From: Arthrobacter pascens
GTDB lineage: Bacteria > Actinomycetota > Actinomycetes > Actinomycetales > Micrococcaceae
Length of the DNA stretch: 64,000 bases
NCBI RefSeq assembly: GCF_030815585.1
Contig: NZ_JAUSWY010000001.1
Coordinates: 62,001-126,000, forward strand
Reading direction: 5' to 3'
Each line of letters begins with the position of its first letter. Positions within the stretch are counted from its first letter, which is position 1. This document shows, in pieces, positions 1 through 64,000 of this stretch. The translations under genes were made by a program, and so were the position numbers. The notes below the pieces were generated by a model. The model was not told where the DNA came from. It searched no databases and worked only from the letters and a program-made list of their open reading frames with translations.

Positions 1-593
1 GGCCCTTGATCCTCGCCGCGGCGCTGGGCGGCTGGAGTACTTCGATTGTCGCGGCGGATGCCGGCGCGGTGCTGCTCGACGTCGGGATCTGGTCCATCAG
101 TGAAGGTTCACTGCAGCTGGGGCTGGGATTTATGCTGCGGGGCCTGGCGATCGCCCTGCCGGCCATCCTCCTCATGACGTGCACGGACCCCACAGACCTC
201 GCCGATGCTTTGGCGCAGAAGGCCCGGCTGCCGCACCGCTTTGTCCTGGGCACCCTTGCCTCCATGCGCCTGGTGGGGCTCATGGCGGAGGAATGGCAGA
301 CCATCGGCATGGCCCGGCGGGCCCGCGGAGTCGGCTCGCAGGGGAGTCCCCTGCAACGGATGCGCGCCACCCTGGGCCAGAGTTTCGGCCTGCTGGTTCA
401 GGCGATCCGCAGGGCATCGCGGCTGGCCGTCACCATGGAAGCCCGCGGATTTGGCGGCGGCCCGCGGACGTGGGCCCGTGAATCCACCTACTCCATGCTG
501 GATGCGTGGGTCCTGCTAGGCGGCCTGGTGATTGCGGTTGCAGCTGTGCTGGCGGCGGTGGGTTTAGGGACCTGGAGCTTCGTCTGGCGCTAG
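1..593 (+). CDS. ecfT: ECF transporter transmembrane component EcfT (3' part; start lies before the window)
   Basis: The frame is open from the first bases, so the N-terminus lies outside the window; about 196 residues remain. EcfT is the integral membrane coupling subunit of energy-coupling factor importers, which take up vitamins or metal ions using two EcfA ATPases and a substrate-specific S component. Visible here are hydrophobic helices at the start and end, and a cytoplasmic region containing ARRARG and, further on, EARGF. These short Ala-Arg-Gly motifs are the usual EcfT contacts to the ATPases. The ATPase and S-component genes are presumably upstream, outside the window, so the substrate cannot be named. 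The gene ends 44 bases before the promoter of the next gene. Confidence 0.85.
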   Translation, partial: PLILAAALGGWSTSIVAADAGAVLLDVGIWSISEGSLQLGLGFMLRGLAIALPAILLMTCTDPTDLADALAQKARLPHRFVLGTLASMRLVGLMAEEWQTIGMARRARGVGSQGSPLQRMRATLGQSFGLLVQAIRRASRLAVTMEARGFGGGPRTWARESTYSMLDAWVLLGGLVIAVAAVLAAVGLGTWSFVWR

Positions 594-637
594 GCGGGCG
601 CCTGATCCGGGGTTGACCGCCGTTTGACCGACGGGTC

Positions 638-666
638 TTGACGCTCCCGGGCAGTCTTGATACGTT
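638..666 (+). promoter_or_regulatory. Promoter of the sugar-binding lipoprotein gene
   Basis: TTGACG at 638-643 and TACGTT at 661-666 are separated by 17 bases and fit a primary-sigma promoter. The transcript would start near 673, inside the palindrome at 669-682. Confidence 0.5.
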
Positions 667-668
667 TC

Positions 669-682
669 AGGAACCGGTTTCT
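669..682. promoter_or_regulatory. LacI-family-type operator palindrome
   Basis: AGGAACCGGTTTCT is a 14-base dyad with one mismatched pair and a central CG, the format typical of LacI/GalR regulators. It lies directly downstream of the predicted -10 box, a position suited to repression. No LacI gene is present nearby. Confidence 0.5.
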
Positions 683-703
683 GACGTAAAGGTTGTATAC
701 CCA

Positions 704-2005
704 ATGACGCGTAACATTATCCGTCGAGTCCGCAGATCTGTTGCCATCCTCACTGCCGTTAGCCTCCTTGGCCTCACGTCGGCATGTTCCACCGGCCCCA
801 CAAACCAGCCCGAAAACGGCAACGTTGAAATCCGTTTCTCCTGGTGGGGGAACACCACCCGGGCCGAGCTCACCAACAAAGCCATCAAGGCTTTCGAAGC
901 GGAAAATCCCAACATCACCGTCAAACCGGAATTCGGGGACATCGGCGGATACTTCGACAAGCTGGCCACCCAAATGGCCGCCAACGACGCGCCGGACGTC
1001 ATCACCATGGGCGGAGCCTATCCCGCCGAATATGCCAACCGGGGTGCGCTGCTGGATCTCTCCAAGGTCAGCGGCACGCTGGACCTGTCCGGAATCGACG
1101 AAGGCGCCCTCCAGAACGGCCAGGTCCAGGGAAAGCAGTACGGCATATCCACCGGCGCCAACGCACTCGCGGTCGTTGTAAACCCCGCCGTCTTCCAGGC
1201 CGCCGGAGTGTCCCTGCCCGATGACAGTTCATGGACCTGGGAGGACTTCGCCCGCGTAGCCGCCGAGGTAACCGCAAAGAGTCCACGTGGAACGTTCGGG
1301 ACCGCAACGGTGCTGAGCCATGACTCCCTGGACGCGTTCGCCCGCCAGCGCGGGGAAAGCCTCTATACCGAGGACGGGCAGCTGGGGCTGGGCCAGGAAA
1401 CTGTCCAGGAGTACTTCGACTACTCCCTGAACCTGAGCGGCTCCGGCGCCGCGCCCAGTGCTTCGGAGACGGTGGAAAAACTCGACGCCAGTACCGAACA
1501 GACCCTCATGGGCATGGGCAAAGCCGCCATGATGCTGACTTGGAGCAACTCCTTGACCGCCCTCAGCAAGGCCGCGGGAACCGAACTGAAGCTCTTCAAG
1601 CTCCCCGGCGAGACGCCCACCCCCGGAATCTGGCTGCAGTCTTCGCAGTTCTACACCATTTCCGCGCGGAGCAAGCACGCTGAGGCTGCGGCCAGGCTGG
1701 TGAACTTCCTCGTGAACCACGAGGAGGCCGCCAAGACCATCCAGAGCGACCGCGGCGTACCCAGCAATGCCCGGATGCGGTCTGCCATCCAGGAACTCCT
1801 GACGCCGCAGGGCAAAGCAGAGGCTGCTTACATTGACGAAATCGGCAAGCTGAAGTTCGCCCCCACGTTCATTGGGCCCACCGGCTCAACGGCCGTCGCC
1901 GAAATAACGGCCAGAATCAACACCGAGGTGCTCTTCAAGAGGCTGACACCGGAGAAGGCTGCCGAACAGTGGATCAGCGAAAGCAAGGCGGCCATCGGCA
2001 AGTGA
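704..2005 (+). CDS. Extracellular solute-binding protein (family 1, sugar ABC transporter), lipoprotein
   Basis: A 433-residue binding protein of the carbohydrate ABC importer class. I chose ATG 704 over an upstream in-frame start because it opens a clean lipoprotein signal peptide: an Arg-rich n-region (RNIIRRVRR), a hydrophobic core and lipobox LTSAC with the lipidated Cys at residue 28. The mature part starts with IRFSWWGNTTR, the usual first strand of family 1 sugar-binding proteins. It should be anchored on the outer face of the membrane and deliver an oligosaccharide or sugar to a permease. No permease gene follows, so it is an orphan that presumably works with permeases encoded elsewhere. 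The promoter and LacI-type operator upstream suggest induction by its sugar. The sugar is unknown. Confidence 0.85.
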   Translation: MTRNIIRRVRRSVAILTAVSLLGLTSACSTGPTNQPENGNVEIRFSWWGNTTRAELTNKAIKAFEAENPNITVKPEFGDIGGYFDKLATQMAANDAPDVITMGGAYPAEYANRGALLDLSKVSGTLDLSGIDEGALQNGQVQGKQYGISTGANALAVVVNPAVFQAAGVSLPDDSSWTWEDFARVAAEVTAKSPRGTFGTATVLSHDSLDAFARQRGESLYTEDGQLGLGQETVQEYFDYSLNLSGSGAAPSASETVEKLDASTEQTLMGMGKAAMMLTWSNSLTALSKAAGTELKLFKLPGETPTPGIWLQSSQFYTISARSKHAEAAARLVNFLVNHEEAAKTIQSDRGVPSNARMRSAIQELLTPQGKAEAAYIDEIGKLKFAPTFIGPTGSTAVAEITARINTEVLFKRLTPEKAAEQWISESKAAIGK

Positions 2006-2030
2006 GTCTCTGCCCGTTCAGCGAGGGCAG

Positions 2031-2606
2031 TCAGACGCAGGAGTGGTCGTAGTCGAATCCCCTGGAGACGAACTGGGTCAGCGTGACCCTGCCGCCACCG
2101 GTGAGTGGGGCGCTTGAACAGTTGGCTTTGGCTCCTTTGGCGCTGAGGGCGCCGGCGAGCCAGCTGGGCAGGTGGTACAGGCTGCTGGAGCTGCTGACCT
2201 TGCCCGCGATCTGGCCCCATTGGTGGCCGGTGGAGTAGATTCCCACGTCGGCCTGGATGCTGCGGAAGAAGTCGGTCATCCCCTCCAGGGCCGCCCGGTT
2301 GGCGTCCCGGTTGGTGGACCAGGTGTTGCCGGTTTCCACGTCAAGCCACCAGAAGTACTCGGAGGGTTTGCTGATGCCGCGGACTTCGGCGTCGTCGTAG
2401 GCTTTGGCGTAGCCGTACATATAGGCACAGGCCTCGCTGATGTTGGGCGCTTCGCAATTACCGTACGGATTGTGGATGGCGGAACCTGCCGGATACTCGT
2501 TGCTGGTGGGCCACCACGAGCCGGCGTGCCCCGGGTTGGCCGTATTCACGTACAGCGCCACCTTCGGCTGCCCTGGGCTGGCCGGAGCCGTCAATTCAGT
2601 GTCCTC
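2031..2606 (-). pseudogene. 5'-truncated glycoside-hydrolase-like secreted protein (lysozyme/DUF1906-like), C-terminal part
   Basis: From about 2606 down to the stop the minus-strand frame encodes the C-terminal two thirds of a secreted actinobacterial family with a lysozyme-like barrel: KVALYVNTANPG, FWWLDVETGNTWS, a GIYSTGHQWGQIAG strand and a C-terminal TLTQFVSRGFDYDHSC. The N-terminal part that homologues carry (signal peptide, then a GYDISWPQCG-like strand) is absent. The open frame does continue upstream to 2762, but those residues are unrelated, contain no signal peptide, and run over the start of the next gene. I therefore read it as a remnant cut off at its 5' end rather than a working secreted enzyme. 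Family assignment is from memory of homologues. Confidence 0.6.
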
Positions 2607-2738
2607 TGCGGGTGATGGCAGGGTCAAGGGTGCCAGCTCGGCAGGCCAAGTATCGCATGAGGTGGGTATGGTGTGAGCTTGAACGCCTGTTTGGGAAAAA
2701 TCCTGATGAAAATAGCTCATCTGTGATATTTTTTGGGT

Positions 2739-4262
2739 ATGACTCAGGAAACTGCCGAACATGTGGCCGCTACGCTCCGCGACGCCCGGAACGAGAAAGG
2801 TTGGACCCAGGGCCAGCTTGCCTCAGAGCTCGGGACCAGCCAAAGTGCCATCGCGCGGATGGAGCAGGGCAAGCAGAACCTTAGCCTCAAAATGATCCAA
2901 CGGCTGGAGACCATCTTCGGCCGCAGCATCGTCAAGGTGGGGAAACCACAGATGACTCACCTGAGGGTCGAAGGCGGTCACACCCTCTCCGGCGCCGTGG
3001 ACGTCAACAGCAGCAAGAACGCCGGCGTGGCCCTGCTCTGCGCCAGCCTGATCAACCGTGGCACGACTGTCCTGCGCCGGCTGGCCCGGATTGAGGAAGT
3101 CAACAGGATCGTTGAGGTGCTCACCAGCATCGGCGTTGAATGCACCTGGCTCAATGACACCGACCTTCAGCTTCGCCGGCCAGCCGTCCTGGACCTGGAT
3201 GCCATGGATGAGGAGGCCGCCCGCCGCACCCGCAGCGTGATCATGCTTCTGGGTCCCCTCCTGGATGAGTCCGGCGAATACCGCCTTCCCTATGCCGGTG
3301 GCTGCGACCTCGGCACCCGGACTGTGGAACCGCATATGCAGGCATTGCGCCAGTTCGGGCTCGCGGTCGAGGCGACCGCTGGTTTCTATACTGTGCAGGC
3401 ACCTGTTGCGGATTCCGAGGACCGCTCCTTTGTGCTGACTGAGCGTGGAGATACCGTCACCGAAAACGCCATCATGGCCGCGGCGCACCGCCGGGGCACC
3501 ACCGTCATCCGCAACGCGAGCCCGAACTACATGGTCCAGGACCTCTGCTATTACCTGCAGATGCTGGGGGTGGAGATCGACGGCGTGGGAACCACCACGC
3601 TGAAGATCACCGGGCAGGCGCTGATCGACGTCGACATCGAGTATTTCCCGTCCGAGGACCCCATCGAAGCGATGAGCCTCATCACCGCCGGCATCGTCAC
3701 CAATTCCGAAGTGACCATCCGCCGCGTCCCCATGGAGTTCATGGAGATCGAGCTGGCCACGCTGGAGCAGATGGGCCAGCAGCTGGAGATCTCCGGGGAA
3801 TACATGGCGCGCAACGGCCGCACCCGGCTGGTTGACGTGACCACCAAGCCCTCCGAGCTGCGGGCGCCGGAGGACAAGATCCACCCCATGCCGTTCCCCG
3901 GCCTGAACATCGACAACCTGCCCTTCTTCGCGGTGATTGCAGCTAATGCGACCGGCCAGACCCTGATCCACGACTGGGTGTACGAGAACCGGGCCATCTA
4001 CCTGACGGAACTGAACAGGCTCGGGGCCCAGGTGCAGCTGCTGGACCCGCACCGGATCTATATCAACGGTCCCACCAGGTGGCGTGCCGCCGAGGTGGGC
4101 TGCCCGCCGGCCCTGCGCCCGGCCGCGTGCCTGCTCCTCGCCATGCTTGCCGCCCGCGGTGTGTCGGAGCTGCGCAACATCTATGTGATCGAGCGCGGCT
4201 ACGAGGATCTGGCCGAACGGCTCAACACTATCGGCGCGAAGATCGAATACTTCCAGGACTGA
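2739..4262 (+). CDS. XRE helix-turn-helix domain fused to a UDP-N-acetylglucosamine 1-carboxyvinyltransferase (MurA-like)
   Basis: A 507-residue fusion. Residues 5-65 form an XRE-type helix-turn-helix (WTQGQLASELGTSQSAIARM). Residues 73-507 are a full MurA/EPSP-synthase-like enzyme. MurA transfers enolpyruvate from PEP to UDP-GlcNAc, the first committed step of peptidoglycan synthesis in the cytoplasm. Key MurA positions appear intact: Lys93-Asn94 (SSKNA), the PEP-binding Cys189 (AGGCDLG), Asp392 (GLNIDNLP) and Arg460 (PALRPAACL). MurA is normally about 420 residues and has no DNA-binding domain. ATG 2739 is preceded by only a few bases after an AT-rich block (GATATT 2725-2730), so the message may be leaderless. 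It may be a second MurA or a regulator that senses UDP-GlcNAc; the sequence does not decide. Confidence 0.85.
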   Translation: MTQETAEHVAATLRDARNEKGWTQGQLASELGTSQSAIARMEQGKQNLSLKMIQRLETIFGRSIVKVGKPQMTHLRVEGGHTLSGAVDVNSSKNAGVALLCASLINRGTTVLRRLARIEEVNRIVEVLTSIGVECTWLNDTDLQLRRPAVLDLDAMDEEAARRTRSVIMLLGPLLDESGEYRLPYAGGCDLGTRTVEPHMQALRQFGLAVEATAGFYTVQAPVADSEDRSFVLTERGDTVTENAIMAAAHRRGTTVIRNASPNYMVQDLCYYLQMLGVEIDGVGTTTLKITGQALIDVDIEYFPSEDPIEAMSLITAGIVTNSEVTIRRVPMEFMEIELATLEQMGQQLEISGEYMARNGRTRLVDVTTKPSELRAPEDKIHPMPFPGLNIDNLPFFAVIAANATGQTLIHDWVYENRAIYLTELNRLGAQVQLLDPHRIYINGPTRWRAAEVGCPPALRPAACLLLAMLAARGVSELRNIYVIERGYEDLAERLNTIGAKIEYFQD

Positions 4263-4295
4263 CCCGGCGCGAACGGGCGTGAGGCCCCGCCTCGA

Positions 4296-4358
4296 GCGCG
4301 AACTGGCAGATAATGACCCCTCCGAGCGGATTTGAGGGTGTTATCTGCCTGTTCGCGC
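4296..4358. repeat. Dispersed palindromic repeat, copy 1
   Basis: The left arm 4296-4319 (GCGCGAACTGGCAGATAATG followed by ACCC) pairs with the right arm 4336-4358 with one indel and one mismatch, leaving a 16-base loop. The arms match those of the element at 13590-13656, so this is a repeated intergenic hairpin of the REP type. A partial arm (GCGCGAACGGGC) also occurs just upstream near 4267. Confidence 0.8.
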
Positions 4359-4415
4359 TTCATTGTGGTCCGCGGCAACCCGGTGAATACCGCCGCATTG
4401 CCGCAGAATATAAAT

Positions 4416-5645
4416 ATGCGAACATTCGGCGTCGAGGAAGAACTCCTGATCGTTGATCCGGAGACGGGGGAACCGCTCGCGCTGGCTGATGCCCTGCTCT
4501 CCGGGCGGCGGCTTGCTGCCGATGATTCCCCCGAAGATCCGCATGTGCTGGAAACCCAGGACCAAACCGTTTACGACGACGACGAAACGGGCCTGAGTGC
4601 CGAGCTGAAGCTTGAGCAGATCGAGACCCAGACACGGCCCTGCCTGGAGTACGGGGAACTGCTGCGGCAGATCCGGGCCGGCCGGCTGCTCGCTGACCAG
4701 GCGGCCCGCAAAAACGGGGCAAGGGTGGCCGCGCTTGCCACCTCGCCGCTGGCATCCACCAGCCACACCACGCCGGACCCCCGGTACGCCCGGATGCTGG
4801 AGCGTTTCGGGCTGACGGCGCAGGAACAGCTGACCTGCGGCTTCCACGTCCACACGTTCATTGAGTCCCCAGACGAGGGGGTGGCCGTGCTGGACAGGAT
4901 CCGTGACAAGCTGGCCGTCCTCACGGCCCTGAGTGCCAACTCGCCTTTCTGGAACGGGATGCAGACGGGCTTTGAAAGTTACCGCACCCAGGCCTGGAAC
5001 CGGTGGCCCACGTCAGGGCCTTCCGGCATTTTCGGGACGTATTCTGCGTACCGGCGGGTGGTGGCGCGCCTGCTGGACAGTGGCGTGATGCTGGACGAAG
5101 GCATGATCTACTTCGACGCCCGGCTCTCCCGGAACCACCCCACCGTGGAGGTGCGGGTGGCGGACGTCTGCCTCCGTGCGGAGGATGCAGCACTGATCGC
5201 AGTGCTGGTGCGGGCAATGGTGGAAACGGCCAGCCGGGAGTGGCACGACGGCGTGGAGCCCGCACCGGTCCCCACCGTGCTGTTGCGGATGGCCGCGTGG
5301 CAGGCCAGCTGCAGCGGCCTTGGTGGAGAGCTGCTGGATTTCGGCACCTTCCGGCCGGTGCCGGCTGCTGACGTAGTGCGATCCCTCATTGATTACCTGG
5401 AACCGGTGCTGGCCGAACAGGGCGAACTGGGCCTGGCCAGGCAGGGCGTTGAGGAGGTCATCGCCCGCGGCACCGGCTCTATGGAACAGCGCAGCGCCCG
5501 GGACGCGGCGATGGAGAAAAACGCGCCCGACGACGACGGGCTGGGCGCCGTCGTCGGACACGCCGTGGGTGCCACCATGCGTGGAGCTTCCGGGCTTCCC
5601 GAGGTGGATACCGCGCCCGAACTGCTGCGCGTGCGCCTGTCCTAG
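4416..5645 (+). CDS. Carboxylate-amine ligase, YbdK / glutamate-cysteine ligase 2 family
   Basis: A 409-residue ATP-dependent carboxylate-amine ligase of the GCS2/YbdK family, whose members join an amino acid carboxylate to an amine; E. coli YbdK has weak glutamate-cysteine ligase activity. ATG 4416 is chosen because the conserved N-terminus [20 protein letters not shown] begins there, while the open frame extends further upstream into the repeat. Other family features are the CGFHVHTF motif, [20 protein letters not shown] and the acidic [11 protein letters not shown]. No glutathione or ergothioneine partner gene lies nearby. Actinobacteria use mycothiol, so the natural substrate is uncertain. 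Confidence 0.85.
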
Positions 5646-5698
5646 GCTGCAGGCGGAGCGCTTAGCCGCGCCGGGTTTAGCCGAGGTATCGTAGGCGG

Positions 5699-6184
5699 AT
5701 GCCCGATAGCGTATCTTCCAGACCGGCACTGGCTTTAGACGTCGATCAGGTGTGGCCTCTCGTCCGAGATTTCGCGACGTCGTTCCAGCCGGAGCGGAGA
5801 GCCTTTGAGCGTACATTCGGCTCGCTGATTGAAGACCCTCGTGCCCTCGTGCTCGTCGCCGAACAAAGCGCGACAAACATTGTCGGCTACCTGTTGGCGC
5901 ACAGCCAGTCCACGTTCTTTGCCAACGGCCCTGTTGTGTGGATTGAGGAGGTCATGGTTGCTGGCGGCATTCGAAGGAATGGCGTCGGACGGGCCTTGAT
6001 GACGGCAGCTGAAACCTGGGCAGGATTACAGGGCGCGGCCTATGTTTCGTTAGCGAGCCGCCGTGCAGGGGACTTCTACCGTGCCATGGGGTACGAGGAC
6101 TCGGCGACCTTCTTCAAAAAGTCACTCAGTTCCGGCATCGTAGCCGGGGATGGGCCTTCATTGCGCGATAGGCCTTCCATTTAA
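5699..6184 (+). CDS. GNAT family N-acetyltransferase
   Basis: A 161-residue acetyltransferase of the GNAT fold. These transfer an acetyl group from acetyl-CoA to an amine. The acetyl-CoA binding loop is seen in RRNGVGRALM (the R/Q-x-x-G-x-G/A signature) after the strand WIEEVMVA, and the C-terminal segment RAGDFYRAMGYED is typical of the family. No close neighbour suggests the substrate. Codon choice is less GC-skewed than in the gene upstream, consistent with the start of an accessory stretch. Confidence 0.8.
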   Translation: MPDSVSSRPALALDVDQVWPLVRDFATSFQPERRAFERTFGSLIEDPRALVLVAEQSATNIVGYLLAHSQSTFFANGPVVWIEEVMVAGGIRRNGVGRALMTAAETWAGLQGAAYVSLASRRAGDFYRAMGYEDSATFFKKSLSSGIVAGDGPSLRDRPSI

Positions 6185-6301
6185 GTTCCGCGCACGACTG
6201 TTGGCCTGCGCCTGTGAATCGCAGCGCGTGAATCGCCGCGTTAAATGGCGTTCTTTTTGCAGCGCTGTTTGGCGTTCCGAGCAGTCCCCGCCGCGTCGGC
6301 T

Positions 6302-6869
6302 TCAGACGGTTCGTCGCTGGAGCTCGCGATACACCGTCGTCCGGGACACCCGGAACAGCTCCGCCAGTTCAGCCTGCGTGTGCTCGCCGGCGCCGTGCAG
6401 CGTCAGCAGATGCTTCCGCTGGATCTTGGATAATTTGGGCTGCTAACCTTTCAGCCGCCCCTTCGCCTTGGCGACAGCCATTCCCTCGCGGGTGCGCATG
6501 CGGATCAGGTCCGCCTCGAACTCAGCCACCATTCCCAGGACGTTGAACAGTAGCCGGCCTACCGGATCAGTTGGATCGTGGGTGCTGCCGCCGAGACTGA
6601 GCACTACCCCTTTGGCAGTCAGTTCGCCGGCTATATCCCTGGCATCGGAAAGGGAACGTGCCAAACGGTCAAGTTTGGTAACCACGAGCGTATCGCCGCC
6701 TCGGCACGCTGCCATCGCCTCGCGGAGCCCGGCGGCGCACCCGATTCGCTCCCGTCAGTCCGTGGTGGACGAAGGTCTGCTTCTCCTCAACACCCAGGCC
6801 AAGGAGAGCGTTTCGTTGGGCGGTCAGGTCCTGATCGTTCGTTGAGACGCGGGCATAGCCGATCTACAT
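6302..6869 (-). pseudogene. Decayed serine recombinase (resolvase/invertase family)
   Basis: Translation of the minus strand gives a nearly complete Tn3-type resolvase: IGYARVSTNDQDLTAQRN at the start with the catalytic Ser, then TLVVTKLDRLARSLSDAR, an E-helix region, and a C-terminal helix-turn-helix (TQAELAELFRVSRTTVYREL). Three lesions break it. Codon 2 is TAG directly after ATG 6869-6867; there is a one-base frameshift near 6735-6745 (the two halves are out of phase by one); and an in-frame TAG at 6445-6443 separates the catalytic domain from the HTH, at a position where homologues carry Lys. Intact members resolve or invert DNA between res sites. It marks an old mobile element in this accessory region. 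Confidence 0.85.
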
Positions 6870-7256
6870 TCCAGTCATAAGGAACATGGTTGCAGTAATC
6901 CTCCCGTCATCGTGCATCACCGTGCGGGTCTTACGTACATGGCCTCGGCCAGCAACTGCGCGGAACGTGTCGGCAGGCTCCCACGGCACGGTGATCGACC
7001 GGCTTGCGGGACGGTCTGTACGGGCGTGTGTGCGAGAAATGTTCCGCGCACGGGCTGAGCGAACTCAGTTGGCACACAAGTGTCCCAACGCTGACTTCGT
7101 CCTCGAGGCGGGGCCTGGTGGATTCGAGATTGGTCTCTTCTTCCCCGAGCGCCCGTGTGCGACTTGACGGGCCAAATCAGCCCTGCGACTTCTGCCCTGT
7201 GGAGATCTGGGTGCACGGTCGTGGGACAGGCGTTCAGGGGCTCCCTTGTTTACTGG
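6870..7256. other. Intergenic region without a recognisable gene
   Basis: Between the dead resolvase and the SUKH gene I see no frame with a convincing start, ribosome site or familiar protein. It may hold the remains of the recombination site upstream of the resolvase, but I could not identify res-type dyads. Confidence 0.4.
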
Positions 7257-7958
7257 TCACGATTCCCGGACGTATTCCCAATGCAGACTGCCGTCTGTCA
7301 CCGAGGGCCTGGAGAAGAATACTGGTCGTCCTGTTCGCAGGCTGGTCAGCGTCTCATCCAGGAGTTCTTCAACGGATGACCAGACGGCGGGGCGCCAATC
7401 GGCATCGTCCTTGAACCACTCACTGACGCAGCCATGCTGCCGCCCGGCCCTGAGATCGACGAACAGGAAGTCGCCGGCGCCATTGTCTGCGATCGGCAGG
7501 AACGAGGAGATGAAGATCCAGGCGCGGGTACCGGCCTCATCAGCTTCAGCATCTGCTGGGTCATAGGGTTTATGGGGTTCGGGCACAGGAACGCTGCTGT
7601 GGGCCTCACCGACCGCCCGAAGGTTGCGGTAGATTGGGGAACTTATTCTCCGCTCGAATTCGGCATTTGCTTCCGCCCCGACCTCCGCCATGATGCTAAG
7701 CATCATTCGTCGCACTTTCTCAGCTTCCTCCAGGGGAAGCGGGCGATACCTCGGGAGAATATCCCCCGCCGTTGACAGTTCCGTACCGTCGAAAATACGA
7801 TACAGGGTCGACAGATCGCTCGGCCAACCATTCGGTGCGGCCTGTTCAAATGAGCGAATCAGGGGCTCCGGTGCCGGTGCCCGAATGGTTTTGGCCGTCA
7901 CGGGGGCGTTGATGCTCAGCCACCTAACGATGTCGGTCCAGAGTTCCTGTGTTCGCAT
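7257..7958 (-). CDS. SMI1/KNR4 (SUKH) family protein
   Basis: A 233-residue protein with the SUKH fold, seen in the N-terminal segment PNGWPSDLSTLYRIFDGTEL (the W-P-x-x-L-x-x-x-Y-x-x-x-x-G pattern) and, later, FISSFLPIADNGAGDFLFVDL followed by RQHGCVSEW, the second core strand pair. SUKH proteins are often immunity proteins to polymorphic toxins, or intracellular scaffold proteins. No toxin gene lies next to it here, so an immunity role is only a possibility. It sits alone in the accessory stretch. Confidence 0.75.
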   Translation of the reverse strand: MRTQELWTDIVRWLSINAPVTAKTIRAPAPEPLIRSFEQAAPNGWPSDLSTLYRIFDGTELSTAGDILPRYRPLPLEEAEKVRRMMLSIMAEVGAEANAEFERRISSPIYRNLRAVGEAHSSVPVPEPHKPYDPADAEADEAGTRAWIFISSFLPIADNGAGDFLFVDLRAGRQHGCVSEWFKDDADWRPAVWSSVEELLDETLTSLRTGRPVFFSRPSVTDGSLHWEYVRES

Positions 7959-8181
7959 GGGGTGAATCTACGCGCCTTTGCCCTCAATGGACACGAGCGA
8001 GGCCAAGCATCAATACCTTCCTCGAGTCGGGGGCGGAGAGAAGTCGGGCTTGAGCGAGGGTTCTTGCGGATTCGGGTCTTACGCGTCGGACGCCAATTGG
8101 TCCTCCGGTAAAGGTTACTGATACGGGCACATCAGGGCGGTCAGTCATAGCCCTATCCAGGACGGGTCAATAGTATGAGGC

Positions 8182-8787
8182 ATGACCGCGTCAGATACAG
8201 GATCAGAGTCGATGAGGCGGCTAAGCATCGCTCTGATGAGTCTCGGACTTTTCGCTACGTCCTGTGCCGGGGCGGGGCCGGAGATCCCAGGAGATGGAGC
8301 TGCCCGGCCGTCTCCGCGTTTGACGACGCAAGAGCTCCCGCCTTCTAGTTCATCCGTCGGTCCCGAGGCTTCCCCTGCGGATATCACCATTTCCCATGCG
8401 GCCAGCGAATTGAGCCGGGAGCTGGCGGGGGATGATCGGTTGGCCTCAGTCGAAGTTCTTGAGGGGAAGCGAATCGTCGTTCATTGGCACGGCCCAGTCG
8501 ACTCAAGGCTACGTGACTTGTTGGACCGCTTCTCCAAGATTCAGATTTCAGTCCAGACAAGCTCGTGTTCGCCTGGACAGCTTCGTGAGTATGGGAGCGA
8601 GCTGCTAACCACGGACCCAGCAGTTAACATCGTTGCAGTAGCGCCAGATGGGTCACATCTGCGGGTTACTTTGGACGAGTCCCTTAAGGCTATATCGGAC
8701 GTTACCAGTCTGGAGCGCAAGTATTCGGACGCAGTCGGCTGCCCCGTCAAAGTGGAGTTCGGGGGCGTTATGCCTATCGGGGGTTGA
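8182..8787 (+). CDS. Putative lipoprotein of unknown function
   Basis: A 201-residue exported protein. A lipoprotein signal is clear from Met11 (ATG 8212): MRRLSIALMSLGLFATSC, with the lipidated Cys in the ATSC lipobox. The true start may therefore be 8212 rather than 8182; neither has a strong ribosome site. A Ser/Pro-rich linker follows the Cys, then a mixed alpha/beta region (VEVLEGKRIVVHWHGPVD; VNIVAVAPDGSHLRVTLDES) that resembles lipoproteins reading out as inhibitor-like folds, but I do not recognise the family. The next gene begins 49 bases downstream in the same direction. Confidence 0.6.
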   Translation: MTASDTGSESMRRLSIALMSLGLFATSCAGAGPEIPGDGAARPSPRLTTQELPPSSSSVGPEASPADITISHAASELSRELAGDDRLASVEVLEGKRIVVHWHGPVDSRLRDLLDRFSKIQISVQTSSCSPGQLREYGSELLTTDPAVNIVAVAPDGSHLRVTLDESLKAISDVTSLERKYSDAVGCPVKVEFGGVMPIGG

Positions 8788-8836
8788 CCTGGCACGTGAA
8801 GGCCGTCTTATTGCCCCCACACGTAGGATCGCCTTC

Positions 8837-9100
8837 ATGCACGTCGAAGAGTCGGACGAACGGGACAACCAATGGGAACGACACCGAAACACTTTCCGTG
8901 TGTACATTTTTGCGGGGCACGGGGAAGCCCATTCGGTGAGCACCTTCGATATAGCGGATGCAACATTCTCTGAAGCCAGAACTTGGGCGGAGGATAAGGC
9001 AGTCGACCGCATGTACTCCCTTGCACTGGTTTCAACCGACGAACGTGGACGACGAGGACTCGCCTGGCTGATCGGCGGCGACGCCAATGACGTCCCGTAG
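8837..9100 (+). CDS. Small hypothetical protein
   Basis: An 87-residue acidic protein starting at ATG 8837 with AGGA 8 bases upstream. The open frame continues further 5', but that part overlaps the preceding gene and I consider it non-coding. The sequence (FRVYIFAGHGEAHSVSTFDI, then ALVSTDERGRRGLAWLIG) has the alternating pattern of a small alpha/beta domain, without motifs I can name. It follows the lipoprotein on the same strand and may be co-transcribed. Confidence 0.55.
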   Translation: MHVEESDERDNQWERHRNTFRVYIFAGHGEAHSVSTFDIADATFSEARTWAEDKAVDRMYSLALVSTDERGRRGLAWLIGGDANDVP

Positions 9101-9139
9101 AAGGTTGCTCTTGCGGGGGGAAGCAACCCAACCCAACGG

Positions 9140-9637
9140 TCAAGAGGCTGGTTTGTAATCGCGAAGTGCGTGCCCCTCATGAGGGGTGATCAAGAGTCTT
9201 GCCACGGAGTACTTGGTATCTAACACGACTGACGCGGACATGCTTCGGTCAAACATGCCTCGAAGATAGACGATGTGCTCTCCCGCTCCATTGTCTTCGA
9301 CCATGATTGGCTCCCACGTATCGCGCCGTCGCCCCCACACGGGAAGGCGCAAGGGGAAGAGGAGTCCAACCTCAGTCTGAACTTGATGAGTCAGTGCGTA
9401 CACGGTTGCTGGAGCCGTGTTGCTGTAAGTGATTTGCGAATTCTCGGGAGCAAATTCGGTCAGGCCGTCCGTAGATTCAATGCGCCAACGGCCCGTGTCG
9501 CGATTTCCCGTTACTTGCGCCTCGTACTCCTTCATCCGTCTGTCGCCTGATGCGTGCCCGTGGATCTCGCTGTAATCACTTCGTTCCGTGAGGCGCATGA
9601 GCAGTTCTACCATTCGCTGATCAAGTTTTTCGTTCAC
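9140..9637 (-). CDS. Hypothetical protein
   Basis: A 165-residue soluble protein without signal peptide or membrane segment. The central region (RWRIESTDGLTEFAPENSQI, then TYSNTAPATVYAL) and the C-terminal strand run are rich in beta structure and vaguely recall the LolA/LppX-type barrel or the sensors fused to it, but this is a weak impression. It converges on the gene at 8837-9100 with 39 bases between the two stops. No function is assigned. Confidence 0.55.
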   Translation of the reverse strand: MNEKLDQRMVELLMRLTERSDYSEIHGHASGDRRMKEYEAQVTGNRDTGRWRIESTDGLTEFAPENSQITYSNTAPATVYALTHQVQTEVGLLFPLRLPVWGRRRDTWEPIMVEDNGAGEHIVYLRGMFDRSMSASVVLDTKYSVARLLITPHEGHALRDYKPAS

Positions 9638-9842
9638 TCTGATTCCGTCCTTCAGTCATCTGTGAAGCAGGGTTCTGGACTAGAAGAACAATGGCAGATC
9701 TGACGGCGCCCCTGCCGAACCGCCTGCCTTCAGGACAGGTCGCATGCGAGCAAGACCGGTTTTTTCATACCCCGTCCCGTAGAGGGTTCCTAGGGTTCTT
9801 GCGGTGGGAATCGGTCAGTCCTCATTTCCAACAAAGGGAACA

Positions 9843-10250
9843 ATGTCGCGTGCTGTGACCCTCGTCCGCTCGAACGCCCCCAGCGACGTCGCGCAGTACG
9901 CGTACGCCGCGACAACCCCCAACGGCGCGCGCTTTATTTTCCTGGCGGGTTCGTGCCCCCTGAATGAGGACGGAACGACCGCAGGCGTTGGCGACTACGC
10001 AGCACAGGCTGCGAAGGCTGTCGAAAACATGCACCTTGCCCTGGAAGCCGCCGGCGCTTGCATTGAGGACGTGATCTCCACTCGGGTCCTTGTGGCGTCG
10101 ACAGACCGGGCTGATCTAGTGACGGCCTGGGATGTGGTCCGCGCGGCCTTCGGCGACCACGATGTTCCGAGCACGTTGATGGGAGTCACCGTGCTCGGCT
10201 ATGACGGCCAGCTAGTGGAGATCGAAGCAATCGCCGCCGTCATCGATTGA
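9843..10250 (+). CDS. RidA/YjgF-family protein lacking the canonical arginine
   Basis: A 135-residue Rid-family protein. I start at ATG 9843, where AAAGGGAA lies 4-10 bases upstream, not at the earlier in-frame start. The fold is shown by ARFIFLAGSCPLNEDG, the long helix with AAQAAKAVENMHLALEAAG, and the terminal strand LVEIEAIAAV. RidA hydrolyses reactive enamine/imine intermediates released by PLP enzymes and depends on an Arg near the C-terminus (ARSCVEVARLP in E. coli). Aligning the ends, that position falls on Thr in VPSTLMGVTVLG. This copy therefore probably belongs to another Rid subgroup with a different or no deaminase activity. Confidence 0.8.
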   Translation: MSRAVTLVRSNAPSDVAQYAYAATTPNGARFIFLAGSCPLNEDGTTAGVGDYAAQAAKAVENMHLALEAAGACIEDVISTRVLVASTDRADLVTAWDVVRAAFGDHDVPSTLMGVTVLGYDGQLVEIEAIAAVID

Positions 10251-10681
10251 AGCAGCGTTGCCGCCAGGCCGGGTTCGAGGTGACCGACGCCGAACCACGC
10301 CAGGATCCCGGCGGACGGCCGCGCGCGCAGCGATCCCGCGATTTGCCCGGTTAACGTTAACACTGCTGGGCGCTGTCTCGTCCAGCCTGCTCGCCATGGC
10401 AACGCTGCCATCGACAGGGTGGAGTCGATTGCTCCGTGGTTCCGCCGTTCCAACCGCGGGCGCCTATGCACTGCTGCGGAGTAGAGCGGCAGTTACAAGT
10501 GGGTTGTCGCCCATCGCGGCAACGAGCTGGTCAGTGGCGGGACAGCCGCGGTGTGTTCGTGTAGATGAGGCGGCGGTACAAGCGATCGGTAGCCCGATCA
10601 CATGGCGGCGAGGCTGTGCTCATTTGCTCGACTTCTAGCTCGGCGTGGAGAACCAGAGACTCCTCCCCTTGCGCGCTCGCT
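10251..10681. other. Intergenic region without a convincing gene; contains a LacI-type dyad
   Basis: Several frames are open here but none has plausible composition or a ribosome site. At 10350-10361 there is a perfect 12-base palindrome, GTTAACGTTAAC, with the central CG of LacI-family operators; it is not placed before any gene I can recognise. Confidence 0.4.
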
Positions 10682-10744
10682 ATTCAGTGTTGCTATCTAC
10701 CGGTACTCATGGTTACTATGTACCGGTAGGTAGTAACACTGAAT
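10682..10744. promoter_or_regulatory. Long palindromic operator upstream of padR
   Basis: Two 25-base arms (10682-10706 and 10720-10744) are inverted copies with only two mismatches, around a 13-base centre. Each arm contains the smaller palindrome TACCGGTA. The element ends 18 bases before the padR start codon, so it covers the promoter or the 5' leader and is the likely PadR binding site for autoregulation. Confidence 0.75.
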
Positions 10745-10762
10745 AGTTGAAGGGGGGATCCC

Positions 10763-11113
10763 ATGGGCAAGCAGATGACCGAGATGCTCAAGGGCACCCT
10801 CGAGGGCATCGTTCTCGCGATTCTGGCCGTGCGGCCGGCGTACGGCTATGAGATCACGGCCCGGCTGCGCGACCAGGGCTTCTCCGACATCGCCGAGGGC
10901 ACCGTTTATGCCCTGCTGGTCAGAATCGAACAACGCGGCCTCGTCGACGTCGAGAAGGTCCCGTCAGAGAAGGGTCCGCCGCGCAAGGTTTACACGCTGA
11001 ACGCACTGGGCGGCGAGGACCTCGAAGAGTTCTGGAGGACATGGAGTTTCCTCGCAGAACGGATCGAACAGCTCCACCAGAACATCGAAAACTCGCAGGA
11101 AGCAGGAGAGTAA
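10763..11113 (+). CDS. PadR family transcriptional regulator
   Basis: A 116-residue winged-helix repressor. The PadR N-terminal domain is plain: LKGTLEGIVLAILAVRPAYGYEI, then the recognition helix IAEGTVYALLVRIEQRGLV and the wing GPPRKVYTLN. The short C-terminal helix (FLAERIEQLHQNIENSQE) is typical of subfamily 2 PadR dimers. AGGGGGGATC gives a strong ribosome site. It heads an operon with a DUF1048 protein and a two-gene ABC exporter, the common arrangement in which PadR senses a drug and releases its exporter operon. The palindrome immediately upstream is the probable operator. Confidence 0.9.
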   Translation: MGKQMTEMLKGTLEGIVLAILAVRPAYGYEITARLRDQGFSDIAEGTVYALLVRIEQRGLVDVEKVPSEKGPPRKVYTLNALGGEDLEEFWRTWSFLAERIEQLHQNIENSQEAGE

Positions 11114-11115
11114 CC

Positions 11116-11496
11116 ATGGCCGCAAAGTGGATCGAGACCCTCACCGGGTCGCTCGAGCAGAAGAAGCAGTACAAGCAGGACAAGGCCCGCATTGATGGCC
11201 TCCCCGAACCGTACGCAACAGCGGCGAAGGCCATGCACCGGTACTTCATGTACTACGGGGGCATCACCGACGGCGACACGCTCATGACGATGTTCGGCGA
11301 CTTGGCCGACCTGTGGGAGCGGGCCGCCATCGATGGAACGCCGGTGCGCGCGATCGTCGGCGACGACCCTGTGGAGTTCGCCGAGACCTTTGCGCAGGCC
11401 TACTCCGGCAAGCAGTGGATCGACAAGGAGCGGGAGCGCCTCACGAAGGCGATCGACGCCGCCGCCGGCGACAATGGAAAGGGGGCAGGCGCATGA
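11116..11496 (+). CDS. DUF1048 family protein
   Basis: A 126-residue helical protein of the DUF1048 family, which is regularly found between PadR regulators and DrrAB-like exporters in actinobacteria and firmicutes. It starts at ATG 11116, two bases after the padR stop, and its stop overlaps the ATPase gene start (ATGA). Family features are the basic N-terminus KKQYKQDKARI, the LPEPYATAAKAMHRYFMYYGG stretch and the acidic VGDDPVEFAETF. No biochemical role is established; co-translation suggests that it assists the exporter or the regulator. Confidence 0.85.
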   Translation: MAAKWIETLTGSLEQKKQYKQDKARIDGLPEPYATAAKAMHRYFMYYGGITDGDTLMTMFGDLADLWERAAIDGTPVRAIVGDDPVEFAETFAQAYSGKQWIDKERERLTKAIDAAAGDNGKGAGA

Positions 11497-12341
11497 CCAC
11501 CGACCAGGCCCTCGAACCCGCGATCCGGGTGCGGGGCATCGAGAAGTCGTTCAAGGACCTGCACGTGCTGCGGGGCGTCGACTTCGATGTGAAGGCGGGG
11601 AGCATCTTCGCGTTGCTCGGCTCGAACGGGGCGGGCAAGACCACGCTGGTGCGGATCCTGTCGACGCTGCTCAAGGCCGACGCGGGCACCGCCACGGTGC
11701 ACGGCTTCGACGTCGGCGCGAAGCCCGGTGATGTGCGCGAGTCGATCAGCCTGACCGGTCAGTTCGCCGCGGTCGATGAAGTGCTCAGTGGCCGGGAGAA
11801 CCTCGTGCTGATCGCCAAGCTGCGTCACCTGAAGAACCCGGGTGCGATCGCCGACGACCTGCTCGATCGCTTCTCGCTCACCGAAGCAGGGAGCCGCAAG
11901 GCATCGACGTACTCGGGCGGCATGCGCCGCCGACTCGACATCGCGATGAGCCTGATCGGGAACCCGCCGATCATTTTCCTGGACGAACCCACCACCGGAC
12001 TCGACCCCCAGGCGCGCATCGAGGTATGGCAGACCGTCAAGCGACTCGCCGGCCAGGGCACGACGGCGCTGCTCACCACGCAGTACCTCGACGAGGCCGA
12101 GCAGCTCGCCGACCGGATCGCGATTCTGCACAGGGGCACGATCATCCAGAACGGCACCCTCGCCGAACTCAAGCAACTCCTCCCGCCCGCCAAGGTCGAA
12201 TACGTCGAGAAGCAGCCTTCCCTCGAGGACGTCTTCCTCGCCCTCGTGGGTGACGCCGGCGAGACAGACGCCGGCGAGACCGACACCGCCGCCGACCGCC
12301 GCATAGACGGCACGGTCCCGGCAGGAAAGGAACCCCGATGA
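11493..12341 (+). CDS. ABC exporter ATP-binding subunit, DrrA-type
   Basis: A 282-residue ATPase. Walker A is GSNGAGKTT, the signature YSGGMRRRLDIA, Walker B IIFLDEPTTGLDP, and the H-loop region falls in LLTTQYLDEAEQLADR. The LxTTQYLDEAE wording and the C-terminal LEDVFLAL segment are characteristic of the daunorubicin-resistance (DrrA) class that powers drug or lipid efflux. The start at 11493 overlaps the previous stop by four bases, and its own stop overlaps the permease start in the same way, so the three are translationally coupled. The acidic, repetitive tail (DAGETDAGETD) is unusual and perhaps just a linker. Confidence 0.93.
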   Translation: MTTDQALEPAIRVRGIEKSFKDLHVLRGVDFDVKAGSIFALLGSNGAGKTTLVRILSTLLKADAGTATVHGFDVGAKPGDVRESISLTGQFAAVDEVLSGRENLVLIAKLRHLKNPGAIADDLLDRFSLTEAGSRKASTYSGGMRRRLDIAMSLIGNPPIIFLDEPTTGLDPQARIEVWQTVKRLAGQGTTALLTTQYLDEAEQLADRIAILHRGTIIQNGTLAELKQLLPPAKVEYVEKQPSLEDVFLALVGDAGETDAGETDTAADRRIDGTVPAGKEPR

Positions 12342-13102
12342 CCACCCACGTCCTCGGCGACACCGGCGTCCTCACCGGCCGCTCGCTGCGCCACATCCTC
12401 CGCAGCCCAGACACGATCATCACCACCGCGGTCACCCCGATCGCGATCATGCTGCTGTTCGTGTACGTGTTCGGAGGTGCGATCAACACAGGATCCGACG
12501 AGTCGTACGTCAACTACATGCTCCCCGGCATCCTGCTCATCACCATCGCGTCCGGCATTGCGTACACCGCGTACCGGCTGTTCCTGGACTTGCAGGGCGG
12601 CATCTTCGACCGCTTTCAGTCCATGCCGATCGCGAGGTCGAGCGTGCTCTGGGCCCACGTGCTCACCTCGCTGGCCGCGAACCTGGTCTCGGTCGCGATC
12701 GTCATCGGCGTCGCGCTGATCATGGGGTTCCGCACCGGAGCTTCCGTGGCCGCCTGGCTCGCGGTCGCCGGCGTCCTGGTCCTGTTCACCCTCGCCCTGA
12801 CCTGGCTCGCCGTGATCGCCGGACTCTCGGCGAAGACCGTCGACGGGGCGAGCGCGTTCGCCTACCCGCTGATCTTCCTGCCGTTCATCAGCTCAGCATT
12901 CGCGCCCACCGACTCGATGCCCGGCCCGGTCGCGTGGTTCGCCGAGAACCAGCCCGTGACCTCCATCGTGAACACCGTCCGGGCCCTGTTCGCCCAGGAA
13001 CCCGTGGGCGGTGACATCTGGATCGCCCTCGCCTGGCTCGTCGGCTTACTCGTCGTCGGCTACTCCTTCGCGATCGCCATCTACCGTCGAAAGATCAGCT
13101 GA
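12338..13102 (+). CDS. ABC-2 type transporter permease, DrrB-type
   Basis: A 254-residue membrane protein with six predicted helices, for example TAVTPIAIMLLFVYVFGGAI and, near the C-terminus, IALAWLVGLLVVGYSFAIAI. The ABC-2 family signature region around NYMLPGILLITIASGIAYTA and FDRFQSMPIARSSVLWAHVL, the coupling-helix segment, matches DrrB. It pairs with the ATPase encoded just upstream to export a hydrophobic compound, under PadR control. The substrate is not indicated by neighbours. Confidence 0.92.
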   Translation: MTTHVLGDTGVLTGRSLRHILRSPDTIITTAVTPIAIMLLFVYVFGGAINTGSDESYVNYMLPGILLITIASGIAYTAYRLFLDLQGGIFDRFQSMPIARSSVLWAHVLTSLAANLVSVAIVIGVALIMGFRTGASVAAWLAVAGVLVLFTLALTWLAVIAGLSAKTVDGASAFAYPLIFLPFISSAFAPTDSMPGPVAWFAENQPVTSIVNTVRALFAQEPVGGDIWIALAWLVGLLVVGYSFAIAIYRRKIS

Positions 13103-13273
13103 GGCCGAGCGCTGCTCGCGGACGCACGCGCCGCGCGGCGTATGCCGCCCGTTTGCCCCACGGGGATGCGGACGGCATTCGTCATGACACCCTTGTTCGA
13201 GTGGACGAACGCCGGCCCGCTCCGATCTGCGCCTAAGGATGCGTCCGGCAACGTGGCATGCCATACTCAGCCC

Positions 13274-13579
13274 GTGACGACGTCGTATTCATTCCTGGCC
13301 AGGCTGTGGCAGTATCCGGACCAGTCCGGCTGGCATTTCGTCACTCTGCCGGTGGACGTTTCCGAGGACATCCGGGAGGAAACCGCCGCGTTTCGGAAGG
13401 GGTTCGGATCGGTGAAAGTGACGGCGGAGGTCTCCGGCCAGTCCTGGCAGACGTCCATCTTTCCTGACAGTAGGAGCGGTTCGTACCTTCTGCCGGTCAA
13501 GAAGGCCATCAGGACTGCGGCGCGCATCAGCACAGGGGACGAAGTGGCCGTGCAGCTCGACATTCAGCGCGGGGATTAG
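13274..13579 (+). CDS. DUF1905 family protein
   Basis: A 101-residue protein of the DUF1905 family, a small beta-barrel sometimes fused to YdeI-type domains. GTG 13274 is chosen because the conserved domain begins at SYSFLARLWQYPDQSGWHF; the frame is open further upstream but that part has no family match. Other family landmarks are FRKGFGSVKV, TSIFPDSRSGSYLLPVKKA and the final GDEVAVQLD. The role is unknown. It converges with metZ, and the palindromic repeat lies between the two stops. Confidence 0.75.
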   Translation: MTTSYSFLARLWQYPDQSGWHFVTLPVDVSEDIREETAAFRKGFGSVKVTAEVSGQSWQTSIFPDSRSGSYLLPVKKAIRTAARISTGDEVAVQLDIQRGD

Positions 13580-13589
13580 GCATGTAGCC

Positions 13590-13656
13590 GGGCGCGAACG
13601 GGCAGATAATGCCCAAAAAACGCATGAAACGGGGCATTATCTGCCAGTTCGCGCCC
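13590..13656. repeat. Dispersed palindromic repeat, copy 2 (possible bidirectional terminator)
   Basis: Arms 13590-13614 and 13632-13656 are inverted copies over 25 bases with one mismatch, around a 17-base loop starting AAAAAACGC. The arms carry the same GCGCGAAC, GGCAGATAATG core as the element at 4296-4358. Lying between two convergent stop codons, the hairpin could end transcription from both sides. Confidence 0.85.
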
Positions 13657-13670
13657 ACTGTTCGCGCCGG

Positions 13671-14879
13671 TCAGATCTGCTTGAGCGCCTGCTCCAGGTC
13701 CCCGATCAAGTCGTCCGCGTCCTCAAGGCCCACGGACAGCCGGACGACGCCGTCGCTCAGGCCGATAGCCGCGCGGCCCTCAGGTCCCATGGCGCGGTGG
13801 GTGGTGGTGGCCGGGTGGGTGATGAGGGACTTGGCATCGCCCAGGTTGTTGGAGATGTCGATGATCCGCAACGCATCCAGCAGTGCAAAGGCGGCATCCT
13901 TGCCCGAGCGGCCGCCCGCCGTCGCCAGCTCGAAGGTGAGCACGGTGCCGCCGGCCTTCATCTGCTTCGCCGCGAGCTCGTACTGCGGGTGGGACGCCAG
14001 CAGCGGGTACTTGACCCAGCTGACCGCCGGCTGCTGTTCGAGCCACTCGGCGAGCCGCAGCGCGGACGCGGAGGAATGGTTGACGCGCAGGGCCATGGTT
14101 TCCAGGCCCTTGGTCAACACCCAGGCGTTGAACGCGGAGAGTGACGGACCCGTGTGGCGCATCAGCTGCTTGACCGGGCCGTCGATGAATTCCTTCGTGC
14201 CCATGATCGCTCCGCCCAGGACACGGCCCTGGCCATCGATGTGCTTGGTGCCCGAGTACACAATGACGTCCGCGCCCAGCTGGCCGCAGCGCTGCAGCAG
14301 CGGAGTGGCAAAGACATTGTCGACGACGACAGTCGCCCCGGCCGCGTGAGCCAGTTCGCTCACCGCGGCGATGTCCACGATTTCCTGCATGGGGTTGGAC
14401 GGCGATTCAAAGAACACTGCGGTGGTGGGTTCCGCCAAAGCGGAACGCCACTGCTCAAGGTCCGGTCCGTCCACAAAGACTGTTTCTACGCCCCAGCGCG
14501 GCAGGATCTCGTTCAGGATCACAAAGCAGGAGCCGAACAGCGAGCGGGCGGCCACCACCCGGTCGCCGGCTGCCAGCAGGGCACCCAAGGCGGTGAAGAC
14601 GGCGGACATTCCGGACGCCGTGGCAAAGCACGCCTCGGTTCCTTCCAGGAGCCGGAGCCGTTCCTGGAACGTGGCCACGGAGGGGTTGCCGTAGCGGCTG
14701 TAGACAAACCGTTCGTCCTCGCCGGTGAAGGCCCGCTCCGCAGCGGCAGCTGATTCGTAGACAAACCCCGAGTTCAGGAAGACCGGTTCGGTGGTTTCCT
14801 GGAAGTTGGTGCGGTCCAGCCCGCCGCGGACTGCCTGGGTTTCAGGGCTCCAGCCGGCAGCATCTTCGTTGAAGGTCAC
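13671..14879 (-). CDS. metZ: O-succinylhomoserine sulfhydrylase
   Basis: A 402-residue PLP enzyme of the Cys/Met metabolism family. MetZ converts O-succinylhomoserine and sulfide to homocysteine, feeding methionine synthesis. The PLP lysine is Lys212 in YSGTKHIDGQGR; other marks are YSRYGNPS, ATASGMSAVF and FFESPSNPM. The GTG start follows the stop of the rhodanese gene with no gap (TAAGTG), so translation is coupled. The operon is headed by a SAM riboswitch, which supports a methionine-pathway role over cystathionine synthase or lyase, the other members with similar sequence. Confidence 0.92.
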   Translation of the reverse strand: MTFNEDAAGWSPETQAVRGGLDRTNFQETTEPVFLNSGFVYESAAAAERAFTGEDERFVYSRYGNPSVATFQERLRLLEGTEACFATASGMSAVFTALGALLAAGDRVVAARSLFGSCFVILNEILPRWGVETVFVDGPDLEQWRSALAEPTTAVFFESPSNPMQEIVDIAAVSELAHAAGATVVVDNVFATPLLQRCGQLGADVIVYSGTKHIDGQGRVLGGAIMGTKEFIDGPVKQLMRHTGPSLSAFNAWVLTKGLETMALRVNHSSASALRLAEWLEQQPAVSWVKYPLLASHPQYELAAKQMKAGGTVLTFELATAGGRSGKDAAFALLDALRIIDISNNLGDAKSLITHPATTTHRAMGPEGRAAIGLSDGVVRLSVGLEDADDLIGDLEQALKQI

Positions 14880-15290
14880 TTAGTTCTTTCCCAGATTCGT
14901 AGGCAGGCCGCGGTTCTTCCAGCCGTTCACGGTGCGCTCGCCGTACCGGTCCGGCTCGCCTTCAAAGCCCTCCAGGACGTTGTAGGACGTGAAACCCGCC
15001 TGGGTCGCGGCGATGGCGGCCGAGATGGAGCGCTGGCCTGAGCGGCACAGGAAGACCAGTTCGGCGCCTGAGTCCTCCGGTGCCTGCTGCGTCAGGTCGC
15101 GGATGAAATCGGGGTTGGGGATGCCGCCGGGAAACGTCCACTGGATGAAGAGGGGATCGTTGTCCGTTGCTTTGGTGTCCGGGATGCCGATGTGCGCCCA
15201 TTCGCCTTCGGTGCGGACGTCCACCAGGATGGCGCCCTGCTCCAGCTTGGCCCAGGCTTCCTGCGGGGTGAGGTCTCCGGCGTAGCTCAT
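14880..15290 (-). CDS. Rhodanese-like domain protein
   Basis: A 136-residue single rhodanese domain. The active-site loop FLCRSGQRS contains the catalytic Cys that carries persulfide sulfur. The N-terminal LVDVRTEGEWAHIGIPDT and the conserved GF.SYNVLEGFEG region are typical. In this position, between a DUF1737 gene (4-base overlap) and metZ (zero spacing), it probably supplies or handles the reduced sulfur used by the O-succinylhomoserine sulfhydrylase. That pairing of metZ with a rhodanese is recurrent in bacteria, but the chemical link here is inference. Confidence 0.9.
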   Translation of the reverse strand: MSYAGDLTPQEAWAKLEQGAILVDVRTEGEWAHIGIPDTKATDNDPLFIQWTFPGGIPNPDFIRDLTQQAPEDSGAELVFLCRSGQRSISAAIAATQAGFTSYNVLEGFEGEPDRYGERTVNGWKNRGLPTNLGKN

Positions 15291-15544
15291 GCGTGGCCCT
15301 CGCCGTCAAAATCGAGGTCTTCAACGGCCGTGGCGACGGCGGCATCCGCAGTGGCGATCGCTGCCGGGAGGATCAGGGCCTGCGCCACGATCACGCTGCT
15401 GCCGTTGAACGTTGCCGCCGGGCTGCCGTGCAGCACGTAGCCTTCGGCCAGGGCGGTGGATATGCGTTCACAGAACGAGCGGTCATCCGGCCCTGTGACC
15501 AGTCGGTAGGACAGTTTTTCTTCGGGGCCAGGTGCTTCGGACAC
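15287..15544 (-). CDS. DUF1737 family protein
   Basis: An 85-residue protein of the DUF1737 family. The N-terminal half, SYRLVTGPDDRSFCERISTA followed by LAEGYVLHGSPAATFNG, is the conserved module; the C-terminal half is Ala-rich and variable. It starts at GTG 15544 with AGAAGGAGA (15551-15559) as ribosome site, six or so bases upstream, directly after the SAM riboswitch aptamer. It is the first gene of the operon with the rhodanese and metZ genes. The function is unknown. Confidence 0.8.
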   Translation of the reverse strand: MSEAPGPEEKLSYRLVTGPDDRSFCERISTALAEGYVLHGSPAATFNGSSVIVAQALILPAAIATADAAVATAVEDLDFDGEGHA

Positions 15545-15559
15545 TACGGCTCTCCTTCT

Positions 15560-15677
15560 CTCACGCTTGCAGCTCGAATGGGTCGATATGCCGAGTATTC
15601 ACCTGAGGCACCCCGCCGCGAAATGGAGGGTTGCCGAACGGCCAGTCAGGGCTTGGCGCCAGTTCTCATTACTCCCC
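15560..15677 (-). ncRNA. S-adenosylmethionine riboswitch, SAM-I/SAM-IV clan, closest to SAM-IV
   Basis: The leader of the DUF1737-rhodanese-metZ operon carries the SAM-IV consensus in order: P1 strand GAGTA (near 15675), CGCCAAGCC, CTGGCC, CGGCAACCCTCC, GCGGCGGGGTGCC, AGGTGA and the closing P1 strand TACTC near 15594. It is followed by GCTGCAAGCGTGAG, resembling the 3' pseudoknot part of SAM-IV. The aptamer ends next to the ribosome site AGAAGGAGA, so SAM binding probably blocks translation initiation. Such switches turn methionine genes down when SAM is plentiful. The class call is by memory of the consensus. Confidence 0.87.
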
Positions 15678-15788
15678 AAAAACGTAACACTTGGCCTACC
15701 GAGCCGCACTGCCGCCGTCGTCATGTTCCGTAACCAACGCATTCTGTTGGATGGCGACAACCGGATGGACCCGGTGGGACCATGGGGC

Positions 15789-16295
15789 ATGGGGAAACTT
15801 TGGTGGAGGGCATCACCGTCGGGTTGCGTAGGTGCCGGGGCCGCCGCCGTAGTTGCGGCCACACTGCTCCTGGCGGTCTGCGGCTGTGGCAGGGACATCT
15901 TTGCCCCGCCGCCGTGTATGCCGCCTGAGTATTCCGTCTCGCCTTCCGCCGCGAAGCCGGGCGAGAAAGTCACGGTCAGTGCTCCGGACACGACCTGCGA
16001 CGCGCGCTACGGCCCGGCCGCCCGGGTTCTAGTGACGGTCACCGACGCCGCCGGGGTGAGCGTTTTGGAGGAGCTCGCTCCCATGACCGACGACGGCGCC
16101 TTCACCTTCGTGTTTACCGTTCCGCAGTCCGCGGCTGCTGGTGAGGGCGGCGTTAGCGCTGTTCCGTACGGCGTGGACTGGTGCGATGACACCGGTGTCA
16201 ACAACCGGGCCGCCCCCGGCGGCCTTGGCCTGGACCGCGTGTCCTGCGCCCTCCGGCTGGTTCCGCTCACAGTCCTGGCCGGGCCGGGGACGTGA
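15789..16295 (+). CDS. Putative lipoprotein of unknown function
   Basis: About 168 residues if it starts at ATG 15789 (ATG 15765 and 15723 are alternatives in frame; none has a strong ribosome site). The N-terminus has a hydrophobic stretch AGAAAVVAATLLLAV followed by CGCGRD, where VCGC can serve as a lipobox, so I expect a membrane-anchored exported protein. The mature part (PPEYSVSPSAAKPGEKVTVS, then VLVTVTDAAGVSVLEE) is an Ig-like or bacterial beta-sandwich sequence with several Cys. It diverges from the riboswitch operon. No specific function can be given. Confidence 0.55.
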   Translation: MGKLWWRASPSGCVGAGAAAVVAATLLLAVCGCGRDIFAPPPCMPPEYSVSPSAAKPGEKVTVSAPDTTCDARYGPAARVLVTVTDAAGVSVLEELAPMTDDGAFTFVFTVPQSAAAGEGGVSAVPYGVDWCDDTGVNNRAAPGGLGLDRVSCALRLVPLTVLAGPGT

Positions 16296-16297
16296 TT

Positions 16298-16341
16298 GTC
16301 AACTAATATTGACGGCCGGGACGTCGTCAACTAATGTTGAC
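16298..16341. promoter_or_regulatory. Two tandem palindromes, likely operators of the small HTH gene
   Basis: GTCAACTAATATTGAC (16298-16313) and GTCAACTAATGTTGAC (16326-16341) are both GTCAA-N6-TTGAC dyads, 28 bases apart from start to start. The second ends 17 bases before the preferred start codon at 16359. Two nearly identical sites with this placement argue for binding of the downstream HTH protein to its own promoter. Confidence 0.75.
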
Positions 16342-16358
16342 GCATGGAGGTGGATCGA

Positions 16359-16559
16359 ATGAAGACTCTCGTTGGATCAATGGACGGCAAGGGACCTGCC
16401 GAGGCGCTCTACGCCGTTGCGGAGCTGCACAAGGAAGTAGGGCGGGCGGAAGCGGCCCTGGTCCGGAACGCGCGGCAGGCAGGCCTCTCCTGGGAAGCGA
16501 TTGCCCTTTGCCTGGGCATCAGCAAGCAAGCGGTCCATCGGAAGTACGGAAAGCAGTAG
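16359..16559 (+). CDS. Small helix-turn-helix protein, probably DNA-binding
   Basis: A 66-residue protein consisting of a helical N-terminal half (ALYAVAELHKEVGRAEAALV) and a C-terminal helix-turn-helix, GLSWEAIALCLGISKQAVHR. This layout resembles region 4 of sigma factors and the small stand-alone HTH regulators of actinobacteria. I start at ATG 16359, since GGAGGTGG (16347-16354) makes a good ribosome site; ATG 16344 in the same frame would bury that site within the coding region. Twin GTCAA-N6-TTGAC palindromes lie just upstream, suggesting autoregulation. No partner gene follows: the next gene is convergent. What else it controls is unknown. Confidence 0.7.
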   Translation: MKTLVGSMDGKGPAEALYAVAELHKEVGRAEAALVRNARQAGLSWEAIALCLGISKQAVHRKYGKQ

Positions 16560-16594
16560 CCGCACTGCGGGACCGTTCCGCAGTCACCGCAGAT

Positions 16595-17806
16595 TCAGGC
16601 TTTGAGGATGAGCGCTTCGCCCTGTCCTCCGCCGCCGCAGAGGGCAACAACGCCGGTGCCTCCGCCGCGCCGTTTGAGCGCCAGGGCCTGGTGCAGCACC
16701 AGGCGGGCCCCCGAGGCGCCCACCGGGTGGCCGAGGGCGATTGCGCCGCCGTCGGCGTTGATCTTCTCCGCCGGGATTCCCAGATCCTTGGCCGACTGGA
16801 TGATCACGGACGCGAACGCCTCGTTGATCTCGATGAGGTCCAGGTCCGCCACGGCCATTCCCTCCGTTGCCAGGGCCCGTTCGATGGCCCGTGACGGCTG
16901 GGAGTGCAGCGAACCGTCCGGACCCGCCGTCTGCCCGTGGCTGCGGATCTCGGCAATCCAGCTGAGTCCGGCCCGCTCGGCGGCCGCTTTGCTGGCAACC
17001 ACGACGGCGGCCGCGCCGTCCGAAAGGGGAGACGCGGACCCCGCGGTGATGGTGGCTGACTCTGCCGTGGAGAAGGCGGGCTTGAGTGCCGCCAGTGTTT
17101 CCGGCGTCGTGCCTGGCCTGATGCCCTCATCGGAATCCACTGTCAGCGACGGGCCCCGGCGCTGCGGAATCCCGACAGGCGCAATCTCTTCAGCCAGCCG
17201 ACCTTCCGCCCGCGCGGCGTCCGCGCGCTGGTGGGATCTCGCGGCTACCTCGTCCTGGTCCGCCCGGCTGATCCGGCGCTCGGCGTTCCCCGCATCGGTT
17301 GCCGCGCCCTGGAGCACACCTGAAACGGGATCCTGCAGGGCGTCGTGATTCAGCGAATCCACCAATGGGGCATCTCCCATGGCCAGGCCGTGGCGCAGCC
17401 GCTGGAGCAGGTGCGGGGCGTTGCTCATGGACTCCTGGCCCGCGGCCACAATGAAGTCCGCTTCGCCTGCGCGGATCATCCGGGCAGCATCTATCACTGC
17501 TGTGAGTCCGGAGAGGCAGAGCTTATTGATGGTCACGGTGGGGACGTCCCAGCCGATGCCCGCGGCGAGGCTGGCCTGGCGGGCAGGTCCCTGCCCGGCC
17601 CCCGCCTGGATGACCTGGCCCACGATGACAGCCTGGACCTGTTCCGGCCCCACCCCCGCGCGTTCCAGTGCATTGCGGATGGCGTGGGCGCCAAGTTCGC
17701 TGGAAGTCAGCGGGGCGAGGCTGCCGCGAAAGCGTCCGAAGGGAGTGCGGGCACCGCCGAGGATGACGGCGGTAAGGGCGTCGTTGTTCATGGCGTCGGT
17801 GCTCAT
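16595..17806 (-). CDS. Acetyl-CoA C-acyltransferase (thiolase)
   Basis: A 403-residue thiolase of the type II biosynthetic/degradative class. The nucleophile is Cys97 in NKLCLSGL; the general base His360 is in LGHPVGASGAR and the second catalytic Cys390 in ALCGGGGQG. Thiolases join or split acyl-CoA units, for instance two acetyl-CoA to acetoacetyl-CoA. The length and the GHPVGASG wording fit acetyl-CoA acetyltransferases (AtoB/PhaA), but there are no fatty acid or PHB genes beside it, so the direction and chain-length preference stay open. The upstream neighbour, 43 bases away, is an acetyltransferase of unrelated function. Confidence 0.92.
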   Translation of the reverse strand: MSTDAMNNDALTAVILGGARTPFGRFRGSLAPLTSSELGAHAIRNALERAGVGPEQVQAVIVGQVIQAGAGQGPARQASLAAGIGWDVPTVTINKLCLSGLTAVIDAARMIRAGEADFIVAAGQESMSNAPHLLQRLRHGLAMGDAPLVDSLNHDALQDPVSGVLQGAATDAGNAERRISRADQDEVAARSHQRADAARAEGRLAEEIAPVGIPQRRGPSLTVDSDEGIRPGTTPETLAALKPAFSTAESATITAGSASPLSDGAAAVVVASKAAAERAGLSWIAEIRSHGQTAGPDGSLHSQPSRAIERALATEGMAVADLDLIEINEAFASVIIQSAKDLGIPAEKINADGGAIALGHPVGASGARLVLHQALALKRRGGGTGVVALCGGGGQGEALILKA

Positions 17807-17849
17807 GATGGGTGCCTTCCGGTGGGATTATTCCAAGAGGGTCTGGTGG

Positions 17850-18395
17850 CTAGTGCAGGATGAGCTGGTGGAGCAGATGGTCCGCCCAGGTGCCTGCGAT
17901 TTTCAGGTATTGCGGCGCCATCCCGATTTCCTGGAACCCGGCCCGGCGGAGGACTGTCCGTGACGCTCCGTTGTGGACCAGGGTGGCTGCCTGGACCCTG
18001 TGGAGGCCCAGGTCTGTACGGGCATGGTCAACGGCGAATGTCACTGCGGCCGAGCCGATTCCCTGGCCGCTGAAGTCCCGGTCCACCCAGTACCCCAGAT
18101 TGGCGCTGAGGAACGGACCGCGGACAATGCCGGTCAGGGTGATTGCGCCGATGATGCGTTCGCCGTTCAACAGAACCCAGGGGATCTCCTGCCTCACTGC
18201 ATGCTGGGCGAGTTTGCTGTGGATGACGTTCAACTGGTGCGAGGGCGTGAAGAACTCCTCGTCCCGGGTCGGCTCCCACGGCGCCAAGTGTTCACGGTTC
18301 CGGATGTAGGCCTCGCTCAGAAGGGCGGCATCGCCCCGCTGGAGCAGCCGCACGCAAATGCCGTTGCCCAGGGGTGCGGGCTTATTATCGCGCAC
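17850..18395 (-). CDS. GNAT acetyltransferase, RimJ/RimL-like
   Basis: A 181-residue GNAT protein of the ribosomal-protein N-acetyltransferase (RimJ/RimL) subgroup, recognised by IRLLQRGDAALLSEAYIRN-like N-terminus (here VRLLQRGDAALLSEAY), the NLGYWVDRDFSGQGIGSAAV acetyl-CoA loop and the closing NGASRTVLRRAGFQEIG. RimJ-like enzymes acetylate protein N-termini or, in many paralogues, small molecules and antibiotics. No context indicates which. It may share a transcript with the thiolase gene 43 bases downstream. Confidence 0.85.
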   Translation of the reverse strand: MRDNKPAPLGNGICVRLLQRGDAALLSEAYIRNREHLAPWEPTRDEEFFTPSHQLNVIHSKLAQHAVRQEIPWVLLNGERIIGAITLTGIVRGPFLSANLGYWVDRDFSGQGIGSAAVTFAVDHARTDLGLHRVQAATLVHNGASRTVLRRAGFQEIGMAPQYLKIAGTWADHLLHQLILH

Positions 18396-18567
18396 GCCAC
18401 TAGACCGCGGTCCGGCCGTGGTCAGCCTCTTCCACGGTGTAGCTCTTGCATCCCGGCATAGCGGCCTTTCGTGGATGGTGCAGTATCCGGTGATTTCATG
18501 TTAACTCCGGCGGCGGGACGTCAGGCAGACTGGCGGATCACCAGTTCGGATCCTGGGCCTTCTGCGG

Positions 18568-19032
18568 CTACTCGAAGGAGGCGCGCCTGCGGTCGGACAG
18601 CCTGGTGTTCCAGATGTCCGGCTTGGCGACCTTGAAACGGCGTCCAGTCAGGGCGTGCGCCGTCAATTGCACATAGTGGTCCTTTGCCCCGGGCTGCCAC
18701 GGCTCCAGGTTGAGGTCGTCCACGGCGTCCTTTTCCTCCTGGTCCTGGATAACCGCGGTGTCACCGCGCACCACAACGCTCCATGCCATTTCCGTGCGGG
18801 GATCGTAGCCGTCGATCTCAAGGGCCGCCGGTCGCTCCGTCACTGCACCCCAGAGCTTGGTGCCGCCCGCGGTCCGAAACACTATGTTCCGGCGGTGCAG
18901 GACATAGTTCACGGGAAAGATCTCCGGATGACCGTCCACCACCACCGCGATCCGCCCCAGGGCATCGTCAGCCAGCAGTTCCCAGCATTCGTCAAACGTC
19001 AGCTTGTCATCAGGCTTCTCAGTGGAGTTCAT
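18568..19032 (-). CDS. Pyridoxamine 5'-phosphate oxidase-like (FMN/F420-binding split barrel) protein
   Basis: A 154-residue split-barrel protein. The start at ATG 19032 has AAGGTGAGG a few bases upstream; a GTG three codons earlier would include that site in the coding region. The segment GRIAVVVDGHPEIFPVNYVL, then IVFRTAGGTKL is the FMN/F420-binding core of the family, and WSVVVRGDTAVIQD the next conserved strand pair. Such small actinobacterial proteins are usually flavin- or F420-dependent reductases or heme/FMN stores; the substrate is not known. It stands alone, transcribed away from the alcohol dehydrogenase end. Confidence 0.85.
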   Translation of the reverse strand: MNSTEKPDDKLTFDECWELLADDALGRIAVVVDGHPEIFPVNYVLHRRNIVFRTAGGTKLWGAVTERPAALEIDGYDPRTEMAWSVVVRGDTAVIQDQEEKDAVDDLNLEPWQPGAKDHYVQLTAHALTGRRFKVAKPDIWNTRLSDRRRASFE

Positions 19033-19203
19033 GGACCTCACCTTACGGCTGCAGGTTCGGCACTAGAAGCGTATTTGCGTTCCTGATCCAAAGCTGGTCT
19101 TCAAATCACTAGGAATCTGCGTTCCTGGCCGCGACTGCCGGGCCTTGGCTGGGCCGGCCGGCCCTGCGATGACAACCACAGGGGCTGGCCGGACAGCCGG
19201 TAC

Positions 19204-20247
19204 TCAGTTCAGCGTCGACGTGTCGATGACGAAGCGGTAGCGGACGTCGGAGGCCAGGACGCGCTCGTACGCGTCGTTGATCTTGCTGGCGGGGATGACC
19301 TCGATCTCGGCGCCGAGGTTGTGTTCGGCGCAGAAGTCCAGCATTTCCTGGGTTTCGCGGATGCCGCCGATGGCGGACCCGGCGAACGACCGGCGCCCCA
19401 TGATGAGCGAGAAGACGTTCACCGGGAGCGGTTCAGCGGGGGCACCCACATTCACCAGGGCGCCGTCCAGAGTCAACAGCTGCAGATAGGAGCTGATGTC
19501 GATCGCTGCACTGACGGTGTTGATGATCAGATCGAAGCTGCCGGCCAGCGTCTCGAAAGTGCCGGCGTCGCTGGTGGCGTGGTAGTGGTCGGCACCGAGG
19601 CGGAGGCCGTCTTCCTGCTTCTTGAGCGACTGCGACAGGACGGTGACCTCGGCGCCCATGGCGTGGGCCAGCTTGACTGCCATGTGCCCGAGTCCTCCGA
19701 GGCCGACGACGGCGACTTTCTTTCCGGGGCCGGCACCCCAGTGACGCAGGGGGGAGTAGGTGGTGATGCCCGCGCACAGCAGCGGCGCGGCGACGTCGAG
19801 GTCAATTCCCTCCGGGATCCGGACGACGAAGTCTTCGTTCACGACGACGTGGGTGGAGTAGCCGCCCTGGGTGACGGTCCCGTCGCGGTCCAGGGCGCCG
19901 TAGGTTCCGGTCATTCCGTTGAGGCAGTACTGCTCTTCGCCTTTGAGGCAATTGACGCATTCCCGGCAGGAGTTGACCATGCAGCCGACGCCGACACGGT
20001 CGCCCACGGCGTGCTTGGTGACCGCGGGGCCGACCTCGGTGACGATGCCGGCGATTTCGTGGCCGGGCGCGAGGGGGTACTGTTGCGGACCCCAGTCGCC
20101 GCGGACGGTGTGGATGTCTGAGTGGCAGATGCCGGCGAACCTGATCTCGATCAGCACGTCATGGGGGCCGACGTCGCGGCGCTCGATGGTAGTGGGAACG
20201 AGGTCCCCTGTGGCGGACGGGGCAGCGTAAGCATTAGCGGTGAACAT
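19204..20247 (-). CDS. Zinc-dependent NAD(P)-dependent alcohol dehydrogenase (CAD/YahK type)
   Basis: A 347-residue medium-chain dehydrogenase. The catalytic zinc ligands are in [12 protein letters not shown] and APGHEIAG, the structural zinc cysteines in [15 protein letters not shown], and the nucleotide-binding motif is [15 protein letters not shown]. This pattern is that of cinnamyl alcohol dehydrogenase-like aldehyde reductases such as YahK, which mostly reduce aldehydes with NADPH. It diverges from an XRE/MmyB-type regulator gene with a shared 133-base promoter region, so that regulator probably controls it. Confidence 0.93.
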
Positions 20248-20314
20248 ACTTCTCCAGTGGTTGGCGAGGCTTTGGGGTGCTTATCCAGCAAACCGTATCC
20301 GATAACCCCGCGGA

Positions 20315-20346
20315 AGGTCCTGCTGATACAGGTATTGACAGGACCT
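20315..20346. promoter_or_regulatory. Inverted repeat in the divergent adh/regulator promoter region
   Basis: AGGTCCTG (20315-20322) and CAGGACCT (20339-20346) are perfect inverted 8-base arms, 16 bases apart, centred between two divergent starts. A likely site for the regulator encoded at 20381-21268. Confidence 0.45.
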
Positions 20347-20380
20347 CCCACGGGGGCTGGAAGGGCCGTAGCGTTGAGGG

Positions 20381-21268
20381 GTGGACAACCGTCATGAGAT
20401 TCGCCAGTTCCTTGGGTCGCGGCGTGCCGCGATCAGCCCGGAGCGGGCGGGCCTGCCGGCCTACGGCGGGAACCGGCGGGTGCCCGGCCTTCGCCGGGAG
20501 GAAGTCGCGTTGCTTGCGGGGGTCAGCATTGATTACTACATCCGCTTGGAGCGGGGAAACCTGGGCGGGGTTTCCGAAACCGTGCTTGAGGCACTTGCCC
20601 GGGCACTCCAGCTTGATGAGGCCGAGCGTGCCCACCTGTTCGATCTGGCCCGGGCCGCCGGCACTCCGGCGCGGCCCCGCCGCCCCCGGCAGCAACGGAT
20701 CCGCCCCAGCGTGCAGTTCACCCTGGATGCGATCACCGGGGCCCCGGCATTCGTGCGCAACGGGCGCCTCGACGTGGTAGGTGCGAACCGCCTGGGCCGC
20801 GCCCTCTACTCCGAGATGTACCTGGATCCGGTGCGTCCGGTGAACCATGCCCGGTTCATCTTCCTGAACCCGCATGCGGTGGACTTCTACCCGGACTGGA
20901 ACCGAGCGGCCAGCGACACGGTGGCAATCCTGCGCACCGAATCCGGGCGCGACCCCTACGACCGGGCCCTGTCAGACCTGGTGGGCGAGCTCTCGACGCG
21001 CAGCGAAGAATTCCGTACCCGGTGGGCGTCGCATAACGTACGCCTCCACTACACCGGGCTCAAGCACTTCCATCACCCCGTGGTGGGCGATGTCCACCTG
21101 ATGTTTGAGGCGATGGACCTTTCTGCCGACCCCGGGCTTTCGCTGCTGGTCTATAGCGCGGAACCCGGCTCCCCTTCGGAGGACGCGCTGCGGCTCTTGG
21201 GGAGCTGGGCAGCGACGATTGACCAAGCTGAAAAGCACGGGGCGGCAGCTTCACGAAAAGAGGCGTGA
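20381..21268 (+). CDS. XRE-family regulator with MmyB-like C-terminal domain
   Basis: A 295-residue regulator starting at GTG 20381. Residues 30-90 hold the helix-turn-helix, with the family hallmark GLRREEVALLAGVSIDYYIR (the L-R-R-E-E-V-A motif) and RLERGN. Residues 105-280 form the MmyB-like PAS-related ligand-binding domain (WNRAASDTVAILRTESGRDP; FRTRWASHNVRLHYTG). This class is common in actinobacteria and usually controls a divergent oxidoreductase; here it is head-to-head with a zinc alcohol dehydrogenase. The ligand is unknown. The cupin gene follows 45 bases later. Confidence 0.9.
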   Translation: MDNRHEIRQFLGSRRAAISPERAGLPAYGGNRRVPGLRREEVALLAGVSIDYYIRLERGNLGGVSETVLEALARALQLDEAERAHLFDLARAAGTPARPRRPRQQRIRPSVQFTLDAITGAPAFVRNGRLDVVGANRLGRALYSEMYLDPVRPVNHARFIFLNPHAVDFYPDWNRAASDTVAILRTESGRDPYDRALSDLVGELSTRSEEFRTRWASHNVRLHYTGLKHFHHPVVGDVHLMFEAMDLSADPGLSLLVYSAEPGSPSEDALRLLGSWAATIDQAEKHGAAASRKEA

Positions 21269-21313
21269 CGCTGCATCACGCCCGATACCACTCATTCAAA
21301 AGCAGGAGAACCT

Positions 21314-21718
21314 TTGGAAATCCAACCCAAGACGCCCAGCAACAAGGGACCGGCCGAGATGTTCACCGGTGAGGTGTGGTTCGACGTTATCGCCAAGGGC
21401 GAGGAGCCCTCGCAGCTGCGAGTGAATATGGTCAGGTTCGCCCCGGGCGCCCACACGGCCTGGCACTCACACGCCAACGGCCAGACGCTGCACGTGACCG
21501 AAGGCCGCGGCCTGGTGCAGTCCCGCGGTGGTGAAATCATTGAAGTCAGCCCTGGCGACACCATCTACACGCCTCCCGGCGAGCTGCACTGGCATGGTGC
21601 GGCCCCGGATCATTTCATGAGCCACCTGGCCATGTGGGAAGCGCTGGGCGACGGGCAGGGAGGTCGAGAAACCGCATGGGCTGACCACCTCACTGAGGCC
21701 GAATACCCGAAGAAATAG
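21314..21718 (+). CDS. Cupin-domain protein, (R)-mandelonitrile lyase-like
   Basis: A 134-residue single-domain cupin starting at TTG 21314, with AGCAGGAGAA as ribosome site. Cupin motif 1 is AWHSHANGQTLHVTEGRGLV, where His residues bind metal, and motif 2 is PGDTIYTPPGELHWHG. The sequence, including the N-terminal SNKGPAEMFTGEVWFD, is like the manganese cupins called (R)-mandelonitrile or hydroxynitrile lyases and the quercetinase-like relatives that carry the same domain. The natural substrate in bacteria is usually unknown. It may be co-transcribed with the upstream regulator. Confidence 0.8.
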   Translation: MEIQPKTPSNKGPAEMFTGEVWFDVIAKGEEPSQLRVNMVRFAPGAHTAWHSHANGQTLHVTEGRGLVQSRGGEIIEVSPGDTIYTPPGELHWHGAAPDHFMSHLAMWEALGDGQGGRETAWADHLTEAEYPKK

Positions 21719-21745
21719 GGCCCATCCCTGCGGGTGCCGTGTAGG

Positions 21746-22303
21746 TTAGCCCGCTCGCTTCGCGTCGGCGTCGAACGCACTGCTGTCCAATGCTCTGGCG
21801 CGCTCTGCAATGAGGCTGTCCCTGATGCCGGACAGCAAGTCTAGGGCCTCGCCGAGCGCACCGTCGTCGAGGGGCGCGGCGCGCGATATGAGCTTGCTCC
21901 ACTCGCGCCTGACGACCTCGTAGTTCCGCTGGCCCCGCTGTGTGCGGTGCACAGTGATTTCCCGCCGGTTCTCCGCCCGGACACGGCGCTCGATGAGCCC
22001 CTTCCCGTCCAGGCTTTTGAGGACAGTCGACAGGTTCGTCCGGAGCAGCCCCGTGGCGTTGATCAGGCCGGTCATGCTCGTAGAAGGCTCTTGCTGGAGG
22101 TGGCGCATGACTGCAGCCTCCGACGTGGTCAGCGAGTGCGCCTCTGCGTCGGTGTACCCCCGGATCTGGATCTCCCGGGAGATGGTGAGGATCAGGTCGG
22201 CCAGGTCGGCCCACCGGTCACCCTCCTGCTGCGCCTCTTGGCTGTCATTGTTGTCGCCCACATCGCCACAGTAGACGACTTGGCGCAACAGGTCTAGCGG
22301 CAT
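21746..22303 (-). CDS. MarR family transcriptional regulator
   Basis: A 185-residue MarR repressor. The winged helix is seen in LTTSEAAVMRHLQQEPSTSM, GLLRTNLSTVLKSLDGKGLI and the wing ERRVRAENRREITVHRTQRG. It is divergent from an MFS exporter gene with about 100 bases between the two, the classic drug-responsive pair. AT-rich DNA just upstream of its start holds two TGTTCA motifs 17 bases apart (22307-22312, 22324-22329), likely part of the operator. Confidence 0.88.
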   Translation of the reverse strand: MPLDLLRQVVYCGDVGDNNDSQEAQQEGDRWADLADLILTISREIQIRGYTDAEAHSLTTSEAAVMRHLQQEPSTSMTGLINATGLLRTNLSTVLKSLDGKGLIERRVRAENRREITVHRTQRGQRNYEVVRREWSKLISRAAPLDDGALGEALDLLSGIRDSLIAERARALDSSAFDADAKRAG

Positions 22304-22306
22304 AAC

Positions 22307-22340
22307 TGTTCAGTATGCATAATTGTTCAATACATATATG
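22307..22340. promoter_or_regulatory. Putative MarR operator and promoter in the marR/MFS intergenic region
   Basis: This AT-rich stretch stands out in GC-rich DNA. It holds direct repeats TGTTCAGTATGCATA and TGTTCAATACATATA and the small palindromes TATGCATA (22314-22321 region) and CATATATG (22333-22340). It covers the start region of both divergent transcripts. Confidence 0.5.
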
Positions 22341-22402
22341 CAAGGGAGTGAAGATGAACGCGTCTCTGGCCACCCGGGCAGGCTCGACTTTCACCCAGGG
22401 CG

Positions 22403-23821
22403 ATGGCCCGCACGGGTGGACTCCATGGGTTCGGAGCCTTTGTTTTGCTGTTGGGTGCCTTCTTGCCGATAGCTGACTTTTTCATCGTCAATGTCGCCCT
22501 TCCGACGATTGATGCCTCGTTGGGTGCGACGCCTGCGTCCTTGGAACTCGTCGTCGCCATCTACGGAGTCGCCTACGCGGCCATCCTGGTTCTGGGCGGA
22601 CGGCTGGGTGACCGCTTCGGTCGTGAGCGGCTCTTCCGCATCGGTGCCGCGGGCTTCGTCATTACGTCCCTGGCCTGCGGTCTCGCGCCGACCATGGATG
22701 TCCTCATCGCTGCCCGCTTGGTGCAGGGTGTAGCTGCCGCCCTGCTGGTTCCGCAGGTCCTCGCCACTGCACACGCAGCCCTTGAGGGCGAGCGAAAAGC
22801 ACGGGTACTCGCACTCTACGGGGCGACGGCAGGCATCGCGGCGGTCGTAGGCCAACTTGCCGGCGGGCTGCTGGTGAGCCTGGACATTGCGGGTCTCTCA
22901 TGGCGGCCCATTTTCCTCATCAACGTTCCACTGGGGCTCGTGGTGCTTGTTCTCTCACGCCTGGTCATCCCCGCTACCCGATCACCGCATCCCATCGGCA
23001 TGGACGTGACGGGCACATTTCTCTTCGCGGGGACGCTTGTTGCGTTGCTCGTCCCGCTCAGTGAAGGTCACTCGCTGGGCTGGCCAGCCTGGACGCTGGC
23101 ACTCCTTGGTGGCGCGGTGGTCCTCGGCGCAGCGACGGTCATCTATGAACGGCGGCTGGAAGCCAAGGGCCAGGTGCCGCTTCTGCCACCATCACTGCTC
23201 AGGCTCCCCTCCATGTCGCGGGGCTTGGTCATGATCGCCGCCTTCAGCATCGGCTTCGGAGCATTCATGTTCGTGTTCGCGCTGATGGTGCAAAACGGCC
23301 TGCACGCCGACCCGCTCACCAGCGGACTCGCCATCTTGCCGATGGCTGTGATGTTCTTCCTAGGCTCCGTCGTGAGCCACCGCGTTATCAATCGTTTCGG
23401 CCGCGGTGCGCTCGCCGCCGGCGGGATTGCGCAGGCGTTGGGGCTTGCCGGCGTCATTGCGACGGTGGTCCTGTCGTGGCCCGACGTGAATCTCATCCTG
23501 CTCGGAATTCCCCTCCTCCTCGCGGGTGCCGGGCAGTCAATCCTTTTCGCCGGGCTGTTTCGGGTGGTGCTCACGGACGTTCCCGTCCATCTGGGCGGAG
23601 TCGGAAGTGGCGTCCTCATCACGCTGCAGCAGGCCGGGCTCGCACTCGGGGTGGCAACGCTCGGGACCTTGTACCTTTCCCTCGAACCGTTCAGCGTACC
23701 TGCCGGATTCGCGGCCGCCGTCGGGATCCAGCTCGGCATCATCCTGCTCGTCGTTGTGGGAACCAAATTCCTGCCACGGTTCACGCACCTGCCCCAGACG
23801 GCCCAACCCGTGGAAGTCTGA
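22403..23821 (+). CDS. MFS transporter, DHA2 (14-TMS, EmrB/QacA-like) family
   Basis: A 472-residue exporter with about 14 hydrophobic helices. The DHA2 features are motif A between TM2 and TM3 (GGRLGDRFGRERLF) and motif C-like glycines (GIAAVVGQLAGGLLV), with N-terminal LPIADFFIVNVALPTID. It should expel a drug or small metabolite with proton exchange and is controlled by the divergent MarR protein. ATG 22403 lacks a good ribosome site. ATG 22354, in another frame, has AAGGGAG upstream and opens a 40-codon frame overlapping the MFS start, so either a leader peptide or an early frameshift is possible. Confidence 0.88.
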   Translation: MARTGGLHGFGAFVLLLGAFLPIADFFIVNVALPTIDASLGATPASLELVVAIYGVAYAAILVLGGRLGDRFGRERLFRIGAAGFVITSLACGLAPTMDVLIAARLVQGVAAALLVPQVLATAHAALEGERKARVLALYGATAGIAAVVGQLAGGLLVSLDIAGLSWRPIFLINVPLGLVVLVLSRLVIPATRSPHPIGMDVTGTFLFAGTLVALLVPLSEGHSLGWPAWTLALLGGAVVLGAATVIYERRLEAKGQVPLLPPSLLRLPSMSRGLVMIAAFSIGFGAFMFVFALMVQNGLHADPLTSGLAILPMAVMFFLGSVVSHRVINRFGRGALAAGGIAQALGLAGVIATVVLSWPDVNLILLGIPLLLAGAGQSILFAGLFRVVLTDVPVHLGGVGSGVLITLQQAGLALGVATLGTLYLSLEPFSVPAGFAAAVGIQLGIILLVVVGTKFLPRFTHLPQTAQPVEV

Positions 23822-23843
23822 GACCACCCGTGGAAGTCTGAGA
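23806..23843 (+). repeat. Tandem duplication of the 3' end of the MFS gene
   Basis: ACCCGTGGAAGTCTGAGA occurs at 23806-23823 and again at 23826-23843, a 20-base tandem duplication with one copy including the MFS stop codon. It looks like a recent slippage event. Confidence 0.85.
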
Positions 23844-23865
23844 TCAAGGGACCCGACAACCAAGA

Positions 23866-25788
23866 ATGAAGGACCGCACCGTGAACATCGAATCCGCTTC
23901 CTTCCCAGCCACTGACCTCGCAACCGCCGCTGAGCTTGCGGCTCAACTCAGAGTCGATTCGGTACGCTCCAGCACGAGTGCCGGCTCCGGGCACCCGAGC
24001 TCAAGCATGTCTGCGGCAGATCTCCTGGCCGTTCTGATGTCGCGGCACTTGCGCTACGACTGGGACCGCCCGCACAACGCCGCGAACGATCACCTCATCT
24101 ACTCCAAGGGACACGCAAGCCCGCTCGCCTACTCGGTCTTCAAGGCGGCCGGAGTCGTCTCGGACGAGGAGCTGTTGACGGGCTACCGCCGCTTCGGCGA
24201 GCGTCTCCAGGGACACCCCACGCCGGTCCTGCCGTGGGTCGACGTCGCCACGGGCTCACTCGGCCAGGGTCTGCCCGACGGCGTCGGCGTCGCCCTCGCC
24301 GGCAAATATCTCGACAAATCGCCCTACCGCGTCTGGGTCCTTTGCGGCGACAGCGAGTTCGCTGAGGGCTCCGTCTGGGAGGCGCTCGACAAAGCCGCAT
24401 ACTACGGGCTGACAAACCTGATCACGATCGTCGACGTGAACCGGCTGGGTCAGCGCGGCGAGACTGAACTGGCCTGGGACATGGACGCTTATGCGCGTCG
24501 AGTCGAAGCCTTCGGCGCCCAGGCGATAGTGATCGATGGCCACGATCTGGGGCAGATTGACGATGCCATGGTCCAGGCCCGTAAGGCAGGAGAGGGCAAA
24601 CCTGTGGTCATCCTCGCCAGGACGATCAAGGCTAAGGGGTTCTCCAAAGCCGCCGACAGTCCTGACTGGCACGGCAAGCCCTTCCCGAAGGACATGGCAG
24701 ACGAAGCAATCGCAGAACTCGGCGGCGAACGGCACCTGAAGATCCGTGGACCGCTGCCGGAGGTCGTCTCGACAGTCAGGCCCGCCGCTGCCGCCACGGA
24801 CTGGGACCACGTCAAATACCAGGTCGGTGACGAAGTGGCGACGCGGAAGGCGTACGGCGAGGCCTTGGTCGCCGTCGGCACAAGGGACGCACGCGTTGTG
24901 GCGCTCGACGCGGAAGTGGGCAACTCCACGCATGCAGACCTGTTCGCCAAGGCCTTCCCCGAGCGGTTTTTCGAGATGTTCATCGCCGAACAGCAGCTCA
25001 TCGCCGCAGCCACCGGCCTGAGCGTCCGGGGCTACAAGGCCTTCGCGTCGACGTTCGCGGCGTTCCTCACCCGCGCCCACGACTTCATCCGGATGGGTGC
25101 GGTCTCGGGCGTCGATCTGCGGCTCGTCGGGTCTCATGTCGGCGTCGAGATCGGCGCAGACGGACCTTCACAGATGGCGTTGGAAGACATAGCGATGATG
25201 CGCGCCGTGCATGGCTCCACGGTGCTCTATCCCTCCGACGGAACCAGCACGGTGGCCCTGGTGGATGCCATGGCTGACAGGTCAGGGATCAGCTACCTCC
25301 GGACGACCCGCGGCGCCTACCCGGTGCTCTACGGGGCGGGAGAGCTGTTTCCGATCGGAGGGTGCAAGGTCCTTAGATCGAGCCAGGATGACCAGGTGAC
25401 CCTGGTTGGGGCGGGCGTCACGCTTCACGCCGCACTCGAGGCCGCGGATACCCTGCTGCAGCGGGGTATCCGGGCGCGGGTCATCGACTGTTATTCCGTA
25501 AAGCCGATTGATGCCGGCACCCTCATCACGGCGGCAGAAGAAACCAGCGGGCGGATCGTCGTCGCTGAGGATCACCACCCCGAAGGCGGCCTCGGATCCG
25601 CCGTCACCGACGCCCTCACCGGATCCGGGACGCGAACCCTGACGATCAGGCGGCTTGCCGTCACGGGGATGCCGGGCTCAGGAACCGGCGCGGAACTGCT
25701 TGCCTGGGCCGGGATCGATGCTGCGCATATCGCCGATGCCGCGGAAGCCCTCGTCCGGGAACCCGTGGACAGGGCCAGCAACCGCTGA
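23866..25788 (+). CDS. Transketolase (single-chain, short mammalian-like type)
   Basis: A 640-residue thiamine-diphosphate enzyme that moves two-carbon ketol units between sugar phosphates in the pentose phosphate pathway. The GDS-X-N thiamine motif runs from GDSEFAEGSVWEAL to IVDVNRLGQ; GHPSSSMSAADLLAVL and VGVEIGADGPSQMALEDIAM are worded as in the animal-type transketolases rather than the typical bacterial TktA, which is about 660-700 residues. Start ATG 23866 is listed; GTG 23881 with GAAGGACC upstream is an alternative. It follows an MFS exporter 44 bases upstream, so it could be part of a transferred sugar- or resistance-related unit; the main transketolase would be elsewhere. Confidence 0.9.
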   Translation: MKDRTVNIESASFPATDLATAAELAAQLRVDSVRSSTSAGSGHPSSSMSAADLLAVLMSRHLRYDWDRPHNAANDHLIYSKGHASPLAYSVFKAAGVVSDEELLTGYRRFGERLQGHPTPVLPWVDVATGSLGQGLPDGVGVALAGKYLDKSPYRVWVLCGDSEFAEGSVWEALDKAAYYGLTNLITIVDVNRLGQRGETELAWDMDAYARRVEAFGAQAIVIDGHDLGQIDDAMVQARKAGEGKPVVILARTIKAKGFSKAADSPDWHGKPFPKDMADEAIAELGGERHLKIRGPLPEVVSTVRPAAAATDWDHVKYQVGDEVATRKAYGEALVAVGTRDARVVALDAEVGNSTHADLFAKAFPERFFEMFIAEQQLIAAATGLSVRGYKAFASTFAAFLTRAHDFIRMGAVSGVDLRLVGSHVGVEIGADGPSQMALEDIAMMRAVHGSTVLYPSDGTSTVALVDAMADRSGISYLRTTRGAYPVLYGAGELFPIGGCKVLRSSQDDQVTLVGAGVTLHAALEAADTLLQRGIRARVIDCYSVKPIDAGTLITAAEETSGRIVVAEDHHPEGGLGSAVTDALTGSGTRTLTIRRLAVTGMPGSGTGAELLAWAGIDAAHIADAAEALVREPVDRASNR

Positions 25789-25816
25789 CGCGCCAGCCCA
25801 TTGAATCCGGGCGAAG

Positions 25817-26758
25817 CTACTGAATCCTGGCGAACAGCTCGTTCAGCTCCGCCGTCAGCTGCTTCTGGACGGCCGGGGTGCCGATCTCCTTGCCGTCGAT
25901 GTGGTTGACCGGCGCCAGCAGCCTGATGCTGGAAATCAGCCACACGGCGTCGGCCTCCAGCAGGTCATGCGGTTCCAGCGGACCGTAGCCCAGTTCCCAA
26001 CCAGCCGCTGCGGCGGCCCTGAAAAGCGCCTCCTGGGAGGTTCCGGCGAGGATGCCGCTGTCCAGCTGCGGGGTGACGAGCCGGCGCACCGTGCGGGTGC
26101 CGCCGGTGCCGTCGTCGGACGTTTCCAGGTGGGCCAGCAGGACGGTGGAGGTGGGGCCTTCGAGGACTCGGCCGTCTGAGGACGTGAAGATCACGTCATC
26201 GGCACCCTGTTTGTGGGCGTGCCGCAGCGCCGCCATGTTCACCGCATAGGACAGTGTCTTGGCGCCGAGCAGCAGCCAGGGCGCGCGCTCTGCCGCATCG
26301 CTGTCGTAGCCGCGGTCCAGGAGGATCACGTCGATGCCGGTCTCGCGCTGCCGCCGCCCGGCAGCGCCCACCGGGGAAACCTGCACCCAGCAGGTGGGGG
26401 AGGAGGCACCTTCCGTTCCGCGGGTGACGATCAGCTTCACCACTACCTCGTCCTCGGCAGGGGTGGTTGCCGGGTGCTGCGTCCGGTACTCGGCCACGCC
26501 TGTTTCGATGGCCCGCCGCCACTGCTCCTGCCCAGGGATGTCCAAATCCATGGCCAGTGCCGAACCGCCCAGACGGTCCAGGTGGGCCTGGAGCTTCCGG
26601 ACCGCTCCGCCCACTGCGAGCATGGATTCGAACACGCCGTCGCCCCGGGTGGCACCCTGGTCCGTGGCCATCAGCTGGGGCTGCGAGGCATCGGCCAGCC
26701 GGCCGTTGGGGAACGCGGGGTCAAGGAAAACGAGCACCACGGAAGCAGGAGAGGTCAT
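25817..26758 (-). CDS. pabC: Aminodeoxychorismate lyase (class IV PLP enzyme)
   Basis: A 313-residue fold-type IV PLP enzyme. The PLP lysine is Lys167 in LLLGAKTLSYAVN, and FTSSDGRVLEGPTSTVLL is the phosphate-binding segment typical of the class. PabC releases pyruvate from aminodeoxychorismate, giving 4-aminobenzoate for folate. D-amino acid and branched-chain aminotransferases are the alternative members. The pabB-type gene about 1.6 kb downstream, with only cls between them, supports the pabC reading. The gene runs away from the cardiolipin synthase gene. Confidence 0.85.
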   Translation of the reverse strand: MTSPASVVLVFLDPAFPNGRLADASQPQLMATDQGATRGDGVFESMLAVGGAVRKLQAHLDRLGGSALAMDLDIPGQEQWRRAIETGVAEYRTQHPATTPAEDEVVVKLIVTRGTEGASSPTCWVQVSPVGAAGRRQRETGIDVILLDRGYDSDAAERAPWLLLGAKTLSYAVNMAALRHAHKQGADDVIFTSSDGRVLEGPTSTVLLAHLETSDDGTGGTRTVRRLVTPQLDSGILAGTSQEALFRAAAAAGWELGYGPLEPHDLLEADAVWLISSIRLLAPVNHIDGKEIGTPAVQKQLTAELNELFARIQ

Positions 26759-26852
26759 GGCTCCAGCTTAGTCCGGGCCGCCGCGGATAAGCTGTGGTCA
26801 TTGCCCTGGCCGGAAACCGTCCGCAGGGTGTGCGCAATCCGGGGGTTTTCGA

Positions 26853-28328
26853 GTGTTGTGGCCATTTTCGCTGGCGGGTACCTCGCCGACGTGGCTCGTG
26901 GTGCTTCTGAGCGCTGCGGACCTGGTGATCAGGGTGCTCGCCGTGGGCATCATTCCCGGCAACCGCCGCCCCACCACCGCCATGGCGTGGCTGTTGGGCA
27001 TTTTCTTTGTGCCGTTCCTGGGCCTGGTCCTCTTCCTGCTGTTCGGCAACTTCAAACTCTCCAGCCGCCGCCGCCAGCAGCAGGAGCAGGTCAATGAAAG
27101 GGTGCGTGCGGGCACCTCCTCACTCGCCGACGTCGAAAGCAAATACCGCGGTCCTGAGTGGGTGACTTCCGCCGCGGAACTGAACCGGCGGCTGGGCTCC
27201 CTTCCCATGGTGGACGGCAACTCCGTGGACCTCATCCCCGGCTACCCGGACTCGATCCTGGCCATGGCCGAGGCAGTACGCAAGGCCAAGAAGTTCGTCA
27301 ACGCCGAGTTCTACATCATGAGCACGGACCACATCACCGACGATCTGCTCACGGCCTTGGAAGAGGCCGCCGAACGCGGCGTGGAAGTCCGGGTGCTGTT
27401 CGACCACATCGGCACGCTCCGGGTCAGGGGCTACCGCAACCTCCTCAAGCGCCTGCGGGCCAGCAAGATCCAGTGGAAGCGCATGCTCCCGTTGCTGCCC
27501 ATCCACGGCCAATGGCGGCGTCCCGACCTGCGCAACCACCGCAAGATCATGGTGATCGACGGCGAACTCGCCTTTACCGGCTCGCAGAACCTGATCGAGC
27601 CCTCCTACAACAACCCGAAGCACCGCAAGGCCGGCCGCGAATGGGTGGAGCTCATGGCGTGCCTGCACGGGCCGATCGTCACCACGCTGAACGTTGTGTT
27701 CGCCACCGACTGGCTCAGCGAAACCGATGAATCCCTGGAACACCAGCTGCAGCTCCCGTCCAACCCGGAACGCGGCAAAATCACGGCACAGGTGGTGCCC
27801 AGCGGTCCCGGGTTCATCACCGAGAACAACCTGCGGCTGTTCAATACCCTGATCTACTCCGCCCAGCACCGCATCTCCATCTGCAGCCCGTACTTCGTTC
27901 CCGACGATTCCCTGCTCTACGCCATCACCACCGCCGCCCAGCGGGGCGTGGACGTGGAACTGTTCGTCTCTGAAAAGGGGGACCAGTTCCTGGTCCATCA
28001 CGCCCAGCGCTCCTACTACGAGGCGCTGCTGGAGGCCGGAGTCCGGATCTACCTCTACAAGGCCCCGTCTGTGCTCCACGCCAAGCACTTCACCATCGAC
28101 GACGAAGTGGCCGTGCTGGGCTCCAGCAACATGGACATGCGCTCCTTCTCATTGAACATGGAGGTCTCCGTGATGCTCCTTGGTGCTGACATCGTCAACA
28201 ACATGCGAGCAGTGGAAAACACGTACCGGGACATCTCGCACGAGCTCAGGCTTGAGGACTGGCTCAGGCGGCCGCTAGGGGCCAGGTACGTAGACAACGT
28301 TGCCCGGCTGACAGCGACGGTCCAGTAA
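26853..28328 (+). CDS. cls: Cardiolipin synthase (phospholipase D family)
   Basis: A 491-residue membrane enzyme that condenses two phosphatidylglycerols, or PG with CDP-diacylglycerol, to cardiolipin. Two N-terminal membrane helices (WLVVLLSAADLVIRVLAVGI; MAWLLGIFFVPFLGLVLFLL) anchor it. The two HKD motifs are complete: His229, Lys231 and Asp236 in NHRKIMVIDGELAFTGS, and His409, Lys411 and Asp416 in HAKHFTIDDEVAVLGS. It starts at GTG 26853. A short hairpin (CCAGT/ACTGG) followed by GAGTTTTTG right at the stop is a probable terminator. Confidence 0.94.
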   Translation: MLWPFSLAGTSPTWLVVLLSAADLVIRVLAVGIIPGNRRPTTAMAWLLGIFFVPFLGLVLFLLFGNFKLSSRRRQQQEQVNERVRAGTSSLADVESKYRGPEWVTSAAELNRRLGSLPMVDGNSVDLIPGYPDSILAMAEAVRKAKKFVNAEFYIMSTDHITDDLLTALEEAAERGVEVRVLFDHIGTLRVRGYRNLLKRLRASKIQWKRMLPLLPIHGQWRRPDLRNHRKIMVIDGELAFTGSQNLIEPSYNNPKHRKAGREWVELMACLHGPIVTTLNVVFATDWLSETDESLEHQLQLPSNPERGKITAQVVPSGPGFITENNLRLFNTLIYSAQHRISICSPYFVPDDSLLYAITTAAQRGVDVELFVSEKGDQFLVHHAQRSYYEALLEAGVRIYLYKAPSVLHAKHFTIDDEVAVLGSSNMDMRSFSLNMEVSVMLLGADIVNNMRAVENTYRDISHELRLEDWLRRPLGARYVDNVARLTATVQ

Positions 28329-28343
28329 CCACTGGGAGTTTTT
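28322..28343 (+). terminator. Rho-independent terminator after cls
   Basis: CCAGT-AACC-ACTGG followed by a run of five T (28339-28343). The stem is short, so the signal is modest; it overlaps the cls stop codon. Confidence 0.5.
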
Positions 28344-28359
28344 GTCTGCTTCCCGGGGG

Positions 28360-30450
28360 TCAGCGGTCGGGGAATTGGGCGCCGAGGGCCGAGAGCACGC
28401 CGAAGGCTTTGACCCGGATCTCGTCGTACTCCTCATCGGGCGCGGAGTCGGAGGTGATGGCGCCGCCGACGCCGAGGGACAGTTCCGCCGTTGCCCCGCC
28501 TCCGCTGCCGTCCCCGGCTTCCGCCGTGATCACCAGCGTGCGGATCGCCACGGCGAGGTCCGTGGCGCCGTTGAGTGAAAAGTAGCCGATCGCGCCCGAA
28601 TAGATCCCTCTCGGTGCGCCTTCCAGCCGGTCCAGGATAGCCATGGTGCTGATCTTGGGGGCGCCGGTCATGGATCCGGCGGGGAAGCACGCGGCCACGG
28701 CCTCCGCCCGTGGCGAACCGGGCAGCAGACACGCATCGATGGTGCTCACCATCTGATGCACCGTGGCGTAACTTTCGATCTCGCACAGCCGGCTGACCGT
28801 AACGGAGCCCGGTTCCGCGAAGTGGCTGAGGTCATTGCGCAGCAGGTCCACGATCATGATGTTCTCGGCACGGTCCTTGAGTGAAGTCTCCAGTTCGCGC
28901 CGCAGCTGCGCGTCACGGGCAGGATCGGCGGCCCGGCGGCGGGTTCCCTTGATGGGCTCGGCGCGCATGCCGCCGTCGGACGCTATCTTCAGGAACCGCT
29001 CCGGAGACGTGCTGGCCACCGTCAGCGCGCCGAACTTCAGGAAGCTGGCGAACGGCGCCGGGTTCCTCCCGCGCAGGGCCAGGTACGTCCGCCACGGGTC
29101 CGCCGCGGCTGCGGGCAGCCGGGCGGAGAGCGTCGTGGTGAGGCAGACCTCGTACGAATTCCCTTCGCCGATTTCGTGCTGCGCGGCGGCGATCTTCTGC
29201 TTGTAGTCCAGCTCGGTGTCGCGGCCTCTGAACGCCGGTTCCGTCGGACGTACGACGCCGTTGCTGCCGCCAGCCTGCGTCGATGCCTCCCCTGCGCGTG
29301 GTTCCGCCGCCGCTGACACTGCGGCGCGGGCCGTTGCCAGCCAGCTGTCCGCATCGGAGGATTCCAGGGCCAGGAGCCAAACGGTTCCCTCGGCATGGTC
29401 CAGGACTGCCGCCCTTCCGGCGAAAATCAGGGCAGCGTCAGGAGTCTGCGCGGAAATATCGGTTCCACCGGTTTCGCGCTTCAGCTCGTATCCGAGACAG
29501 CCCAGCCAGCCCAGGGTGAACTCGCCGGGATAGCCCTCCGGGGTGCGGACTGCCCTGCGGCCCCAGACGGAATCCAGCCAGCGGAAGAAGGGGCCGGACA
29601 CCCGGGCTGTGGCGGAACCGGCCGTGATTCGGCTTTCACCCGAGCGGTGCGTGACCGCCTGGCCGAAGACACCGCCGCCGTCCGCCAGAATGCTGAAGCG
29701 GCTGCGCTCACTCGCCGGAGAATCCTCAGCGGGAGGCTCGGAGGGTGCATTCGAGGAGTCCAGCCAGACCGCATTGGCTGAACTGCCGTACAGCGCATTG
29801 AACAGGGTGGCTGCGTCCGGACGGCATTCCAGCCGTTCGGCGCGAAGCCTGAGCCCGCGGCGGGCGGAAAGTTCCGGGACCAGGGAAGGTGCCAGGGCGG
29901 GCAGATAAGGGAGGAGCTGCAGGACGTCCGCGGGGGCGGAGCCATCGGCAAGGTTCAGCACCCGAATGTCCGCGCGCTGTGGAACGTCATCGCCGGCGAG
30001 CCACGCGTCTTCCTGCGCGGCCCACTGGTCCCAGAACGGCTCATAGGTGCCGCCGTCCCGTTCCAGGGCCCGCGTCCGGCGGACCTCGTCCGGTGAGTCG
30101 GCCCAGATCACGGCGCTCAGCAGCGGGCGGGCTTCGGCCGCGGCGGCGCCCACCCCCTCGATGATCACAATCTCGGCGGGAAGGGTGACCCGGGTGTCGC
30201 CGTCGTAGTGTCTTTCCCAGTCCCAGCTGGTCCAGGTAGCCCGTTCTCCGTGGCTCAGGGGCGTGAGCACGGTGGACACGTAGCGTTCAATGCCTGCCGT
30301 CAGGCCGTTCCAACCCGGGTAGATGTCCTCAAGGTGGAAGAGCGAGACCTTGTGGTGGTTCCGGAGCTGTGCTGCCAGTTCGATGGCCAGAGTGGTTTTC
30401 CCTGCGCCGGATCGCCCGTCGATGGCGATGATCACAGGTGCGGGGGTCAT
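28360..30450 (-). CDS. P-loop nucleoside-kinase-like domain fused to aminodeoxychorismate synthase component I
   Basis: A 696-residue fusion. The start is ATG 30450, four bases inside the end of the phosphatase gene, since the domain begins MTPAPVIIAIDGRSGAGKTT. Residues 1-190 are a P-loop kinase of the uridine kinase type (GRSGAGKT at 12-19, then LFHLEDIYPGWNG). From about residue 200 follows a complete chorismate-binding enzyme: EPIKGTRRR with the catalytic Lys of PabB, the AENIMIVDLLRNDL region, and PAGSMTGAPKISTMAILD. PabB makes 4-amino-4-deoxychorismate, used by PabC for folate. PabB is normally about 450 residues, so the N-terminal kinase is an extra domain. It is co-translated with the low-molecular-weight phosphatase upstream. 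Confidence 0.88.
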   Translation of the reverse strand: MTPAPVIIAIDGRSGAGKTTLAIELAAQLRNHHKVSLFHLEDIYPGWNGLTAGIERYVSTVLTPLSHGERATWTSWDWERHYDGDTRVTLPAEIVIIEGVGAAAAEARPLLSAVIWADSPDEVRRTRALERDGGTYEPFWDQWAAQEDAWLAGDDVPQRADIRVLNLADGSAPADVLQLLPYLPALAPSLVPELSARRGLRLRAERLECRPDAATLFNALYGSSANAVWLDSSNAPSEPPAEDSPASERSRFSILADGGGVFGQAVTHRSGESRITAGSATARVSGPFFRWLDSVWGRRAVRTPEGYPGEFTLGWLGCLGYELKRETGGTDISAQTPDAALIFAGRAAVLDHAEGTVWLLALESSDADSWLATARAAVSAAAEPRAGEASTQAGGSNGVVRPTEPAFRGRDTELDYKQKIAAAQHEIGEGNSYEVCLTTTLSARLPAAAADPWRTYLALRGRNPAPFASFLKFGALTVASTSPERFLKIASDGGMRAEPIKGTRRRAADPARDAQLRRELETSLKDRAENIMIVDLLRNDLSHFAEPGSVTVSRLCEIESYATVHQMVSTIDACLLPGSPRAEAVAACFPAGSMTGAPKISTMAILDRLEGAPRGIYSGAIGYFSLNGATDLAVAIRTLVITAEAGDGSGGGATAELSLGVGGAITSDSAPDEEYDEIRVKAFGVLSALGAQFPDR

Positions 30451-31007
30451 GAAATAGAGCGTACCTGCTGCTGGTTCTGCTGATGGAGCAGTGCCGTCTG
30501 GCGGACGACGGACCGGACGTGCGCAATGATCCCCGGCACGGCGGCGTGGATCTCCTGCCACACGACGTCGAAATCTGCCTGGCCGCCGTACCAGGGATCC
30601 TCGATGCCCTGGTCAAGCAGGTCCCTGGAGGCAACGGCCGGGTCAAAACTGCGGAGCATGCGCACCTTGTCCATGGATTCCTGGTCCGGGGCCGATTCTC
30701 GCAGCCAGGCGTAGTGGTCGATGTCAAGGGCCAGGATGAGCTCGCGCTCGCGGAACCAGTTGGCCTGCCATTTCCGGGCAATGTGCTGGTCCGCGGTGAG
30801 TTTGGTGGCGGCGAGCCGGCGGGCAGCCCGGGGATCGATGGGGCGCCCGGCTTCGTAACCCGTGGTTCCCGCAGAGTCCACCCTCACCTCATCGGCCAGC
30901 CCTTCCGCCTCAAGTGCCGCAGCCAGCATCCGCTCTGCCATGGGGGATCGGCAGATGTTTCCGGTGCACACGGCGATGATCCGGTATGGGCTCGACGATG
31001 AGTTCAT
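30447..31007 (-). CDS. Low-molecular-weight protein-tyrosine phosphatase family protein
   Basis: A 186-residue LMW phosphatase. The P-loop CTGNICRS carries the nucleophile Cys14 and Arg20 (C-X5-R), and the acid loop IEDPWYGG has the general acid Asp. Such enzymes dephosphorylate phosphotyrosine proteins or, in some relatives, arsenate or sugars. Its stop overlaps the start of the kinase-PabB gene by four bases, so the two are expressed together, an association whose meaning is not evident. Confidence 0.9.
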   Translation of the reverse strand: MNSSSSPYRIIAVCTGNICRSPMAERMLAAALEAEGLADEVRVDSAGTTGYEAGRPIDPRAARRLAATKLTADQHIARKWQANWFRERELILALDIDHYAWLRESAPDQESMDKVRMLRSFDPAVASRDLLDQGIEDPWYGGQADFDVVWQEIHAAVPGIIAHVRSVVRQTALLHQQNQQQVRSIS

Positions 31008-31124
31008 GGGCTAAGCATGCGGGATGCCGGACCCTCTTGGCTACCCGGATTTCATGAACCTTCACCGTTTCGTAAAGTGACTTGCGGAACCCGACACATG
31101 TGGTTTACGACGCAGGCTGCCGCG

Positions 31125-31748
31125 TCAGTGGATCAGGGCGAGCAGGATGCCCACCGCCACAAAGAGGGCCCCGAAAATCCGGCTGAGGATCTTCTGTCCG
31201 TGGGTGTTATGCGTGAAGCGCTGGAACCACTTGGCGGCCAAGGCGAAGAAGAACCACATGACCAGGATGTCGATCACGACCACCGTGGCCGTCAGGACCA
31301 GGTACTGCGGAACGAGGGGCTGTTCGGGGCGGATGAACTGCGGCATGAATGCCAGGAAGAACACTATCGCTTTGGGGTTCAGCAGGTTCACCCAGAGTCC
31401 ACGCCGGACCATGGACCAGGCGGGTTCGTTCCGGAGGGCCGTGACGTCCTCCTGATCCAGGTCCGGTTTGCTCAGGAACTGCCGGATGCCCAGATACACC
31501 AGGTAGGCCGCACCCGCATAGCGGATCCCATTGAAGGCCACGGGGGAGCTCGCCACCAGCACGCCCAGTCCCAGCGCCACGATCATCACGTGGATGACCA
31601 GGGCCGCCTGCTGGCCCAGGATGCCCCAGATGGAGCGCCGGAAACCGGTGGTCAGCGAGTTGCTCATCGTGTTGATGGCGCCCGCACCCGGAGTGAAGCT
31701 GACCAGGACGCCGGCTCCGGCCAGGGTGAGCCATAGGGAGAATTGCAC
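31125..31748 (-). CDS. LysE family amino-acid exporter
   Basis: A 207-residue membrane protein with six helices. Family marks are FTPGAGAINTMSNSLTTGF at the start (the LysE/RhtB loop, here with GAGA in place of the usual GP), GAAYLVYLGIRQF, and LWVNLLNPKAIVFFLAF, the most conserved stretch. These export amino acids such as lysine, homoserine or threonine. The GTG start has GGGAG almost adjacent, an unusual spacing, so initiation may be weak or begin elsewhere. Confidence 0.88.
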   Translation of the reverse strand: MQFSLWLTLAGAGVLVSFTPGAGAINTMSNSLTTGFRRSIWGILGQQAALVIHVMIVALGLGVLVASSPVAFNGIRYAGAAYLVYLGIRQFLSKPDLDQEDVTALRNEPAWSMVRRGLWVNLLNPKAIVFFLAFMPQFIRPEQPLVPQYLVLTATVVVIDILVMWFFFALAAKWFQRFTHNTHGQKILSRIFGALFVAVGILLALIH

Positions 31749-31880
31749 CTCCCAAGCCTAGTGCCCCTTCACCACAGGGTGGCCACGGACAAGGGCCTGG
31801 AGATCCGCATCGGCCGCCACCAACGTAAGTCCTTTCACCGTCCGAGGAAAGGTCAGCCACATTCGCCGTACTTAGTACGC

Positions 31881-32699
31881 TCACGCCCGGGCGATGACTT
31901 CCCCGTTCGGGATCAGGAACCAGCCGTCGTCGGTTGACCCCCAGCGGTGCCAGCCGGCGGAAATCCGGGCGAGGTCCGCGGGGTTGGCGAAACCGTACTC
32001 CAGGGCCTGTTCAGCGAAGGCCGAATGCAGCACCCGCTCGCCCCACACCCGGGCCTGCCAGCGGCGCTGCTGCCCGGTGGCGTAGAGCCAGTTGCTGCTG
32101 GTGGGCGCAACATCGGTGAATCCTGCGGACTGGGCCCACGAAACCAGGCGTCGTCCGGCGTCGGGTTCGGCCCCGTTGCGCCGCGCGATCCGCTGGTATA
32201 GCTCCATCCATTCATCGAGCTCCGGAATGGCGGGGTACCAGCTCATGCCATGGAAGTCGGCGTCGCGCACGGCCACTATGCCGCCGGGTTTGGCCACGCG
32301 CCGCATTTCCCTCAGCGCCTCCACAGGGTCCGTCAGGTGCTGGAGCACCTGGTGCGCGTGGACGACGTCGAAGGTTTCATCCTCGAAATCGAGGTCGTAG
32401 ATGTTGCCCGCCAGGAACTCCGCGTTGGCCACACCCCGCTCCGCGGCAAGGGCTGTGGCCTGGGCGATGATGTCCGGAGACCGGTCCAGGCCCGTCACCT
32501 TTCCCGGCGCCACGAGTCCTGCGAAATCGCAAGTGATGCTGCCCGGCCCGCAGCCGACGTCGAGCACGGACGCCCCGGGAGTCAGGTGCGGAATGACAAA
32601 GGCCGCGGAATTCTCCGCAGTCCGGGACGCATGGGCGCGGACCACTGACTCGTGGTGGCCGTGCGTGTACACATCGTCTTCGGGCCCCTGCGTACTCAT
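31881..32699 (-). CDS. Class I SAM-dependent methyltransferase (UbiE-like)
   Basis: About 272 residues from ATG 32699; an upstream TTG two codons earlier is possible. The SAM-binding motif I is VLDVGCGPGSITCDFA, motif II-like LDRSPDIIAQATALA, and the post-II segment FDVVHAHQVLQHLTDPVEAL with REMRRVAKPGG following. This set matches UbiE/COQ5-type methyltransferases acting on small molecules. The extended C-terminal half (W-rich) may shape the substrate pocket. No neighbour reveals the substrate. Confidence 0.88.
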   Translation of the reverse strand: MSTQGPEDDVYTHGHHESVVRAHASRTAENSAAFVIPHLTPGASVLDVGCGPGSITCDFAGLVAPGKVTGLDRSPDIIAQATALAAERGVANAEFLAGNIYDLDFEDETFDVVHAHQVLQHLTDPVEALREMRRVAKPGGIVAVRDADFHGMSWYPAIPELDEWMELYQRIARRNGAEPDAGRRLVSWAQSAGFTDVAPTSSNWLYATGQQRRWQARVWGERVLHSAFAEQALEYGFANPADLARISAGWHRWGSTDDGWFLIPNGEVIARA

Positions 32700-32773
32700 A
32701 AACAAACGCTACCGCCCTGATGCCCCTAATGGGTGGAACCTCGGCCGGAGCGCCATAGGGCCTACCGACGGCG

Positions 32774-33703
32774 TCACGCCCGGGAACGCCACCACGCAAC
32801 CGTGGCCGCTGCGGCCATTGGCAGGGGCGTCGGCCGCAGGCCCAGGGCCGATTCACTGGCTGCGGAGTCCATGATGAAGGGCTTCTCAAATTGGTACAGC
32901 ATCTCGGCCAGTTCCCGGATGTCCGTGGAGAACAGTCCGGCAGCCCGGAGTGCCCAGCCCGGTACGGCCCTCACCGCCGGTGTTCCTACTCCGGCGGCCT
33001 CGGCGAAAGCAGCAGAGAGCCCGCGCTGCGTGATCGCCGGTCCGGTGGGGGCATGCCAGACCTTGTTCCACAATTCCGGCGTCTGCGCCGCCCTGATCAT
33101 GGCAGCAGCCAGGTCAGGCACATAGGTGAAGGAATGCGGCTGCTGGGTGCTGCCCATTACGCTCAGCTTTTTGCCGGCAAGGATGGCGGGCACCATGCGT
33201 TCGCCGGCATGCGAGGTCCGCACCCGGGGTCCAAAGAAATCGCTGGCCACCACGCTGGCCGTATCCGTTGCTGACTGCTCCCGGGCGTTGAGCAGCACAG
33301 TCCGGATGCCGCGCTTACCGCCGCTGGCGGTCCTGGGCCCCTCCTCGGTCATCACCTGGTCCGGCCCGCTGTAGGAATAGAGACTTTCGGGAAATACGAC
33401 GACGGCGCCCGCCTCGCCTGCCGCAGTCAGTACCGTCTGCTCCGCCTCCGGCAACTCCGCCTGCCAAGCGGCAGCCCGATAGGCCGAGCCATGGATGCAG
33501 TGAAAGACGGCGTCCGCTCCGGACATTGCCTTGCCGATCAGCGATGGATCCCGGACATCTGCGGTCACCCGTTCAATGAGGGGATGTTCAGGCCCATCGC
33601 CCGATCTGGTCAGGAGCCTGGCCCGGTGGCCCTTCCCTGCAAGTTGCTCGGCGACGGTCCACCCCACGGGGCCTGCTCCAGTCACTACATACAGCTTTGA
33701 CAT
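32774..33703 (-). CDS. NAD(P)-binding oxidoreductase/epimerase family protein
   Basis: A 309-residue short-chain-type Rossmann protein. The nucleotide-binding motif is VVTGAGPVGWTVAEQLAGKG (GxGPxG, with Pro in place of a usual residue); then LTRSGDG, DVRDPS and HCIHGSAY follow as in NAD-dependent epimerases/dehydratases and isoflavone-reductase-like enzymes. The typical YxxxK catalytic pair is not obvious, so it may be an atypical reductase or a nucleotide-sensing protein. It diverges from a TetR gene, and two palindromic operators lie between. Confidence 0.8.
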   Translation of the reverse strand: MSKLYVVTGAGPVGWTVAEQLAGKGHRARLLTRSGDGPEHPLIERVTADVRDPSLIGKAMSGADAVFHCIHGSAYRAAAWQAELPEAEQTVLTAAGEAGAVVVFPESLYSYSGPDQVMTEEGPRTASGGKRGIRTVLLNAREQSATDTASVVASDFFGPRVRTSHAGERMVPAILAGKKLSVMGSTQQPHSFTYVPDLAAAMIRAAQTPELWNKVWHAPTGPAITQRGLSAAFAEAAGVGTPAVRAVPGWALRAAGLFSTDIRELAEMLYQFEKPFIMDSAASESALGLRPTPLPMAAAATVAWWRSRA

Positions 33704-33743
33704 TGATGCTCCTGCTTCCAGTTTCTGGCCTGCGACCCGCGGT

Positions 33744-33807
33744 GAGAGCAGTGCTCTCTGAATCTAGAATGGACCGCTTCACGGCAACTGTCAAGAGCAC
33801 TGCTCTC
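33744..33807. promoter_or_regulatory. Two TetR-type operators between the oxidoreductase and tetR genes
   Basis: GAGAGCAGTGCTCTC (33744-33758) is a perfect 15-base dyad, and AGAGCACTGCTCT (33794-33806) a perfect 13-base dyad of the same core, with centres 49 bases apart. One lies nearer each divergent start. Confidence 0.8.
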
Positions 33808-33846
33808 ATAAGTTGACACTGCTCTGCGTTCTGGCAGGGTGGAACC

Positions 33847-34551
33847 ATGAATCCACAGACGCCCCGGGAGCGGGCCAGGGCCCAGACCATCGCGGACATC
33901 ATCCGGCTGGGGCGCCAACACTTGGCAAGCCACGGGGCCGCGGCTCTCTCTCTTCGGGCTGTTGCCCGCGACCTCGGAGTGGTTTCGTCGGCCGTCTATC
34001 GGTACGTGGCAAGTCGGGACGAACTGCTCACGCTCCTGCTCATCGATGCCTATGGCGAGTTGGGCGATGAGGTGGATGCCGCCGTCGGGGCCGTGCCTGA
34101 GGGTGATTACGCCGGCCGTTTTGCCGCCCTGGCCAGGGCCATAAGGAGATGGGCCCTGCGCGAACCGGCGCGCTATGCACTGCTGTTCGGCAGTCCAGTG
34201 CCCGGTTATCAGGCCCCGGCCGAGCGGACCACGGAGCCGGGCACCCGCGTGATCTACGCCCTTATGGGGATCTTCGACGTCGCCTACCGCTCAGGCGCGA
34301 TGGCTGCCGGGCCGGAGGATGCCACGCCCATTCCTTCGGCTCTTTCCGGTGACCTGACGGCGATCCGGAGCGAGCTGGGGCTGGCCATCCCCGATGGCCT
34401 ACTGGCCCGCGGTGCACTGGTGTGGACATCCATCTTCGGCGCCGTGAGCTTTGAGGTGTTTGGTCAGTATGGTCCGGACACCTTCGCGGCGCGGGATGAA
34501 CTCTACGAGCATCACCTGCAGGTGCTGCAGGCTATCGCTGGACTGGTCTAA
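33847..34551 (+). CDS. TetR/AcrR family transcriptional regulator with WHG domain
   Basis: A 234-residue repressor. The HTH is at the N-terminus, with ALSLRAVARDLGVVSSAVYR as helix-turn-helix followed by YVASRDELLTLLL, the conserved TetR dimer start. The C-terminal domain resembles the WHG/TetR_C_33 type. Binding sites GAGAGCAGTGCTCTC and its twin upstream suggest it represses itself and the divergent oxidoreductase gene. The inducer is unknown. Confidence 0.9.
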   Translation: MNPQTPRERARAQTIADIIRLGRQHLASHGAAALSLRAVARDLGVVSSAVYRYVASRDELLTLLLIDAYGELGDEVDAAVGAVPEGDYAGRFAALARAIRRWALREPARYALLFGSPVPGYQAPAERTTEPGTRVIYALMGIFDVAYRSGAMAAGPEDATPIPSALSGDLTAIRSELGLAIPDGLLARGALVWTSIFGAVSFEVFGQYGPDTFAARDELYEHHLQVLQAIAGLV

Positions 34552-34591
34552 GCGGCTGGCCAAGCCGTTCCCCGCCTCGTGTGAGAAAATC

Positions 34592-34642
34592 TGTGAACGC
34601 TAACAAATTTCCTTGCCTCTGACTTTACAACGATGTAAAGTC
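34592..34642. promoter_or_regulatory. Two LacI-type operators upstream of the sugar ABC operon
   Basis: TGTGAACGCTAACA (34592-34605) is a near-palindrome of the TGTNANCGNTNACA type. GACTTTACAACGATGTAAAG plus TC (34621-34642) is an 11-bp dyad with one mismatched pair around the central CG. Both are typical shapes for LacI-family operators, and together they span the promoter region ahead of the start at 34733. Confidence 0.65.
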
Positions 34643-34732
34643 GGGTGGAGCCCAGGGTCGCTGACCTGCTTCCGGTCGTTTCCGGAGGTGGCGGCTGAAG
34701 TTTTTTGTCTCGCTACGTCCAAAGGAGTGACG

Positions 34733-36064
34733 GTGAAGCAACAGGATTCCGGCAGTACCAACCTGAACCGAAGGCAATTGCTGCTTGGCGGTGGAGCCCT
34801 GTTTGGAGGGCTGGCCTTGGGGGCGGGGCTGACCGGCTGTGGAGGGCCGGCGCAGGCGGCCGCCGGTGACATCCGGTTCTGGCACCTGCTCTCCGGCGGT
34901 GACGGCATCAAGATGCAGGCCATGATCGACAGGGCCAATGCCGAAGAGGCGGCGTTCAAGGTCAAGCCCACTGTGCTCGCCTGGGGTGCGCCTTACTACA
35001 CCAAACTGGCCATGGCCTCGGCCGGCGGACGGCCGCCCGAGGTGGCCGTGATGCACGCGGCCAGGGTGCCAGGCTACGCTCCCGGCGGGCTCCTGGATGC
35101 CTGGGACCTGAACCTGCTGGCGGAGTTCGGCGTGCGTCCGGAGGACTTCAGCCCGAGGATCTGGGAGAAGAGTCAGTTCAACGGCCAGGTGTATTCGCTG
35201 GCGCTGGACTCGCACCCCTTCGTGATGCTCTACAACACCGAGGTGGCCGGTAAGGCCGGCGTGCTGGGAACGGATGGACGGCTGATGGATATCTCTTCGC
35301 CGGACCAGTTCCTGGAAGTCAGCCGGGAACTGCAGCGCGTCACGGGCAAGCACGGTCTCTCCTATGGGTACCTGGGCGACGGTGCCCAGATGTGGCGGCT
35401 CTTCTACACCTTGTACCGCCAGCACGGTGCGGATTTTGTCCTCGATCCGGGCAAGCCGGCCCAAGTGGAGCGGGACGTGGCCATTGACTGCCTGGAGTTC
35501 ATCACCTCGTTGCTGGACAACACCATCGCCACAAAAAGCGGCGACGGCGGCACCGCTGTCGCGGAGTTCGCCAGCCAGGGCTCGGGAATCCTTTTTACGG
35601 GGGTCTGGGAGCTGCCGACCATGAAGACGGCGGGCGTTCCGCTCGGCGCGGCCACCATCCCCACACTGTTCGGCACCCCGGCCGCGTTCGCCGATTCGCA
35701 TTCGTTCGTGCTGCCGCACCAGGCCAGAGCGGACGAGGCCAAGCGCCGCGGGGTGTACCGGTTCGTGGCCTCGATGCTCAAGGGTTCCCTCAGCTGGGCG
35801 GAAGCCGGCCACATCCCGGCGTTCCAGCCAGTGGTCCGCTCCAGTGAGTACGCCGCCCTGAAACCGCAGGCCGATTACGCCCACGCAGCGGACATCATCA
35901 ATTACGACCCAGAGGCCTGGTTCACCGGTTCGGGGTCCGACTTCCAGAGCTACTTTGCCGAGAACGTCCAGAACGTGTTCCTCGGCCGGGACAAGGCCAC
36001 AGCCGGCTGGGATGCCTTTATTTCACGCATCAACACCGTCCTCGCGATGCCGAACCCCGTCTGA
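34733..36064 (+). CDS. Sugar ABC transporter substrate-binding protein, lipoprotein
   Basis: A 443-residue family 1 solute-binding protein. GTG 34733 is chosen since AAAGGAG precedes it and the signal peptide starts there. The signal has a twin-arginine motif (NLNRRQLLLGG, Arg13-Arg14) and a lipobox LTGC with Cys36, so it may leave by the Tat route before lipidation. The mature start IRFWHLLSGGDGIKMQAMID is that of carbohydrate-binding components. Two permease genes follow, 32 and 2 bases apart, giving a three-gene importer; the ATPase is not encoded here and is presumably a shared MsiK-type protein. The sugar is not known. Confidence 0.92.
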   Translation: MKQQDSGSTNLNRRQLLLGGGALFGGLALGAGLTGCGGPAQAAAGDIRFWHLLSGGDGIKMQAMIDRANAEEAAFKVKPTVLAWGAPYYTKLAMASAGGRPPEVAVMHAARVPGYAPGGLLDAWDLNLLAEFGVRPEDFSPRIWEKSQFNGQVYSLALDSHPFVMLYNTEVAGKAGVLGTDGRLMDISSPDQFLEVSRELQRVTGKHGLSYGYLGDGAQMWRLFYTLYRQHGADFVLDPGKPAQVERDVAIDCLEFITSLLDNTIATKSGDGGTAVAEFASQGSGILFTGVWELPTMKTAGVPLGAATIPTLFGTPAAFADSHSFVLPHQARADEAKRRGVYRFVASMLKGSLSWAEAGHIPAFQPVVRSSEYAALKPQADYAHAADIINYDPEAWFTGSGSDFQSYFAENVQNVFLGRDKATAGWDAFISRINTVLAMPNPV

Positions 36065-36096
36065 CCGCCGAACACGTCTGTGACAAAGGAGTCCCT

Positions 36097-37089
36097 ATGA
36101 GCACCGTACGCATTCCAGCGCCGACCGGAGAATCTGCGCCTGGTCTTTCAGAACCCGCCCCTGCAGCGCTGCCGGCTAAAACGTCGCCGGGCCAAAGGTC
36201 CGGCGCCAGGCTGGTCCGGCCGCGAAGCCGCCGAGACAACATCCATGGCTGGGCATTCTCGGCCCCGTTCCTGGCCTTCTTCCTGATCTTCCTGGTCTGG
36301 CCGATGATTTCCGGCGCATACATGAGCCTGACCGGAAAATCCCTGACCGGCGCCAACAGCGGATTTATTGGCTTGGCCAACTACGCCGAGGCGTTCGGCG
36401 ACTCCGACATGTGGCGATCGCTGGGAAACACTCTCTATTTCACCCTGATCAGCACCGTACCGCTGGTGGTGATCGCCCTGGCGCTGGCAGCCCTGGTGAA
36501 CATGGGGCTGCCCGCGCAGTGGCTGTGGCGCCTGTCCTTCTTCTCGCCGTTCCTGCTCGCCTCCACGGTGATCTCGCTCTTCTTTGCCTGGATGTACAAC
36601 CCGGAGCTCGGACTGTTCAACGATGTCCTCGTGAAACTGGGGATCCCGCCGGTGGCGTGGCTGAACGATCCGGCGGTGGCGATGTGGGCCGTTGTGATCG
36701 CGACGGTCTGGTGGACGGTGGGATTCAACTTCCTGCTGTACCTGGCCGCGCTGCAGAACATTCCGCAGCAACACTATGAGGCGGCCTCAATCGACGGCGC
36801 CGGCGGCTGGCGGCAGTTCTTCTCCATCAGCCTGCCCCAGCTGGGCCCCACCACAGTCATGATCGCCATCCTGCAGATCCTCGCATCCCTGAAGGTCTTC
36901 GACCAGATCTACCAGATGACCGAAGGCGGTCCGGGCGGCACCACCCGGTCCATCGTGCAGTACATCTTCGAGGCCGGCTTCACGGGCTACCGTCTGGGCT
37001 ATTCCGCGGCCATCTCCTACATCTTCTTCGGCCTGATCCTTCTCATTGCGCTGGTCCAGGTATTTATCACACGGAAACGGAGCGTCTAG
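36097..37089 (+). CDS. Carbohydrate ABC transporter permease (MalF-like)
   Basis: A 330-residue membrane permease with about six helices after a proline- and arginine-rich cytoplasmic N-terminus. The permease-ATPase coupling motif is EAASIDGAGGWRQFFSISLP (EAA loop). The preceding AALQNIPQQHYEA wording is that of family 1 sugar permeases. It forms the translocation pore with the next gene product. The ATG is preceded by AAAGGAGTCCCT. The stop lies two bases before the second permease. Confidence 0.93.
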   Translation: MSTVRIPAPTGESAPGLSEPAPAALPAKTSPGQRSGARLVRPRSRRDNIHGWAFSAPFLAFFLIFLVWPMISGAYMSLTGKSLTGANSGFIGLANYAEAFGDSDMWRSLGNTLYFTLISTVPLVVIALALAALVNMGLPAQWLWRLSFFSPFLLASTVISLFFAWMYNPELGLFNDVLVKLGIPPVAWLNDPAVAMWAVVIATVWWTVGFNFLLYLAALQNIPQQHYEAASIDGAGGWRQFFSISLPQLGPTTVMIAILQILASLKVFDQIYQMTEGGPGGTTRSIVQYIFEAGFTGYRLGYSAAISYIFFGLILLIALVQVFITRKRSV

Positions 37090-37091
37090 CC

Positions 37092-37991
37092 ATGGCCACC
37101 ACCACACTTTCCCGGCCCAAGCTGCGGTTCAAAGGCTCTGTCGCCGATATTCCTGCCCGCCAGAAGCGGACGCCGCTTTCCCGCATCCTCGCCACTGTCA
37201 TCGTCTCGGTCCTTGCCGTCGCGTGGCTCATACCCTTCGCCTGGGCAACGCTCACCGCCCTCAAGAGCGAAACTGAAGCCGCGTCCACCCCCATCAGCTG
37301 GATCCCGGCGTCGGGCTTTACCCTGGATGCCTTCACCAAAGTGTTGGGGAGCGGAAACATCCCCACCTGGACGCTCAATTCACTCTTCACCTCGGCGGCT
37401 ATTACGGCCATTACGCTGGTGATTTCGGCGTCGGTTGCATATGCCATTTCGCGGATCGATTTCCGCGGCAAGGATCTGCTGATGGGCGTCATTATTGCCT
37501 CGATCATTGTTCCGCCGCCGGTGCTCATCATCCCGCTGTTCCAGCAGATGCAGTCGCTGAACCTGATTGACACGTACTGGGCAGTGATCCTGCCGCAGGT
37601 GATCCATTCCCCGATGGTGTTTGTGCTCAAGAAGTTCTTTGACCAGATTCCGCGGGAGCTTGAGGAAGCCGCACTGATGGATGGGGCCGGCCGGCTGCGG
37701 ATTTTCACCACCATCGTGCTGCCGCTGTCCCGTCCGATCCTCGCCGCCGTGGCGATCTTCGTCTTCATCGGGGCCTGGAACAATTTTCTGTGGCCGTTCA
37801 TCGCCACCAACGAGAGCTCGCTGCTCACCCTTCCGGTTGGCCTGCAGACCATCAAAAGCGCCTACGGAATCCAGTACGCCCAGAACATGGCCTCCGCATT
37901 GCTGGCCGCGCTCCCACTGATCCTGGTCTTCCTGTTCTTCCAACGGCAGATCATCAAGGGCGTAGCCACCACCGGACTGGCCGGAACCTAG
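37092..37991 (+). CDS. Carbohydrate ABC transporter permease (MalG-like)
   Basis: A 299-residue partner permease. The EAA loop is EEAALMDGAGRLRIFTTIVL, and helix segments such as LVISASVAYAISRI and AAVAIFVFIGAWNNFLWPFI follow the MalG pattern. With the preceding permease and binding protein it makes up a sugar importer lacking its own ATPase. A strong hairpin 46 bases after the stop ends the operon. Confidence 0.93.
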   Translation: MATTTLSRPKLRFKGSVADIPARQKRTPLSRILATVIVSVLAVAWLIPFAWATLTALKSETEAASTPISWIPASGFTLDAFTKVLGSGNIPTWTLNSLFTSAAITAITLVISASVAYAISRIDFRGKDLLMGVIIASIIVPPPVLIIPLFQQMQSLNLIDTYWAVILPQVIHSPMVFVLKKFFDQIPRELEEAALMDGAGRLRIFTTIVLPLSRPILAAVAIFVFIGAWNNFLWPFIATNESSLLTLPVGLQTIKSAYGIQYAQNMASALLAALPLILVFLFFQRQIIKGVATTGLAGT

Positions 37992-38036
37992 ATACGGCCG
38001 GGACCCGATTCCCGCCGTAAGCTGGCACGCGTTTCG

Positions 38037-38068
38037 GCGGCGGGCGGCACCCTTTTGCCGCCCGCCGC
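38037..38068 (+). terminator. Terminator of the sugar ABC operon
   Basis: A 13-bp perfect stem (GCGGCGGGCGGCA with TGCCGCCCGCCGC) closing a six-base loop, followed by TTCTGAG. It sits 46 bases after the last permease stop. The U-tract is short, as often in high-GC actinobacteria. Confidence 0.75.
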
Positions 38069-38129
38069 TTCTGAGTAGAATTCCATCGCGCCCCACACGG
38101 ACGCGACACCTCAAAGGGGAGATCACGCC

Positions 38130-38360
38130 ATGAGCGAAAACATCGAATCCGCAGCTGAACACGAGCGCCGCAAAGCCAGCACGGAACCTGGCATTGAGGG
38201 CGAAGGCGGGCAGTACACCGAGGGCGACTACGGCGACGCCGGGCTGGTGGGGGACGACGCCGATGAGTCCAAGGACGGCGAATACACCGAGGGCGACTAC
38301 GGCGATGCCGGCGCTGTGCCCGCCCGCGAGGCCGAGGTGGACGAGGACAAGGACTCTTAG
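38130..38360 (+). CDS. Small acidic repeat protein of unknown function
   Basis: A 76-residue, highly acidic and probably disordered protein with two copies of YTEGDYGDAG, at about residues 29-38 and 52-61, separated by a DDADESKDG linker. ATG 38130 is preceded by GGGGAG. It sits alone between the sugar ABC operon terminator and the DnaK promoter. Similar short acidic proteins are seen in Arthrobacter relatives, but no role is known to me. The internal duplication suggests it arose by repeat of a 23-residue unit. Confidence 0.6.
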   Translation: MSENIESAAEHERRKASTEPGIEGEGGQYTEGDYGDAGLVGDDADESKDGEYTEGDYGDAGAVPAREAEVDEDKDS

Positions 38361-38466
38361 CGCCCCGTTCACGCACGGCGAACGAAACCGCCGGGCCCTT
38401 TTGCGGCGGCCCAAACCCTGTAACTCCGCGGAATCACGGCGATCGTCTGCGCCAGTAGATTCAAAG

Positions 38467-40463
<1,997 letters not shown>

Positions 40464-40465
40464 CC

Positions 40466-41185
40466 ATGCCTCATCACGGTAACGAGGAAGAGCACGGCGC
40501 CGCCGCGGACCAACAAGACCAGGAGAACCAGCAGGAACAGCAGGGCAACGGCCACCAGGAGCCGGTCATCCGGGACAACCGCAAGGTTGATCCGGTGACC
40601 GGGGAGGCCCGCCACCCGCAAGGGGAGCAGCCCGCCGCTTCCGCATCGGCACCGACGCCGGATGCAGCATCAGCTGCAGATTCCGACGGCGATGCACTCG
40701 CCCAGGCTGAGGAGATCCTCAACGGCATCGAGGTACCTGCAGAGGAATCCGTGGCCCAGGGTGCAGCGAACGCCGAAGCCGTCGAGCTGAAGAACGATCT
40801 CCTCCGTCTCCAGGCCGAGTACGTCAACTACCGCAAGCGGGTTGAACGCGACCGTGCCGTGGCAGGGGAGATGGCCGTTATCGGCGTTCTGAACTCCCTG
40901 CTCCCGGTCCTGGATGACGTCGACGCCGCACGGCAGCACGGCGACCTGACGGACGGCCCGTTCGCCGCGATCGCCACCAAGCTGGAGAACGCGCTGAAGA
41001 CGTACGGCCTGGTCCGCATCGATGAAACCGGAGTGGAGTTCGATCCCACGATCCACGAGGCACTGATCCAGCAGCCCGGCGCGGACATCGAGGTTGACAC
41101 CGTCAGCCAGGTGCTCCGGTCCGGCTACAAGTCAGGCGAACGCGTCCTCCGCGCAGCCCAAGTGATTGTGGCTGTTCCGGTTTAG
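40466..41185 (+). CDS. grpE: Nucleotide exchange factor GrpE
   Basis: A 239-residue GrpE two bases after dnaK. The N-terminal 90 residues are Gln/Glu-rich and disordered; the helical dimer region and beta domain follow (KNDLLRLQAEYVNYRKRVER, then VLDDVDAARQHGDL and FDPTIHEALIQQPGADIEVD). GrpE releases ADP from DnaK and acts as a temperature sensor. After its stop comes a 282-base gap with two large palindromes before dnaJ. Confidence 0.97.
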   Translation: MPHHGNEEEHGAAADQQDQENQQEQQGNGHQEPVIRDNRKVDPVTGEARHPQGEQPAASASAPTPDAASAADSDGDALAQAEEILNGIEVPAEESVAQGAANAEAVELKNDLLRLQAEYVNYRKRVERDRAVAGEMAVIGVLNSLLPVLDDVDAARQHGDLTDGPFAAIATKLENALKTYGLVRIDETGVEFDPTIHEALIQQPGADIEVDTVSQVLRSGYKSGERVLRAAQVIVAVPV

Positions 41186-41203
41186 TCCGCTCATAAAGGC
41201 GCC

Positions 41204-41311
41204 GGACGGATAAGGGGGCCCCGCCCCTACGCTGGGTGGCCAGGGATCTGCGATCCTTGGCCACCCAGCTCCGGCAGGCCCGATGCCACTCCCGGGCCCC
41301 CTTATCCGTCC
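41204..41311. repeat. Nested palindrome between grpE and dnaJ
   Basis: The outer 18-base arms (41204-41221 and 41294-41311; GGACGGATAAGGGGGCCC and its complement) are perfect. Within them a second stem pairs 41231-41248 with 41252-41269 over 18 bp with one wobble pair and a three-base loop. Unequal spacers of 9 and 24 bases separate the two stems. Confidence 0.9.
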
Positions 41312-41356
41312 GTCGCCCGGCGGTTGTCTCGCCTAAGGTGAGATGAGCGCAGCGCA

Positions 41357-41416
41357 GCTGGATAGGGGGCCGCGGCGTGGCGGGCACCGCGAAGCGGGCA
41401 CGGCCCCCTATCCAGC
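41357..41416. repeat. Second palindrome between grpE and dnaJ
   Basis: GCTGGATAGGGGGCCG (41357-41372) and its perfect complement at 41401-41416 flank a 28-base centre. The core GGATAGGGGGCC resembles GGATAAGGGGGCC in the preceding palindrome, so both may belong to one repeat family. Confidence 0.85.
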
Positions 41417-41467
41417 GGAGCGCCGCCGTGGAGAGCACATAATTTGAGAACGAGAAAGGAAACGCCA

Positions 41468-42439
41468 TTGGCTAGCCAGGATTGGGTGGACAAGGACTTT
41501 TACGCGATCCTTGGTATCGCCAAGGACGCTTCCGACGCCGACATCAAGAAGGCCTACCGGAAGCTCGCCCGCCAGCACCACCCGGATACCAACTCGGGGA
41601 ACACTGCGTCGGAGAAGAAGTTCAAGGACATCTCGGAGGCGTATTCTGTGCTGTCCGACCCCGACGAGCGGCAGCAGTATGACGCAATCCGCGCCATGGG
41701 CGGCGGCGCGCGGTTTGCTCCCGGCGGCGGCGGTGCCACCAACGGCGGTTTCGAGGACATGTTCGGTGGCCTCTTCACCGGGAACGCCGGGCGCCACTCC
41801 GGCGGGTTCAGCACGGCCGGCGGCATTCCGCCTGAATTTGCCGACCTGTTCGGCGGCGGCTTCGGCGGCCAGACCGGCTTCCAGCAGGCCCCGCAGAAGG
41901 GCGCCGACCGGACCGCCTCCACCACCATTTCTTTCGCCGGATCCATCCGCGGCACGACCATCGGCCTCCGTGAGCCCGGCGGCGAAGTCATTGACGTCCG
42001 GGTGCCCGCCGGCATCAAGGACGGCCAGAAGGTCCGAGTCCGCGGCAAGGGCCAGGCCGGCCCTGCGGGCAGCGGCGACCTGATGGTGGCGGTGTCGGTC
42101 AAGCCCCACGAGTTCTACACGCGCGACGGCGACAACCTCCGCATCCACGTTCCGGTCTCCTTCCCGGAAGCTGCTTTGGGCGCCGACATCGAGGTTCCGA
42201 CCATTGACGGCGAGAAGGTCAAGGTCCGGGTTCCTGCGGGAACTCCTTCGGGCCGCACCCTCAGGGTCAAGAACCATGGCGTCAAGACGTCCAAGGGAAC
42301 CGGCGACCTGCTGGTGACCATCGACGTCGCGGTCCCCAAGAACCTGAACAAGGAAGCGGAAGCTGCTGTCAGGGCCTTCGCCACCGCCACAGCGGACGCC
42401 GATGTCCGTGAAGGCCTGGCCGCCAAGGCCCGGCTCTAG
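41468..42439 (+). CDS. dnaJ: DnaJ-family co-chaperone without zinc fingers
   Basis: A 323-residue type II J-protein from TTG 41468 (AAAGGAAACG upstream); an upstream in-frame TTG would place the ribosome site inside the gene. The J-domain holds HPD at residues 38-40 ([12 protein letters not shown]) and is followed by a Gly/Phe-rich linker with [10 protein letters not shown] and two C-terminal substrate-binding domains. The CXXCXGXG zinc-finger region of type I DnaJ is missing. This is the usual DnaJ1 partner of actinobacterial DnaK operons. Confidence 0.95.
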
Positions 42440-42453
42440 CAACGGAGCAAGCC

Positions 42454-42879
42454 GTGGACATCAGCGCTGACCAGCCGATTTTCGTCATTTCCGTGGCGGC
42501 GGAACTGGCTGACATGCACCCGCAGACACTGCGGCAGTATGACAGGCTGGGCATCGTCTCGCCCAGCCGGGCGCCCGGCAAGTCCCGCCGCTATTCGCAG
42601 CGGGACGTCAACATGCTGCGCGAAGTGCAGCGACTGTCCCACGAAGGCGTCTCGCTCGAAGGCATTAAGCGGATCCTTGAACTGGAGAACCAGGTGTCCG
42701 CACTGCAGCGCAGGGTGGCCGAACTGACCGAGCAGCTGGGCCGCCGTCGTGATCCCCTGGACTCGCGGATCTTTGCCGCCGGTGCTGCTGGCGACGTGGT
42801 GAGCCTGGCCCGCGGCCAGCGCCCGCGTGCACGGTCCCAGGCTGTGGTGCTCTGGCGGCCCAGGGCCCTGGGTGAATAG
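42454..42879 (+). CDS. hspR: Heat-shock repressor HspR (MerR family)
   Basis: A 141-residue MerR-type repressor starting at GTG 42454 with ACGGAGC upstream. The HTH reads AELADMHPQTLRQYDRLGIV, then SPSRAPGKSRRYSQRDVNML for the wing and next helices. HspR binds HAIR elements and represses dnaK; DnaK acts as co-repressor. The gene completes the dnaK-grpE-dnaJ-hspR unit. Its stop codon lies within the loop of a strong GC hairpin. Confidence 0.95.
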   Translation: MDISADQPIFVISVAAELADMHPQTLRQYDRLGIVSPSRAPGKSRRYSQRDVNMLREVQRLSHEGVSLEGIKRILELENQVSALQRRVAELTEQLGRRRDPLDSRIFAAGAAGDVVSLARGQRPRARSQAVVLWRPRALGE

Positions 42880-42888
42880 GGCCCTGGG
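42859..42888 (+). terminator. Hairpin terminator at the end of hspR
   Basis: A perfect 11-bp stem (CCCAGGGCCCT and AGGGCCCTGGG) with loop GGGTGAAT, which contains the first base of the hspR stop. No U-tract follows, so its efficiency is uncertain. Confidence 0.6.
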
Positions 42889-43402
42889 GGAGTAGCCAGC
42901 GAGTACTCGGGCGGCCCGGCGGCGCTGAGACCAGAGTACTTACTACTCGTGACGGGACCCCCGCCAGTGTCTTGAATGGAACTACAGCTGGTCTCACAGC
43001 ATCGTTTCAAGCCTTCTGGGGTGTTTTCGTGTGTTTGGTATCCGTAAATGTCAGGTGTCCCGGTACCGGCCTCGCAATCGTGGGTCGTGTCCGATGAGCG
43101 CCGGAATGGAGACCGTGGCCATGTTCGCTGGGTCCATGCCGGGTCAGATCCGCATCATGACAAGGATGAGGACAATTGGTGGAAGGGCAAGGGCAAGAAG
43201 CTTGCCCGCTGGGCGCGTAGGCAATTCAGCCCGCGGTCCGCAGTCGCGCCCGCCATGGGCTAGTTCGCGTTGACCGTGACGGACTGGCGTGCGGCTGAGA
43301 AAACCGGCTGAAAGGTTTGTTTTCTCAGACGGTCACGCATAGACTCGCATTCTGCGAGCGACTTCTGCTTACTGGAACGAGTTCACGGGGCACTAATGGG
43401 GG
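42889..43402. other. Region with several hairpins and no clear gene
   Basis: The 500 bases between the hspR and hpa operons hold one low-quality open frame (43048-43263) and two clear dyads: TGAGAAAAC/GTTTTCTCA (43296-43304 with 43319-43327) flanked by CGTGAC/GTCACG, and CTCGCA-TTC-TGCGAG (43344-43358). They may belong to an untranslated structured transcript; no promoter is convincing. Confidence 0.4.
43048..43263 (+). CDS. Possible small basic protein (doubtful)
   Basis: A 71-codon frame starting at ATG 43048 directly after an in-frame stop, without a ribosome site. The product is hydrophilic with a basic, Trp-containing C-terminal part (DNWWKGKGKKLARWARRQF). I know of no family. Codon use is not clearly that of a gene, and it may be a remnant. 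Confidence 0.25.
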   Translation: MSGVPVPASQSWVVSDERRNGDRGHVRWVHAGSDPHHDKDEDNWWKGKGKKLARWARRQFSPRSAVAPAMG

Positions 43403-43430
43403 AGGTGCGATCGGGAAACCGATCGCACCT
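43403..43430 (-). terminator. Hairpin downstream of the hpa operon
   Basis: A perfect 12-bp stem (AGGTGCGATCGG with CCGATCGCACCT) closed on the plus strand by GAAA. It lies 31 bases after the hpaI stop, so it likely terminates the minus-strand operon. It could also stop transcription from the other side. Confidence 0.6.
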
Positions 43431-43461
43431 TGTGCTTCGGGACGTCGTCGCGGAGAGCCTT

Positions 43462-44283
43462 TCAGTAGCTTGCGGGCTCTTGACCATCGGCTGGCTTGAT
43501 AAAGGCAGCAGCGAGAGCCTCAGAGCCGCGGGCCAGGAGCGAAACATCCGCGCCGACCAGGATGAAGGACGCCCCGGCGGTTAGGTAAGAGCGGGCTGTG
43601 TCTTTGTTGAAGGCGTTGACGCCGGCAGGTTTACCTGCAGCTTCGGCCGCTTTGAGGCAGTGTTCGACGGCGGCGCGCACCTCTGGATGTTCCTGCTGGC
43701 CCAGCACTCCCAGGGAGGCAGCGAGATCTGAAGGCCCCAGGAAGATGGCGTCTACACCGTCCACGGCCAGGATCTCCTCCACGGCTCCGACGGCCGCACT
43801 GGATTCAATCTGCACGGTGAGGCTGATGGTTTCGGCGGCCCGGGCCAGATAGTCCGGGATGCGGTTCCACCGTGAGGCGCGGGCCAGGGCAGATCCCACG
43901 CCGCGTACGCCGTGGGGCGGGTAGCGGGTGGCGGCCACGGCAGACTCGGCCTCGGCGGCAGAGTTCACCATGGGAACCAGTAGGTTCTGCACGCCCAGGT
44001 CCAGGTACTGCTTGATTAACACTGTGTCGTTCATGGGGGGCCGGACCACGGTTTGTACGGGATAGCCGTTGACGGCCTGCAGCTGGGCCAGGATGGATTC
44101 GAGCCCGTTGGGGCTGTGTTCGGCGTCGATCAGGAGCCAGTCCAGGCCGGACCCTGCGCAGAGTTCGGCCACGAGCGGGCTGCCGGAGCACACCCACATT
44201 CCGGCCAGCGGCCTGCCTGCTTTACCGTTTTGATTGCGCAGGGCATCGCGGAAGGTGGTCTCTGGTTCTACTCGAAGCGGCAT
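43462..44283 (-). CDS. hpaI: 4-hydroxy-2-oxoheptane-1,7-dioate aldolase
   Basis: A 273-residue class II pyruvate aldolase (HpcH/HpaI family) from ATG 44283; the frame is open further upstream but that part overlaps hpaH. HpaI splits 4-hydroxy-2-oxoheptanedioate into pyruvate and succinate semialdehyde, the last step of homoprotocatechuate meta-cleavage. Marks: GLDWLLIDAEHSPNG, the metal-binding VQIESSAAV and AIFLGPSDLAASLG. It overlaps hpaH by 16 bases and is the last gene of the hpa operon. Confidence 0.93.
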   Translation of the reverse strand: MPLRVEPETTFRDALRNQNGKAGRPLAGMWVCSGSPLVAELCAGSGLDWLLIDAEHSPNGLESILAQLQAVNGYPVQTVVRPPMNDTVLIKQYLDLGVQNLLVPMVNSAAEAESAVAATRYPPHGVRGVGSALARASRWNRIPDYLARAAETISLTVQIESSAAVGAVEEILAVDGVDAIFLGPSDLAASLGVLGQQEHPEVRAAVEHCLKAAEAAGKPAGVNAFNKDTARSYLTAGASFILVGADVSLLARGSEALAAAFIKPADGQEPASY

Positions 44284-45053
44284 GTGACAGCTCCCAATGG
44301 TCCGTAGTCTGCGTGGACGGTATCGCCTTTGTAGACCCAGAGTGGGCGGGTGAACGAGCCGGCCAGGATGATGTCCCCGGCCGACAGGCTGTCGCCGTGG
44401 GCTGCGATCTTGTTGGCCAACCAGTGGACGCCGTTGGCGGGGTGGTCCAGGACACCGGCGGCCACGCCGGTTTCCTCGACGGTCTGGTTCTTGTAGAGGA
44501 TGGCTGAGATCCAGCGGAGGTCCACGGCATCCGGCCGGACCGGATTGCCGCCCACCACCATGGCGCCCATGGCGGCGTTGTCCGCGATGGTGTCCACAAT
44601 GGTCCGGCCCTCCATTTCGATCCGGGAGTCCAGGATCTCCAGGGCCGGGACCACATAGTCGGTGGCGTTCAGGACGTCGAAGATGGTGCAGCCGGGGCCT
44701 TTGAGGCCGTCTTTCAGGACAAACGCGAGCTCGACTTCCACCCGGGGGTGGGTGTACCTGTCCCACTGCACCGAGCATCCGGTGTCGAGCACCGCGTCAT
44801 CAAAGATGGCGCCATAATCCGGTTCGGTGATGCCGGTGGCCGCTTGCATGGCCTTGGACGTGAGGCCGATCTTGCGTCCAACAAGCTTCCGCCCGGCGTC
44901 CTCGTTGCGCCGCCGCCAGAGTTGCTGGACGGCGTAGGAGTCCTCCACCGTCATCTTCGGGTAGCGGGCGGTGAGTCGGGGGACAGGGGTCCGGCTCCTG
45001 CCTGCCTCCAGCAGTTCGTCGGCTATGGCCTCGATCGTCCTGGCATCCATCAT
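44268..45053 (-). CDS. hpaH: 2-oxo-hept-4-ene-1,7-dioate hydratase
   Basis: A 261-residue hydratase of the MhpD/fumarylacetoacetase superfamily. It adds water to 2-oxo-hept-4-enedioate (OHED) in homoprotocatechuate degradation. The start [20 protein letters not shown] and [18 protein letters not shown] are characteristic of HpaH; the metal-binding acidic residues are in [12 protein letters not shown], followed by GAMVVGG. Placed between hpaD and hpaI with short spacing (2 bases from hpaD), it is co-expressed with them. Confidence 0.93.
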
Positions 45054-45055
45054 GG

Positions 45056-46138
45056 CTACAGCTGCGCTCCCAGCTTGAATCCCGCGTTCTCGCCTTCGGC
45101 CCCTTCCTTGCGGGTGTAGGAGAAGCCGTCCGCGCCCACAGTGACGGCCATTTCGCTCCTTTCCTCGCGCACGATGACAGGCTGCGGGTTGCCGTCCAGG
45201 TCCAATACGAGCGAGGCCTCCGTGTACCAGGACGGGACCACCGGGTTACCCCACCAGTCGCGGCGCTGGTTGTCGTGGACGTCCCAGGTGATGGTGGGAT
45301 TGTCCGGGTCTCCGGTGTAGTAGTCCTGGGTGTAGATCTCGATACGGTGGCCGTCCGGGTCCAGGATGTAGAGGTAGAAAGCGTTGGATACGCCGTGGCG
45401 GCCGGGGCCGCGCTCGATCCGGTCGCTGATGCGCAGTGCGCCCATTTTGTCGCAGATCTGGATGATGTTGTGCTTCTCGTGCGTGGCGAACGCGATGTGG
45501 TGCATGCGCGGGCCGTTGCCGCCGGTCAGGGCGGTGTCGTGGACCGTCTGCTTGCGGTGCATCCACGCAGCATACGTGACGCCGTCGGAATCCTGGATGT
45601 CTTCGGAGACGCGGAAGCCCAAGTCCTCAAGATATTTACGGCCGCGGGGAACGTCGGGGGTGACCTGGTTGAAGTGGTCCAGACGCACCAGCTCGCCCGC
45701 GGAGTACAGGTCGTAGCGCTGGGTGAGGCGTTCCACGTGCTCTACCTCGTAGAAGAACTCGTACGGGAAGCCCAGCGGATCCTCCACCCGGACGGAATCG
45801 CCGATGCCCCTGGTGAAGCCCTCCTTGCGGCGCTCCACCCGGCAACCCAGTTCCTTGTAATACGCCTCTGCGGCGTCCACCTCAGCGGGGGACTTCACCC
45901 GGTAGGCGAACGCTGCGACGGCGGCCATGGGTCCCTTGCGGAGGACCAGGTTGTGGTGGATGAACTCCTCGAGGGAGCGCAGATAGATGTTGTTCCCGTC
46001 TTCCTCGGTGACGTGCAGACCCAGCAGGTCCACATAGAACGCCCGGGACTTGGCCAGGTCGGTGACCACGATCTCCATGTAGGCGCAGCGGACGATGTCC
46101 GGGGCAGGAACGGTGGGGGTAGGTACAAAGTCTGTCAT
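45056..46138 (-). CDS. hpaD: 3,4-dihydroxyphenylacetate (homoprotocatechuate) 2,3-dioxygenase
   Basis: A 360-residue extradiol dioxygenase from ATG 46138. It opens the ring of homoprotocatechuate to 5-carboxymethyl-2-hydroxymuconate semialdehyde. The metal ligands fall at His155 (RLDHFNQVT), His214 (RMHHIAFATH) and Glu267 (HRIEIYTQD), exactly the numbering published for the manganese enzyme MndD of Arthrobacter globiformis and the iron homologue HPCD. Second-sphere His200 (QTVH) and Tyr257 are also there. It may thus use manganese or iron; the sequence alone cannot tell. Third gene from the end of the hpa operon. Confidence 0.96.
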   Translation of the reverse strand: MTDFVPTPTVPAPDIVRCAYMEIVVTDLAKSRAFYVDLLGLHVTEEDGNNIYLRSLEEFIHHNLVLRKGPMAAVAAFAYRVKSPAEVDAAEAYYKELGCRVERRKEGFTRGIGDSVRVEDPLGFPYEFFYEVEHVERLTQRYDLYSAGELVRLDHFNQVTPDVPRGRKYLEDLGFRVSEDIQDSDGVTYAAWMHRKQTVHDTALTGGNGPRMHHIAFATHEKHNIIQICDKMGALRISDRIERGPGRHGVSNAFYLYILDPDGHRIEIYTQDYYTGDPDNPTITWDVHDNQRRDWWGNPVVPSWYTEASLVLDLDGNPQPVIVREERSEMAVTVGADGFSYTRKEGAEGENAGFKLGAQL

Positions 46139-46178
46139 CGGATTCTCTCTTCGTTGAAAGGGGGCCTGGGGCGGCGGT

Positions 46179-47693
46179 CTATGCGCCGAATTTAGGGGTA
46201 TGCACAGTGCCGAGCGTGATGTGCACAGCCTGCTGGTCGGTGTAGAAATCGATGGAGCGGTAGCCGCCTTCGTGGCCAAGCCCGGAAGCCTTCACACCCC
46301 CGAACGGTGTGCGGAGGTCGCGGACGTTGTGGCTGTTGAGCCACACCATGCCGGCTTCCACGTTCTGCGAGAAGTTGTGGGCCCGGGTCAGGTTCTGGGT
46401 CCAGATGTAGGCGGCCAGCCCGTACTTGGTGTTGTTCGCCAATGCCAGCGCCTCGTCGTCGTTCTCGAACGGCGTGATGGCGACGACGGGACCGAAGATC
46501 TCCTCTTGGAAGATCCGGGCGTCCGGCGCGACGTCGGCGAACACCGTGGGGGCGATGTAGTTGCCCTCCGGGAGGTGCTCCGGGCGTCCGCCGCCGGCCA
46601 GCAGACGGCCTTCGGTCTTGCCGATTTCCACGTAGGAGGCCACCTTGGCGAAGTGCTCCGGGTGGACCAGGGCGCCCACCTGGGTTTTGGGATCGTGCGG
46701 ATCGCCGACCACTATGTTCCTGGCGCGGGCCGCGTACTTTTCGCAGAACTCGTCGTAGATGGCGCGCTCCACGAGGATCCGGGAGCCGGCCGTGCAGCGC
46801 TCGCCGTTGAGCGAGAAGACGCCGAACAGGGCGGAATCGATCGCGGCGTCCAAATCGGCGTCGGCGAAAACGACACACGGGGACTTGCCGCCCAGCTCCA
46901 TCGAGAGGCCCTTGAGGTTGGTGGCCGCGTTTCGGAAGATGGTCTGCCCGGTGGTGGTCTCGCCGGTGAAGGAGATCAGCGGCACGTCCGGGTGCTTGAC
47001 CAGCGCGTCTCCGGCTTCCTCGCCCAGGCCGTTGACCAAGTTGAACACTCCGTCCGGCAGGCCTGCGTCCTTGAAGATGGTGGCCCACAGCGAGGCGGAG
47101 AGTGGGGTGAACTCGGCGGGCTTGAGCACCACGGTGTTGCCCGTGGCCAGCGCCGGAGCCAGCTTCCAGGACTCCAGCATGAACGGGGTGTTCCACGGCG
47201 TGATGAGCCCCGCGACGCCGATCGGCTTGCGGTTTACGTAGTTGATCTGTGAGCCGGGCACCTTCATGGCGTCGTCGAACTGCGCCACGATCAGGTCCGC
47301 GAAGAAGCGGAAGTTCTCAGCGGCGCGCAGGGCCTGGCCCTTGGCCTGGGTGATGGGGAGCCCGGTGTCGAAGGTTTCCAGTTCCGCAAGGCGTTCTTCC
47401 TGGGCTTCGACTGCGTCCGCGATCCTGTTGAGGATGCGTGCCCGTTCGCGGGGCTTCATCTTCGGCCAGGGGCCGTTGACGAAGGCTTCGCGGGCGGCCG
47501 CGACGGCCAGGTCGATGTCCTCTTTCTGGCCGGCGGCGGCGGTGGCGTAGTTGGTATTGGACACGGGATCCAGGACATCGAAGGTCATGCCGCCCACGGA
47601 GTCAACGAATTCGCCGTTGATGTAGTGCTGGATGTGGGTGGGCAGGTCCTGCGGCACATAGTGCGTGTTTGCTGCAACGGATGCGAACGTCAT
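46179..47693 (-). CDS. hpaE: 5-carboxymethyl-2-hydroxymuconate semialdehyde dehydrogenase
   Basis: A 504-residue aldehyde dehydrogenase from ATG 47693, with AAGGAAAC as ribosome site. It oxidises the ring-cleavage aldehyde with NAD to the dicarboxylate. Family marks are the general base and cofactor motifs in SMELGGKSPCVVFADADLD, the catalytic Cys in NGERCTAGSRILVERA, and the PWNTPFMLESWKLAPALATG NAD region. Position upstream of hpaD identifies the substrate within the wide ALDH family. Confidence 0.94.
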   Translation of the reverse strand: MTFASVAANTHYVPQDLPTHIQHYINGEFVDSVGGMTFDVLDPVSNTNYATAAAGQKEDIDLAVAAAREAFVNGPWPKMKPRERARILNRIADAVEAQEERLAELETFDTGLPITQAKGQALRAAENFRFFADLIVAQFDDAMKVPGSQINYVNRKPIGVAGLITPWNTPFMLESWKLAPALATGNTVVLKPAEFTPLSASLWATIFKDAGLPDGVFNLVNGLGEEAGDALVKHPDVPLISFTGETTTGQTIFRNAATNLKGLSMELGGKSPCVVFADADLDAAIDSALFGVFSLNGERCTAGSRILVERAIYDEFCEKYAARARNIVVGDPHDPKTQVGALVHPEHFAKVASYVEIGKTEGRLLAGGGRPEHLPEGNYIAPTVFADVAPDARIFQEEIFGPVVAITPFENDDEALALANNTKYGLAAYIWTQNLTRAHNFSQNVEAGMVWLNSHNVRDLRTPFGGVKASGLGHEGGYRSIDFYTDQQAVHITLGTVHTPKFGA

Positions 47694-47740
47694 TGTTGTT
47701 TCCTTACTGCTGGGTGTCGTCTGGGGACCCATGGTGTGGG

Positions 47741-48457
47741 TCAGAGGTTCCTGGCCTGGCGCAGGTAGGCGTCCAGGGTGGCGGAGCGGTGCAGGCGGGC
47801 GGCTTTCTCGATGTCGTCAGCGCCGGCTCCCGACTCGATGAGCTGGAGCAGTTCCTCATGTTCCTCCACCGAGTCGTGCGCACGGCCGGGGACAAAACGG
47901 AACGTGGAGGACCGCAGCGATGCCAGCCGATTCCAGCCCCGATGGACCAGGTCAAGGATGTGCGGGTTGGGGCAGTGCTCAAACAGGACGCTGTGGAAGT
48001 CCTGGTTAAGCCGCGTGAACCGCACGGGGTCGAAGTGCTGCAGGCAATCCCGCATTTCAGCGTTCACCGCCCGGGCCCGGGCAATGTCGTCGGCACCGAT
48101 GAGCGGTGCGGACAGTGCGGTGGCTGCACCCTCCACGATGCTCAGGGTCTGCATCGTGTACAGGTACTCGGTGGGATCGATCCCCGCCACCGTGGCACCC
48201 ACATTGCGCTCGAACTTCACGAGGCCTTCGGCTTCCAGCCGGCGGATGGCCTCGCGGACCGGCACCACGCTGAAACCCAGATCCTCGGCGATCTTGGCCA
48301 GCACCAGCCTGTACCCCGGGGTATAAGTGCCTCCCACGATCCGGGCCTTGACTGCGGCGTAGGCCTGCTCGGATTTGCTTCCGGCAGTGCTGCTGGCAGT
48401 CTTCCTGCCAGCGCCCGTGCCAGTGGTCGTACCTGCGGCCGTGGCTGTCTCAGTCAT
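47741..48457 (-). CDS. GntR (FadR subfamily) regulator of the hpa operon
   Basis: A 238-residue FadR-type GntR protein from ATG 48457, overlapping the FAH-RraA gene by eight bases. After a Ser/Thr-rich N-terminal tail of about 25 residues, the winged helix is SEQAYAAVKARIVGGTYTPG with ISEDLG-like IAEDLGFSVVPVREAIRRLE, and the FCD ligand domain runs to the end (FDPVRFTRLNQDFHSVLFEH; DSVEEHEELLQLIESGAGAD). Such proteins often respond to pathway acids. It probably binds TCGTATACGA upstream of the operon, which it thus would autoregulate. Confidence 0.9.
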   Translation of the reverse strand: MTETATAAGTTTGTGAGRKTASSTAGSKSEQAYAAVKARIVGGTYTPGYRLVLAKIAEDLGFSVVPVREAIRRLEAEGLVKFERNVGATVAGIDPTEYLYTMQTLSIVEGAATALSAPLIGADDIARARAVNAEMRDCLQHFDPVRFTRLNQDFHSVLFEHCPNPHILDLVHRGWNRLASLRSSTFRFVPGRAHDSVEEHEELLQLIESGAGADDIEKAARLHRSATLDAYLRQARNL

Positions 48458-49943
48458 TGGCTTTGCCCGCTTCCCATTCCTCGTACTTGGCGCGCCAGGC
48501 GGCCCCCAGCGGGTACAGGCCGTCAACGCTGTGGCCCCGTTCCACCATTTCGGCGATAAACGATTCCTCACGTTCCTGAATGATGGATTCGTTGGCCACT
48601 TCCTCTGCCAGCGCCGGCGGGATCACCAGGATGCCGTCCGAGTCGGCCACGATGATGTCGCCGGGCTGCACGGTGGTGCCGCCGCAGGCGATGGTGATGT
48701 CGGTGTCCCATGGGATGTGGCGTCGGCCCAGCACAGCCGGATGCGGGTTGGAATAATATGTGGGCATATCCATCGCTGCGACTGCTGAGAAGTCCCGCAC
48801 GCCGCCGTCGGTAATGATGGCTGCCGCGCCGCGGACTTGGGCGCGGAGGGCCAGGATGTCGCCGATGGTGCCGGTGCCCTTCTCCCCGCGGGCTTCCATG
48901 ACCAGGATTTCACCTTCGTTGACAGAGTCGATGGCGCGTTTCTGGGCGTTGAAGCCGCCGCCGTGGGTCTTGAAGAGGTCTTCGCGGTTGGGGACGTAAC
49001 GGAGGGTTCGGGCCAGCCCGACCACGCGCCTGTCCGGCCGGGTAGCGGTGAGGCCGTCGATGCTGACGTTGTTGAGGCCCCGCTTGCGCAGTTGGGAGGA
49101 CAACGTGGCCGTGCAGACACTTTCCAGCTTCGCCTTCAGCTCGGGTGACAGAGCGGATACCGGGGCTGCGTTTTCCGCCGGCAATCCGGCCGCTTCCCGT
49201 GAGCCGTAGGCCTCCTCCCGCTGCAGGTCATCGGTCTTGGGCTGCGCACCAAAGTCTGCGAACGGCGTCGAGCCTTCCTCCACCCGGGTAATCAGACGGC
49301 CGCTGGTCAGACCAGGGCCCGTGTTGCCGGCCGCCGTCGTAGCTACTTCAACCTCGACGACGTCGCCCGGCTTGGCCACGGAGGCGCCGGCGGGTGTGCC
49401 GGTGAGGATGATGTCCCCTTCTTCGAGGGTCAGCAGCTGCGAAAGGTCCGCCACCAGCCGGGCGAAGGGGAAGAGCAGGTCCTCCGTGGTGTCGTCCTGG
49501 ACGAGGTCGCCGTTATGCCAGGTGCGGATGCGCAGGCCGGCGGGGTCGACGGCGTCTGCCGGGATGAGTCCCGGTCCCACAGGGGTGAAGCCGTCGCCGC
49601 CCTTGGACCGGAGGTTGGAGCCTTTGTCCGCATGGCGGAGGTCGTAGACGCCGAGGTCGTTGCTGGCGGTGACCCACTCCACGTGGCTCCAGGCGTCGTC
49701 GATGCCGACGCGGCGGGCGGGCTTGCCGATGATCAGGGCAACCTCGCCCTCGAAGCCCAGCAATTCGCAGCCCGAAGGGCGCTCCACAGCGGAACCGGTC
49801 AGCGAGAGGGAGGAGGAGGGCTTGAGGAAGTAGGAGGGCTGGGCCGGGGTGCGTCCGCGTTGGGCCGCGCGGCTGGGGTAGTTGATGTGCACGGCGATCA
49901 CCTTGCGTGCCGCCGCCAAGGTGTCGTCAGTGACCTGCTCCAC
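48450..49943 (-). CDS. HpaG-like fusion: fumarylacetoacetase-family domain with RraA-family domain
   Basis: A 497-residue fusion starting at GTG 49943 (GAGGAGACAG upstream). Residues 30-225 are a fumarylacetoacetase (FAH) domain with the metal triad Glu65, Glu67 (GFEGEVAL) and Asp101 (GVYDLRH). Residues 266-497 form an RraA-like domain of the aldolase/decarboxylase fold with Asp362-X20-Arg383-Asp384; the acidic residue expected three positions after that Asp is Ala. Canonical HpaG has two FAH halves that decarboxylate and isomerise ring-cleavage products. Here one half appears to be replaced by the RraA domain. First gene of the hpa operon. The catalytic split between the domains is inference. 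Confidence 0.85.
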   Translation of the reverse strand: MEQVTDDTLAAARKVIAVHINYPSRAAQRGRTPAQPSYFLKPSSSLSLTGSAVERPSGCELLGFEGEVALIIGKPARRVGIDDAWSHVEWVTASNDLGVYDLRHADKGSNLRSKGGDGFTPVGPGLIPADAVDPAGLRIRTWHNGDLVQDDTTEDLLFPFARLVADLSQLLTLEEGDIILTGTPAGASVAKPGDVVEVEVATTAAGNTGPGLTSGRLITRVEEGSTPFADFGAQPKTDDLQREEAYGSREAAGLPAENAAPVSALSPELKAKLESVCTATLSSQLRKRGLNNVSIDGLTATRPDRRVVGLARTLRYVPNREDLFKTHGGGFNAQKRAIDSVNEGEILVMEARGEKGTGTIGDILALRAQVRGAAAIITDGGVRDFSAVAAMDMPTYYSNPHPAVLGRRHIPWDTDITIACGGTTVQPGDIIVADSDGILVIPPALAEEVANESIIQEREESFIAEMVERGHSVDGLYPLGAAWRAKYEEWEAGKAND

Positions 49944-49961
49944 AGCTGTCTCCTCATCAAG

Positions 49962-49981
49962 TACGAAATCGTATACGAAAA
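49962..49981. promoter_or_regulatory. GntR-type operator upstream of the hpa operon
   Basis: TCGTATACGA (49969-49978) is a perfect palindrome; a related TACGAAAT half lies next to it. The GTATAC core is typical of FadR-subfamily GntR sites. It lies 26 bases upstream of the FAH-RraA start. Confidence 0.65.
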
Positions 49982-50100
49982 CTATGGCGCAGGAACTCCC
50001 GAAGGTCAACCACCTAGGTTTCGCGCCATAGGTGGGTAGTTGTGGTTGTGGGCCATGTCACTTCTGGCGTACAGTAAGGGCGCAAGACGGTTTTCAATTA

Positions 50101-50126
50101 TAGAACGTAGAGTTCTAATATAGAAC
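50101..50126. promoter_or_regulatory. Operator upstream of the flavin monooxygenase gene
   Basis: TAGAACGTAGAGTTCTA (50101-50117) has perfect 6-bp arms separated by 5 bases; a further half site TAGAAC starts at 50121, 20 bases from the first. It differs from the GntR site of the hpa operon, so another regulator likely controls the monooxygenase. Confidence 0.6.
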
Positions 50127-50165
50127 TTCTGCGAAAACAGCCACACAGCGAAGTGAGGAAAGCCC

Positions 50166-52109
50166 GTGCAGTTCCACCACCACGGCTACGTATCCGGTGA
50201 CCCGCGGGTCCAACCGGTGGCCGGCGCCGGCATCGACCGGCCCGCGGAGCTCCCCGACAAGGTCGACGTGCTCATTGTGGGCACCGGACCTGCGGGCGTG
50301 CTCACCGCCGCGCAGCTTTCCCAGTTCCCCGGAGTTACGACGCGCATTGTGGAGCGCCGCGCCGGTCGGCTGGCGATCGGCCAGGCCGACGGCATCCAGG
50401 CCCGCAGCGTCGAGACGTTCCAGGCGTTCGGTTTCGCCGAGCGGATCATCGCGGAGGCGTACCGGATCACCGAGATGGCGTTCTGGAAGCCGGACACCAA
50501 GGACCCCTCGCGCATCGTCCGGACTGCCCGCACCGTGGATGACCCTGCAGGCATCAGCGAGTTCCCGCACCTCATCGTCAACCAGGCCCGCGTGCTGGAC
50601 TACTTCGCCGAGTTCATGGCGAACTCGCCCACGCGCATGGTGCCCGATTATGGTTTTGAATTCGTCAGCCTCAACGTCACCGGCGGGGGAGAATACCCCG
50701 TCACCGTGACGCTTCTGCGCACTGCCGGCCCCGAGGAGGGCCAGGAGCGCATTGTCCGGGCCAAGTACGTCGTGGGCGCGGATGGCGCGCGGAGCAAGGT
50801 GCGGGAATCGATCGGCTGCACGCTGGCCGGCGACCAGGCCAACCACGCCTGGGGCGTCATGGATGCCCTCGCCGTCACGGACTTCCCGGACATCCGCACG
50901 AAGTGCGCGATCCAGTCGGGCACGGGCGGCAGCATCCTGCTGATCCCGCGCGAAGGGGGCCATCTTTTCCGCATGTACGTTGACCTTGGCGAGGTTGATC
51001 CGAACGATCACGGCGCCGTGCGCAGCACCACCATCGAGGAGATCATCGGCAAGGCGAATGAGATCCTCCACCCTTACACGCTGGCCGTACGCAACGTCGC
51101 CTGGCACAGCGTGTATGAGGTCGGCCACCGCTTGACGGACAGGTTCGACGACGTCCTTCCCGACCAGCGGGGCGCCCGCACGCCGCGCGTGTTCATCACC
51201 GGCGATGCGTGCCATACACACAGCGCCAAGGCGGGCCAGGGTATGAACGTGTCCATGCAGGACGGCTTCAACCTGGCGTGGAAGCTCGGACATGTGCTCG
51301 AGGGCAGAAGCCCGGAGAGCCTGCTGTCCACGTACTCGGCCGAGCGGCACGTGGTCGCGAAGAACCTCATTGACTTCGACAAGGAGTGGTCAACGCTCAT
51401 GGCGAAGAAACCCGACGAGTTCGCAGACCCCTCCGAGCTCGAGAACTTCTACGTCAGCACCGCCGAGTTCCCCGCCGGATTCATGACCCAGTACGCCCCT
51501 TCCATGCTTGTCGCCGCCTCTGAACACCAGGCCCGGGCCACCGGCTTCACCGTCGGAAAACGCTTCAAGTCCGCGCCCGTTGTGCGGGTGGGCGACACCA
51601 ACCCGGTGCACCTCGGCCACCACGCCACGGCGGACGGCCGGTGGCGGATCTACGTCTTCGCCGACGCGGCAGTCCCCGCCATGGGACAGCAGGCGGTGCC
51701 GTCGCCCACCTCGGATTTCGCCGAGTGGATCGCAAACTCGCCGGAATCGCCGCTGGCCGCCACGCCGTCGGGCGCCGATCCTGACGCGTGGTTCGACGTG
51801 AAGGTGATCTACCAGCAGGATCACACGAGAATCGACATCGGCGCCGTGCCGGCTGTTTTCAAGCCCCGGGTCGGACCGTTCCGGCTCACCGACTACGAGA
51901 AGGTCTACGCCAGCGATCCTGCGGCGGACATCTTCGAGCTGCGCGGCCTCGACCGCGGCGGTGTCGTCGTTGTCGTGCGGCCGGACCAGTACGTGGCCCA
52001 TGTCCTGCCGTTGACGGCGACGGCGGAGCTCGCCGGGTTCTTCGCACCCCTCCTACCGGCCCGCCGACCCGAAGCGGTCCGCTCAGAAAAACCCTTCGCT
52101 CACTTCTGA
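50166..52109 (+). CDS. FAD-dependent aromatic hydroxylase (phenol 2-monooxygenase / 3-hydroxybenzoate 4-hydroxylase type)
   Basis: A 647-residue class A flavoprotein monooxygenase from GTG 50166 (GTGAGGAAAG upstream). The FAD motif is VDVLIVGTGPAGVLTAAQLS, the DG motif KYVVGADGARSKVR, and the FAD-ribityl motif FITGDACHTHSAKAGQGMN. The C-terminal thioredoxin-like domain of this size class, shared by phenol 2-monooxygenase and MobA (639 residues), fills the end. MobA makes protocatechuate from 3-hydroxybenzoate. Being divergent from the hpa operon, the enzyme might instead hydroxylate a hydroxyphenylacetate to homoprotocatechuate; neither substrate is proven. Confidence 0.85.
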   Translation: MQFHHHGYVSGDPRVQPVAGAGIDRPAELPDKVDVLIVGTGPAGVLTAAQLSQFPGVTTRIVERRAGRLAIGQADGIQARSVETFQAFGFAERIIAEAYRITEMAFWKPDTKDPSRIVRTARTVDDPAGISEFPHLIVNQARVLDYFAEFMANSPTRMVPDYGFEFVSLNVTGGGEYPVTVTLLRTAGPEEGQERIVRAKYVVGADGARSKVRESIGCTLAGDQANHAWGVMDALAVTDFPDIRTKCAIQSGTGGSILLIPREGGHLFRMYVDLGEVDPNDHGAVRSTTIEEIIGKANEILHPYTLAVRNVAWHSVYEVGHRLTDRFDDVLPDQRGARTPRVFITGDACHTHSAKAGQGMNVSMQDGFNLAWKLGHVLEGRSPESLLSTYSAERHVVAKNLIDFDKEWSTLMAKKPDEFADPSELENFYVSTAEFPAGFMTQYAPSMLVAASEHQARATGFTVGKRFKSAPVVRVGDTNPVHLGHHATADGRWRIYVFADAAVPAMGQQAVPSPTSDFAEWIANSPESPLAATPSGADPDAWFDVKVIYQQDHTRIDIGAVPAVFKPRVGPFRLTDYEKVYASDPAADIFELRGLDRGGVVVVVRPDQYVAHVLPLTATAELAGFFAPLLPARRPEAVRSEKPFAHF

Positions 52110-52195
52110 TTCCGATGCGTGCATTATGGCGGCCAGCCGTCATAGGGTACCCACACAGGCACCAGCACATAGGGAACCGAGGAAGGACAAGAATT

Positions 52196-52621
52196 GTGAG
52201 CTTGCGAGGATTCAGCACGATCAACTTCTGGGCCGACGACGTGGAAGCCGCCACCGCTTGGTACCAGGAATTCCTTGGTCTTGAGGCCTACTTCCAGCGG
52301 CCAGGGCCCGACGGGAAACTGGCCTACGCGGAGTTCCGCATCGGTGATTACCAGAACGAGTTAGGCATCATCGACAGCCGCTTCCGGCCGTCCGCAACAT
52401 CAACGGTGCCCGGTGGCGCAGTGATGCACTGGCACGTCGACGACCTCAGTGGCACAGTGCAGCGACTGTTGTCGATGGGCGCCACCGAGTACCTGCCCAT
52501 CACCGCGCACGGAGACTCCGGCTTCATCACCGCGTCGGTGGTGGACCCGTTCGGCAATGTGCTGGGGGTTATGAACAACCCCCACTACCTCGACGTCCTC
52601 GCTGCCGTCCAGCAGGACTGA
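52196..52621 (+). CDS. VOC (glyoxalase/bleomycin-resistance) family protein
   Basis: A 141-residue VOC protein from GTG 52196, with GAGGAAGGAC upstream. It consists of two beta-alpha-beta-beta-beta modules (STINFWADDVEAATAWYQEF; HWHVDDLSGTVQRLLSMGA). Metal-binding His and Glu positions are partly visible but the family is functionally diverse: glyoxalases, dioxygenases, resistance proteins. It may be co-transcribed with the next gene, one base away. Confidence 0.85.
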   Translation: MSLRGFSTINFWADDVEAATAWYQEFLGLEAYFQRPGPDGKLAYAEFRIGDYQNELGIIDSRFRPSATSTVPGGAVMHWHVDDLSGTVQRLLSMGATEYLPITAHGDSGFITASVVDPFGNVLGVMNNPHYLDVLAAVQQD

Positions 52622-52622
52622 G

Positions 52623-53189
52623 GTGGAGTCGCTCGAGTTCCGCGACGCCGCGGACTGGGAGTCGTGGCTGGCGGCCAACCAGGACGGTCAGGCCCAGGCT
52701 TGGCTGGTCGTCGGAAAGCGGCACTCGGGGGCGGCGCTGATCAGCATCGAGGAAGCCCTGGACGTGGCCTTGTGCCACGGCTGGATCGACGGTCAGCGCA
52801 AGGCCCATAACGACGTGGCATTCCTCCAGCGATACTCTCGACGCCGGGCGCGAAGTTCATGGTCGAGGGTCAACGTGGTCAAGGCTGAGGCCCTGATCGC
52901 GGCCGGACGGATGCGGCCTTCCGGACTCGCCGAGATTGAGGCCGTAAAGTCGGACGGACGCTGGGAGGCTGCCTATGAGCCACAACGCACAGCCGAGGTC
53001 CCGTCCGACCTCGCGGCCGCTCTGGCGGGCGATGCCTCGGCCAACGCCGCCTTCGAGAACCTGGGACGGTCTGGGCGTTACGCCGTGATTTTGCCACTCC
53101 TCAAGGCCCGCACGCCGGAATCGCGTGCGTTGGTGCTGGTCCGTGAGTTGGCAAAGCTGCGAGACTTTCCGCAGTCCCGGCCGACCTGA
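52623..53189 (+). CDS. YdeI/OmpD-associated family protein (bacteriocin-protection type)
   Basis: A 188-residue YdeI-family protein from GTG 52623, one base after the VOC stop. The core segments are DWESWLAANQDGQAQAWLVV, ALDVALCHGWIDGQRKAHND and FLQRYSRRRARSSWSRVN, all family hallmarks; the helical C-terminus (AAALAGDASANAAFENLGRS) is also typical. Relatives have been linked to resistance to antimicrobial peptides; the mechanism is unknown. Confidence 0.85.
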   Translation: MESLEFRDAADWESWLAANQDGQAQAWLVVGKRHSGAALISIEEALDVALCHGWIDGQRKAHNDVAFLQRYSRRRARSSWSRVNVVKAEALIAAGRMRPSGLAEIEAVKSDGRWEAAYEPQRTAEVPSDLAAALAGDASANAAFENLGRSGRYAVILPLLKARTPESRALVLVRELAKLRDFPQSRPT

Positions 53190-53198
53190 TCAAACGGC

Positions 53199-53350
53199 CT
53201 AGTCCTCAAGGGATGAATCGAGATTTGCCTCCGGACCGGCCACGCCTCCCACAGCTTCGACCAGGCGCTCCCTGGGCCGGCTCAGGTGCTCATCCAGGAA
53301 GGAGCTCGCGGCCTCGCCGTCGCCGGCTTCAATGAGGTCCAGAAGGTGAT
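53199..53350 (-). pseudogene. 3' remnant of a GntR (FCD-domain) regulator
   Basis: The minus strand translates in one frame to GRNHLLDLIEAGDGEAASSF and on through LDEHLSRPRERLVEAVGG to a TAG at 53201-53199. That is the final helix pair of FCD-type GntR regulators. The rest of the gene is missing and the sequence beyond about 53350 belongs to the next remnant. Confidence 0.7.
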
Positions 53351-53576
53351 TTCTGCCGTCTGCGCCCGCTCCGGAACCACCCCGGTTTGGGCAGTTGTGG
53401 GACGGTCTGACCTGGATGAAGAAGCAGCAAAACAGTTGGGCCTAGCCACCGTTATGGCGCTTCAGGACCTCACCAAGCAAGACACCTCCCAGGATCCTGC
53501 CCTGGCAGCTTCAGGCCTTCAGCAAGCGGGCCGGACGATCCTCCAGGCACCGCAGGGGACCGGGGCGCGCTGCTAG
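53340..53576 (+). pseudogene. 3' remnant of a glycerate kinase (GlxK type)
   Basis: The plus-strand frame reads SGTTPVWAVVGRSDLDEEAA followed by KQLGLATVMALQDL and a GRTIL ending, the C-terminal strand-helix layout of type I glycerate kinases. Everything upstream, including the ATP and glycerate sites, is gone, and the homologous part starts next to the gntR remnant. Glycerate kinase normally phosphorylates glycerate in glyoxylate use; this copy cannot work. Confidence 0.55.
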
Positions 53577-53613
53577 CCCCGGCCCGCCGTTGTCCTGATG
53601 ATCCGTCGTCGTT

Positions 53614-55533
53614 CTACTTCTCCTGCAGAGGCTGGACCCGCAGCCAGACATACTGCAGCGGCGCCAGCGTGAGTCCTTCAGCCAGATGGACAGCCGCTTC
53701 AGTGAGAATGTCGACAGCCTCGGCCGAGAAACCGGAGAACGTGACCGGGCGGAGCTGCTGCGGTTCGTCGCTGAAGTTGGCCAGGACAAGCACATGGGTG
53801 CCGTCGCCGGGCCGTTGGTAGCCCAGGACTCCGGGGTTGTTGGTGGCGAAGTCGATGAGGCGGGTTCCGGAAAGTTCCGGGGTTTCTGCTCGCGCGGCAA
53901 TCATCCTGCGGAGCCCATTGAAGATCGCGCCCTCCGGTGTTGCCGGATCGTGCCGCCGCGCGTACTGCCCGGCAGGGTAGCGGGGCCGGTGCACCCAGCG
54001 GCTGTCCGCTTCATGGCCGTCCTCCAGCGCGTACCGGTAGTCGTTGACCTGGCCTACCTCGTCGCCCAGGTACAGGAGCGGAACGCCGCCGGTGCTGAAC
54101 GCCACCGAATGGGCCAGCAGGATCCTGCCCACGGCCTGCTCCGGATCGTCCTCCAGGCCGCACAGCGACGCCGTGGTCCCGGAAATGCGGCAGTCCCCGG
54201 TGCGGGGGTTGTCCTGGAAGGGCACCCCGCGGGCGAAGCTGCCCGGGAAGCGGTTGACATAAAACGAGTTAAGGAACCGGCGGTGGTCAAAGCCGTTGAT
54301 GCCCAGTTCGGCGGCATCCTCATCGGCAAAGGTCCAGCCGATGTCGTCATGGCTCCGCACATAGTTCACCCAGGAGGTGCCCGCGGGGACATTGTGCCGC
54401 CGTTCCAAGGCCTGGGCCAGGAGTGAAACGTCGCGGGTGGCCAGTGATTCCCAGATGAGGGCCATCTGCAGCGGGTTGTAGGAAAGCTGGCATTCCGCGG
54501 GGTCGATGTAGAGGGCCACCTCATCCGGGTGCACGATCGCCTCGGACTTGAACAGCAGTGACGGCGCCGCGAGCCGGCAGACTGCGTTGAACGCCCGCAG
54601 CAGGGTATGTGCCTCCGGCAGGTTCTCACACGGCGTACCCAGCTGCTTCCAGACGAAAGCCACGGCGTCCATACGCAGGATGTCCACACCCTGGTTGGCG
54701 AGGAAAAGCATCTCACCGGCCATGGCGCGGAATACGTCCGGATTGGAGTAGTTCAGGTCCCACTGGAAAGAATGGAACGTGGCCCAGACCCACCGCCCGT
54801 CAGGCAGCTGAACAAAGGTGCCCGGGTGGTCGTCAGGGAAGATCTCGCGGACATTGTGCTCAAAGGCATCCGGCATGGTCCGGTCCGGATACATCCAGTA
54901 GTAGTCGCTGTACCCGGGATTTCCGGCGGCTGCCCGGCGGGCCCATTCATGCTCATTGGATGTGTGGTTGAAGATGAAGTCCACCACAAGGCTGATGCCG
55001 TTGGCACGAAGCTCTGCCGCCAGCTCACGCAGCTGCTCCATGGTGCCAAGTTTCGGGTTGACCTCGCGGTAGCTGGAGACTGCATATCCGCCGTCGGACA
55101 GCGGCTCCGGAGCCAGGAACAGTGGCATGAGGTGCAGGTAGGTCAGGCCTAGCTCCTTGAAGTACGGGATCTGTTCCCGGACCCCGTCCAGGCTGCCCGC
55201 GTACCTGTCCACGTAGCAGACCCCGCCCAGCATCCTGTTGGACTGGAACCAGCCGCTGTTGCCCTCCCGTTCGGCGTCCAGGGCCTTCAGCTCCGCGGGC
55301 CGTTCAACCCATGACCGGGCGCACTGAAGCACCAAGGCCGCCAGTTGGTCCAGCCAGTCAGGCCGGGAGCCATACAGGAAATGGAAGAGCCGGCACAGGT
55401 CGGGAAAGTGCAGGTCGAACCGCTGAGCGAATGCAGCCCCATCGGGGTCCGCCTGGTTGAAGTCCGGCTGGGCGGCCAGCGCCTTGAGGACATGCTGCCG
55501 GGCCGCTTCGTCCACAGTGACAAATTTCTGCAT
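53614..55533 (-). CDS. Amylosucrase (GH13 subfamily 4)
   Basis: A 639-residue GH13 enzyme. Amylosucrase transfers glucose from sucrose to an alpha-1,4-glucan and releases fructose. The catalytic set is visible: nucleophile Asp in [17 protein letters not shown], acid/base Glu in [12 protein letters not shown], and the stabilising Asp in [11 protein letters not shown]. The wording [20 protein letters not shown] and the N-terminal helical domain are specific to amylosucrases rather than alpha-amylases or trehalose synthases. No signal peptide is seen, so it should be cytoplasmic and would need sucrose uptake. It is the last gene of the EIIB-EIIA-gntR operon, 12 bases after gntR. Confidence 0.9.
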
Positions 55534-55545
55534 GGAGATAATCTT

Positions 55546-56271
55546 TCACTCTTTTCCCAAGCCCAGGCGCATCGACACCTGGTACCGGTCCGAGCGGTAG
55601 GTGGAGACGGCATATTCGACGGGTGTCCCCGGATCGTCCTGTCCGGTGAACGATCTGCGCTTAAAGAGCAGGACCGGCGCCCCGGGTTGAATGTCCAGGA
55701 GTGCGGCGGTATCCTCCGGCACGGCAGCCGCCTCAACCGTCTGTTCCGCGTGCTGGACCGGGTGTCCGGCGGCTGCGAGGATCCGGTAGAGGGAGCCCGT
55801 CAGGTCCTTCGAGAGCAGGTCCGGCAGCAGCCGGGGCGGAAGCCAGGATTCGTCCACGCTGACGGGAGCACCGTTTGCCAGCCGCAGCCGGCGGACCAGG
55901 TAGGCCATCTCTCCCCGGGGCAGCGCCAGGTGCTCAGCCGCAGCTGGGGGAGGCGTTGCCGCGGAAGCATTGATGACGCGGGTACTTGGTTCGAAACCGG
56001 CTGCCCGCATGTCCTCGTTGAACGAAGCCAGGTGCAGGGTGGAGCGCACCAGCCCGTGCGAGACGAAGGTTCCCTTGCCCTTGATCCGCACCAGCGCTCC
56101 GTCCTGGACGAGGTCCGAGATGGCCCGGCGCACCGTGATGCGCGAGACGCCGAACTGCTCCTCCAGTTGGCGTTCACCCAGCAGGGCATCGCCGGGCCGC
56201 AGGGTGGCAGCCACCAGGTCCTGGAGCTGCCTTCGGAGCCAGACGTGTTTCAGTTCCCCTGCCGTATCCAT
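55546..56271 (-). CDS. GntR (HutC/DasR-type) regulator of the amino-sugar PTS locus
   Basis: A 241-residue GntR regulator from ATG 56271, five bases after the EIIA stop. The winged helix is LLGERQLEEQFGVSRITVRR with ISDLVQDGALVRIKGKGTFV; the UTRA ligand domain follows (MRAAGFEPSTRVINASAA; YLVRRLRLANGAPVSVDESW). This is the NagR/DasR class, which binds ACTGGTCTAGACCAGT-like dre sites and is released by glucosamine or GlcNAc phosphates. A matching dyad lies between the two divergent operons here. Confidence 0.88.
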   Translation of the reverse strand: MDTAGELKHVWLRRQLQDLVAATLRPGDALLGERQLEEQFGVSRITVRRAISDLVQDGALVRIKGKGTFVSHGLVRSTLHLASFNEDMRAAGFEPSTRVINASAATPPPAAAEHLALPRGEMAYLVRRLRLANGAPVSVDESWLPPRLLPDLLSKDLTGSLYRILAAAGHPVQHAEQTVEAAAVPEDTAALLDIQPGAPVLLFKRRSFTGQDDPGTPVEYAVSTYRSDRYQVSMRLGLGKE

Positions 56272-56276
56272 GGCTC

Positions 56277-56792
56277 CTATTTTCCGGGAAGGTTGAACAG
56301 GTGTCCGCCCGCTGCCACCCGGCCTCCCGCGGCCGGGGGCTCGATGGAGTCGGCCGCGCTGTCCAGGATGACCACGGGGCTGCACATGCTGAGGTCTTTC
56401 GAGCGGACCAGTGTGACATCCACGCTGATCATGGGGTCACCGGCGCGGACGTGGTCACCCTTTTGCGCAAGCACGGTAAAGCCTTCACCCTTCAGCCCGA
56501 CCGTATCAATCCCGACGTGGACCAGTACTGCGGGTCCGGAGGCGTGCTGGACGATGTAGGCGTGCGGCATGACCTTGATGACGCGGCCGTCGAGGGGAGC
56601 GACGGCGGTGAGGACACCGGCGTCGTCTTCGGGGATGACGGCGGCGCCTCCACCAACCAGCCCTTTGGCAAAGACCGGGTCCGGCACCTCATTCAGCGGA
56701 ATGAGCCGCCCGGGGAGGGGAGAGGCGACGCTGATGGCCTCGGCCGGTGCTGCGGTGCCCACGTCCGGCGTGCTCACATCACGACTGCTCAC
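56277..56792 (-). CDS. PTS EIIA component (glucose/GlcNAc type)
   Basis: A 171-residue EIIA-Glc-like protein. It takes phosphate from HPr and passes it to EIIB. The active-site pair is His77 (MPHAYIVQH) and His92 (AVLVHVGIDTVGL), fifteen residues apart as in E. coli Crr, where His90 is phosphorylated. Preceded by a short disordered N-terminus. It overlaps the EIIB stop by four bases and is translated with it. Confidence 0.93.
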   Translation of the reverse strand: MSSRDVSTPDVGTAAPAEAISVASPLPGRLIPLNEVPDPVFAKGLVGGGAAVIPEDDAGVLTAVAPLDGRVIKVMPHAYIVQHASGPAVLVHVGIDTVGLKGEGFTVLAQKGDHVRAGDPMISVDVTLVRSKDLSMCSPVVILDSAADSIEPPAAGGRVAAGGHLFNLPGK

Positions 56793-57019
56793 ATCAGGTC
56801 CTGGATGTCTTCTGCCAGGCTCTCGGCTTCCGGTCCCACAACCACCTGGACCACCGAACCGGCCATCATGACTCCGTGGGCACCCGCGGCCTTGAGGGCG
56901 GCTTCGTCAACGCGTGAGGCATCCACCACTTCGGTGCGCAGGCGCGTGATGCACCCTTCGATCTCCTCGACGTTGCTGGCCCCGCCGAGGGCGGCGAGGA
57001 TGGTTTCTGCTTTGGACAT
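56789..57019 (-). CDS. PTS EIIB component (glucose/GlcNAc type)
   Basis: A 76-residue free-standing EIIB from ATG 57019. The phosphorylated cysteine is Cys23 in VEEIEGCITRLRTEV, and SVVQVVVGPEAESLAEDI is the family C-terminus. It transfers phosphate from EIIA to the sugar carried by the EIIC membrane protein encoded on the divergent operon. First gene of the minus-strand operon, next to the shared operator. Confidence 0.93.
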   Translation of the reverse strand: MSKAETILAALGGASNVEEIEGCITRLRTEVVDASRVDEAALKAAGAHGVMMAGSVVQVVVGPEAESLAEDIQDLM

Positions 57020-57124
57020 GTCCACTCCTTTTGGTGGTTCGCGGTGAATATTGCCCGGCTCCGGAAGCTTTTTACAGCTTGAGGTTGACAACTGAGGCCC
57101 GTGCACTTCACAGTGATGGTTGTC

Positions 57125-57140
57125 ACTGGTTATAACCAGT
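57125..57140. promoter_or_regulatory. dre-type operator (DasR/NagR site) between the divergent PTS operons
   Basis: ACTGGTTATAACCAGT is a perfect 16-base palindrome and matches the dre consensus ACTGGTCTAGACCAGT outside the central AT pairs. It lies 63 bases before EIIC and 105 bases before EIIB. Inverted TGACAAC/GTTGTCA arms (57086-57092, 57119-57125) contain a -35-like TTGACA. Confidence 0.85.
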
Positions 57141-57203
57141 TAGCAAGACTCTACTGAATCCCGCACCCCCGCACAAGCACAGCCTTCTTGAAACGAGGAA
57201 CAC

Positions 57204-58475
57204 ATGACCACGGAAAACTCTTCCGCTTCCGCGGCCGGTCCGCTGGCCGCACCAGCCCCGGGAAAGGCCAAGGGCAGCGGCAAAGCCCTCCAGAACCTGC
57301 AGCGCTTCGGCCGCAGCCTGATGCTCCCCATCGCCGCCCTTCCCGCTGCTGCGCTCCTCCTGCGCCTCGGCCAGGACGACCTGCTGGGCAGGTTCGAGTC
57401 CCTGACCACCGTCGCCCAGGTCATCGGTGCGGCCGGCGGCGCCCTGTTTGAAAATCTTCCGCTGCTCTTCGCTGTCGGAATTTCCTTCGGTTTCGCCAAG
57501 AAGGGTGACGGCTCCACGGCACTGGCCGCCGTCGTCGGGTATTTGGTCCTGACCAACGTCTTCAAGGTCATGGCACCGCTGGTGCTGGGCGCTGTCCCGG
57601 AGGGCGGCAAGGATCCCGTCATCAATTACGGCGTGCTGGCCGGCATCGTGATGGGCCTGACGACGGCGTGGCTGTGGCAGCGCTTCCACCGCACCACCTT
57701 GCCGGACTGGCTGGGCTTCTTCGCCGGCCGCCGGCTGGTGCCCATCCTGACGTCCTTCGCCGCCATTGTGATCGGCGTGGTCATGGCCCTGCTGTACCCC
57801 TTCTTCAATACGGGGTTGACGGCAGTGGGCAACACCGTGGCGGACAATACCGTGGTGGGCAGCGGAGTCTACGGCACCCTCAACCGGCTGCTCATCCCGC
57901 TGGGACTGCACCACATCCTGAACTCCATCGTCTGGTTCATCATCGGCGACTACGACGGCGCCCATGGCGACCTGAACCGGTTCTTCGCCGGAGACCCCAC
58001 CGCCGGCGTATTTATGACCGGCTTCTTCCCCATCATGATGTTCGCCCTGCCCGCAGCCGCCCTGGCCATCTGGCAGGAAGCCAAGCCGTCTCAGAAGAAG
58101 ATCGTTGGCGGCGTCATGCTCTCCACCGGCCTGACCGCGTTCCTCACCGGGATCACCGAACCGCTGGAATTCTCGTTTATGTTCGTGGCCTGGCCGCTTT
58201 ACCTCGTCCACGCCGTCCTGACCGGCACGTCCATGATGCTGGTCAATGCCCTGGACATCCACCATGGGTTCGGATTCTCCGCCGGAGCCATCGACTACCT
58301 CCTCAACTTCGGCATCGCCCAGAACCCACTGTGGCTGATCCCCATCGGCCTGGGCTACGCCGCCATCTACTATGTGGCCTTCCGCTTTGTCATCCGCCGC
58401 TGGAACCTGCGCACGATGGGCCGCGAGGATGAAACCGACGAGAACGGCTCAATGGCCAAAGCTGATGCGAGCTGA
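57204..58475 (+). CDS. PTS N-acetylglucosamine-type EIIC component
   Basis: A 423-residue membrane transporter domain with about ten helices. The family motif is GITEPLEFSFMFVAWPLY, and the N-terminal QRFGRSLMLPIAALPAAALL is typical for the GlcNAc/glucose superfamily EIIC. It carries the sugar across the membrane while EIIB phosphorylates it. The nagA and nagB genes following indicate GlcNAc as the substrate. ATG 57204 follows ACGAGGAAC. Confidence 0.93.
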   Translation: MTTENSSASAAGPLAAPAPGKAKGSGKALQNLQRFGRSLMLPIAALPAAALLLRLGQDDLLGRFESLTTVAQVIGAAGGALFENLPLLFAVGISFGFAKKGDGSTALAAVVGYLVLTNVFKVMAPLVLGAVPEGGKDPVINYGVLAGIVMGLTTAWLWQRFHRTTLPDWLGFFAGRRLVPILTSFAAIVIGVVMALLYPFFNTGLTAVGNTVADNTVVGSGVYGTLNRLLIPLGLHHILNSIVWFIIGDYDGAHGDLNRFFAGDPTAGVFMTGFFPIMMFALPAAALAIWQEAKPSQKKIVGGVMLSTGLTAFLTGITEPLEFSFMFVAWPLYLVHAVLTGTSMMLVNALDIHHGFGFSAGAIDYLLNFGIAQNPLWLIPIGLGYAAIYYVAFRFVIRRWNLRTMGREDETDENGSMAKADAS

Positions 58476-58479
58476 CCGG

Positions 58480-59745
58480 ATGCCCCTGGACGCCGACGGC
58501 GGCCTCGCCCTGCGGGGCCGCCTCGTGACCGGCCTGCCCGGGCAGGAAGTGATCGACGACGGCACCGTGGTGGTTGCCGACGGCACCATCGTATGGTGCG
58601 GCCCGACCGCGGACCTGCCAGCCGGCGTCGACGTCGAAATCCAGCAGGTGCCCGTCATCCTTCCAGGACTGGTGGACGTGCACTGCCACGGCGCCGTGGG
58701 GCACAGCTTCTCCGCGGACGCTGCGGGGGCGCGCCTGGCCGCCGGCCACCACGCTGCCCAGGGTTCGACGTCGGTACTCGCCTCGCTGGTCTCGGCCCCT
58801 TCGCACGTGCTGCTGGAGCAGATCGCGGTGCTGCGGGACCTGGTGCAGGACGGTACCCTGGCCGGCCTGCACCTGGAGGGGCCGTTCATCGCCAAAAGCA
58901 TGTGCGGAGCGCAGGATCCCGCGGCCATCATCGACGGCGACCCGGCCCTGCTTAAGCAGTGGCTTGAGGTGGGTCAGGGCACGGTGCGTTCGCTGACGCT
59001 TGCCCCGGAAACGCCGCACTTTGCCGAACTGGTGCAGCTCTGCCGGGAGTACCGGGTTGTTCCTTCGGTGGGACACACAGACGCCACGGCGGCCCGGACA
59101 CGGGAGGCGCTGGCGGGCAGCGGTCAGGGCAACCGGGGCCCCGGGGATGCGGCTCCGTGGTCGGCCACGCACCTGTTCAACCGGATGCCGCCGCTGGGCC
59201 ATCGCTCGCCTGGACCCATAGCGGTCCTGCTGCAGGCGGCCCGGGAGTCGCCGGAGCGGATGGTACTGGAGCTGGTCGCCGACGGTATCCATCTGGATCA
59301 GGAAATCGTCCGCATGGTCTTCGACCTGGTGGGAGCGCGGTCCATTGCACTGGTCACTGATGCGATGGCCGCGGCGGGGATGCCGGACGGACCATATACC
59401 CTCGGCAGCCTGGAGGTGGTGGTCCGGGACCGCGTTGCCCGGCTGGCCTCCGTGAAGTCAGGCGCCGAGGACGGGGAGGAACCCGGCGCGATCGCCGGGG
59501 CCACAAGCCATCTGCTGGAAAACGTGCGCCGGTGCGTTGAGTGGGGCATACCCCTCGCCGACGCCGTCGGTGCCGCTTCCTCCACCCCAGCCCGGCTGAT
59601 GGGCCTGGACCGGGTCGGCGCCATCGCCGAGGGGCGCCGCGCTGACCTCCTCATCACCACTAAAGAACTTGAACTGACCCAGGTCTACCGCGCCGGCAGG
59701 CCTCTGTCACAGGAAAGGAACGACCGTGCAGATAGTCCTGTGTGA
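58480..59745 (+). CDS. nagA: N-acetylglucosamine-6-phosphate deacetylase
   Basis: A 421-residue metal-dependent amidohydrolase that removes acetate from GlcNAc-6-phosphate. I use ATG 58480; ATG 58465, overlapping the EIIC stop, is an alternative. Metal and substrate sites: VDVHCHGAVGHSF, LEGPFIAKSMCGAQ, PSVGHTDATAART, SATHLFNRMPPLGHR and LVTDAMAAAGMPDG. It shares the operon with EIIC upstream and nagB downstream (20-base overlap). Confidence 0.95.
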   Translation: MPLDADGGLALRGRLVTGLPGQEVIDDGTVVVADGTIVWCGPTADLPAGVDVEIQQVPVILPGLVDVHCHGAVGHSFSADAAGARLAAGHHAAQGSTSVLASLVSAPSHVLLEQIAVLRDLVQDGTLAGLHLEGPFIAKSMCGAQDPAAIIDGDPALLKQWLEVGQGTVRSLTLAPETPHFAELVQLCREYRVVPSVGHTDATAARTREALAGSGQGNRGPGDAAPWSATHLFNRMPPLGHRSPGPIAVLLQAARESPERMVLELVADGIHLDQEIVRMVFDLVGARSIALVTDAMAAAGMPDGPYTLGSLEVVVRDRVARLASVKSGAEDGEEPGAIAGATSHLLENVRRCVEWGIPLADAVGAASSTPARLMGLDRVGAIAEGRRADLLITTKELELTQVYRAGRPLSQERNDRADSPV

Positions 59746-60538
59746 GTCCGCTGACCAGGTAGGAGACCGGGCAGCGGACATCATCGAGGCGCGGGTGCGG
59801 CAGGGACCCGCCGTGCTTGGCCTGGCCACCGGTGGCTCCCCGAGTTCCACGTACCAGGAACTCATCCGGCGGCACCGCGAAGAACGGCTCACGTTCAGCC
59901 AGGCCACTGCCTTTACGCTGGATGAGTATGCTGGGCTGCCGCCGGACCACCAGCAGTCCTACTACTCCACTATCCGGCGGGAATTCGCCGACCACGTGGA
60001 CTTGCCCCTGGACCGGCTTGTGACCCCGCAAGGGGATGCGGCGGACCTGGTCGCCGAGGCCGAACGCTACGATTCGGCCATCGTGGCGGCCGGAGGTGTG
60101 GACGTCCAGATCCTGGGCATCGGGGCCAACGGCCACATCGGATTCAACGAACCGACATCATCCCTGGCGTCCCGCACCAGGGTAAAGACCCTGGCCGGGG
60201 CCACCCGGGCAGCCAACGCCCGGTTCTTCCCTGACGGGGACGTTCCGCGGCTGTGCCTGACCCAGGGTCTGGGTACTATCCGGGAAGCAAAACTGGCCGT
60301 ACTGGTGGCCATGGGGGAGACCAAGGCGAGCGCTGTTCAGGCCATGGTGGAAGGGCCGGTCAGTGCGCACTGCCCCGCGTCGGTGCTGCAGCTTCACCGC
60401 CGGGCCGTCGTCATCCTGGATCCCGGAGCCGCCTCGCAGCTGTCAATGCTCGAGTACTACCGGGAAGCGCAGGAATTCAACGACCAGCTGGGTCAGACGC
60501 CAACAAGGCCCTGGCTGCAGCAGCCGGTCAGCCGTTGA
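59726..60538 (+). CDS. nagB: Glucosamine-6-phosphate deaminase
   Basis: A 270-residue deaminase/isomerase turning glucosamine-6-phosphate into fructose-6-phosphate and ammonia. It starts at GTG 59726 with GGAAAGGAACG upstream, within the nagA end. Marks: GLATGGSPSSTYQELIRRH, DEYAGLPPDHQQSYY, and GIGANGHIGFNEPTSSLASR. It completes the GlcNAc route into glycolysis. The regulator DasR type senses its substrate in related systems. Confidence 0.96.
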   Translation: MQIVLCESADQVGDRAADIIEARVRQGPAVLGLATGGSPSSTYQELIRRHREERLTFSQATAFTLDEYAGLPPDHQQSYYSTIRREFADHVDLPLDRLVTPQGDAADLVAEAERYDSAIVAAGGVDVQILGIGANGHIGFNEPTSSLASRTRVKTLAGATRAANARFFPDGDVPRLCLTQGLGTIREAKLAVLVAMGETKASAVQAMVEGPVSAHCPASVLQLHRRAVVILDPGAASQLSMLEYYREAQEFNDQLGQTPTRPWLQQPVSR

Positions 60539-60652
60539 TGACCTGGGCACTCCCGGGCCTCGAGGCCGTCGTCGGGCTCGCAATTAGGCAGCTCTGCTCG
60601 CCGCTAGGCTCGTTTCCCGGCTTCGGCAGCAGGTGCTCCGGGTGCCGGAGCG

Positions 60653-61126
60653 CTAAACGGACAGGACGAAGCCCTCTTCGCTCAGTGTGCGGAGCCGCTT
60701 CACAAAATCAGTTTGGTGTGTTCCGAGTGGGCCGAAGAACTCCCGGTCCGCCGCCTCGACGGCGAAGTTGGCCTTGTTGGCCACTGCTACACCCTCGGGG
60801 GTGACAGCAAGTGCACGCGCTCGCGCATCCGTGGGGTGGGGGAGGCGGCGGAGAAGTCCTTTGGCTTCCAGTGTTCGGAGCACTTGGGAGGTCATCATCG
60901 GGTCAGTGCGGGCGTGGGTTGCCAGGTCTTTTTGGGTGACCGGGTTGTCCGAATGCAGCCATGCGAGGGTGGCCAGCAGGACGAATTGCACGTGGGTGAG
61001 GTCGAACGGTTGCAGTGTTGCACGCATGACGGCCTGCCACGTGTTCGTCACGCGCCACAGCATCAGGCCCGGGCTGTCGTCCGCGTCGTCGAACGCACTG
61101 GCCAAGTTCTTTGCCACGCTGGCCAC
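60653..61126 (-). CDS. MarR family transcriptional regulator
   Basis: A 157-residue MarR protein. The winged helix is seen in PVTQKDLATHARTDPMMTSQ, VLRTLEAKGLLRR and the wing LPHPTDARARALAVTPEG. The annotated start GTG 61126 has GAGGA immediately before it; GTG 61117, three codons later with GGAG eight bases upstream, may be the real one. It is the last gene of an operon with an EVE-domain protein and an SRPBCC protein, and a candidate operator lies before that operon. Confidence 0.85.
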   Translation of the reverse strand: MASVAKNLASAFDDADDSPGLMLWRVTNTWQAVMRATLQPFDLTHVQFVLLATLAWLHSDNPVTQKDLATHARTDPMMTSQVLRTLEAKGLLRRLPHPTDARARALAVTPEGVAVANKANFAVEAADREFFGPLGTHQTDFVKRLRTLSEEGFVLSV

Positions 61127-61129
61127 TCC

Positions 61130-61534
61130 TCAGGTCATCCGGGATCTGAGGATCTCGACATCCGCTTGCTCCAGCGGGATGAGGCCACGACGGAGTTGAT
61201 AGCCCCAGTTCCGTGAGGCTGTCAGTTTCAAGAGGCCTTTGACGTTTTCGACGTCGACCGGCCTGGTGTCCTCATAGTGGACCCGTCGACGAAATGGCTT
61301 GAAATCGCCCTCATCGCCCTGCCAGATCTCATTGTCCGCGACGGTTCCGAGTGCTGTGAAACGCCGAAGAGGCGTTCCATCGCCCAGGCGTTCGGCGGGC
61401 GAATAGTAGACAATGGTGTCGCCGGCTTTCATCCGGGCAAGCCCCGCTCTCTTCCCGTGGCCGATCTGCGCGATTCCGAGGCTGACACCCCGGCGCACAT
61501 GCTCGCCGGACACGACGCCCAGCCACGCGTTCAC
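61130..61534 (-). CDS. EVE domain protein (UPF0310)
   Basis: A 134-residue EVE domain, a relative of YTH/PUA folds that bind modified nucleobases. Marks: AWLGVVSGEHVRRGVSLGIAQ (W-x-x-V-x-x-x-x-V), the HGKRAGLARMKAGDTIVYYS segment and RFTALGTVADNEIWQ. Stand-alone EVE proteins are often found near restriction systems or in stress operons; here it is translated with an SRPBCC protein (four-base overlap) and a MarR regulator. The ligand is unknown. Confidence 0.85.
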   Translation of the reverse strand: MNAWLGVVSGEHVRRGVSLGIAQIGHGKRAGLARMKAGDTIVYYSPAERLGDGTPLRRFTALGTVADNEIWQGDEGDFKPFRRRVHYEDTRPVDVENVKGLLKLTASRNWGYQLRRGLIPLEQADVEILRSRMT

Positions 61535-61950
61535 TCTTCCTCCACGATCCGCACGAGCCGTTCGAGGTCGGCCTGGGCTGACTCCCTGAAGCCTCCGCCA
61601 AGGATCTTTGCCCAGATGAAAGCTAGTGGACCGCTGATCCAGATGCGGACACCCAGATCAGTCTGGCCATCCGTGGCCCGCGCCGTGTGCTGGAATACGA
61701 GTCGCGCGCCCGGAAGCAGCGTTGTGTCGGTGTATTCCCTGTCCTTTTCGAGGGTTGTCACGACGAAATTCAGCTTCGGTCCACCTTTTGGTTTCATGGT
61801 GCCGCGGGATCCGACCGCGAGAGGGTGGTCGGCGCGCACCCAGTCCGTATCGGGGGACCAGGATGCCCAGGTATCGTGCTGGATCCAGCGGGCGTAGTAG
61901 TCCGCAGGGGAAGCGGTGGATGTGGCATGTGCCTGAACGATCTCAATCAT
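61531..61950 (-). CDS. SRPBCC (START-like) ligand-binding protein
   Basis: A 139-residue START/SRPBCC fold protein from ATG 61950. The start IEIVQAHATSTASPADYYAR, TWASWSPDTDWVRAD (the W-x-x-W-x-x-D core after strand 1) and the closing long helix match activators of the polyketide cyclase/AHA1-like class. It probably binds a hydrophobic small molecule. First gene of the three-gene operon with EVE and MarR; its ligand may be the signal that MarR senses, which is a guess. Confidence 0.82.
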   Translation of the reverse strand: MIEIVQAHATSTASPADYYARWIQHDTWASWSPDTDWVRADHPLAVGSRGTMKPKGGPKLNFVVTTLEKDREYTDTTLLPGARLVFQHTARATDGQTDLGVRIWISGPLAFIWAKILGGGFRESAQADLERLVRIVEEE

Positions 61951-61956
61951 GGGAAC

Positions 61957-61974
61957 TAGTATGCGCGCTTACTA
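61957..61974. promoter_or_regulatory. MarR-type operator upstream of the SRPBCC-EVE-marR operon
   Basis: TAGTATGCGCGCTTACTA is an 18-base dyad with a single mismatched pair around GCGCGC. It ends six bases upstream of the SRPBCC start, where repression of the operon would be effective. Confidence 0.6.
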
Positions 61975-62125
61975 TATTGAGGGCAAGCTTTGCGTGGTAT
62001 GAAAACTGCAGGGCAGGCGCCGTTGCGCGCCCCTGCTGCCGAGCCAGCGGGTTCCTGGGCGAGGACGCCGGCCTCGGACAGGAATGCCATGGCCTGGACG
62101 TGAGTTGCTTGTCCGGCTTCCGACG

Positions 62126-62599
62126 TCAGTCCAGGGGAAGGGTGATGGATACCCGGGTGCCTTTGCCGGGGGCGGAGTCTATGGCGATGGTGCCGTGAGC
62201 TTGGTGCACGGCCATGGTCATCAGGTGCACACCGTATCCATGCTTCCGGCCGCCGGCCGACTGGCTCGCCGGGTTGAAGCCGACGCCGTTGTCCGTGACC
62301 GTAAGCCGGACGCCGTGGTAGACGGCTGCGAGCCGGACGGTCAGGTCGGTGGCGTGGGCGTACTTGAAAGCATTGGCGAGTGTTTCCTGAGCAGCCTGGT
62401 AGAGAAGCCCAGCACTGCTTGCCGGAATTTCGACCCCATGGTGCGGCGTCTCCCAGTGCACCGAGACTCCCTCCCGGCGCAGTGGAACGGTAAGCTTGTC
62501 GATGCAGCCGGCGAGTCCCAGGGTGTGGAACTCATCGGTGAGGTCATCCGTGATGACGCTACCGGCCGAACCTTGTTCGAGAGTTGCTGAATGACTCAC
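62126..62599 (-). CDS. Sensor-kinase ATPase fragment (HATPase_c), NarL-type histidine kinase C-terminus
   Basis: A 157-residue piece with only the ATPase half of a NarX/DesK-class kinase: N-box AQETLANAFKYAHATDLTV, G1 box TVTDNGVGFNP, G2 region GYGVHLMTMAVHQAHGTIAI and SAPGKGTRVSITLPL. The upstream helical domain with the phosphorylated His is absent; only the end of that region (EFHTLGLAGCIDKLT) is visible. No response-regulator gene is adjacent. It may be a 5'-truncated pseudogene, or a stand-alone ATPase acting on another kinase or an anti-sigma factor. Confidence 0.7.
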   Translation of the reverse strand: MSHSATLEQGSAGSVITDDLTDEFHTLGLAGCIDKLTVPLRREGVSVHWETPHHGVEIPASSAGLLYQAAQETLANAFKYAHATDLTVRLAAVYHGVRLTVTDNGVGFNPASQSAGGRKHGYGVHLMTMAVHQAHGTIAIDSAPGKGTRVSITLPLD

Positions 62600-62972
62600 G
62601 GCGTTCCCTGCTTCCTTGCATCCCTAACGGTATCTTCGCCCACCTGGCCCGATTTGACCGGCGTCCCTTGAGTTAATTGTGGATTTCCACCATCAAGGGT
62701 CCCGGCAGTTATCCGCAGCTTGCGTGCAGGTTTACGGAAATGTTCAGCAAGCATGATCAAACTGCTCCTGCGGGACGTGTGAAACTCGCGCGCCTACGAC
62801 TGAAACGTTGATTTAACCAGCTCGAAACCTACGTTGGTATTGCGGCCATACAGTTGAAGCCAGACGGCAATAGCTGCCCTCCGATGTGCGCGGTAAGGAC
62901 TCCGCGTTCCTCCTCCGGAGCGGCTCTCCGGGCAATTTCCGTTCTCTCTTCGCATCACGAAAGGGGTTTCCC
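62600..62972 (+). promoter_or_regulatory. Upstream region of the ammonium transporter gene with GlnR-box-like repeats
   Basis: GAAAC occurs at 62781-62785, 62802-62806 and 62824-62828, that is every 21-22 bases, and TTAAC at 62813-62817 sits midway between the last two, 11 bases from each. This 11-base phasing of GNAAC and (G/T)TNAC half sites is the arrangement of GlnR boxes. The AmtR-type TTTCTATCGATAGAAA palindrome is not seen. No gene is present in this 373-base stretch. Confidence 0.35.
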
Positions 62973-64000
62973 ATGGATTCGGGAAATGTCGCTTGGATTC
63001 TGGCCAGCTCCGCACTGGTCTGTATGATGATTCCCGCCCTGGCCCTGTTCTACGGGGGCATGGTGGGGTCCCGTCGCATTCTCAACATGATGATGATGTG
63101 CTTCGGCGGCGCAAGCCTGGTTGCTGTGCTCTGGGCATTGTTCGGCTACTCAATGGCCTTCGGAAATTCAGCCGGAGGCCTGGGCCTGATCGGCGATGTC
63201 ACCGAATTCCCCGGCATGGGCCAACTGCTCGCCGCGGATGAGGCCGCGTCCATTCCGGTCATCCTCTTCGCAGCATTCCAGCTGTTCTTCGCGTGTGTCA
63301 CCACGGCCCTGGTTGCGGGAGCGGCAGCCGGGCGCATGAAGTTCGGAGCCTGGATGCTGTTTGCCGGGATCTGGGCCACTATCGTCTACTTCCCCATCGC
63401 GCACTGGGTGTTCGCGTTCTCCTCGGCTGACGGCAGCGTCACGGGTGGCTGGATCGCCAGCGGCATCAAGGCCATTGACTTTGCAGGCGGAACCGCCGTG
63501 CACATGAACGCCGGTGCCGCTGCCTTGGCTCTGGCCCTCGTACTGGGCAAGAGCTCTGGCTGGCCGAAGATGGAACACACCAAACCCCACAGCCGGCCGC
63601 TCGTGCTGGTCGGGGCGGGACTCCTCTGGGTTGGCTGGTTCGGCTTCAATGCCGGCTCCGCACTTTCCGCGGGCCAGTCCGCCTCGGTAGTCTTCCTCAA
63701 CACGGCCGTGGCTGCCTCCGCCGGCCTCCTCGCCTGGGCATTGGTTGAACGGCTCCGCAGCGGTGCCGCCACCAGCATGGGTGCAGCTTCCGGCCTGATT
63801 TCGGCACTGGTTGCCATCACACCCGCCTGTGGTGCGGTGAGCCCCCTCGGCGCCCTGGCCATTGGGGCCATCGCCGGAGCCGTCTGTTCATTGGCCATCG
63901 AGCTGAAGTTCCGCCTGGGCTTCGACGATTCGCTCGACGTCGTCGGCGTCCACCTGGTCGGCGGCATCCTGGGAACCCTGCTCATCGGGCTGTTCGCCAC
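62973..64000 (+). CDS. amt: Ammonium transporter (5' part; continues past the window)
   Basis: The first 342 or so residues of an Amt/MEP channel, from ATG 62973 with AAAGGGG upstream. These channels import ammonium as NH4+/NH3 across the membrane. Family marks: ALFYGGMVGSRRILNMMM, the HWVFAFSS pore region, DFAGGTAVHMNAGAAALAL with the first conserved pore His, LLWVGWFGFNAGSAL and VVGVHLVGGILGTLL with the second. A partner glnK, if present, would be downstream of the window. Confidence 0.95.
   Translation, partial: MDSGNVAWILASSALVCMMIPALALFYGGMVGSRRILNMMMMCFGGASLVAVLWALFGYSMAFGNSAGGLGLIGDVTEFPGMGQLLAADEAASIPVILFAAFQLFFACVTTALVAGAAAGRMKFGAWMLFAGIWATIVYFPIAHWVFAFSSADGSVTGGWIASGIKAIDFAGGTAVHMNAGAAALALALVLGKSSGWPKMEHTKPHSRPLVLVGAGLLWVGWFGFNAGSALSAGQSASVVFLNTAVAASAGLLAWALVERLRSGAATSMGAASGLISALVAITPACGAVSPLGALAIGAIAGAVCSLAIELKFRLGFDDSLDVVGVHLVGGILGTLLIGLFA

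Follow-up and report, generated by a model that had tools for sequence, protein, structure and literature searches.

We describe a fusion protein encoded in a 64,000-nucleotide stretch of the Arthrobacter pascens genome (the window, contig NZ_JAUSWY010000001.1; all coordinates refer to it), in which a fumarylacetoacetate hydrolase (FAH) half is followed by an RraA half, and which we hold with high confidence to act in the homoprotocatechuate (4-hydroxyphenylacetate) meta pathway. The two unrelated domains of this one protein seem to replace three classical enzyme parts. The more specific proposal, that the fusion is the actinobacterial middle enzyme of the pathway with the FAH half as decarboxylase and the RraA half as dienol tautomerase, is in our judgement evenly balanced between right and wrong. 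By the account of PMC12718150, it was only in 2025 that individual enzymes were assigned to the two tautomerisations and the decarboxylation in the middle of the 4-hydroxyphenylacetate pathway, and that paper still calls the functioning of the two HpaG domains ambiguous. A natural enzyme with one half of an unrelated fold, from genomes without HpaF, would make the three activities separable by truncation and point mutation, and would show whether the RraA fold, that of aldolases and an RNase regulator, can be a tautomerase.

The fusion gene occupies 48450..49943 on the minus strand and encodes 497 amino acids from a GTG start, which was chosen from the sequence and is preceded by GAGGAG. The first-pass annotation had read FAH and RraA domains in one chain, and Pfam agrees, placing FAA_hydrolase (PF01557, 168 bits) at residues 14-202 (49338..49904, minus strand) and then an RraA-like domain (PF03737, 106 bits) at residues 278-440 (48624..49112, minus strand). 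Between them runs a linker, residues 227-262 (49158..49265, minus strand), where AlphaFold2 confidence is low in part. The AlphaFold2 model has a mean pLDDT of 90.5 and a pTM of 0.53; both folds are predicted with confidence, their placement relative to each other is not, and in structure comparison each half matched solved structures of its own family. Proteins related to RraA form trimers, those of the FAH type mostly dimers. The fused architecture is already catalogued in NCBIfam: NF009399 (PRK12764, fumarylacetoacetate hydrolase family protein) has the same architecture along its whole length and matches residues 3-497 at 898.6 bits against a curated cut-off of 444. That family name gives no reaction; the present analysis adds a link to a pathway and an examination of the active site in both halves. 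The names carried by homologues vary from plain FAH family protein through catechol-pathway hydratase to, at JGI, OPET decarboxylase / HHDD isomerase, and no description of an FAH-RraA fusion was found in paper titles or abstracts, in a search that covered mainly open-access papers. Conservation is given below over 118 distinct full-length fusions, picked by likeness to the window protein and including it; L124 among these is probably chimeric, and when it is left out the FAH triad and the D-R-D residues are conserved in 117/117.

The fusion gene heads a homoprotocatechuate operon of the order fusion-GntR-HpaE-HpaD-HpaH-HpaI, all on the minus strand. The ATG of the GntR/FCD regulator (47741..48457) overlaps the end of the fusion gene, and behind it lie HpaE, the CHMS dehydrogenase (46179..47693; 665.8 bits, cut-off 638.35), HpaD, the 3,4-dihydroxyphenylacetate 2,3-dioxygenase (45056..46138; 448.2 bits, cut-off 321.4), the hydratase HpaH (44268..45053; 367.4 bits, cut-off 351.5) and an HpaI-type aldolase (43462..44283), for which the best family match, at 321.3 bits, is below the cut-off of 368.8. 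With HpaE, HpaD, HpaH and HpaI at its side, the fusion has the operon setting of an HpaG. A divergent FAD monooxygenase on the plus strand (50166..52109; PF01494 and PF07976), found close to the fusion in many relatives too, is likely the ring hydroxylase of the pathway.

The fusion is no chance occurrence: among 248 genomes from the order, 63 have it above the family cut-off, as do 5 of 296 genomes sampled from the phylum and none of 14 control genomes. HpaD above 400 bits, a line fixed only after the list was seen, was present in 61 of the 248, and in every one of these the fusion lies on the HpaD contig, at most 4.8 kb away, while the fusion occurs in 2 of the 187 remaining genomes. At the curated HpaD cut-off of 321.4 the number rises to 67 genomes, 61 with the fusion and six (group f77) with a stand-alone relative of the RraA half. 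Among 80 loci from named genomes, an FAH match stood directly before RraA on the same strand in 76, and HpaE, HpaD, HpaH and HpaI occurred together in 70. Membership in the homoprotocatechuate pathway, as first annotated, is thus borne out by the operon and by the 61/61 linkage with strong HpaD. Arthrobacter sp. Rue61a is described as able to grow on 4-hydroxyphenylacetate and on homoprotocatechuate, and a meta pathway has been proposed for it (PMC3534580).

The CHM isomerase HpaF (PF02962) had no match in the strain's whole genome at E <= 10, which speaks against a copy hidden elsewhere in it, and none in 246 of the 248 genomes of the order; the other two hold three HpaF-like stretches without further pathway genes in the surrounding 20 kb. 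The E. coli HpaF used as query likewise gave no match in the 80 loci at E <= 1e-6. One 4-OT family tautomerase above cut-off is present in the strain's own genome, at 3.53 Mb, and may be a helper enzyme. For comparison outside the actinobacteria, six plasmid records were inspected, out of 131 in which HpaF was matched; one of the six, Cupriavidus necator N-1, has HpaF outside an hpa operon and was left out of the argument. E. coli has the set FAHn, FAHc and HpaF, and P. aeruginosa FAH, FAH and HpaF. E. coli HpaG/HpcE (bifunctional OPET decarboxylase / HHDD isomerase; 1GTT, 1I7O) belongs to the same pathway as the fusion, but consists of two FAH halves and works beside HpaF, whereas the fusion has one FAH half, one RraA half and no HpaF. 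Three Deinococcus operons (L202, L228, L229) resemble the fusion in having a single FAH with E-x-E beside HpaD, and differ from it in having HpaF in place of RraA and an FAH that retains NYxDHxxE. Because the fusion accompanies HpaD above 400 bits in 61/61 genomes and HpaF is missing, FAH plus RraA appears to fill the place of HpaG, with its two FAH halves, and HpaF; by gene content, one FAH and one RraA stand for the HpaG N-half, the HpaG C-half and HpaF of other bacteria. Most simply, the part replaced by RraA is HpaF, with or without the HpaG isomerase half. CHM is reported to isomerise spontaneously too, though more slowly (PMC12718150), so HpaF may need no replacement.

Judged by its residues, the FAH half is of the metal-dependent FAH superfamily, with a predicted E-x-E...D triad and an active-site Lys. 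The triad, E65 and E67 (49743-49751) with D96 (49656-49658), spans 49656..49751 on the minus strand and aligns with the E-x-E...D of HpaG-C, while E-x-E is absent from HpaG-N in the alignment; E65, E67, D96 and K114 are identical in 118/118 distinct fusions. For FAHD1, it is proposed that tautomerisation and decarboxylation depend on the metal, Lys123 and Gln109, and the hydrolase reaction on a His-Glu dyad (PMC8398924); K114 would correspond to Lys123. The His-x-x-Glu lid dyad of hydrolase-type FAH was not found in the fusion's FAH half; at its position, where HpaG-C and most other FAH proteins aligned have His-x-x-Glu, stands R25-x-x-Q28 (49860..49871, minus strand), with R25 in 117/118 and Q28 in 115/118. 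Since the dyad is kept by HpaG-C, including that of HpcE, and by the Deinococcus FAH, the FAH half is no plain HpaG-C. It scores 140.3 bits with the HpaG-C model TIGR02303 (cut-off 276.4) and 90.9 bits with the HpaG-N model TIGR02305 (cut-off 228.65), a difference that may merely reflect fast evolution of HpaG-N, and the fusion reaches 116.6 against a cut-off of 811 with PRK15203, the bifunctional HpaG. It carries a single FAH domain, where HpaG has two, in one chain or in tandem genes. The best Foldseek match of the domain is Thermus HpcE 1wzo, and the FAH half is 37-38% identical to the aligned part of HpcE chain 1I7O, which in the VIA alignment is the C-terminal half of that chain.

The RraA half carries D362-X20-R383-D384 (48792..48860, minus strand) followed by A387 (48783..48785, minus strand), as had been read from the sequence. 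D362, R383 and D384 are invariant in 118/118 and align with D102, R123 and D124 of 3NOJ, the HMG/CHA aldolase of P. putida F1; position 387 is Ala in 106/118 distinct fusions and Glu in 4/118. The first-pass annotation had taken aldolases to be acidic at this position and had therefore proposed an altered metal site. That premise does not hold for an aldolase of the D-X20-R-D type, for the alignment puts Thr127 of 3NOJ opposite A387; the motif being that of the P. putida enzyme, the metal site is best regarded as unaltered. An acidic residue at 387 belongs to the alternative motif of other RraA-like enzymes. Mazurkewich and colleagues reportedly worded the two motifs of RraA-type class II pyruvate aldolases in 2014 as D-X20-R-D or G-X20-R-D-X2-E/D. 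PMC5065237 states that two metal motifs exist in RraA-type aldolases and does not give their wording. By sequence, then, the RraA half (PF03737) has the predicted metal motif of RraA-type class II pyruvate aldolases. The fusion passes the cut-off of the PRK08245 RraA subfamily (NF006093; 238.8 vs 208), and does not reach those of LigK/PcmE CHA aldolases (TIGR02798, 76.8 vs 304.5; NF006731, 84 vs 179) or of the RNase E regulator RraA (NF006875, 48.4 vs 136). The 3NOJ enzyme (22% identity) stands alone and acts in the protocatechuate 4,5-cleavage pathway, whereas the fusion sits in a homoprotocatechuate operon. The closest solved relative is Streptomyces coelicolor RraAS2 (5X15), by its title a member of an RNase ES inhibitor family, and its 270-residue chain matches the RraA half only. 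With its active-site residues fully conserved and the fusion linked to strong HpaD in 61/61 genomes, the RraA half is very probably a catalyst in the homoprotocatechuate pathway.

In the division of labour that we favour, the fusion would act between HpaE and HpaH, a placement supported by the linkage. In the FAH half, E65, E67 and D96 would be the ligands of a divalent metal, and this half, together with K114, would decarboxylate OPET; in the RraA half, D362, R383 and D384 would hold Mg2+ and the 2-oxo or 2-hydroxy acid end, and this half would protonate a dienolate, tautomerising CHM to OPET and/or HHDD to OHED, and as a tautomerase would replace HpaF and/or the isomerase half of HpaG. We know of no RraA-fold isomerase. 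It is a tentative and rather doubtful extension that the RraA half is the first of these, a metal-dependent dienol tautomerase that displaced HpaF and the HpaG isomerase half across the actinobacterial pathway and that, as an unfused protein, also works in a second pathway of ring cleavage. The first-pass annotation had RraA taking over one reaction, probably decarboxylation. The catalytic role in HpaG's place stands, but decarboxylation is not favoured, because the metal-binding FAH half resembles the HpaG half assigned as decarboxylase and because the parts missing from the operons, the HpaG N-half and HpaF, are isomerases. In HpcE the C domain, with the metal triad, is assigned as decarboxylase and the N domain as isomerase, on the basis of structure rather than assay (PMC12718150). 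According to the same source, the OPETD-HHDDI complex of Acinetobacter outperforms OPETD 60-fold but HHDDI just 12-fold, so that HHDDI alone was not the weaker decarboxylase, which counts against our favoured reading.

The reverse assignment, with the RraA half as OPET decarboxylase through an enolate-stabilising Mg2+ and Arg site and the FAH half as isomerase, is possible but on the unlikely side. It would account for the intact D-X20-R-D in 118/118 distinct fusions and for the loss of the His-Glu dyad from the FAH half; FAH folds such as FAHD1 are able to tautomerise (PMC12176266), and it is favoured by the P. putida RraA-fold enzyme with D-X20-R-D, which is reported to be an oxaloacetate decarboxylase as well as an aldolase (PMC5065237). 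Yet the metal triad, absent from HpaG's assigned isomerase half, is retained in the FAH half, and OPET would have to be cut at a vinylogous carbon, unlike the C3-C4 bond of oxaloacetate. A second gene cluster, in which RraA stands alone beside HpaH and HpaI, would also suit RraA as decarboxylase, but a separate metal-type FAH lies on the same contig in 8 of 11 stand-alone RraA clusters clearly and in one weakly: 15-30 kb off in 6/6 genomes of group f77 with such a cluster, within the same locus in L098 and L160, and as a weak match (38%) in L146, with no FAH match within the sequence of loci L151 and L181. RraA as lone decarboxylase of FAH-less operons (HpaD-like, RraA, HpaH, HpaI) was rejected on finding FAH elsewhere on the contig, and since stand-alone RraA clusters mostly come with a separate FAH, they do not demonstrate that RraA replaces the decarboxylase. 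It is improbable that the FAH half does all the chemistry, together with HpaH and spontaneous steps, and that RraA is a fused partner for assembly or activity: a scaffold would not need D362, R383 and D384 invariant in 118/118, and RraA is also found without fused FAH, even if HHDDI does raise OPETD activity (the 60-fold gain above; PMC12718150), Deinococcus has single-FAH operons, though with HpaF, and a divergent fusion of Rhodococcus erythropolis BG43 has an intact FAH metal triad but no longer the RraA motif. Least probable of all, and very unlikely, is a side role for RraA, be it aldol cleavage or oxaloacetate decarboxylation near the end of the pathway or RNase ES regulation as by RraAS2; the operon already holds an HpaI-type aldolase, the RNase E regulator and LigK scores fall far under their cut-offs, and the linkage is to HpaD.

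The first-pass annotation had also proposed a swap of one HpaG half. The FAH half does group with the HpaG lineage, in a joint clade supported at 97/92 without three long-branch rows and at 91/88 with them. The best tree places it next to the HpaG halves as a whole and not within their N/C split, but a constraint joining it to the N-half or to the C-half was not rejected (AU p 0.297 and 0.197, on a tree with 3 of the 37 rows left out for long branches). Descent of the FAH half from one HpaG half and descent from a single ancestral FAH both fit the tree. Fused and stand-alone RraA intermix in the RraA tree, and with this poorly supported tree either fission or several fusions may be compatible. 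The Rhodococcus erythropolis BG43 fusion was rejected as a close relative (31% identity, other gene context, RraA motif degenerate by eye) and is not counted as a family member.

Upstream of the fusion gene lies the palindrome TCGTATACGA (49969..49978), a candidate operator for the GntR regulator. Of 106 relatives, 21 have GTATAC upstream of the fusion, where simple shuffles lead one to expect 3.0.

The 497-aa FAH-RraA fusion (window 48450-49943, minus strand) is a real, conserved and functionally coherent enzyme of a catalogued family, NCBIfam PRK12764, which as far as we found in the literature is uncharacterised. Downstream on the same strand lie a GntR regulator gene, whose start overlaps the end of the fusion gene, and genes for HpaE, HpaD, HpaH and an HpaI-type aldolase; the divergent neighbour encodes a phenol-hydroxylase-like monooxygenase. 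The fusion scored over its cut-off in 63 of the 248 genomes of the order and in 5 of 296 sampled from the phylum. All 61 genomes of the order with HpaD above 400 bits, a line chosen after the list was seen, carry the fusion on the same contig at most 4788 bases away. Two of the remaining 187 genomes carry it, both without HpaD: in G459 the contig stops right after the fusion (locus L089), and in G521 the locus (L227) shows only a partial HpaE match. At the curated HpaD cut-off 67 genomes are positive, and the six genomes gained at this level (group f77, scoring 324-333 bits) have a stand-alone RraA in place of the fusion. Among the 80 loci from named genomes retained out of 425 relatives, an FAH match lies directly ahead of RraA in 76 (exceptions L146, L151, L160 and L181) and HpaE, HpaD, HpaH and HpaI are all present in 70; five of the other ten are on contigs under 11 kb. 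The operon is plasmid-borne in Rhodococcus sp. NBC_00297 and in Paenarthrobacter aurescens TC1, where HpaD is absent from the gene table, itself incomplete. For Arthrobacter strain Rue61a, one paper reports growth on 4-hydroxyphenylacetate and homoprotocatechuate and proposes a meta pathway (PMC3534580).

Between the monooxygenase and the fusion lies a palindrome, TCGTATACGA (49969-49978), a likely candidate for the GntR operator. Of 106 relatives, 21 have GTATAC in the DNA upstream of the fusion, where simple shuffles predict 3.0; in 13 of these 21 it lies within ATCGTATACGAT. An inverted repeat, TAGAAC-gtaga-GTTCTA, was seen by eye ahead of the monooxygenase start (50101-50117).

HpaF (PF02962), the CHM isomerase, has no match anywhere in the source genome or in 246 of the 248 genomes of the order, the six f77 genomes and G465 (the genome of locus L098) included, and in the other two the match does not adjoin pathway genes. 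The E. coli HpaF query likewise found nothing at E <= 1e-6 in the 80 loci, the stand-alone RraA loci L146, L151, L160 and L181 among them. The operons of E. coli (FAH-FAH plus HpaF), P. aeruginosa (FAH, FAH, HpaF), Erwinia (an HpaG-sized, 1281-base FAH gene plus HpaF) and three Deinococcus (one FAH plus HpaF) differ from the actinobacterial ones, where a single FAH is fused to RraA. Mainly because the metal-type FAH is constant across these operons while the isomerases vary, we place RraA among the isomerases.

A full-length match was obtained at 138 of 152 loci. The 118 distinct full-length fusions, picked by likeness to the window and including one probable chimera (L124), show no variation at E65, E67, D96 and K114 in FAH or at D362, R383 and D384 in RraA. 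Where HpaG-C, Deinococcus FAH and most of the remaining FAH proteins in the alignment show His-x-x-Glu (18 of the 23 rows other than fusions and HpaG-N, counted by eye), the fusion carries R25-x-x-Q28; HpaG-N aligns without dyad and without E-x-E. R25 is kept in 117 of the 118 fusions, all but L124; Q28 is kept in 115 and replaced by Glu in L053, L056 and L124. The L124 gene (3297-4937, on a contig labelled Stenotrophomonas maltophilia) joins a generic FAH start to the remainder of an actinobacterial fusion close to the conserved GDVILTGTPAG stretch, and is probably an assembly chimera or contamination.

For human FAHD1, one proposal has the His-Glu dyad generate hydroxide for hydrolysis, and the metal, Lys123 and Gln109 drive tautomerisation and decarboxylation; the dyad's water is named as one candidate for assisting the final ketonisation (PMC8398924). 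A second source describes FAHD1 as acting on oxaloacetate, both as tautomerase and as decarboxylase (PMC12176266). By this scheme the FAH half, with its dyad replaced, looks unfit for hydrolysis and would be compatible with decarboxylation or tautomerisation.

In a phmmer alignment with 3NOJ (whose residues are numbered from the start of the alignment), D362, R383 and D384 of the RraA half correspond to D102, R123 and D124, and A387 to Thr127. Mazurkewich et al. (2014) reportedly assign the acidic residue to an alternative motif, G-X20-R-D-X2-E/D, which Thermus and yeast relatives carry. From these two points together, the RraA motif reads as aldolase-type, complete and unaltered, and the altered metal site that the first-pass annotation had seen in Ala387 falls away. 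The introduction of PMC5065237 mentions that two motifs exist.

In HpcE, the classical two-FAH enzyme, isomerase function is assigned to the N-domain and decarboxylase function to the C-domain, which holds the metal triad. The source describes this assignment as purely structure-based, and adds that CHM isomerisation is also spontaneous and that the OPETD-HHDDI complex decarboxylates 60-fold better than OPETD and 12-fold better than HHDDI (PMC12718150). Because the FAH half scores closer to the C-domain model (140.3 bits versus 90.9 for the N-domain model) and holds the triad, decarboxylation may reside there and tautomerisation in the RraA half, a joint statement to which we would give roughly an even chance. 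Against this division, oxaloacetate decarboxylation is known from a relative with the RraA fold, and the dyad kept by HpaG-C is lost in the FAH half. We also know of no RraA-fold isomerase, which counts against RraA as the tautomerase. The first-pass annotation, which let RraA take over one HpaG reaction, thus holds in outline, the metal site apart, and was probably mistaken in giving decarboxylation to the RraA half.

The FAH half groups with the HpaG lineage (97/92 without three long rows, 91/88 with them), its position favouring neither HpaG half. RraA may have replaced one half of a two-FAH HpaG, or may have been fused to a single ancestral, Deinococcus-like FAH; in the RraA tree fused and stand-alone members are intermixed with low support.

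FAH and RraA are a recurrent pair, fused or separate, since most stand-alone RraA loci have FAH on the same contig: among 11 such loci beside HpaH and/or HpaI, FAH is clear in 8, weak in one (L146) and not found in the DNA examined at two. Stand-alone relatives of the RraA half are 53-62% identical and sit in a second ring-cleavage cluster, at L160:2091-11300, L098:3489-12725, L217-L223 and L096, with FAD monooxygenase, amidohydrolase-2, a DUF3500 protein, HpaD-like dioxygenase, RraA, HpaH, HpaI, FAH and RidA; some members were not found at every locus, and its FAH has an intact dyad. We know of no counterpart of this cluster. Streptomyces halstedii (L148) has an FAH-RraA fusion within a similar cluster. 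At L103:5165-7891 (same phylum, outside the order) a stand-alone RraA is followed by a DapA-like protein, whose best model is 'HpaI-NOT-DapA', under its cut-off, and which is over the dapA cut-off, and by an HpaD-like dioxygenase.

A divergent fusion, 31% identical, lies on the Rhodococcus erythropolis BG43 plasmid (L196:8001-9212) beside a VOC-family protein and a hydroxylase gene; its FAH part retains the metal triad and Arg/Gln, and the RraA D-X20-R-D, judged by eye, is gone. The source genome encodes a second HpaD-like protein (G000:C1:2124170-2125048; 301.5 bits, short of the 321.4 cut-off). Two FAH genes lie no more than about 8 kb from it, and the group may represent a further meta-cleavage pathway. 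FAH-like stretches of 32-37% identity in unannotated 'phage' records (H76-H80, e.g. Listeria phage LM 4-11-1) are possibly host DNA.
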